27,182 nt of DNA from a virus. Numbering within the stretch: the first letter of the stretch is position 1; each line of letters starts with the position of its first letter. The stretch lies in the IMG/VR virus record IMGVR_UViG_3300024262_000200, positions 1-27,182 of that record; one strand, 5' to 3'. This document shows positions 1-27,182 of the stretch, one piece after another. The position numbers were made by a program, and so were the translations under genes. The notes beneath the pieces are model-generated. The model was not told where the DNA came from. It made no database searches and was given only the letters and a program-made list of their open reading frames with translations.

Positions 1-294
1 CTTTCTGTCTGTTATGGTAACTGTTTGACCACTTATAACATTGAACCAGCCTGAATGAAAATCATCGCCGGTAGACGATTCTTGTAGCTGCCATGTAGTG
101 CCGGTTGGAGATGCTGTTTGACGGTATATCTCACCGTTCTCTCGGTAGTAGTACGCATTTATAGGAGCTAAAAAAGAGGGAGCGTCAACTCCCCCTCCGA
201 TCCATAAAGCTAATTCGTCGCCGTCAGAATTTTCCTTGGTTACGCCAAGGCCATCCTTATCGACAACAAAACTACTAGTGGTATCTATCGCCAT
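1..294 (-). CDS. Partial virion/fibre-like protein, N-terminal 98 residues
   Basis: This reading frame starts at an ATG that shares one base with the stop of the preceding gene (TAATG) and stays open to the left edge, so the C-terminus is missing. Residues around 46-75 carry a pattern (INAYYYRENGEIYRQT, then a Trp) that closely parallels residues 44-70 of the gene just upstream (IGSLYLRSNGQLYTKT, then a Trp). The two therefore share a small module. The position at the end of the head gene block and the Gly/Thr/Ser-rich composition suggest a structural protein, perhaps a head fibre or neck appendage. No enzyme motif is visible. That it is a gene is fairly sure from the coupled start; its function is inferred only from position and the shared module. 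Confidence 0.7.
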   Translation of the reverse strand, partial: MAIDTTSSFVVDKDGLGVTKENSDGDELALWIGGGVDAPSFLAPINAYYYRENGEIYRQTASPTGTTWQLQESSTGDDFHSGWFNVISGQTVTITDRK

Positions 295-1622
295 TAGACG
301 CAAGTTCTCCTAGCGATAACAGTTACACCTGCGGAAGTGCTAGAAATACGCAAACGCATTCTCTGTGCTGCTCCCGCTCCATTTAGGTCGATGCTGGTAG
401 ATAGGTTGAATGAACCGAAGTTCATCTTGTCATTTACCTTATCCTTAACAGAAGTTGCATCTGCAGCCGCTGTGCCATCATGAAAACCAGTTATCTTGAA
501 GTACTTCTTATCTGCTGGCGCAGCTTCTTCAAATGCTACAACTTCCCACTCGCAAGCATGGAAGTCATCTACAACAACTTCATCTATTGTAGTTACTGTT
601 GTTACGCCAGTTTGGGTAACAGTTTCGCCGCCCGATATGGCTTCTAATGCAGTTTCTAAGTCCTGCAATGCGCCTTTAACAGTCTCGTTATCGGCAATGG
701 TAGTACCAGTGAAAGAACCTAAGTCTGTGCTGTTTTCGGCAACGCCAGAAAGAGTGATTAAGTCATCTACGTTTTGATCTATCTCATCAACAGTAACTTG
801 ATCGGCTTTGGTTTCTACTTCAGTTTCTAATTCCTGGAGAGCTACTTTAACGCTGACGTTATCAGTGATAATAGTACCCGTGAAAGTTCCCATGTTAGTT
901 GCGCCTTGCGCAGTACCTAACGTGGTGTCTTGAGCATCGTTATTGCCATCAAGCTTTTCGATCGCGCTGTTAACTGTATCTGAAGATGAAACATCTCCCG
1001 ATGAAGCAGCATAGCCAGAAGCCATTTGGATACCGTCTGCGAAGTTCCAATCTACATCAGCAACCTTGATAGCGTTCGTGCCATCATAGGTGATGATTGC
1101 AGCGCCTTCCTGCCCAGCAGGGGAGTCAGGGAAGTAGTTCTGAACTACTACAGTATCATTTGCCGCAAGAGGATCAGATGCAGCAGCAAGCGTGATGTTA
1201 GGCGCAGATATTCCTGTGATCTCCCAAAGAGCGGGAGTTCCATCTACATCGCCATAAACATATTCGCCGATTGCGAAATCAGTATGGTCTATAGTTCCTT
1301 CATTATCTGTCCATGATGATGGGTCTGTGTTACCAGCTGTCAAAGCGTCATTAGTAGCAGCTCGAACCAACTCTGAGCGCCATGAAAGGCTAGAGAGGTT
1401 AGCGCTTGTCTTCTCTTGCCAGTCACTGGTTGCGTTTGTGTCAGCAGTCTTAGTGTAGAGCTGACCGTTTGAGCGTAGGTATAACGATCCAATAGGCGCA
1501 TCATCTTGTTCGCCTGCATCGCCACCAGGCGCAGTACTCCCAGAGATGACCTGTAAGCCGGTATCTACGTCCGGTTGTGTGATCTCTAAGCCTTTTTCTA
1601 CTCTGAAGAAATCTTGACTCAT
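294..1622 (-). CDS. Repeat-containing virion structural (fibre-like) protein
   Basis: A 442-residue protein, acidic and rich in Thr, Ala, Asp and Gly, with almost no Cys. It holds two copies of a unit of about 27 residues (near 243-269 and 300-326) of the form LG-FTGT-I-DN--VK-ALQ-LET--E. Units of this kind recur in appendage and fibre proteins of many phages and probably form trimeric beta or coiled-coil stalk segments. Residues 44-70 hold a module shared with the next gene at the left edge. The C-terminal part (about 340-442) looks like a compact beta domain. It lies downstream of the coat gene in the head operon. A head fibre, decoration or neck appendage role is more likely than a tail fibre role, since a separate receptor-binding candidate follows the tail genes. 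The function is inferred. Confidence 0.75.
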   Translation of the reverse strand: MSQDFFRVEKGLEITQPDVDTGLQVISGSTAPGGDAGEQDDAPIGSLYLRSNGQLYTKTADTNATSDWQEKTSANLSSLSWRSELVRAATNDALTAGNTDPSSWTDNEGTIDHTDFAIGEYVYGDVDGTPALWEITGISAPNITLAAASDPLAANDTVVVQNYFPDSPAGQEGAAIITYDGTNAIKVADVDWNFADGIQMASGYAASSGDVSSSDTVNSAIEKLDGNNDAQDTTLGTAQGATNMGTFTGTIITDNVSVKVALQELETEVETKADQVTVDEIDQNVDDLITLSGVAENSTDLGSFTGTTIADNETVKGALQDLETALEAISGGETVTQTGVTTVTTIDEVVVDDFHACEWEVVAFEEAAPADKKYFKITGFHDGTAAADATSVKDKVNDKMNFGSFNLSTSIDLNGAGAAQRMRLRISSTSAGVTVIARRTCV

Positions 1623-1640
1623 CTTGTAACCCCTTTAAAG

Positions 1641-1985
1641 TTATGAAACGTCTAGACGAAATAGAACCACATCGATAGGGAATACCTCTGTGTTCTGTAT
1701 ACTGAGCGTGACGTCGGTACCAACGACCGAGATGCTTAGTATAAAATCGATCTTGTCCCCTAACTTATTATAAACCGTATGCTTAACATCTGCCGACTTG
1801 CGACAAATAAAGATTTCACGGCCATGAAATAATGCCTCGTCGGTATTAAAAACCGACATTATTACTTTCTGAGCCCTAAAAGACGTAAGTGATTTTGTAT
1901 ATATCGACTCGGTAGAACTTGCCGCTACCGTCTTGGAAGAGCGAAGCCATCTACTTGAAGCTGCTGAGGTTGCAATACTAGACAC
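1641..1985 (-). CDS. Hypothetical head-region protein
   Basis: A 114-residue protein that I do not recognise. The start is a GTG with a weak AGG element about seven bases upstream, three bases after the stop of the preceding gene. An ATG two bases further upstream is in another frame and runs into a stop. The N-terminal 35 residues are rich in Ser, Ala and Thr. The C-terminal 60 residues alternate hydrophobic and polar residues (DFILSISVVGTDVTLSIQN), as expected for a beta-sandwich. The C-terminal half of the upstream neighbour ends in a similar way (ISVYAKAKDSDVTLNIEQ), so the two may be distant relatives. Its place in the head operon suggests a minor virion protein. Confidence 0.65.
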   Translation of the reverse strand: MSSIATSAASSRWLRSSKTVAASSTESIYTKSLTSFRAQKVIMSVFNTDEALFHGREIFICRKSADVKHTVYNKLGDKIDFILSISVVGTDVTLSIQNTEVFPIDVVLFRLDVS

Positions 1986-1988
1986 ATT

Positions 1989-2423
1989 TTAGCCTATCTG
2001 CTCAATGTTTAGAGTGACATCGCTATCTTTTGCCTTAGCATATACACTAATGACAATCCCCGCAGTCTTTAAAAGATAGAAGCGCTCCTGACCTGGAACT
2101 ATCTCAGTACCTACGTAACCCAAAGCATTTAGTGCTGTTAGATTCTGGGTAGGGCTTTCGTAGTTTATTTTGACATTGCCAGCGCCGTCAGTAGGATTCT
2201 GAATGTTTATACCTTCGCCAAGAACCAAGTCATTCAACTTAACCCAAGCAGAAGAAGTGATAACAACCTCTTTAACGATTGCATCTCTATTAAGTCCAGC
2301 GGTTTGAAATGATCCGCTAGCAGACGTTTTGACAATGACCTTACCTTCAGCGTCTAGATCAAACTTCTGGAACTCAAGAGTTTTGACGTCGCAGGGTATC
2401 GCTGTATAGGTATAGTCACCCAT
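1989..2423 (-). CDS. Hypothetical virion protein
   Basis: A 144-residue protein of unknown family, predicted mostly beta, with no Trp-rich or catalytic motif. It begins inside the last codons of the preceding small gene (8-base overlap), which indicates translational coupling, and it is followed three bases later by the next gene. The last 30 residues (VISVYAKAKDSDVTLNIEQIG) resemble the end of the downstream neighbour. It lies between the coat gene and the fibre-like gene, where phages often encode head decoration, stopper or vertex proteins. I cannot choose among these from the sequence. Confidence 0.7.
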   Translation of the reverse strand: MGDYTYTAIPCDVKTLEFQKFDLDAEGKVIVKTSASGSFQTAGLNRDAIVKEVVITSSAWVKLNDLVLGEGINIQNPTDGAGNVKINYESPTQNLTALNALGYVGTEIVPGQERFYLLKTAGIVISVYAKAKDSDVTLNIEQIG

Positions 2424-2625
2424 CTGTATCAGAAACCCTCATGGTTAGAAGATCCCCAACATCAGCAAGAAACCATGCATACCAAGAATCATCCTGCTTA
2501 CCGATATTGAAGTAGTGATACTCGATACCGTTAGCGAAGTTGTTTCTCACCATTGCGACGATTAGCGCGTCTGGGTTAGCTGCCTTGACGTATCTCGGAG
2601 CTTTGTAGACCGTTTTGCCTGCCAT
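2416..2625 (-). CDS. Small hypothetical head-region protein
   Basis: A 69-residue protein beginning MAGKTVYKAPRYV. It has no recognisable domain. Aromatic residues cluster at about 35-52 (YHYFNIGKQDDSWYAWF). It is the first gene after the coat gene and after the stem-loop at 2644-2679, so its expression depends on readthrough of that element. No strong ribosome binding site precedes the ATG, although GAG lies a few bases upstream. Its end overlaps the next gene by eight bases. A small virion component or assembly factor is a guess from position. Confidence 0.6.
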   Translation of the reverse strand: MAGKTVYKAPRYVKAANPDALIVAMVRNNFANGIEYHYFNIGKQDDSWYAWFLADVGDLLTMRVSDTDG

Positions 2626-2635
2626 GGATTCTCAC

Positions 2636-2679
2636 AAATATAAGCAGATGACTACCACCGTGAGATGATAGCCACCTGC
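2636..2679 (-). terminator. Stem-loop terminator/attenuator downstream of the coat gene
   Basis: On the minus-strand RNA, 2679-2666 (GCAGGUGGCUAUCA) pairs with 2657-2644 (UGGUAGUCAUCUGC) over 14 consecutive pairs around an 8-base loop. Three of the pairs are G-U wobbles. The stem is followed by UUAUAUUU. On the plus-strand RNA the three wobbles become A-C mismatches, so the structure fits leftward transcription only. It lies 14 bases after the coat stop codon. The U-tract is imperfect, so partial termination is more likely than complete termination. Confidence 0.6.
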
Positions 2680-2692
2680 ATTTTTAAATGTA

Positions 2693-3532
2693 TTAAGTAG
2701 CAGATCCTAAAAGAACAGCTCGCTTGCCTGAATCCATAGTCAGAGTTCCGTACTTCTGAGATACAGAATAAAGATTAGCAAGCTTGTCTAGTTGACGGTC
2801 TTGCTCAAATCGCGCTTCTCTATGCATAGCAAAGCCAGCGTGAGTAGGATGCCAAACAATAGTCTTAGCATCATCGAACTCGTTAGACATAACTACAGTA
2901 GCACCGTAGATTCTGCCAAGCTCACCCATGCGAAGGCCAGCAGCATCGCCGTAAGAATCGGCGCGAACAAAATCGGCTATCGCCAATAAATTTTTCTCAC
3001 TCCCAGGGGAGACTCCTAAGAAACACTCATTGAATGGAACATTCTGGATGTGAAGCAATCGCCGCGCTTCCAAGATGTCAGCCTGAGCTAAGCTAGTAGC
3101 GTTGGCATAAGCGATACGATGGTCAGGAGCAGCAGCAGAAGTAGCTTCCAATGCAGCAACGATATCAGTATCAACTTGCAATGCCATCTGCTTAGCCATT
3201 CGACCAATGATGTCTGCAACAATGTCAGGCTTAGCATTAAGCTCTGCATCGTCTTCAAGTAGAACTTGGATGACCTTGTACTTGTCTAGAGTCATGTCAT
3301 CAGTCGCATAGGTGAGAACCTGTGGAGTTACCGCAGTGTTTTCTGCCTTATCTTGAACTGTGAAATTACCGGCACGAGGAACTTTAATAACGTCATTACC
3401 CTTCTGCGCCAAAGCAGAGAAGTTCTGAACAGTACCAATAAGTTTCGCTGTCTCAATTAATTGCATCTGAATCTGAGCGCTAATCCGTTCTTCGACGGTA
3501 GCCGCTACTTCAGTTAAACCCATATCAGCCAT
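2693..3532 (-). CDS. Major capsid (coat) protein
   Basis: A 279-residue protein that follows the scaffold gene and has the layout of HK97/P22-fold coat proteins. An N-terminal helical segment (EERISAQIQMQLIETAKLIG) is followed by a beta-rich E-loop-like stretch at about 45-85 (KVPRAGNFTVQDKAENTAVT). A long region follows with the pattern ADIIGRMAKQMALQVDTDIVAAL, a feature of the P-domain spine helix. The C-terminal half contains the usual VSPGSEKNLLAIADF and IYGATVVMSNEF patterns. The ATG is preceded by GGAGAG seven bases upstream. The scaffold is a separate gene, and no protease gene is visible between portal and coat. A stem-loop follows the stop codon. Family assignment is by pattern and gene order. 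Confidence 0.88.
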   Translation of the reverse strand: MADMGLTEVAATVEERISAQIQMQLIETAKLIGTVQNFSALAQKGNDVIKVPRAGNFTVQDKAENTAVTPQVLTYATDDMTLDKYKVIQVLLEDDAELNAKPDIVADIIGRMAKQMALQVDTDIVAALEATSAAAPDHRIAYANATSLAQADILEARRLLHIQNVPFNECFLGVSPGSEKNLLAIADFVRADSYGDAAGLRMGELGRIYGATVVMSNEFDDAKTIVWHPTHAGFAMHREARFEQDRQLDKLANLYSVSQKYGTLTMDSGKRAVLLGSAT

Positions 3533-3567
3533 GATTTATCTCTCCATGATAAATTTGTGTGAAAAAA

Positions 3568-4200
3568 CTAAGCCTTTTTTAAACTAAGTAATTCAGCAGC
3601 TAGAATCCGATTCCTCTCGGCAGTCGGCAAGTTCGCATATTGAACATCGCCTCTTGTTGCTGCTGCTGTCCCACTGGGTGCTGATGAAGGTAGTCCTGTA
3701 GTAGTTGATTTCTTAAGCAGCACTTCAGGGTATGCCTTGCGAAAGGTTTCTACCGCTGACGCTACGCTTCCATCATCTACTTCGTGAGTATCGGGATTGA
3801 GCTTAATGGCGTCTAGATCTACTAGTCCCCAATATTGCTTTGGCAGTTTAGAATCTAAAGACTCTAAGAAACTATCGAGCTTCATAGCTTGCTGTCTACT
3901 TTCGCGCATGTGATTAGCTTCCGCTTTCGCTTTCTCTAATTCACTTGTGCGAAGGTCTAACAGCTCTTTGTACTTATTCTGCTGCTCTAGTTCCGACTCG
4001 GCTTTCGCTTTGTCTTCTGCCTCACGCTTTTCGAGCGCTTCCCTTAACTCTCTTACCTCATCATCCCTACGTTTTTTCTCACTGAGAACTTTCTTGTAGG
4101 TTTCGTACTTCACGGTATCTGAACTAGCAGAACCTTCGCCACTGGCTGAAGCATTTGGTGTAACATCGGATTGATTCACGGAATCATTAGCCTCTGTCAT
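3568..4200 (-). CDS. Capsid scaffolding protein
   Basis: A 210-residue protein directly upstream of the coat gene, highly charged and mostly helical. A Ser/Ala-rich start is followed by a long coiled coil (about 30-115) dense in Glu, Lys, Arg and Leu, for example KREAEDKAKAESELEQQ. A Pro/Ser/Thr-rich linker and a short Leu/Ala/Lys-rich C-terminal helix follow. A short C-terminal helix of this kind is the coat-binding part in many scaffolds. Two ATG codons lie in tandem. AGGAG stands five bases before the second and only two before the first, so the second (4200) is chosen. No serine protease motif is visible, so it is probably a scaffold without a fused protease. The assignment rests on composition and position. 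Confidence 0.82.
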   Translation of the reverse strand: MTEANDSVNQSDVTPNASASGEGSASSDTVKYETYKKVLSEKKRRDDEVRELREALEKREAEDKAKAESELEQQNKYKELLDLRTSELEKAKAEANHMRESRQQAMKLDSFLESLDSKLPKQYWGLVDLDAIKLNPDTHEVDDGSVASAVETFRKAYPEVLLKKSTTTGLPSSAPSGTAAATRGDVQYANLPTAERNRILAAELLSLKKA

Positions 4201-4208
4201 CATAACTC

Positions 4209-4709
4209 CTAAAATTGTTTTTTGATTCTATCTCGAAATTCCTTCTCCATAAACTTAGTCAGGTCAGTAATCTCTTTCCTGCCCAGGTTCATGAAGGGTC
4301 GCTTAGCAGAAACCCATCGGGAAACATCCGCGTTGCGCTTGCCATCCGACCTCCTGCCAGATGAACCAATCTCGAAACTTGAATCATTTGATTTTAATAT
4401 CTTAACACTATCTAGCATTTGTGCGGTAAATGTTAAATTAGATTTGGTAGGGCTGGTGTGTTTTGACAGCTTGCTTTTGTTTCTTTTGCGAAAAGCCTTA
4501 TAGCTCTTAGAAAGCTTGGCTAATTTCTTCCTGTTACCACCAGTCCTAGCAACCCCAAAGCCTTTCCTAGTGCGCTTTACAATGATATCGATGGAAGCTA
4601 ATCCCATCTTTTTTAGGAAGTCTTTTTGCTTTTGACCAGAGCCTCCACGAAAGACGGTATTTAGCCGCTTCACAACATCATTCAATTGTATTCTTGGTGA
4701 CTTAGCCAT
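4209..4709 (-). CDS. HK97 gp10-like neck/tail-completion protein, second copy
   Basis: A 166-residue basic protein, very Lys/Arg-rich at about 45-90. It has the features of the HK97 gp10/phage virion morphogenesis superfamily. A Thr-Ala-Gln-Met-Leu-Asp-Ser element is followed by a strand ending FEIGSSG. Then come SAKRPFMNLGRKE and a terminal amphipathic helix. The upstream neighbour has the same succession (LTASGFMLESMK, ILIGFENGT, GRARPFLGILKKD), so the two look like tandem paralogues. The ATG follows the upstream stop directly (TAAATG). The usual role would be at the head-tail joint or in tail completion. Family membership is inferred from these patterns. Confidence 0.7.
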   Translation of the reverse strand: MAKSPRIQLNDVVKRLNTVFRGGSGQKQKDFLKKMGLASIDIIVKRTRKGFGVARTGGNRKKLAKLSKSYKAFRKRNKSKLSKHTSPTKSNLTFTAQMLDSVKILKSNDSSFEIGSSGRRSDGKRNADVSRWVSAKRPFMNLGRKEITDLTKFMEKEFRDRIKKQF

Positions 4710-5138
4710 TTAATCAGCTTTCTCGTATTTTTTAACTATCTCATCTAAGTCTTTCTTCAGAATACCAAGAAACGGTCTAGCCCTGCCTGCTTCTGGTCCG
4801 TCACCATAATCGCCTGTAGCGTTCCATTCAGCCTTGTCATTGTCGAACGTGCCATTCTCAAAGCCTATTAAGATGCTATCAGGCTTATCTGAAATTCTTT
4901 TCATTGATTCCAGCATGAAACCTGAAGCTGTCAAATCTACTTTGTTAGACCCTTTAGCCTTCGCATATGCTTTGGAGTAGGGAGGGAACTTTCTTTCTCT
5001 ACCCGTTTCTTGATAGAATCCCTTGCCAGCGTTCTGTGTTCTATCCTTGATGTGGTCGATAATCTCGGAGGCGATAGCAACCCTGTCGTCTTTCGAGAAC
5101 TTACTCGGTAGGTCTATTCTGATCCGTTGCCAAGCCAT
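4710..5138 (-). CDS. HK97 gp10-like neck/tail-completion protein, first copy
   Basis: A 142-residue protein beginning MAWQRIRIDLPSKF. It overlaps the end of the portal gene by 38 bases. Of two tandem ATG codons the second is preferred, because GGAG lies six bases before it and only three before the first. The pattern LTASGFMLESMK, then ILIGFENGT, then GRARPFLGI is typical of small neck or tail-completion proteins of the HK97 gp10 type. The early part (KFPPYSKAYAKAKGSNKVDL) resembles the phage virion morphogenesis family. The deep overlap with portal and direct abutment with the next gene suggest strict co-translation. Gene order directly after portal fits a head-tail connector. Confidence 0.72.
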   Translation of the reverse strand: MAWQRIRIDLPSKFSKDDRVAIASEIIDHIKDRTQNAGKGFYQETGRERKFPPYSKAYAKAKGSNKVDLTASGFMLESMKRISDKPDSILIGFENGTFDNDKAEWNATGDYGDGPEAGRARPFLGILKKDLDEIVKKYEKAD

Positions 5139-6522
5139 CATCTACTCCGTTTACAATGATTTGACGTTCCTGCTCTATCTCGCTGATTAGCTGGTCAGCA
5201 TCTTCTTCTGACATATGAGGATTGAGTGACCTGATAGCCCGCTTCTTAGTAGTGAACCCGCTAGCAATCTCATCAGCTAAGTCTTTGACTAAAGTCCCTC
5301 TGTTCATCATAGGAACTTGAGGCTTGAAGTTAGTCACAACCTTAGCTCTAGGGCTGAATAGATGCCTGTTCTCTACCATGCCATTAGCTACCCAGAATGG
5401 ATGCATATGGAATAGGAGAAGATCCCAGAACTTTCTCTCTACATTGCGGTAGATAGTTACCTGCTTTTGACGGTTCTCAGAGATATCCATCTCATCTATC
5501 ATCTTGGAAACGCCTGAAGCAAAGTTGTCTCTGTTGAGCTGACCGATAGATCCGGGCTTGATACCTCTCGTGTTTAGCCATAGAGAAAACTCAGAAGCGA
5601 TTAGACCTAGCACTTGGTCGATATCTACCTCCGGCTTGATAGTGCCTATCTGTGGCTGCTTCTCAGATTGAGGGTCTGACTTGAGGTCTAGGAAAGCATT
5701 CGGCGTTCTAGCAATCTCTCCTACATCTACATCGATCCCATACATCATAGAGAAAGACTGGAATTGAACAGCATGATTTAGGTCAGTCAGCAGGATCGGG
5801 ATAAGGGTAGTCATCTCCACAGTGTCGGTATCTGGCTTAGGAATAAGCAGGTTTCTCGATTGATTCACATAGACGAAAGGCAGAATGCCATAGGGATTGA
5901 TACCGTCTGGGTTGCCTAGCATCATCATTTCTTCAGGCAGAATCTTGCCGTGAGAATCTGTGATAGCAAAGTCATCATCCGAATAGATCCTAAGCTTATC
6001 TGACTTACCCATGTTGGCGCTGTGGTCGCTGTCATATGTGACTATATGCGTTGGCTGAGTTGGATCTACCTTGTTAGTAGAATAGACCCAGAACTGATGC
6101 GCTGAGAAGGTCCTAATCTTAGGCATACCCTCATCGACAAATAGCTCTATCAGGTTATTCTTTTGGAGATTCATGAACTCGTTAGACTGATTGAATAGCT
6201 CATCTACCCCTAGCGTTTCCTCATACCAGGCGACTAACTCCTTATCCTGGTCAGAGCCGTCAATGACCTCACGAGTAGGATTCTGCTGATAAATCTTAGA
6301 TAGCTTATCGATGATCCTCTTTAGAACATTGATAGGAGCTACCCGTTGTTTCGCATACTTGTATGACTGTGGAGATAGCTGACCTTTCATCTTCTCTAGA
6401 ACGATAGGCAGAAGCTCGCCTTCAAAGATATCGAATAGAGCTTTGTTGTTCTCGATTAGCGCCACTGAAGATGGCTTTTGGATATCATGGATTATGTCTT
6501 TGGCAACATCTTCTAATGGCAT
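5101..6522 (-). CDS. Portal protein
   Basis: A 473-residue protein in the fixed position between the large terminase and the head morphogenesis genes. Portal-like features include the helical N-terminus with KYAKQRVAPINVLKRIIDKLS. A central region follows with a crown/wing-like mix, including YGILPFVYVNQSRN and IPILLTDLNHAVQFQSF, the latter resembling the long alpha helices of portals. Near the C-terminus MNRGTLVKDLADEIASGF is followed by an acidic tail region with SEEDADQLISEIEQERQ. The ATG has GGAG nine bases upstream, formed by the last codons of the terminase gene. Length is normal for the family. It forms the dodecameric DNA channel at the packaging vertex. The call rests on gene order and overall pattern. 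Confidence 0.85.
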   Translation of the reverse strand: MPLEDVAKDIIHDIQKPSSVALIENNKALFDIFEGELLPIVLEKMKGQLSPQSYKYAKQRVAPINVLKRIIDKLSKIYQQNPTREVIDGSDQDKELVAWYEETLGVDELFNQSNEFMNLQKNNLIELFVDEGMPKIRTFSAHQFWVYSTNKVDPTQPTHIVTYDSDHSANMGKSDKLRIYSDDDFAITDSHGKILPEEMMMLGNPDGINPYGILPFVYVNQSRNLLIPKPDTDTVEMTTLIPILLTDLNHAVQFQSFSMMYGIDVDVGEIARTPNAFLDLKSDPQSEKQPQIGTIKPEVDIDQVLGLIASEFSLWLNTRGIKPGSIGQLNRDNFASGVSKMIDEMDISENRQKQVTIYRNVERKFWDLLLFHMHPFWVANGMVENRHLFSPRAKVVTNFKPQVPMMNRGTLVKDLADEIASGFTTKKRAIRSLNPHMSEEDADQLISEIEQERQIIVNGVDDGLATDQNRPTE

Positions 6523-6525
6523 TGG

Positions 6526-7773
6526 CTATAGCTCCAAGGTTCGACTTTTCTTTCGATCGCCGATTTTGTGTTCATAATAAACATCATACCCTAGTGCATC
6601 TGCCTTGTGTCCAAGGTTGTTCTTGTCGCTTGGATGTCTCCCATTGAGTTCCTGCGACGATAAATCTCGGATAAGGTCCTTACAACTAGGGTCTATCTCG
6701 ATTCTATGGTTGCCAGCCACAGGCTTTAGCCATCCATTCACATGTTTCAATCGGTCAACAATCGGCGGATTCTTAGGGAGTATCTCTATCACATAATTAA
6801 AACCATGTGATTTAAGTATCTCCTCTACGTAGTGGTAGTCTGACTTCCCTGTCGTACTACTCCTACTCTTCCCCGATGCATCACCCCGTATTTTTATCTT
6901 AATGTATTCGGCTTTGTTTTTAAAATCATTACAAAATTGATGGACTGTTGCCTCTGTCGATGAATGCTTGAGGCTATACTCTTGTTTGTATCTCAAAGTA
7001 TCGCCATATCTCTGGGATAGTAGCAGAGTTGTGGGATTGACGTTGAAGTCAAAACTCATATGTATGGCTTTGGAATAATTAATATCCGGCTGCTTCCTAA
7101 CATGGGTTTCTTCATCGAAGTTGTAATAAGCCAGACCTTCAAACGACTCCCACGTGGCCAGATATTCCTGCCTAAATGACTTCTCATCCAATTCACGCTT
7201 GGCGTCTTCAATCTCATCAGGGTCTATCCATGGATTATCTAGTGTGTGCCAAGTATGAAGCGACCATTGAGGATCGGTCTGCGCTTTGATAAACCACTCA
7301 TAAGCCTGCGAGCCTTTCCCATCGGGTGTAGTCGCAACGATTGACCTACCCTTGGTATCAGATAAAGCAGGTCTAACAGCTCTCCAAACATCATCTAAAT
7401 CAGAATTGAAATAGGCTAACTCATCTAGTGCTGCGAAGTGTAGAGGGCGACCACGTACGCGCGATATCTTCTCCGCACCGATAACGTAAATCTTTCGCTT
7501 ACCCATCAACTCGAAACGCTGCTTAGAAACTTGAGCTTTGTATCTCCATCCGAGAGCGTCTAAAGCATCTTCGATAGGCTCCCAGATAACTTCTTTGGCA
7601 TGGGAGTTAGTAGGTCCGATGTAGACTACTTCGTTACGGTAAGGAGCTTGGTCTATTGAACGTAATAGTTCTTCTACTAGGATGAAAGTTTTACCCCCAC
7701 GCCTGCCACAGTTTAAGTAGCGGTGACGTGAGGGATCATTGAAAGCATCAACCTGCTTGGGGTTCTGTTTCAT
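6526..7773 (-). CDS. terL: Terminase large subunit
   Basis: A 415-residue DNA-packaging motor. The ATPase domain has Walker A GRRGGKT at 23-29 and Walker B FAALDELAYF with Asp117-Glu118. The coupling motif ATTPDGKG lies near 147-154. The C-terminal RNase H-like nuclease has the acidic motif SFDFNVNP, a GDASGK element, and HKADALGYDVYY near the end. All hallmark residues are present and the length is normal. It overlaps the small subunit gene by four bases (ATGA), so the two are probably translated together. It works with TerS at the portal to cut and pump concatemeric DNA. Confidence 0.96.
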   Translation of the reverse strand: MKQNPKQVDAFNDPSRHRYLNCGRRGGKTFILVEELLRSIDQAPYRNEVVYIGPTNSHAKEVIWEPIEDALDALGWRYKAQVSKQRFELMGKRKIYVIGAEKISRVRGRPLHFAALDELAYFNSDLDDVWRAVRPALSDTKGRSIVATTPDGKGSQAYEWFIKAQTDPQWSLHTWHTLDNPWIDPDEIEDAKRELDEKSFRQEYLATWESFEGLAYYNFDEETHVRKQPDINYSKAIHMSFDFNVNPTTLLLSQRYGDTLRYKQEYSLKHSSTEATVHQFCNDFKNKAEYIKIKIRGDASGKSRSSTTGKSDYHYVEEILKSHGFNYVIEILPKNPPIVDRLKHVNGWLKPVAGNHRIEIDPSCKDLIRDLSSQELNGRHPSDKNNLGHKADALGYDVYYEHKIGDRKKSRTLEL

Positions 7774-8123
7774 GCAACCCTAGTTAGTGACGTTGGTGCC
7801 TTGTATTTATTTTGGTTCTCATCTACAGCATCGGTTTCAGACCAGCCACCACGACACTTAAGAAAAAACATCGTCATAGGATAGCACTTACCAGACGTTG
7901 CGAGTTGATATGCAGTCTTAGCCACTTCTGACAATGCCAGAGCCTTGCCCTTTTCTATTGCGACAGCCAGCTCAGGCTGATCCTTGACTCTACGCTCTAT
8001 AGTCTTCTTTGAAACGCCGATAATAGCAGCGCATTGAGCTAGCGTGATTCCTAGACCAGACATCTTTTCAATCTGCTCTATCTCTTTCTCAGTTATCATT
8101 CTTTTCTGCGTAGAATCAGCCAT
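7770..8123 (-). CDS. terS: Terminase small subunit
   Basis: A 117-residue protein directly upstream of terL. An N-terminal helix-turn-helix (about 15-50: ITLAQCAAIIGVSKKTIERRVKD) would bind the packaging site. The central and C-terminal parts (KGKALALSEVAKTAYQ, then ATSGKCYPMTMFFLKCRGGWSE) are typical of small terminase subunits with an oligomerising helical core. GAGGTG lies seven bases before the ATG, inside the end of the HNH gene, which it overlaps by eight bases. It should recognise viral DNA and regulate TerL. Confidence 0.9.
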   Translation of the reverse strand: MADSTQKRMITEKEIEQIEKMSGLGITLAQCAAIIGVSKKTIERRVKDQPELAVAIEKGKALALSEVAKTAYQLATSGKCYPMTMFFLKCRGGWSETDAVDENQNKYKAPTSLTRVA

Positions 8124-8607
8124 TTTTCTTCACCTCGCTAGGAAGCCAATAACCTGAAAACATTTTATTAGCACAACTGTTGTATGCTGCTACCGCCTGA
8201 TTTTCAGTTTCAAAGTAACCAATGAAATGAGTTTTATAGTCTTTGGTTATCCTAGCCCTGTATTTCTTATGCTTATTGCAATAGCTAACACCTTTTGCTG
8301 TTTTGCTATTTATCTTGCCACGAGCATTCATAGCATTCTGGCTTCGCGTCACGAATCTAAGGTTCTCTCTGCGATTGTCTAAGCCATTGCCATTGATATG
8401 GTCTACTACATAGCCTTTAGGAGGTTTACCCAAAATAACATGATGCATCAGAACTGTTTTCTTAGATGAATCTACTTCAGAACTTCTCACGTACTTAGAA
8501 TTGGGATACGTTCTAACGTACCACTTATACCCAGAGACAGAATCCATATCCGACTTTGAAACTTTTGCTATGTCACCACTTGGCAATTTTATCTTCGAGT
8601 CAGCCAC
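8116..8607 (-). CDS. HNH endonuclease with AP2 DNA-binding domain
   Basis: A 163-residue free-standing endonuclease. Residues around 50-95 carry the HNH motif: MHHVILGK, then VVDHINGNGLDNRRENLR, then VTRSQNAMNA. The C-terminal part (about 105-150: GVSYCNKHKKYRARI, then HFIGYFETENQAVAAY) is an AP2-like DNA-binding domain. This domain pair is typical of homing-type HNH nucleases. AAGGAGG abuts an ATG two codons upstream but stands six bases before the GTG at 8607, so the GTG is the likelier start. It lies in the terminase operon and overlaps terS. It may be a selfish homing nuclease or may assist packaging-site cleavage, as HNH proteins next to terminases do in some cos phages. The domain architecture favours the first. 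Confidence 0.9.
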   Translation of the reverse strand: MADSKIKLPSGDIAKVSKSDMDSVSGYKWYVRTYPNSKYVRSSEVDSSKKTVLMHHVILGKPPKGYVVDHINGNGLDNRRENLRFVTRSQNAMNARGKINSKTAKGVSYCNKHKKYRARITKDYKTHFIGYFETENQAVAAYNSCANKMFSGYWLPSEVKKNG

Positions 8608-8808
8608 TGGCATCCTCCTTCATTGGTTATCCCACTGGGATTATCGGCCAATATCTTTAAGTATTTAGATAATGATTACCACAAGCATAACAGAAAACGA
8701 AACCACAAACTAAATGCTATCATTTAGATACCGATGACTTAGCTGGTAACAACTGTCGAGACCTCCTTGACCGTTCGTGTCCCGTTAGGTTGTTGGCGCT
8801 TATTTCTT
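8608..8808. promoter_or_regulatory. Gene-free region between the terminase operon and endolysin, with palindromes
   Basis: No credible gene is visible here. Two perfect inverted repeats stand out: ATCCCA-C-TGGGAT at 8629-8641 and CTAAATG-CTAT-CATTTAG at 8710-8727. The first is about 20 bases upstream of the HNH start and could be an operator or terminase-binding site. The leftward head operon needs a promoter here. The best I can see on the minus strand is an extended -10 (TGTTATGCT, near 8690) without a good -35. The region upstream of terS is also where a cos or pac site would be expected. All functional readings are inference. Confidence 0.4.
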
Positions 8809-8859
8809 CCGTAGAACCGACGCCTACGGGTAAGGCCGGGGTAGAACTAACTATCCCGG
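8809..8859 (+). promoter_or_regulatory. Two stem-loops in the endolysin 5' leader
   Basis: Stem 1 pairs CCGTAG (8809-8814) with CTACGG (8824-8829) around nine bases. Stem 2 pairs CCGGGGTAG (8836-8844) with CTATCCCGG (8851-8859) over nine pairs around AACTAA. One of these pairs is a G-U wobble that exists only in the plus-strand RNA. A pyrimidine-rich stretch (TCTATTTCTT) follows, then AGGAG and the endolysin ATG. The element could be an attenuator or a structure controlling endolysin translation or stability. No known riboswitch pattern was recognised. Confidence 0.45.
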
Positions 8860-8879
8860 TCTATTTCTTAGGAGCTAAG

Positions 8880-9239
8880 ATGAAACTAACTAAAAACTTT
8901 ACCTCTGAAGAATTCTCTTGCCCTTGTGGCTGCGAACTCGACAAAGAACCAATGACAGTTCAATTCATGCTCATGCTTCAGAAAATGAGAGATTCCTACG
9001 GCAAGCCAATGCATATCAATAGCGGCTATCGATGCAGAAAACATAACAGAGAGATAGGAGGATCAGTTTCCTCGCTTCACATCCAAGGCAAGGCAGCAGA
9101 TATCCGCATGAGGTCAGCGGTAGACAGATTTGATTTAGTATCAGCAGCTCTATCAGCAGGAATGACCGGCATTGGTATGGGATCTAATTTTGTTCATGTA
9201 GACAACAGAGAGACAAAGCCGGTAATTTGGCTTTACTAG
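8880..9239 (+). CDS. Endolysin, peptidase M15-type (M15_3 family)
   Basis: A 119-residue zinc peptidase of the D-Ala-D-Ala carboxypeptidase/L-Ala-D-Glu endopeptidase superfamily. The core pattern is SGYRCRKHNREIGG (48-61) followed by SSLHIQGKAADI (64-75), with a late HVD (106-108). The zinc ligands are predicted as His67, Asp74 and His106. An N-terminal CPCGC stretch (14-18) is common in this family. The ATG at 8880 is chosen because AGGAG lies five bases upstream. The frame is open further back (to a TTG near 8790), but that part has no ribosome binding site and coincides with the stem-loops. No signal peptide is seen, so release would need a holin. It is the only peptidoglycan-cutting enzyme seen and lies far from the holin-like genes. 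Confidence 0.92.
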   Translation: MKLTKNFTSEEFSCPCGCELDKEPMTVQFMLMLQKMRDSYGKPMHINSGYRCRKHNREIGGSVSSLHIQGKAADIRMRSAVDRFDLVSAALSAGMTGIGMGSNFVHVDNRETKPVIWLY

Positions 9240-9254
9240 TTTGAAAGGATTCCC

Positions 9255-9467
9255 ATGAAATTCAAAGTAACAGAGAACCCACGCCTAATAGATGACCAAC
9301 TAGATTATCTCCTGCAAACGGATGTTATAGGCAAAGGCGATATAGAAGTAGCGATTGAAGTGATTAAGGCTTACCAGAGAACTTTGCAGGCTGCATTGGA
9401 TCATATAGAGAAGACGGAACTTATCCTAGGAACTCACGAGGCATTTCGCAGAATAAATCACAGCTAG
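9255..9467 (+). CDS. Small hypothetical protein after endolysin
   Basis: A 70-residue, mostly helical acidic protein without a recognisable domain. GGA lies five bases before the ATG, 15 bases after the endolysin stop, so it is probably co-transcribed with endolysin. Heptad-like spacing at about 25-60 (IEVAIEVIKAYQRTLQAALDHI) suggests a helical bundle. It has no membrane segment and no signal peptide, so it is not an obvious spanin or antiholin. It ends three bases from the convergent gene on the other strand, with no terminator between them. Confidence 0.65.
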   Translation: MKFKVTENPRLIDDQLDYLLQTDVIGKGDIEVAIEVIKAYQRTLQAALDHIEKTELILGTHEAFRRINHS

Positions 9468-9470
9468 CCA

Positions 9471-9671
9471 TCAATGAACTTCCTCCTGCACAACCCTATC
9501 AACTCCCAACTTAGCATAGAGCAAAGCGTCAAAGTCTGAATCCTCATCAGCCAGCACGTGCTTAGCCATCTCCAAAGGCCCGATAAGTTCTTTAGGTGGT
9601 GTCGAGCCTCTGTCAGTCCACTTGCCTTCAATTGCTTTGCATAACTGCTCTAAAGCTTCTTTGAGTGTCAC
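9471..9671 (-). CDS. Small hypothetical early protein
   Basis: A 66-residue protein of unknown family. The chosen start is the GTG at 9671, because GGGAGG lies seven bases before it. An in-frame ATG at 9722 would add 17 residues but has no ribosome binding site and runs into the upstream gene. The sequence is helical and acidic at its end (ADEDSDFDALLYAKLG). It is the last gene of the leftward early operon and faces the endolysin unit. Confidence 0.6.
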   Translation of the reverse strand: MTLKEALEQLCKAIEGKWTDRGSTPPKELIGPLEMAKHVLADEDSDFDALLYAKLGVDRVVQEEVH

Positions 9672-9706
9672 CTGGAAGCCTCCCATACACAACTTGGATA
9701 CTAGCT

Positions 9707-9901
9707 TCAGTCCTCCGAACATCGTATAGGATTACCTTCACCGTCTACATGAACAGCAATTCCACTGTCGGCTTGAACATACTCAACACCAGACTTGGAG
9801 CATTTATAAGTAAGCTCACCAGTCCATTTCGTGAAGGTTCGCGCACACCCACCGCAACCTGTAAGCCAAAATGACATACCAACTACCAATACTAATTTCA
9901 T
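9707..9901 (-). CDS. Small lipoprotein
   Basis: A 64-residue protein with a clear lipoprotein signal: MKLVLVVGMSFWLTGC, lipobox L13-T-G-C16. Residues after the lipidated Cys are Gly-Gly, with no Asp at +2, which in a Gram-negative host would favour the outer membrane. Further Cys at about 19, 44 and 61 could form a disulphide. The ATG at 9901 is chosen over an in-frame ATG at 9934, because AAGGAG lies six bases before it and the signal peptide begins there. It is not Pro-rich as Rz1-type outer spanins usually are, and no inner-spanin partner overlaps it. An early-expressed lipoprotein could act in superinfection exclusion. That is inference. Confidence 0.72.
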   Translation of the reverse strand: MKLVLVVGMSFWLTGCGGCARTFTKWTGELTYKCSKSGVEYVQADSGIAVHVDGEGNPIRCSED

Positions 9902-9933
9902 AGTTTCTCCTTCAAGTTCATCTAGCTTCCCCA

Positions 9934-10008
9934 TTAACCTTCATTAGAAGTTTTGCAGATTTCTTTGGTATGCCCGCAATGCCTGCACTCCCAAAATTTG
10001 TGGGTCAA
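9934..10008 (-). CDS. Possible 24-residue zinc-ribbon peptide
   Basis: A TTG-started frame encoding a very short peptide with the core WECRHCGHTKEIC, a plausible half zinc ribbon. AGG lies six bases before the TTG, and its stop overlaps an ATG (TAATG). A competing frame begins at a GTG slightly upstream (near 10037, with GGAG seven bases before it) and gives a 31-residue peptide over the same DNA. Only one of the two may be real, or both may be. The zinc-binding pattern favours this one, while the ribosome binding site favours the other. Confidence 0.35.
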   Translation of the reverse strand: MTHKFWECRHCGHTKEICKTSNEG

Positions 10009-10061
10009 TGCTCACCTGCACTAATTCTTCAATGTTCACTTAGCTTCTCCATTGAACTGGC

Positions 10062-10244
10062 CTACTTTTGTGAATCAGCCTTTTTACTTTCCTTTTCTAC
10101 CCAGCAAGCGCAGTCGTAACAAACTGCCTTGCCATCATAGAAATGCAGAACCCTACGCTTAGTACACATCTCGCAATAGCAACGCCTAGCGTATTCGTAC
10201 TGAAGCTTAAATTCATCGCGGGTCATTAGTAGAGGATCGTCCAA
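10062..10244 (-). CDS. Small zinc-finger protein
   Basis: A 60-residue protein with two Cys pairs: CYCEMC at about 22-27 and CYDCAC at about 42-47, separated by a short beta hairpin (VLHFYDGKAV). This spacing makes a zinc ribbon. The reading frame begins with TTG, with GGGAG about nine bases upstream. An ATG six codons later is an alternative start with a poorer site. It lies between the ERCC4 nuclease and the small lipoprotein in the early leftward operon. Small zinc ribbons of this kind in phages often act as transcription or nuclease cofactors, but nothing here specifies the partner. Confidence 0.65.
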   Translation of the reverse strand: MDDPLLMTRDEFKLQYEYARRCYCEMCTKRRVLHFYDGKAVCYDCACWVEKESKKADSQK

Positions 10245-10300
10245 AGCTTTGCTGCTCCCAGGAATATATATAATTTACCCTGAAGTATCAAATAGCGAAG

Positions 10301-10774
10301 CTAGATGCAATCTTGAAGTTGAATCATTTGAGAGAATTTACGTGATGCATAAATGAACATCATCCGACCGGCAAGTTTTGCAGCCCTGTCTCTCCTGCCA
10401 GCAAAGTAGAATGGAATCCCTGAAGCCATCCAGCCGCATATTGAGCCAATTGCCGCATTTGGATGCACCTTGCTCCTATAGGCGCCTGTCTCGATATCTC
10501 CCCAATTCGCCTCCACAATGACCGCACGAAGGGGAAACGCTCTCAGACGCTCTAATTCCCTCTCAAATCGATCGCGGCCAGAACCTATACAACCAAGCAG
10601 GTCATCCAGGCTCTTGCGTTCTATGGCTATCTCAGACGCTAGAGAGGCTAACGTGTAGTCGCCGGTCTGAAGCGTTGCGCGTTTCACAGGTAGAGGGTCC
10701 ATATCCCATGGTAGCTGTTCACGTTTATCACAGAGAACTAATAGCTTTGACGGGTCTAGCTTCCTTGCTGTCAT
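10301..10774 (-). CDS. ERCC4-domain (XPF/Mus81-type) nuclease
   Basis: A 157-residue protein consisting of a single ERCC4 nuclease domain. Signature residues are Asp16 (VLCDKRE), Gly38-Asp39-Tyr40 (TGDYTL), the catalytic ERK at 52-54, and Asp57-Asp58-Leu (ERKSLDDLL). GSGRDRFERELERL follows. It lacks the helix-hairpin-helix pair of eukaryotic XPF and the helicase part. It should therefore cut branched or flapped DNA, either on its own or with a partner. The ATG at 10774 is selected by GGGGAG five bases upstream, and the first DnaA box overlaps this leader. It is the next gene after the SF3 helicase in the leftward operon, with the putative origin between them. A role in resolving replication or recombination intermediates is likely by family and inferred here. 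Confidence 0.88.
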   Translation of the reverse strand: MTARKLDPSKLLVLCDKREQLPWDMDPLPVKRATLQTGDYTLASLASEIAIERKSLDDLLGCIGSGRDRFERELERLRAFPLRAVIVEANWGDIETGAYRSKVHPNAAIGSICGWMASGIPFYFAGRRDRAAKLAGRMMFIYASRKFSQMIQLQDCI

Positions 10775-10805
10775 CTTCACTCCCCTGTGGATAACTTTTG
10801 TCTCT

Positions 10806-10825
10806 TGCAACCCTATGCAACCCTA
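10806..10825 (+). repeat. Tandem 10-base direct repeat (iteron-like)
   Basis: TGCAACCCTA occurs twice back to back. A third, shorter TGCAA follows at 10832. An inverted copy of the first eight bases (GGGTTGCA) lies at 10962-10969 on the far side of the AT-rich core. These are candidate binding sites for a phage initiator. Confidence 0.7.
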
Positions 10826-10913
10826 TAAGCATGCAAACGCCACAAAACTTTTTCTGTAATCTGTATATTATATACTCTATATATATTTACTCTTTTATAT
10901 TTAAAAAGAAGAA

Positions 10914-10931
10914 TTATAGTTGTTATAGTTG
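10914..10931 (+). repeat. Tandem 9-base AT-rich direct repeat
   Basis: TTATAGTTG occurs twice without a gap inside the AT-rich core between the DnaA boxes. Tandem AT-rich repeats of this kind are typical of DNA-unwinding elements. Direct sequence observation; the role is inferred. Confidence 0.65.
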
Positions 10932-11049
10932 TCAAAACAGTAGAATCATTAACTATTTTTTGGGTTGCAAATCCCGATTTATCCTTGCATTTGCATTGCA
11001 AATTGAAACCCCTGTTCATAAATAAAACAGCATCTGTGGATAACCCTGT

Positions 11050-12312
11050 CTATTTTTTTTGCAGTGAGTGATTTAAGGCTCTTACAGAAACTCCCGTAAA
11101 TCTCCAGCGGCCATCCAATCGCTTTTCTTCTGCGTTGTGATACTTGGCTAGATAAGTTTTGAATCGACGCCACTCTTTTCTCGATTTCGAGAATTGGGAA
11201 TAAAAAAGTTGATAGACGTAGCTACGGCGGCACGATCCCGCATTGCACAAATATTGGTCAAAGAACTCATCAAACAAATCGACTGAATTATCCTCGAGCG
11301 AAATCTCTACACTTTCATCTGTGGGAATCGGCATGCTGATATCACAATTGCGTAAATATTCAGCACGACACCAGGAGAAGAAAGTAGGAGCTTCTTCCTT
11401 AAGTTCTTTCACGTAATCTAGTCTGTTCTGACCTGTAGTAATCTCAGCGAAGATTCTGCGCCGTTTGTCGCTGGCCATCATTGTTACGTCTACATCTTCA
11501 TTTGTGCAGATAATAAACTTGGCATCGGAAACGCCAGTGAAAGCTTTTTCATAAAGGAAGCGATAGCTAACAGGGTCGCCTCCTGTGATTCCCTTGAATA
11601 CTTCTGTATTAGCAAAGCTGAGATACTGAGCGTCTGGGAATGCAACAACTCTCTTTCCATAGGTATCGCTAGTCCATTCTTTCGCCTTGACCCTATCTGA
11701 ATATGAGACAGTGAAAGTTGGCCCGAAGAAATCCGATAGACATTGCAGGAGCGAGCCTTTGCCGTCGCGGCCAGATCCTTTCAAGATGAGATACTGCTGG
11801 TTATAACTATCGGCGACAAAGATAGAACCAATGAAGTGAATCAATGCCTCACGGTTTGTTTTCACTCGCTCGATCCACTCAGCGAACAAAGGGCAAACGG
11901 AAAGCATTGTATCAGTATTGATTTCGTCTAGAAGCATATAAGGGTGGCGATGAAAGCAATAGCCATCATCTTCAAATCCAAGAACAGGAGCAGGTGGTTC
12001 TATCGGTATTGCGCTACTAATGTAGGTTCTGGCTATCTTAGCAGCCAAATCATAATCGAGATGAAAATCAACATCTGTATTAGCTCTTTTATAGGAAAGT
12101 ATTTCAGAAACTATTCCCTCGATATCTATAGGCTCTAAAACTTTATTTTCGTCAGCTAGATATGCTCTCTTTTTCCCGCCGTCTTTAACTACGATAATCT
12201 CGTTTTGCCATGCTAATAAACCGTCTGAATTAAATCCGCGATTGCCCAACATGACCTCAGTCATTAGGCTTATTATTTCCTTGTCTTTTAACTTCTTATT
12301 GGATAAAACCAT
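11050..12312 (-). CDS. SF3-type replicative helicase (D5/P4-like)
   Basis: A 420-residue helicase with the superfamily 3 core in its C-terminal half. Walker A is LKGSGRDGKGSLLQ (Lys near 185). A Walker B-like strand KRVVAFPDAQ follows, and the sensor motif C is AKFIICTNEDVDV. The arginine element is DKRRRIFAEI. These match phage and plasmid DNA helicases of the P4 alpha/D5 group. The N-terminal 110 residues have no primase motif, so a host primase or another protein must make primers. The ATG at 12312 has GGAG five bases upstream. The in-frame ATG at 12369 has none. The gene ends at an A-run directly before a DnaA box of the putative origin, which it probably unwinds. Confidence 0.9.
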   Translation of the reverse strand: MVLSNKKLKDKEIISLMTEVMLGNRGFNSDGLLAWQNEIIVVKDGGKKRAYLADENKVLEPIDIEGIVSEILSYKRANTDVDFHLDYDLAAKIARTYISSAIPIEPPAPVLGFEDDGYCFHRHPYMLLDEINTDTMLSVCPLFAEWIERVKTNREALIHFIGSIFVADSYNQQYLILKGSGRDGKGSLLQCLSDFFGPTFTVSYSDRVKAKEWTSDTYGKRVVAFPDAQYLSFANTEVFKGITGGDPVSYRFLYEKAFTGVSDAKFIICTNEDVDVTMMASDKRRRIFAEITTGQNRLDYVKELKEEAPTFFSWCRAEYLRNCDISMPIPTDESVEISLEDNSVDLFDEFFDQYLCNAGSCRRSYVYQLFYSQFSKSRKEWRRFKTYLAKYHNAEEKRLDGRWRFTGVSVRALNHSLQKK

Positions 12313-12431
12313 ACAATCTCCGATACCAAGGCGACCAAGTGAGTTAGATACAAAGCCAGCACCGACCATGCTGGTTTTTGTTTGTCTGGGACAGTTTGGA
12401 GATAGTTAAACAAACGATACAAATAGTCTAG

Positions 12432-12487
12432 AAGATTCTTAAAACGCTACATATAGCGCATGAACCCTAACAGGACGCTAGAATCTT
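12432..12487. promoter_or_regulatory. Nested inverted repeats between HTH and helicase genes
   Basis: AAGATTCT (12432-12439) and its exact reverse complement AGAATCTT (12480-12487) flank a perfect small hairpin, CGCTA-CATA-TAGCG (12445-12458). A further CGCTA lies at 12476-12480. The arrangement lies in the 211-base gap between the regulator and the helicase. It could be an operator for the HTH protein or an RNA structure limiting readthrough. No good -35/-10 pair for the helicase was found here. Confidence 0.4.
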
Positions 12488-12523
12488 TTGGTGAAAGTTA
12501 CTTTAAACTTACCCTTCCAATAG

Positions 12524-12766
12524 CTAGGCCTTACGTGCCGCGCTAACCAGCTCACGAATCTTGAGAATCTTTGCATCGCTCACTCCTAGACAGCTTAAAG
12601 CCAGCCTAATCTTGTTTTTCTCGAACTCGGTAGCTTCACACTTGCCGTTCATTATCTTCGATACCCTAGCCTGATATACCTTCTTTTTAGCTCTTTTATT
12701 GGCCTCTCTGAGAATATCTTGCTGGCTGATTCTTAGCTGGAATAGTAGTTGACGTAGTGATGTCAT
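12524..12766 (-). CDS. Small XRE-like helix-turn-helix regulator
   Basis: An 80-residue basic DNA-binding protein. Its helical pattern matches a single Cro/CI-type (XRE) domain: LRISQQDILREANK as the first helix of the motif, YQARVSKIMNGKC as recognition helix and turn, then FEKNKIRLALSCLGV. There is no C-terminal dimerisation or protease domain, so it is Cro-sized. A strong GGAGGAG site precedes the ATG by nine bases. It is the first gene of the leftward early operon, diverges from the rightward operon, and faces an inverted repeat that overlaps both promoters. It probably represses one or both. Without an integrase in view, a lysogeny role is uncertain. Confidence 0.82.
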   Translation of the reverse strand: MTSLRQLLFQLRISQQDILREANKRAKKKVYQARVSKIMNGKCEATEFEKNKIRLALSCLGVSDAKILKIRELVSAARKA

Positions 12767-12775
12767 ATATATAAT
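12749..12775 (+). promoter_or_regulatory. Rightward early promoter (sigma70-like)
   Basis: TTGACG at 12749-12754 and TATAAT at 12770-12775, spaced by 15 bases. A 17-base spacer would use TAATCT at 12772-12777. The -35 lies inside the HTH coding sequence. Transcription would start near 12782 and lead into the gene at 12826. Confidence 0.6.
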
Positions 12776-12812
12776 CTCCTCCGCAGGGTTACCAGAGGAT
12801 TATAGATATATG
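12764..12812. repeat. Inverted repeat spanning both early promoters (operator candidate)
   Basis: The left arm CATATATATAATCTCCTC (12764-12781) matches the reverse complement of the right arm (12795-12812) at 14 of 18 positions without gaps, with a 13-base spacer that contains GGTTACC. Each arm holds the -10 hexamer of one of the two divergent promoters, so a protein bound symmetrically would cover both. Confidence 0.55.
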
Positions 12813-12826
12813 GGAGTTTAGGTCAA
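12799..12826 (-). promoter_or_regulatory. Leftward early promoter (sigma70-like)
   Basis: On the minus strand TTGACC (12826-12821) and a perfect TATAAT (12804-12799) are spaced by 16 bases. The -35 overlaps the first base of the ATG of the rightward gene. Transcription would start near 12792, giving a leader of about 25 bases with GGAGGAG before the HTH gene. Confidence 0.7.
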
Positions 12827-13074
12827 TGCAATATTACAGGTGCGAGGTCTGCAAAGAAAAAGGGACCTATATAATAGATGATCCAAGACGCGGGATTATG
12901 CAGGAGTTAAATCCTACGGTCTGCGAGTCATGTTGGGGAATCGAACAGGAGAGGGTTAGCAGGCGAGTTGATAAGGTTGTTGAGCGGTCGCGTGATTATC
13001 TTCGCAACATCATCAAACAAAGTGATTTAAAGCCTGGTAAGCGAGTTGTTAGATTAGTATCGGGAGAGGATTGA
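12826..13074 (+). CDS. Early zinc-ribbon protein
   Basis: An 82-residue protein with Cys pairs CEVC (about 6-9) and CESC (about 33-36), a classic four-Cys zinc ribbon. A long basic helix follows (VSRRVDKVVERSRDYLRNIIKQ) and then a short C-terminal strand. It is the first gene of the rightward early operon. Its ATG overlaps the -35 of the opposing promoter, and its stop overlaps the next start (TGATG). A DNA- or RNA-polymerase-binding regulatory role is possible, but nothing specifies it. Confidence 0.75.
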   Translation: MQYYRCEVCKEKGTYIIDDPRRGIMQELNPTVCESCWGIEQERVSRRVDKVVERSRDYLRNIIKQSDLKPGKRVVRLVSGED

Positions 13075-13385
13075 TGAGTGAAGAAACGAAACTGAATGAA
13101 CGCACTTATACAGCCATAGAAGTAGCTCAATATGTTGAGGCAATGTTTAACTGCGATGGTCCGAGAAAAACAATTCTGTTCATAAACATATGGCGTGAAC
13201 TGTTCAACAACAAGCAGCCCTTCGATCTTAGGTCTGACCTTAAGGAAAAATACAATGAAGCTATAGATAATTGTTGGCTTGCTCTAGTTCGGATAGAAAC
13301 ATCTCAACGTAATGAGAGAGTGGATGGATGCGCCATTCTCTTAAGGGAAGCTTTCAAAGTTTTGATACCAGAATATTTAAAATAG
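13074..13385 (+). CDS. Hypothetical early protein
   Basis: A 103-residue, mainly helical protein that I do not recognise. The ATG at 13074 overlaps the stop of the upstream zinc-ribbon gene (TGATG), with GGAGAGG four bases before it. A TTG one codon earlier is in frame but less likely. The sequence has three Cys and no clear motif or membrane segment. It is co-transcribed with the zinc-ribbon protein and the exonuclease. Confidence 0.7.
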   Translation: MSEETKLNERTYTAIEVAQYVEAMFNCDGPRKTILFINIWRELFNNKQPFDLRSDLKEKYNEAIDNCWLALVRIETSQRNERVDGCAILLREAFKVLIPEYLK

Positions 13386-13398
13386 GATAATCTTAAAT

Positions 13399-14010
13399 AT
13401 GAAACCCTACGTTGTTTTTGACATAGAAACCTACAAAAGCGATAGAGCCGAAGAATTCATTGAGCAAAAAGAAATCAAGCCAGACTCTAGGCTCAAAGAT
13501 CCTGCGAAGATTGCCGCTGATATAGCAGATAAGAAAGCTAAGAAACTTAGTCAAGCTGCATTGTCTCCTATAACTGGTCGCGTAACCTGTATGGGCTTGA
13601 GCTATAATGGCGACTTCCATTTCTTTATACATAAAGATGAAGCTACGCTACTGAGAGAAATCAATATCTTTCTATCTGGTAAAGAAATTGGCGCATACGT
13701 TGGGCACAACAGCGTAGGCTTTGACCTTCCTTTCTTGAGAGTCAGACATTTGGCTAATAATATCTCGATGCCATCTTGGTTACAGCCAGAATGCAGGCAT
13801 CAAGACACTATGTTGATGATAGATAGGCGCAATATGGTAGGGCTATCTGATATCGAGTGGCTTCTAGACATCAATCGAGACTCTCAAAAAGACGGCAAAG
13901 CAGCTCTTAAGTTTTGGGAAGATGATGACTGGGAATCTCTGAAGCAATACAACCTAGACGATGTTAGAACCACTGAAACGCTTTATCTGAAACTAATAGG
14001 AGAAGCATAA
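13399..14010 (+). CDS. DEDDy 3'-5' exonuclease (DnaQ/PolB-exo-like)
   Basis: A 203-residue nuclease of the RNase H-like DEDD superfamily. Motif I is VVFDIET with Asp8 and Glu10. Motif II is GHNSVGFDLPFL, with its Asp near 110. Motif III is Y184-N-L-D-D188, the Tyr form that marks DEDDy enzymes. No polymerase domain is attached. It is most similar in layout to stand-alone phage exonucleases related to the proofreading domain of family B polymerases. It overlaps the next gene by one base (TAATG). Together with the following annealing-protein candidate and SSB it forms a likely recombination or replication-repair set. Confidence 0.88.
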   Translation: MKPYVVFDIETYKSDRAEEFIEQKEIKPDSRLKDPAKIAADIADKKAKKLSQAALSPITGRVTCMGLSYNGDFHFFIHKDEATLLREINIFLSGKEIGAYVGHNSVGFDLPFLRVRHLANNISMPSWLQPECRHQDTMLMIDRRNMVGLSDIEWLLDINRDSQKDGKAALKFWEDDDWESLKQYNLDDVRTTETLYLKLIGEA

Positions 14011-14723
14011 TGTCTAACCAGCTAGTGCCAACATCGTTCAAAGAAATGCATAGCCAAGCAACGGTCTATCTTAAAAGCGGGTTTCTTCCTGCCTCTATCA
14101 AAAGCCCAGAACAAGCAATGATGATAATGGCGAAAGGCATAGAGTTGGGATTGCCTCCTGTCTATGCCCTAACCCATATCAACATCATTCAGGGGAAACC
14201 TACCGTTCCGCCTGAAGTTATGCTGTCTCTCATCTATCAGCGCTGTCCAGGCGCGATTATCGACTACAAGCAGAATGATTCTGAAGCCTGCGTTATCGTC
14301 GCAACCCGTCCCGGTCATCAGCCAGCAGAATTTTCATACACGATGGAGGATGCCAAGCTTGCTAAACTCGACACCAAAGACAACTGGAAAAAATACCCGA
14401 CGGATATGCTACGAGCTAGGTGTATTAGTCGTATGGCTAGAGCTAGGTTTGCTGATTGCATTAGCGGAGCTTCGTACGTTCCAGAAGAAATGGGAGCGCA
14501 CGTCAATGAAGAAGGCGAAGTTATCGATATAGACGTTAATCGTATCGAGGATCAAATTTATGAGGGTAAAGACTATCAGAAGCTATGGCTGGCTGATGTT
14601 TTCAAAAGCTACGGGATAGAAAGGGATCGCTGGTCTGAGTTGAGCGCTTCACTTCTAGAGAAAGAACTCACGCTAGAAGATTGTAAGTATAATATAGCTT
14701 TGGAGGTATCTCCTAGTGACTGA
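14010..14723 (+). CDS. Probable RecT-like single-strand annealing protein
   Basis: A 237-residue protein. The N-terminal half has a pattern seen in phage proteins annotated as RecT-like recombinases: MIMAKGIELGLPPVYALTH, then IIQGKPTVPPEVMLSLI. A beta-rich stretch follows, then KNWKK-like DNWKKYPTDMLRARCISRMAR and a GASYVPEEMG motif. The C-terminal region (about 175-237) is acidic and variable. The ATG overlaps the exonuclease stop. An exonuclease gene directly upstream and an SSB gene nearby support a role in strand annealing. Membership in the RecT superfamily is judged by motif and context only, so the subfamily is uncertain. Confidence 0.65.
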   Translation: MSNQLVPTSFKEMHSQATVYLKSGFLPASIKSPEQAMMIMAKGIELGLPPVYALTHINIIQGKPTVPPEVMLSLIYQRCPGAIIDYKQNDSEACVIVATRPGHQPAEFSYTMEDAKLAKLDTKDNWKKYPTDMLRARCISRMARARFADCISGASYVPEEMGAHVNEEGEVIDIDVNRIEDQIYEGKDYQKLWLADVFKSYGIERDRWSELSASLLEKELTLEDCKYNIALEVSPSD

Positions 14724-14829
14724 CAACCTACTTCATTTTCTATTCGGTCTAAGCGTTGGTTGGTTCTCGCTGATAGCCCTGTTTATTTTCATCATCTACA
14801 GGATTCATATAAAGAACGTCACAAAATGA
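14716..14829 (+). CDS. 37-residue single-span membrane peptide
   Basis: A GTG-started gene with GGAGG nine bases upstream, overlapping the end of the annealing-protein gene by eight bases. Almost the whole peptide is one hydrophobic helix (about 5-28: LLHFLFGLSVGWFSLIALFI) followed by a basic tail (YRIHIKNVTK), so the N-terminus probably lies outside. Its stop and the next start share four bases (ATGA), which indicates coupled translation and supports it as real. The role is unknown. Membrane peptides of this size in phages act as exclusion factors, toxins or small regulators. Confidence 0.65.
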   Translation: MTDNLLHFLFGLSVGWFSLIALFIFIIYRIHIKNVTK

Positions 14830-14969
14830 TTCTCTGGATTAGAAGTCTATTCTGTAATCATGACGATGAATTCAAGCCTATCCTGCATTGGAAGGGCATG
14901 ATTGTCGTTTTATTTAAGTGTAAGCGTTGCGGTAGAGAGAAGATCAAATCACATATACAGGAGATATGA
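14826..14969 (+). CDS. 47-residue zinc-ribbon-like protein
   Basis: Starts at the ATG that overlaps the stop of the membrane peptide (ATGA). A longer in-frame start further upstream at 14760 has no ribosome binding site and lies inside the overlapping gene. Possible metal ligands are Cys10-Asn-His12 and C-K-R-C near 34-37, the latter in FKCKRCGREK. The stop is followed directly by the SSB start. Function unknown. Confidence 0.6.
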   Translation: MILWIRSLFCNHDDEFKPILHWKGMIVVLFKCKRCGREKIKSHIQEI

Positions 14970-15350
14970 ATGAAGAACTACGTTTCCCTAGTCGGGCATC
15001 TCGGCAAACCACCAGAGATGAAGCCTATCAATGACACCCATCTGTGCAAGTTCTCAATCGCTGTCAATGAGGTAGTGAAAAAAGAGAAGGTAACTAACTG
15101 GTTTAATATCGTCGTTTGGGGAAAGGTCGCTGAAAACTGTGGCAAGTATCTAAGCAAAGGCTCGCTAGTCAAAGTTGACGGTCGCCTTGATATCAGAAGC
15201 TATGAGAACAAAGATGGCGAGAAAAAAACCGCTGTCGAGATTGTAGCCAGTAGCGTTGACTTCCTTCAGACAGGTGAGAAGAAAGCCCAGACCGATGACT
15301 ATCAATCTTCCAATTCTAAGCCTCAAGAAGAGATGGAGATACCGTTCTAA
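14970..15350 (+). CDS. ssb: Single-stranded DNA-binding protein
   Basis: A 126-residue SSB of the bacterial OB-fold type. The N-terminal strand NYVSLVGHLGKPPEM is followed by CKFSIAVNEVV and then the diagnostic NWFNIVVWGKVAENCGKYLSKGSLVKVDGRL. A DKDGEKKTA-like NKDGEKKTAVEIVA hairpin follows. The disordered C-terminus ends in the acidic tip EEMEIPF, equivalent to the DDDIPF tail that recruits partner proteins. AGGAG lies six bases before the ATG. It should coat ssDNA at the phage fork and may recruit host or phage repair enzymes. Confidence 0.96.
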   Translation: MKNYVSLVGHLGKPPEMKPINDTHLCKFSIAVNEVVKKEKVTNWFNIVVWGKVAENCGKYLSKGSLVKVDGRLDIRSYENKDGEKKTAVEIVASSVDFLQTGEKKAQTDDYQSSNSKPQEEMEIPF

Positions 15351-15394
15351 TGCCTTGTATTTACATCATTATCTGAACATGCTCAGGTAACCCC

Positions 15395-15423
15395 TTTACA
15401 CCTTCCGATGGATTATATATATA
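15395..15423 (+). promoter_or_regulatory. Promoter for the three-gene unit after ssb
   Basis: TTTACA (15395-15400) and TATATA (15418-15423) are spaced by 17 bases. The -10 lies in a perfect 12-base palindrome, TTATATATATAA (15413-15424). The unit 15444-15932 follows about 20 bases later with a strong GGGAGG site. Confidence 0.5.
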
Positions 15424-15443
15424 ACTTGTCGGGAGGTATTTTT

Positions 15444-15611
15444 ATGGATAGCAAGCTTGAAGCATCTAAGTGTTTCACCAAAGTTCTAGAGCAGTTAGCA
15501 TCGGGTAGCGCTGATATAGAGCAGACTGCGCAGATAATGACAGATTTAAAAACGCTAATCGATACTCATTTGGTAGTATTAGCTAGAATGCAATCGGAGT
15601 TATTCAAATGA
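15444..15611 (+). CDS. Small helical hypothetical protein
   Basis: A 55-residue helical protein beginning MDSKLEASKCF. GGGAGG lies seven bases before this ATG. An upstream in-frame ATG at 15408 falls on the promoter and is rejected. Most of the sequence is one or two amphipathic helices (VLEQLASGSADIEQTAQIM). Its stop overlaps the next start by four bases (ATGA). Function unknown. Confidence 0.65.
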   Translation: MDSKLEASKCFTKVLEQLASGSADIEQTAQIMTDLKTLIDTHLVVLARMQSELFK

Positions 15612-15733
15612 ATAAGCCAGATCCTTTTAAGAACAAAAAGCCCGTAGCGGTTTCTGAAGACGATGACCGAGGAAACAACTGGGATCTAGAGCCTGATTAT
15701 GATTGCAGGGATGAGCATGACCCAACACTATGA
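15608..15733 (+). CDS. 41-residue acidic hypothetical peptide
   Basis: Begins at an ATG overlapping the upstream stop (ATGA) and runs to 15733, overlapping the next gene by 17 bases. It starts basic (KPDPFKNKKP) and becomes strongly acidic (SEDDDRGNNWDLEPDYD), with no hydrophobic core, so it is probably disordered. Coupled starts on both sides support it. The DNA-like acidic stretch could bind a DNA-binding protein, but that is speculation. Confidence 0.5.
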   Translation: MNKPDPFKNKKPVAVSEDDDRGNNWDLEPDYDCRDEHDPTL

Positions 15734-15932
15734 AATCATGATTCCTGAAAAGAAATGTAACTGCTGTGGAGCAGTTCATACCGTAGCGCCAAAAAACAGC
15801 CAGTTAGACCACAGTGGATTATGGTTTAACTGTAGCTGTCGTTCAACGCTTCTAGTAAAAATAGAAGATCTAACCTTTGAAGCTGATAGGACGTTTAGTC
15901 TTAAGCCCAACCCATCCAAACATCGCAGCTAA
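15717..15932 (+). CDS. Small zinc-ribbon hypothetical protein
   Basis: A 71-residue protein. The ATG at 15717 is chosen because AGGG lies six bases upstream. Earlier in-frame ATGs at 15699 and 15711 lack a usable site. Cys pairs are KKCNCCG (about 14-18) and NCSC (about 38-41), which fit a zinc ribbon. The last 63 bases run through the end of the holin-like gene on the opposite strand, and no terminator separates the two transcripts. Confidence 0.65.
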   Translation: MTQHYEIMIPEKKCNCCGAVHTVAPKNSQLDHSGLWFNCSCRSTLLVKIEDLTFEADRTFSLKPNPSKHRS

Positions 15933-16079
15933 TACCGCTGAATAAACTTCAGGATACTTAGAAGCTAGGTCTGCTACAGGTGGGATGAGAGGCAGCATTG
16001 CTGTTATCATTGTCGTGTAGAAGCGCTTTGATTTATACCACTTGGTTTCTTCAGTCGTTATCTTCTCTGTTAAGCTCAT
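15870..16079 (-). CDS. Putative holin
   Basis: A 69-residue protein. A basic, aromatic start (ETKWYKSKRFYTTM) leads into two hydrophobic stretches: MITAMLPLIPPVADLA (about 24-39) and VYSAVLAAMFGWVGL (about 45-59). A basic tail (KTKRP) follows. The WYKSK-type entry and the length fit small phage holins with two short spans. It overlaps the upstream membrane-protein gene by 29 bases and lies at the end of the tail operon, the usual site of lysis genes. AAGGGA lies eight bases before the ATG. It would release the M15 endolysin encoded elsewhere. The call rests on topology and position. Confidence 0.65.
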   Translation of the reverse strand: MSLTEKITTEETKWYKSKRFYTTMITAMLPLIPPVADLASKYPEVYSAVLAAMFGWVGLKTKRPISFKG

Positions 16080-16242
16080 GCTCTAGTTCCCTTATTTTGC
16101 GAAAAGCTTCATTTAGATCTTTTCTATTCTGCTTTGTGCAGGAGAAAACCCAACCTATCTTATTGCCAGTCCAGAATATCATAGCGACCAGAACCGAGGT
16201 TGCTGCGCCTGTGATAACTTTATCGGCAATATCAGCTATCAC
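16051..16242 (-). CDS. Small membrane protein with coiled-coil tail (lysis accessory, spanin-like or antiholin)
   Basis: A 63-residue protein. The start is taken as GTG 16242, which overlaps the upstream stop by four bases (GTGA) with AGAGG upstream. An in-frame ATG at 16269 has no site. One membrane span covers about 8-33 (ITGAATSVLVAMIFWTG), followed by a charged helix (about 37-62: NRKDLNEAFRKIRELEHEL). One span followed by a long charged helix is the layout of a small inner-membrane spanin, but with only some 25 residues it is short for spanning the periplasm. An antiholin or second holin is equally possible. Confidence 0.6.
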   Translation of the reverse strand: MIADIADKVITGAATSVLVAMIFWTGNKIGWVFSCTKQNRKDLNEAFRKIRELEHELNREDND

Positions 16243-17198
16243 TTGACTACCTCTGGATAAGCGAACCATATCCCAAATATTAGATCCATCGCGGGAGTAG
16301 CTAGGCCATTGCCGTCTGGGGTTTCCCAGTTATCAGCGCTACATCTTTGATGCCTATATTCCCATTGATTATATTGAAACTCGTTTTCTACCCAATCGAG
16401 AATATCACGCCTAGCGCACCAGTGGTCCATGATAGGCAGGTTAGCCTCTTCAGTCGCATAACAAAAGCTCTCGTGAGCAGCAGCTAACAGGTTGCCTGAA
16501 TCTTCTAAGAATGACAGATAGAGGAAACTTAGGTGAACAGGAAAGCATGATTTTCTAGCTTCGATGTTTATACTAGACCAAGTGATAGCTTGCGCTTCTA
16601 AGCCTCTATATCGAACTTTGCTAGGTTCTTCACCTTGATCTAGCATGTAAGAAATGTAATCACGGATGGCATTAAACTGAGGCAAAACTGTAGCAGTGAC
16701 ATTGGGATGCAAAACATAATCGTTATCTTCTAGATAGTCTGTGTGCTGCTTCCAAGTATCGTACCACTTATCATGATTGCCGCAGTTCTTTAGGCGCTGA
16801 TAGACCCCATAATATAAGCCAGTAGCGCCATCGAATGTTATCTCTCTACCGTTAGCGTATTCCCCTAGAGGCTCATAGCGAACCATTGCGCCGGAGTTCG
16901 AGTTAAACATCTGAATCATTCTATCCTCGATAGCTTCGCCTTTGTCGCATGGAAGGGAAGCCATAGCTAACCCCGTCCAAAGTAGCGAATCGCCTTCATG
17001 TTCAGTCGAGCCATCTTGATCGCGCGATACCACCCAGTTATCTTCGAGATAGTCTGATGTAAGACGATCAACTGCCTTATCGTAAATAGCCTGTATATCA
17101 TCGGGAGTATCAGACCTTTTTTCATTCCTATCACTCCCAGAGCTAGCGCATGAAAATGAAAGAACCAAAATGATTATATGCGAACCTAGTTTAAGCAA
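16239..17198 (-). CDS. Exported lipoprotein-like protein with a possible alpha/alpha-toroid fold
   Basis: A 319-residue protein with an N-terminal export signal (LGSHIIILVLSFSC, Cys17). The Cys is preceded by Ser-Phe-Ser, so it is not a canonical lipobox, although a Leu stands at -4. Seven Cys in all (Cys17 plus six) would allow three disulphides after lipidation. Helical repeats with HEGDSLLWTGLAMASLP, then ITFDGATGLYYGVYQRL, and the C-terminal DGNGLATPAMDLIFGIW resemble alpha/alpha-toroid carbohydrate-active or related enzymes. No specific family or catalytic pair can be fixed. The start is a TTG with AAAGGGA about six bases upstream. It follows the receptor-binding gene and precedes the lysis genes, a position where phages may carry receptor-blocking lipoproteins or surface-modifying enzymes. 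Confidence 0.65.
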   Translation of the reverse strand: MLKLGSHIIILVLSFSCASSGSDRNEKRSDTPDDIQAIYDKAVDRLTSDYLEDNWVVSRDQDGSTEHEGDSLLWTGLAMASLPCDKGEAIEDRMIQMFNSNSGAMVRYEPLGEYANGREITFDGATGLYYGVYQRLKNCGNHDKWYDTWKQHTDYLEDNDYVLHPNVTATVLPQFNAIRDYISYMLDQGEEPSKVRYRGLEAQAITWSSINIEARKSCFPVHLSFLYLSFLEDSGNLLAAAHESFCYATEEANLPIMDHWCARRDILDWVENEFQYNQWEYRHQRCSADNWETPDGNGLATPAMDLIFGIWFAYPEVVK

Positions 17199-17213
17199 AG
17201 CTATTCCCTTTAT

Positions 17214-19121
17214 TTAAAAGTCACTCGATTCTGCGCCGTAGTTGTCTAGTTCTTCGATCATTGCCCAGGTTTCTACGTAGTCGTTATTACCCTTGAGGAC
17301 TGTGGTTCCTGACTCACTGAACGAAAAAACTACGGTAGTTGCTGCTGCGACGAATGTTCCCTCAGATGAATAAACTTGCTCTTCATTGGCTCCCGCCGGG
17401 CTCACCAGTCTCATTTTAGCCGTGGCTATCGTAACGCTATTGTTTAATATATTTAAGTTGGCTATCTCCGTTCCAGATGTACCCGCAACCTGGAATGAAG
17501 CCTGCACCATGACGCGATACGTTTTGCCTATTGTTAGATTTGAAAATTTTAGATCGGTGACATCTGCGGTTGTGGCGGTAACATCAGCAGTCAGTTTCTT
17601 ACGCTGCCACTTATTACGCTTAACTAAGCCATTCTGATCTTCACTAGCATGACTAAACCCAACCAGCGAAGATTGAGAGCCTGCCCACTCAGCAATAGGC
17701 CAAGTAGCTTCTATCGCAATTGGTTCGCTTGCGGCTATGAAAGAATTGAGGTTCCCAGTAGATGAAAGATTGTCATCTACTATCATTACATTTGAGCCAG
17801 TCCTGAGAACTAAATCGTTAGGACCCGCTGTAGTACCTCGCGTGATTCTACCCGTGCCAGCCACCCCTGTTATGGTTAAGCCGCTTGGTATTGATATAGT
17901 TCCTGCGCCCGTAGTAGTAGTTCCGGCAATTGCCGACCCTTTTATTTCAATCGAGTCACCGACTTTACGCCAAGCAAAATTGACAGAAGATGTTGTACCC
18001 CAAGCCGCGCTGAATGTCGGAGTGTAGTCTTGCCACTCACTCAAATTATCTTGGGTAATGACATTGAGAACACCGGAGCCTTCCCATTCTTCAATAGGCA
18101 ATCCAGAAATATGAATATCGAATAAATCACCTGCGGCCCAAGCCATTGGAAATGAATCATCTACAATATCAGACGCAAGGGTAGCGCCAACAAATCGCGC
18201 AGATCCATTGGACTGATTCATATCAATAACACCGCCAGCCTGATTTGCTGTGCTGCCTGCGCTAATGTCTGTAACATTCCAAGAACCGCTAGCAGGCTTT
18301 TGCCCTAAAGCATAAGTAAGGCCGGGAGGCAGATAGTCTGCATCATTAAAGTCTACAGAGCCAGCAGGCGACCCACTGACCACAACAAAGCGCATATCTA
18401 AGTCTATACTATCGCCAACTCTGCGGTATCTAGCCCAACTATTGGACCAAGTTAACCCGATACCAGGGTCCCCGGCGGGAGTATAATCTTGCCAAGCCGT
18501 AACAACAGCACCGCTGTGCAGCTTGCCTGGTCCTACAATAAAATCATTGATAGCAATGAAATGCGTAGATGTTGCGCCACCTGTAACGCGAACTATTCTT
18601 AGCTCATAGTATTGACGGTTATCAGCATCGAAACCGTTATAGTAAACGCCAGTCTGCGCGGGAATATCGCTAGATCCATGCAAGCTGACCGCTGTCTCTC
18701 CTGTCGCATAGTTATCAGAATAGTTGTAAAGCTCTAGAGAGAAATCGCCGGTCGCATATGCAGCTCCTACCAACTGAGCCCACTCAATCTTAAGCTTCTT
18801 ATTTCTGTCAGCAGGAGGAACTTCAAAGCGTATTTGGGTATAGCCTGTGCTACTGCCATCATTGTTGAGCTTGATAGCTGTCGTTTGAAATGGATATCTA
18901 GGTATCTCTGATGATGTTGTCGAGATTGAAGATGTGATACCAGTTCCGGAATCTAGCCAGTCCCCAATATCATCTGTAGAAGTCTGGTCTAGGTCTGATA
19001 GCCCGTTGTTGTTGGTAACATAGTTGACTTCACCAGAGCCAGAACCGCCAGCAGACCCTATAGGTAAAGGAACTGTTACAGAAGAACCTTCAGCAAATTG
19101 CAATGTTTTAATTTCTGACAT
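17214..19121 (-). CDS. Putative receptor-binding/tail fibre protein
   Basis: A 635-residue, low-Cys, beta-rich protein at the end of the tail operon. A short N-terminal attachment region (1-35, Gly/Ser-rich) is followed by a beta domain (about 75-200). Two homologous domains follow: about 210-346 and about 363-479. Each begins WQDYTP, continues with W-R-VGDSI, and ends PI-EW. A C-terminal beta-sandwich (about 505-635) ends VFSFSESGTTVLKGNN, resembling C1q/TNF-like trimeric tips. The repeated WQDYTP domain recurs in phage minor tail proteins and probably binds surface glycans. Position after baseplate genes and before lysis genes supports host recognition. Overall architecture is seen; receptor specificity is not known. 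Confidence 0.75.
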   Translation of the reverse strand: MSEIKTLQFAEGSSVTVPLPIGSAGGSGSGEVNYVTNNNGLSDLDQTSTDDIGDWLDSGTGITSSISTTSSEIPRYPFQTTAIKLNNDGSSTGYTQIRFEVPPADRNKKLKIEWAQLVGAAYATGDFSLELYNYSDNYATGETAVSLHGSSDIPAQTGVYYNGFDADNRQYYELRIVRVTGGATSTHFIAINDFIVGPGKLHSGAVVTAWQDYTPAGDPGIGLTWSNSWARYRRVGDSIDLDMRFVVVSGSPAGSVDFNDADYLPPGLTYALGQKPASGSWNVTDISAGSTANQAGGVIDMNQSNGSARFVGATLASDIVDDSFPMAWAAGDLFDIHISGLPIEEWEGSGVLNVITQDNLSEWQDYTPTFSAAWGTTSSVNFAWRKVGDSIEIKGSAIAGTTTTGAGTISIPSGLTITGVAGTGRITRGTTAGPNDLVLRTGSNVMIVDDNLSSTGNLNSFIAASEPIAIEATWPIAEWAGSQSSLVGFSHASEDQNGLVKRNKWQRKKLTADVTATTADVTDLKFSNLTIGKTYRVMVQASFQVAGTSGTEIANLNILNNSVTIATAKMRLVSPAGANEEQVYSSEGTFVAAATTVVFSFSESGTTVLKGNNDYVETWAMIEELDNYGAESSDF

Positions 19122-19123
19122 TC

Positions 19124-21733
19124 CTATAAGTCTCCCAAATCTGATGCTTCTACGTTTATTTTGCCTGTAGATTTATCAATAGTTAGTATCTTCAAATCGA
19201 TAGAACCTAAGTTGCCTAGTATTTCATTACTCTCTAAAATAAGGTCGCCGCCAAGTATCGCGTCAATCTTATCTGTAGCTTCTGACCACTTATAAACAGC
19301 TATACGATTGTTTCTCAAAGCCATGATATCATCTATTCTCGTTTCCATCTCTTCAAGAACATGCTCTAAATTGATAGTTTTCTCTATCTGCTGTAGATGC
19401 CTTGCCTTGTTATTCTTACGAGAAACGCTAGGTGAGTTGGCTAGAGATAGAATCCTATCACTATTGTATTCAGAATTGCTGGCTACAATCTCAGTGATAA
19501 TATCCTCATAGTTTATTTCTACGTCTAAAGTATCTCTTAAATATAATTTGTTGCTAGTCGCGAATACTCCCGCAGGAGCATTGAGCAGGAAATACTGAAG
19601 ATCAAAATTGTTATCTACAACCAAAATACCTAACGTCGATTTCAGAATATCCTCTGCATATTCGCGATAAGTCTTAAAATCAGTATCGCCTGCATTTGGC
19701 ATAGTGAAAGCTGTTCTAACTGCCAGTTCTGTATTAGCATCATCAAAGGAAGTTGTTTCTACACCTATTCCTGTTGCTAGTGCGATAGCCTTTAAGACAT
19801 CGCCATGTAGTATATTATCTTTACAGCCAGCTCTAATTAATACGCTATGATCTGAAGGGTTGATAGCTGACTTAGGAACTATATCGCTGATGATTTTATT
19901 GCTTAGATTTGAATACTCTCCAATCGGATAACCACGATACAGATAAGCGTCTGCTCTAGTGAAATCCTCTTGATAATAAACCATATCGTTTTCAGCACTA
20001 GATACCAAAGTTAGATACTGAAACTTATTGCCACTTGGCAAAGTCTCGATAGTTGTAGTGAAATGCTTCTCATAGAACAGATGCCAATATCTACCTGAAG
20101 CGTTTTCACGAACCATGACAGCAGGAGCATCATTTGAATGCCAAGTGTCGCCTGCATTCAGAGTCAGGAAATTAAAGCCATCTTTTGTAGACTGGTCAAT
20201 GACCACAAAGGCATGAGTATATGTAGACCCATTATAGGTGAATTCTTGATCTAATACGCATATAGCAAAACAAGTCAGAGTTACTGCTGCATTAGTCCAC
20301 TTGAAAGAATCACCAATTATGATGTTATTGTTAGCACCGGAGAAGTTCACCATATGGAAGTTCTGCCAGTTCTTTGTGGTATCACCTGATATATTTACAG
20401 GAGCTTGTGTTTTAAAATCGACACCTACTTGAACGTCAAAAACTAACTGCCTAGGTCCATCGCTGTTGAATCTTCCTATTCCCCATCTTCTATTTGATGA
20501 TTTGTTTGAGAACTTAGAATGAACTGTACAAACAGATTCAATCATAGAATTCTGATCTAATCTCTCAACAGGTATTTGTATCGGGTGGTCTGAGTAGACG
20601 CCATTAACAGGCAATCCGCCTATGCTAAACACAGTATTACTAGTATCGCTATTACCTGTGAAACCAATTCTATTAGCTATAGAGAAACCTACATTAGCAC
20701 CTGTATTCCATAGCATTGTTAGCGAAGTCCCTCCGCCACTAGCAGAGAATAGAAACTTGCGATACTCGCTATAATAGGTAACAGATATGGTAACTGTTGT
20801 TGTCTGGGTATTCATTCTAGATGCCATAATCACAGCGAGGTCTGAAGGTGAATAATAACCTTCATTTATGTCTATAGCATGAGTTCCGTCTACATCAGTC
20901 CAGTCTAGATAGTTCTCGAAGTCATTGATGTAGATAACATCAGCAGAGCCGATAGTCTTATGTCTGCTTAGTGGCGTTGCAAAATAAGGTACGGGAGTAC
21001 CTGCTTTATTAGGGTCTACATTTATGAAAGAATTAGCATTCTTGAGATAGTAAGATTCATCTGTAGAATCGCCCATTAAACATTTTTGGTCTAGCTTTGA
21101 AAATACGTCTTTAAGCTGAATCCTAACCTCTTTATTTGCTACTTGGATTGCAGTTATCTCGCCAGAAAACACTCGCTTTACTTCGTCAACATCATCAATT
21201 CCTATCCATATCTCCATTCTAGAATTATAGAATGAATCATCTATGGTCAGGAATTTTTGAAAGTCATTATCAGCGTTGGCTATAGCGAAGTTTGTTGTAG
21301 ATGTTGAAAGAGTTCCATAAAGCATATTCTTAATCGATTGACCTAAGAATATCTCTGATAAGATTCTAGGCTTCCATACTCTGCTAATATTACCGCTACC
21401 AGGCTCCTCATCTGCTACCCTCACCCTGCCTGTTGTGTAGAAAAGCAGATAGAACATAACAATAACATTGGTATCAGCGTTTGGAGGATCTTCTAGTTTT
21501 ATATATAGCAATCCATCTTCATAGCTCCATTCATCAAAAGATGTTGGTATGCCAGCAACTCTAGTTAAAGTGACACCATTTCTATCGACAGAATCTAATG
21601 GCTCCGGGAAAGCGTATAGATACAAATCACTGCCTTGGTCAATAAGCAGGTCATTGATAAACCGCTTTGGTATCATCCTAGCCAGTAGAAAGCGCTCGCT
21701 TGCCTTTTGATTTTTTTTGTCTTCAAAAGTCAT
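19124..21733 (-). CDS. Large baseplate/tail-tip (hub-like) protein
   Basis: An 869-residue protein, the largest after the tape measure. A hub-like N-terminal part (about 140-215) contains TTNFAIANADNDFQKFLT, then RMEIWIGIDDVDEVKRVFSG and IQLKDVFSKLD, a pattern seen in tail hub domains. Middle domains are beta-rich and include carbohydrate-binding-like stretches. A later block (about 650-740: DVLKAIALATGIG, then YREYAEDILKSTLGILVVDNN) resembles the second hub domain. A coiled segment lies near 800-820. It overlaps the upstream gene by four bases (ATGA). It probably forms the central tail-tip to which fibres attach. Family assignment is by pattern and order. Confidence 0.7.
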   Translation of the reverse strand: MTFEDKKNQKASERFLLARMIPKRFINDLLIDQGSDLYLYAFPEPLDSVDRNGVTLTRVAGIPTSFDEWSYEDGLLYIKLEDPPNADTNVIVMFYLLFYTTGRVRVADEEPGSGNISRVWKPRILSEIFLGQSIKNMLYGTLSTSTTNFAIANADNDFQKFLTIDDSFYNSRMEIWIGIDDVDEVKRVFSGEITAIQVANKEVRIQLKDVFSKLDQKCLMGDSTDESYYLKNANSFINVDPNKAGTPVPYFATPLSRHKTIGSADVIYINDFENYLDWTDVDGTHAIDINEGYYSPSDLAVIMASRMNTQTTTVTISVTYYSEYRKFLFSASGGGTSLTMLWNTGANVGFSIANRIGFTGNSDTSNTVFSIGGLPVNGVYSDHPIQIPVERLDQNSMIESVCTVHSKFSNKSSNRRWGIGRFNSDGPRQLVFDVQVGVDFKTQAPVNISGDTTKNWQNFHMVNFSGANNNIIIGDSFKWTNAAVTLTCFAICVLDQEFTYNGSTYTHAFVVIDQSTKDGFNFLTLNAGDTWHSNDAPAVMVRENASGRYWHLFYEKHFTTTIETLPSGNKFQYLTLVSSAENDMVYYQEDFTRADAYLYRGYPIGEYSNLSNKIISDIVPKSAINPSDHSVLIRAGCKDNILHGDVLKAIALATGIGVETTSFDDANTELAVRTAFTMPNAGDTDFKTYREYAEDILKSTLGILVVDNNFDLQYFLLNAPAGVFATSNKLYLRDTLDVEINYEDIITEIVASNSEYNSDRILSLANSPSVSRKNNKARHLQQIEKTINLEHVLEEMETRIDDIMALRNNRIAVYKWSEATDKIDAILGGDLILESNEILGNLGSIDLKILTIDKSTGKINVEASDLGDL

Positions 21734-22197
21734 TTGTAACCAAATACCTCAAACTTTCCAGGTATATCAGCAGTAGAAGGGATAATTATATTGCTAGCAT
21801 ATTCATCAACATAGTCTAAACAATAACCAATGTAGAAAACATCTTCATTTCTCGTATAGTTTGCTGTCTCAAGAGTGAAGAAATACCCTGTATTTAGGTC
21901 TATGTTTACTCTTGGTGAGAAATCAAACCTAATCCATCCAATCCAATTAGTTGCTACACCTGTTGCGTCTGTGAGGATTACAACATTGCTGGCATAAACT
22001 TCCTTTGTCAAAGCTTCGTCGTTATAGCATTTGACCTGCAAAGTCTCTGAGCCTGAGCCATTGCCCTGCTTGTATATCTGAACCCTGACATTTGACATTT
22101 CTTGGTCATCGCCTGGAAAGAAGATACCTAGAGGACCCTTCTCACCAGCAGTAAGGACATTGATTTTCTGAGATGAAAGGAAGCCATTAAAAGACAT
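21730..22197 (-). CDS. Small tail/baseplate protein
   Basis: A 155-residue protein predicted as a beta-sandwich, with NVRVQIYKQGNGSGSETLQVKCY, then WIGWIRFDFSPRVNIDLNTGYFF. The latter resembles jelly-roll or carbohydrate-binding-module edges. Its start overlaps the stop of the upstream gene by one base (TGATG), and its stop overlaps the hub-like gene by four bases, so the three baseplate genes are tightly coupled. No known family was recognised. A structural or glycan-binding role in the tail tip is inferred. Confidence 0.65.
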   Translation of the reverse strand: MSFNGFLSSQKINVLTAGEKGPLGIFFPGDDQEMSNVRVQIYKQGNGSGSETLQVKCYNDEALTKEVYASNVVILTDATGVATNWIGWIRFDFSPRVNIDLNTGYFFTLETANYTRNEDVFYIGYCLDYVDEYASNIIIPSTADIPGKFEVFGYK

Positions 22198-23321
22198 CAG
22201 ATAGCCTCTCTCATTTGGAATATCATTGAATAGATGTTTTGCCTGAAATGTTCAAATCTAGGAACTTCCGTGAAACCCATGAATCTAGTCATCTCTGAAA
22301 TATCTGCTGATATACATAGGGTAGGATCTAAAGAAACAAACAGAGGCTTGTGCTTACCAAAGTTCTGATAGAGAAGTTCCATTTCTTCCCTATCTCCTGA
22401 ATCCATATAGTTTATAGAAGTTCCTGTAATTGAAAGGTACTTGGTACGTCTTGAGAAATACTGTGTCCCATCCTCTGACGTCTGCTCTAGCGATGGATCT
22501 ATAATTTCCTTGGAGAAGCCAGTATTTACATTTCGATTATTCAGAGTTAGATAAGTTCCGATATGGAAATGAGAAAAGGTTATTCCCTCTGGTCCTAGAG
22601 AATTAGTTCTATCCACAATTTCTAATCGCCAATATCTATAGCCTGTATCAGTACCAACATCATCATCTAGAAACTGCATAATACCAGCTTGATTATATTC
22701 CCAGACCTTAGAGAATGCAGGAGTAGCCCAATCATCTAGAACATTATGACCTTTGATAGTCACCACAGCAGCATTTGATATGCTGAATAGTTCATCCATC
22801 GCACCGATAGCTCCAATGAATCCTATCTGATTTGCAGAGGTCCCCAGGTCTATCTCGATATATTCTGAGGTATGTATTCTAGCTACATCAGCCTCATCAG
22901 GAGCAATCTCATCAATAGAGCCTATAAATCCTATAGTGTCCCATATTGCATTATTGCTTTGAGAAACCCTGAGTATTTTAGTTCCTGTTGTTCTGTTTAA
23001 GATGAACTTATTTGTAAGAACATTATATGAACATACCCAATTTGAGCTAATTAGGTTCATCTGTGTTTCTATCTTCGCAGCTAGCGTTAGATAATTGTAT
23101 GAGCCCTCATCAATCGAGACACTAAAATCAGATCCATCATTTGCATAGATGAATTTATTTGTAGAACCTATCTCGAAGTGACCGCCAAACTTAAAAACAT
23201 TAGACCTAGTTGATTCAAATATAGGGTATAGAGGGAAGCCGCTAGCTTCACTGCTGGCAAAGGCATTCGCTTCTGTAGCAAGTTGGTTGTTCATAAACCT
23301 TATGCGTTTATTTCTAGACAT
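22197..23321 (-). CDS. Distal tail/baseplate protein
   Basis: A 374-residue protein directly after the tape measure gene, the place of distal tail (Dit-like) or equivalent proteins. It is beta-rich. Residues about 150-260 contain EYIEIDLGTSANQIGFIGA and TGYRYWRLEIVDRTN. These are typical of a galactose-binding (F5/8 C-like) jelly-roll. The C-terminus has a sandwich ending KHKPLFVSLDPT and IFQMREAI. The combination suggests a ring protein with an inserted or fused carbohydrate-binding domain. The start lies just after the tape measure stop. Dit homology itself is not proven. Confidence 0.7.
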   Translation of the reverse strand: MSRNKRIRFMNNQLATEANAFASSEASGFPLYPIFESTRSNVFKFGGHFEIGSTNKFIYANDGSDFSVSIDEGSYNYLTLAAKIETQMNLISSNWVCSYNVLTNKFILNRTTGTKILRVSQSNNAIWDTIGFIGSIDEIAPDEADVARIHTSEYIEIDLGTSANQIGFIGAIGAMDELFSISNAAVVTIKGHNVLDDWATPAFSKVWEYNQAGIMQFLDDDVGTDTGYRYWRLEIVDRTNSLGPEGITFSHFHIGTYLTLNNRNVNTGFSKEIIDPSLEQTSEDGTQYFSRRTKYLSITGTSINYMDSGDREEMELLYQNFGKHKPLFVSLDPTLCISADISEMTRFMGFTEVPRFEHFRQNIYSMIFQMREAI

Positions 23322-23322
23322 C

Positions 23323-26196
23323 TTAAGCTATCCTCGCATTGGATCTATTTAATTCTAAGATGGCTTCTGCTAATGACCTGCCATTGATGTTGATTTGCGC
23401 ATTGGTTTCAATAGGCTGTGACAGTAGGTCGATAACCCTAACCAATAGCTGGTCTGTGATACCTCCGCCTTGGTTTGTATTGTCTGACCTGTTATCAAAA
23501 GAATCCAAGAATTTATTTAGCCTTGGACCTGTAGACCTATCAACAACTAGCTCACCAGGCGTTAATGCAAATAATTGATTATCCTTATTCCCGCTTCCGC
23601 CAACTATACCACCTGTAGCCAAGCCGCCAAGGATAGGAACGCTATCAGGAATTAAACCCTGACCACTACCACCAATATCGCTGACTCCACCACCTGTAAG
23701 AGCATCGCTAACTCTATTTATCAACCCATTGATGGCATTAACGAGATTCTGAAATGGAGTTTTCAAAGCCACTATTTTACTAACAGCAGAAGAAAGCTTA
23801 GTACCGTTACTCGATAGCGAAGAAACTGCTTTGCTTACAGAAGATAGTGATTTTTGCATTGATGTTGTAGCTGCTGTTAAACCGCTAACCAAAGGCTGAA
23901 TACTTGCTGCAAATGCTCCCTTGAAGCTAGTGGCTATTGAAACACCAAACAACTTAGCGCCATTAACTATTGTTGAGATAAGATTGTTAAAAATGCTTTT
24001 GTATAGTTCAGGAAGATCCTTAGCAAAGAAGTTTCTAGCAGTCTGTAAACCTTCAATATATGCATCTCTACCTGCTCTTATTTGATTACCAGCAGCTTCC
24101 GCAGTAAGTTTGTTTTGGTCTACAAATCCAGTTATTTCTTCAAGCCCATTAGACAAATCGCCTATCAGAGTTAAGAAGATAGATTCAACAGCTCTACCTG
24201 TAGCCTTGGCTAACTCTAATGCTATCTTAGGTTGTGCTTTGATTAATGCGACAATCACACGAGGCAATGCGCCAATAATAGCTAAGATTATCTTATCCGC
24301 ATTCTTTGCTAGTTCTTCTATAAATACAGGAGCAGCTTCAACTAAGTTATTTACTAGCTCTGGGAAGGCGTCTGCGAATTCTTTCACTAGAGCCTTAGTA
24401 CCTTCAGCGCCTTGCTCTGCTAGTGTCTTAACAATAGGGCTAACAATAGATCCTAGACCTGGAACGAAAGCATCAGCAGCAGCACCAGCGCCAGCGCCTA
24501 GTACGTTAACTGCTCCCGCTCTACCCTGCAAAGCATTGGCAGGAACTGCTCCTAAAGCTCCTGTAACAAAAGCTGTGGCTTCTTCTCCTACAAACCTAGC
24601 AGCTTCACCTAATATTCTTGCTCCTTCAGTCCATATATCTCTAGCAAACTTAGCGAACGTAGCTATGGTAGGCCCGAATAATTCATTGAAACCTTCAAGG
24701 CCATCTAGAATAAACTTAGCGATAGCATCGCCTTGTTCTCCACCTTTGCGTATGAAAGTATCGACCATTTGGTCAAATGTAGGCTTCTCTTTTTTCTTAT
24801 CATCTTTTTTGGCGTTCTTGAGAGCGTCTATTAATTCTTTGTTATCTACAGAGCCTGAAGCATTGATATTAGCGTTCAAGTCTCCAAGGTCTAAACTTCC
24901 ATTAGCAGCAGCTTCAATTAGTGCGTTTATGTCACCACGAAATGAAGCTAGCTTTTCTATTAACCCATCAAAGTTCTGGTCTGAGTTATCAGAGAATAAC
25001 TGTATCGCTTGCTCTGCGTCATTTATCTTATCTATAAAGTCTTGAGCGGTATCAGTTCCAAATGCTGCTTTTTGTGATTCTCCGAAATCGCCTAAGTTCT
25101 CTATAACGCCATCTATGCTCACTCCCAGGTCACCGAATACAGCTTCGGCACCAGGAATCTTTTGAACCATTTCAGCAATGGCTTTAAGAGCAGTCGCCGT
25201 TTGAAAGGCTAGCGTTCTAGTCGCTTCTGCAATGGCATTAACTACGGATCGAACAACATCGAAATCTAAGAATGCTTTTGTCATTCTGAGAACTGCTGTT
25301 GTGATATTTAAAGCAGAGCTACCGAGTGAGTTGAAAGCAATAAGAGTGAACTCAATCCCTCTAATTGTCGCAGGTATGGAATCTAGTAGAAGCTTGAAGC
25401 CAGCAGAAACTAACCTTCCTAATGCCTCTTGATTATTGCTGACACCTTGAATGAGAAGTTGAAATACTTGTGTTAGCTGCTTTATGGAGCTAATTACAAT
25501 CGGGTTGCTGGTAATTAATGCGCCTAAAGATTCTTGGAAGTCTCCAAACGTATTGCTTAGCTGAGCTATAGCTCCACCGTAAGTATTCACAGCAGCTTGA
25601 GCAGCTCCACCAAATCTAGACGTAACTAACGCGATAGCTTCACCTGATTGAAGCTGTTCTTTTGTCAGGTTTCTAGTGGCTGGTACTAACTCACCTAGTT
25701 CGCCAGTCAATCCGCCAAACGTCTTACCTAGATTTCTTACTGCGCTTTCTAGTTCTATACCTGTAGATGCTGACAAATCGGCAGCAGCAGTTACTAACTG
25801 TTTAGCTTGTTCATTTGTTGCGCCAAAACTCTTAGCAAGTCCGATCATTTCTAGGCTTGTTTCATCGCCAATAGTAGAAACCGCCTGAAGATCAGACGCA
25901 AACTTCTGCATATCCTCAGAAGCTTCAGCAGAGAAATCGCCAGCCAGTCTAAGAGCTGTATTCATCTTGTTAACAGCTATCTCTTGAGTAGCAGCAGCAG
26001 CAGTAACGGCTTGCAAAGCAGAGAACAATTTACCTGTAGCAATGGCAGCTACAGCAACACCAGCTACAGCGCCTAGAGCAGCAAAGCCTGATGTTATACC
26101 TTTAATTGATGATGAGGTTTCATTCTGAAAGCGCTTAACACTTTTGATGGCATCTGAGGTATCTAGACCTGCTGAAAACTCAATGTCATTAGCCAT
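23323..26196 (-). CDS. Tail tape measure protein
   Basis: A 957-residue, Ala/Ser/Leu-rich helical protein, the longest in the window, as tape measures are. The start is taken at MANDIEFSAGLDTSDA (26196), one base after the chaperone stop, with AAGGT eight bases upstream. An upstream in-frame ATG would overlap that gene and add a basic tail lacking a site. The N-terminal third has coiled-coil stretches and a hydrophobic segment (about 30-55: GFAALGAVAGVAVAAIATG). Further Gly/Ala-rich hydrophobic stretches occur near 540-590. The C-terminus contains GGLATGGIVGGSGNKDNQLFALTPGE, a motif common in phage tape measures. At about 1.5 Angstrom per residue, the tail would be about 140 nm long. That figure is a rule-of-thumb estimate. 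Confidence 0.93.
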   Translation of the reverse strand: MANDIEFSAGLDTSDAIKSVKRFQNETSSSIKGITSGFAALGAVAGVAVAAIATGKLFSALQAVTAAAATQEIAVNKMNTALRLAGDFSAEASEDMQKFASDLQAVSTIGDETSLEMIGLAKSFGATNEQAKQLVTAAADLSASTGIELESAVRNLGKTFGGLTGELGELVPATRNLTKEQLQSGEAIALVTSRFGGAAQAAVNTYGGAIAQLSNTFGDFQESLGALITSNPIVISSIKQLTQVFQLLIQGVSNNQEALGRLVSAGFKLLLDSIPATIRGIEFTLIAFNSLGSSALNITTAVLRMTKAFLDFDVVRSVVNAIAEATRTLAFQTATALKAIAEMVQKIPGAEAVFGDLGVSIDGVIENLGDFGESQKAAFGTDTAQDFIDKINDAEQAIQLFSDNSDQNFDGLIEKLASFRGDINALIEAAANGSLDLGDLNANINASGSVDNKELIDALKNAKKDDKKKEKPTFDQMVDTFIRKGGEQGDAIAKFILDGLEGFNELFGPTIATFAKFARDIWTEGARILGEAARFVGEEATAFVTGALGAVPANALQGRAGAVNVLGAGAGAAADAFVPGLGSIVSPIVKTLAEQGAEGTKALVKEFADAFPELVNNLVEAAPVFIEELAKNADKIILAIIGALPRVIVALIKAQPKIALELAKATGRAVESIFLTLIGDLSNGLEEITGFVDQNKLTAEAAGNQIRAGRDAYIEGLQTARNFFAKDLPELYKSIFNNLISTIVNGAKLFGVSIATSFKGAFAASIQPLVSGLTAATTSMQKSLSSVSKAVSSLSSNGTKLSSAVSKIVALKTPFQNLVNAINGLINRVSDALTGGGVSDIGGSGQGLIPDSVPILGGLATGGIVGGSGNKDNQLFALTPGELVVDRSTGPRLNKFLDSFDNRSDNTNQGGGITDQLLVRVIDLLSQPIETNAQININGRSLAEAILELNRSNARIA

Positions 26197-26197
26197 C

Positions 26198-26488
26198 TTA
26201 TTTACCTTTTTTCTTTCTATCTTTCTCCTGAAGTTCATCAATTGTAGATGAAATCAAGACGAAAGCTTCACCTTTCCAACTAGGCAAATCCTTAATAGAA
26301 GATGTAACCCCTATCTCAGCTAGCCTCTTTCTAGACATATACTCGCCAACTATATAACAAGCTTCATTGGTTAGCTTATGTCCTCGATATAGATAAGTGA
26401 CCTGCTCTTTTATTAAGCGCGTAAGAGCTTTCCCAGGTCTATCTTCTCCATATACACCTTGGCCATATCCATGATTATTGGATGGCAT
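26198..26488 (-). CDS. Tail assembly chaperone T-part, made as a -1 frameshift fusion with the upstream gene
   Basis: A 96-codon frame that overlaps the preceding gene by 76 bases in the -1 frame. It is best read as the C-terminal extension of a G-T type fusion. A GGGAAAG heptamer lies in the overlap in the correct phase. Slippage there would give a 188-residue protein: 112 residues of the upstream product followed by 76 residues (ALTRLIKEQVTYLYRG onward). An independent ATG exists at 26488, but no ribosome binding site stands before it. The T-part ends in a Lys-rich tail. Located directly before the tape measure gene, as in lambda, where G and GT chaperone the tape measure. Confidence 0.85.
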   Translation of the reverse strand: MPSNNHGYGQGVYGEDRPGKALTRLIKEQVTYLYRGHKLTNEACYIVGEYMSRKRLAEIGVTSSIKDLPSWKGEAFVLISSTIDELQEKDRKKKGK

Positions 26489-26763
26489 TCATCATCATCA
26501 TTTAAATCGTCAAATGATTTATATTCTTTACCGTCTTTATTTTTCATACCGACTTCAACAATGTGATTTTTGACAAATCCTAAAGCTATCCTCATTAGTT
26601 TCATTGACACCTTGGCCTTGTCGCCATCGTTATCTGATGAAAGTAAATGAGTGTCATCAGTCAACATCTCGCCAACCTCTAGGCGTTCTTCAATCGACAG
26701 TGATTTTAAAACAGCTTTACCTGTTAGCCCTGACTCTTTCTCTGGGATGAAATCAAAATGCAT
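26413..26763 (-). CDS. Tail assembly chaperone (gpG-like)
   Basis: A 116-residue, acidic, helical protein between the tail tube and tape measure genes. It is the zero-frame partner of the frameshift pair. GAGGT lies five bases before the ATG. The sequence has two helical halves joined by an acidic linker (SFDDLNDDDECHP) and ends shortly after the slippery site. Such chaperones bind the tape measure and recruit tail tube subunits but are absent from mature virions. A strong stem-loop terminator lies just upstream of its start, so its expression depends on readthrough from the tail tube transcript. Confidence 0.85.
   Translation of the reverse strand: MHFDFIPEKESGLTGKAVLKSLSIEERLEVGEMLTDDTHLLSSDNDGDKAKVSMKLMRIALGFVKNHIVEVGMKNKDGKEYKSFDDLNDDDECHPIIMDMAKVYMEKIDLGKLLRA
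26428..26434 (-). other. Programmed -1 ribosomal frameshift site GGGAAAG
   Basis: The heptamer G GGA AAG lies in the zero frame of the chaperone gene five codons before its stop. It is identical to the slippery heptamer of lambda G-T and is in the X XXY YYZ phase required for a -1 shift. The shifted frame stays open for the rest of the second reading frame. Confidence 0.88.
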
Positions 26764-26786
26764 TGTTTACCTCGACGCTTGTTAAG

Positions 26787-26818
26787 AAAAAAGGCAGGCA
26801 GAGAAGTATCCACCTGCC
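26787..26818 (-). terminator. Rho-independent terminator after the tail tube gene
   Basis: On the minus strand GGCAGG (26818-26813) pairs perfectly with CCTGCC (26798-26793), with a possible extra U-G pair, and six T residues (26792-26787) follow. It lies 28 bases after the tail tube stop and 23 bases before the chaperone start. This is the strongest terminator in the window. Confidence 0.82.
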
Positions 26819-26845
26819 GATAACCATTACTGCGAAAATCGAACC

Positions 26846-27182
26846 CTACACAAAGCTTAAGAAAGCCTCACCCTCGCCATCGCTGTTAACAAAGGCTGTT
26901 AGCTCCATTTCTAGAGTTATCAAGCCATCATCATCAGTGATGTTAAAGCTAGAAATAGTCGCGGTCGGCAGAAACAAAGAACCGCACTTACCAGGAACCC
27001 AGTTACCACCTGACTTAGTTCCGAAGTTGTATTCAAACTTGGTATCTGTGTTTTCTCGGAATCTTCGATACTGGTCAGCATCATACTGTTCAAGCAAAGC
27101 CGTAACCGATACAGTCACTTCTCTAGATTGAATGATAGAGCCAGACCTAGCAGAAGCAGCGCAGATGCTGTCGATACTTCTT
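26846..27182 (-). CDS. Partial tail tube (major tail) protein
   Basis: This frame ends at 26846 and is open to the right edge, so the N-terminus is missing. A GTG at 27118 is an internal codon, because the frame continues upstream in a similar protein style. The visible 112 residues include SVTALLEQYDADQYRRFREN, then FEYNFGTKSGGNWVPGKCGSLF, then ATISSFNITDDDGLITLEMELTAFV. These are typical of C-terminal halves of siphovirus tail tube proteins. It is followed by a strong terminator and the tail chaperone genes. The tube protein polymerises around the tape measure. Confidence 0.82.
   Translation of the reverse strand, partial: RSIDSICAASARSGSIIQSREVTVSVTALLEQYDADQYRRFRENTDTKFEYNFGTKSGGNWVPGKCGSLFLPTATISSFNITDDDGLITLEMELTAFVNSDGEGEAFLSFV

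Follow-up and report, generated by a model that had tools for sequence, protein, structure and literature searches.

A candidate replication origin with mirrored iterons and two DnaA-type boxes adjoining the 3' end of an SF3 helicase gene in an uncultured phage

The longest internal gap of a 27,182-bp virus contig record, the whole of which is the window analyzed here, raises the question of what its non-coding DNA is for. This gap of 275 bp (10775-11049) follows directly on an SF3 helicase gene and precedes a gene for an ERCC4-type nuclease. A sequence-only reading had proposed a symmetric hybrid origin, in which host DnaA would serve a phage helicase. Our results indicate that the gap, marked out by its length, gene context and repeats and assigned to no strand, is very probably a phage replication origin recognized by the phage's own SF3 initiator helicase. 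This estimate covers the origin and its initiator, and any part played by DnaA is weighed separately below. The origin reading is based on the anatomy of the gap, on synteny, and on named origins found at the same position in other phages.

Most of the contig's terminase, portal-like, capsid-like, and tail-type genes are encoded on the minus strand; the terminase was identified by a match and the other structural gene names were read from the translations. IMG/VR found no terminal repeats on the contig. Tail genes run across the contig ends (1-294 and 26846-27182), a gene order that points to a genome that is circularly permuted and almost complete. A pair of ORFs that overlap on the minus strand (26763-26413 and 26488-26198), immediately ahead of the tape measure gene, resembles tail assembly chaperones, and the gene next upstream of that for the terminase small subunit encodes an HNH endonuclease with an AP2-like domain (8116-8613). 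A lipoprotein-like protein of 319 aa without a Pfam match is conserved between the lysis/tail region (16239-17198) and locus L008 (3830-4780). The replication module includes an SSB gene on the plus strand (14970-15350), assigned by profile matches, together with a RecT-like gene (14010-14723) and a 3'-5' exonuclease gene (13399-14010), whose product gave no matches as a search query. No near-identical phage was present in the phage collection searched, bacterial genome contigs yielded no helicase or terminase relatives, and the plasmid search returned distant P4-type primases only. Searches with the helicase, both as a single sequence and as an alignment, retrieved no relatives beyond G001 and the more distant L056. 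The latter also encodes a secreted-looking protein (2329-3096) with a weak Hint/intein-type match below the Pfam cutoffs.

The two flanking genes proved to be as the sequence-only reading had placed them. On the minus strand, the helicase gene (11050-12369) ends at 11050 and the ERCC4 gene (10301-10774), identified by profile matches, likely starts at the ATG at 10774. A ribosome-binding-type GGGGAG precedes this codon, which lies near the gene start in G001, and similarity to this relative begins there. A longer, TTG-started frame (from 10810) would overlap the DnaA-type box at 10786-10794; with the start at 10774, neither perfect box is coding. Profile matches define the helicase as a 439-aa initiator-type protein of the DUF5906/D5-like kind. 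It scores 43.4 bits against PF19263 (cutoff 27.6), matches PHROG 1829 and 864, two primase/helicase families, over the helicase part only, and aligns by profile with a chain of known structure that is named primase (6k9e, E 0.00035). Pfam and PHROG searches revealed no primase domain in its 439 residues, nor was a primase detected among the other replication-region proteins tested, and neither a phage primase nor a phage polymerase turned up near the helicase. The full-length model was too poor (pLDDT 48), and the C-terminal domain was therefore modeled separately. Folded alone, the last 85 residues (11050-11307, minus strand) give a predicted winged helix with a pLDDT of about 93, a candidate iteron-binding domain. 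Its structural neighbors include the RFX DNA-binding domain (Z 8.2), the C-termini of vaccinia D5 and mpox E5, and the P4 origin-binding domain 1ka8, the last a modest match whose Z of 5.4 is level with unrelated winged helices. A Foldseek search with this domain gave no significant match, which is not evidence of a new fold. Thus, the model is consistent with an origin-binding domain without proving one.

The gap is the whole-window maximum for the pentamer TGCAA. Sites lie at 10806, 10816, and 10832 on the plus strand and at 10985, 10991, and 10996 on the minus strand, and palindromic TTGCAA occurs at 10805, 10965, and 10996. Once merged, they amount to seven sites, against a shuffle mean of 1.16, and none of 500 shuffles reached seven, either for TGCAA or for any other GC-containing 5-mer. 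The ERCC4-side arm (10805-10836, plus strand) holds three copies, TTGCAACCC, ATGCAACCC, and ATGCAAACG, and the helicase-side arm (10962-11001, minus strand) holds inverted copies including GGGTTGCAA. The claim that direct TGCAA repeats are mirrored by inverted ones stands for the longer iteron TGCAACCC, whose arms are mirrored with two copies and one copy; for TGCAA itself the mirroring is partly automatic, because three of its sites are palindromic. Mirrored 7-mers as in the gap arose in 1 of 300 shuffles. Between the arms lies an AT-rich core (10857-10956, no strand), a candidate unwinding element that forms the least stable 100 bp of the record. Here the sequence-only reading was borne out: the 100-bp stretch with the highest AT content in the window (82%) begins at 10861, a stability profile places the weakest DNA of the record inside the gap whether it is scanned over 50, 100, or 200 bp, and the tandem 9-mer TTATAGTTG lies within the core on the plus strand (10914-10931, copies at 10914 and 10923). 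GC skew, put forward as a further check, did not single out the gap, as the detrended cumulative minimum falls at 12,708 (-123) compared with -112 at the gap. With almost all genes on the same strand, this measure is not diagnostic in the window; its minimum follows the switch in gene direction.

The two perfect DnaA-type boxes are present as claimed. Read on the plus strand as TGTGGATAA, they occupy 10786-10794, just upstream of the ERCC4 ribosome-binding site, and 11035-11043, proximal to the helicase gene; both are minus-strand copies of TTATCCACA and match the DnaA consensus exactly at 9/9 positions. They are embedded in an 11-bp direct repeat, CTGTGGATAAC, at 10785-10795 and 11034-11044. 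No other match to TTATNCACA occurs in the 27,182 bp, where 1.06 would be expected by chance, with 0.030 expected in the gap; for TTATCCACA, the expectations are 0.22 and 0.004. A weak box, TTATGAACA (11013-11021, minus strand), has one mismatch to TTATNCACA and lies 22 bp from a perfect box. The symmetric layout that had been proposed therefore holds for the iterons and not for the boxes, which share one orientation and are direct rather than mirrored.

A similar arrangement is found in other phages and elements. In the phiadh record (NC_000896), a rep_origin is annotated directly after the SF3 primase ORF771, and in the Sfi21 record (NC_000872), a 302-bp origin directly follows the SF3 primase gene. 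Reading these two sequences, we found in each an AT-rich core with short repeats to its left that recur in inverted form to its right. The Sfi21 element is described as functioning as an origin (PMC6356513). Moreover, in the archaeal plasmid pRN1, the sequence just 3' of the SF3 replication gene is required, and its authors note similar structures in some phages (PMC4234260). SaPI Rep and SCCmec Cch2 are reported to recognize, with their C-terminal domains, short iterons that lie directly downstream of their own genes (PMC7581432). Mirrored repeats directly after the SF3 gene also occur in phiSP119-3 (TTGGAAG), L056 (GTAACCAG), L009 (TCGGAC), L010 (ATACCA), and L011 (GTCCACA), and both L009 and the relative G001 share with the window the order helicase, gap, ERCC4. 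The Sfi21 iterons (GTTACT, L061:10516-10769) resemble those of L056 (AGTAAC/GTAACCAG, 7200-7487), perhaps by chance. Mirroring was significant (p<0.05) in 40 of 50 distinct loci, drawn from one Gram-positive family. The primase genes of Vibrio phage 234P10 and Microbacterium phage BAjuniper are followed by no gap, and the gap of Pseudomonas phage MR14 lacks mirrored iterons; the layout is thus common, not universal. Origins of this kind, in which iterons peculiar to each phage flank an AT-rich core in mirrored arms right after the SF3 helicase gene, are already known. The contrast that the sequence-only reading drew with SF3 phages relying on their own initiator was misplaced: self-initiating SF3 helicases typically have this very layout. 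Perfect DnaA boxes do not generally belong to such origins: none was found in the 50 surveyed loci (0.71 expected) or in ten further gaps after SF3 genes, that is, in 60 other gaps in all. The window carries two perfect DnaA-type boxes as an unusual addition, with the role of DnaA unproven.

G001 allows the conservation of these elements to be followed in one relative, whose helicase and ERCC4 proteins are 52% and 66% identical to those of the window. The two gaps align poorly apart from the box core. The only 9-mers with at least two G/C that they share are GTGGATAAC, its one-base shift, and the AT-type CTCTATATA. The window and the available G001 sequence each contain two copies of GTTATYCAC, in both cases confined to this gap. 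G001 has two matches to GTTATCCAC at no more than one mismatch, equaled in 2 of 500 shuffles; GTTATYCAC was chosen partly after seeing both sequences, and the one-mismatch test lessens that bias without removing it. The G001 boxes, TTATTCACC and TTATCCACC, end in C where the DnaA consensus has A. The TGCAA array is missing from the G001 gap, where mirroring is weak. The check on conservation hence gave a divided answer, as in this single comparison the box core appears to be conserved and the iterons do not. A conserved host factor would explain such a pattern.

How the boxes are to be explained is the most delicate point. The same kind of origin might operate with no part for DnaA, GTTATYCAC being a second site of the phage initiator, or a site of another phage protein, that looks like a DnaA box. 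This explanation, which disputes the DnaA step and not the origin, is a strong contender that we place slightly under an even chance. It accounts for the retention in G001 of the box core and not of its last base, so that what is conserved falls slightly short of the DnaA consensus, and for the lack of perfect boxes in all the other gaps checked. Iterons elsewhere also vary freely and can mimic DnaA boxes by chance, as do CTATACACA in phiadh and GTCCACA in L011. However, both window copies are exact 9/9 matches and the sole ones in the record, and they are direct, whereas the initiator iterons of this class are mirrored. Since the G001 boxes end in C, and since an initiator 52% identical could keep one site, we regard DnaA involvement, as suggested by these motifs, as roughly an even chance, if anything a little below that.

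The remaining explanations bear on the gap as a whole. It could be mainly regulatory, a promoter/operator for the ERCC4 gene and the genes beyond in which the repeats are repressor or DnaA-regulated sites; we consider this unlikely, and the regulatory and origin roles are not mutually exclusive. The gap is indeed non-coding and lies between co-directional genes, one box is just upstream of the ERCC4 ribosome-binding site, and a small HTH-like gene is located nearby (12524-12766). Against this, no sigma-70-like site was found on the ERCC4 strand within the gap, and the mirrored arrangement of iterons about the record's least stable DNA matches annotated origins at the same position. Accidental repeats in AT-rich non-coding DNA would fit the loss of the TGCAA array in G001 and the fact that the element was picked by eye. 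Nevertheless, this is highly improbable given that no shuffle among 500 equaled the iterons, that two copies of TTATCCACA against 0.004 expected correspond to a Poisson probability of about 1e-5, with no correction made for selection, and that the same architecture is found in many phages.

Returning to the origin recognized by the SF3 helicase, its initiation could proceed as follows. The C-terminal winged helix of the helicase encoded by the adjacent gene would bind the mirrored TGCAA(CCC) iterons. One helicase ring would assemble on each arm, and the weak AT core of 100 bp that separates the arms would open. The helicase would next unwind outward from the core, most likely followed by host DnaG and Pol III, given that the vicinity of the helicase yielded neither a primase nor a polymerase of the phage. 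Host DnaA, at the one perfect box outside each arm, may help to open or stabilize the core, and this is the least certain step. Of the hybrid origin proposed from sequence, the origin part is supported by the anatomy, the synteny, and the named origins; the DnaA part is possible and unproven, with no perfect box in the 60 other gaps and the last base off in G001. In its full form, a primase-less, self-loading SF3 helicase would act on its own iterons, and host DnaA would either open the core or tie initiation to the DnaA state of the host. We hold this form tentatively, and somewhat more doubtfully than an even split.

With this locus, the origin of an uncultured phage lineage can be called with confidence. 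The pattern of rapidly changing, mirrored iterons flanking an AT core, placed just 3' of an SF3 helicase gene, can serve to locate origins even in phages that are only distantly related. Should the DnaA boxes prove functional, the phage would have a helicase that loads itself and yet remains responsive to the host initiator.

Among known systems, the phiadh origin shares with the window its position directly 3' of an SF3 helicase gene, its mirrored short repeats, and its AT-rich core. It differs in its repeats, GTGTAGGGTT/CTATACACA, in having no TTATNCACA, in a longer protein of 771 aa annotated as a primase, and in belonging to a different host group. The Sfi21 origin, or PER element, likewise lies 3' of an SF3 primase gene and combines mirrored repeats (GTTACT) with an AT-rich core, whereas it lacks perfect DnaA boxes and its iterons are unrelated. 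The SaPI Rep origin and the Cch2 site (PMC7581432) also pair a self-loading initiator helicase with iterons downstream of its gene; they belong to staphylococcal islands, the passages that describe them bring in no DnaA boxes, and the binding demonstrated there is a prediction for the window. The window helicase, as predicted, resembles P4 alpha (1ka8) in bearing a C-terminal winged helix on an SF3 helicase. P4 alpha has a primase domain fused to its helicase, and the window protein departs from this fused primase-helicase type in that no primase domain was found in it. P1 oriR and RK2 oriV are DnaA-assisted origins, where the plasmid's own initiator and host DnaA boxes meet at an iteron origin, and their initiators load host DnaB. 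The window would be like them in joining iterons to DnaA boxes and unlike them in its initiator, theirs not being SF3 helicases.
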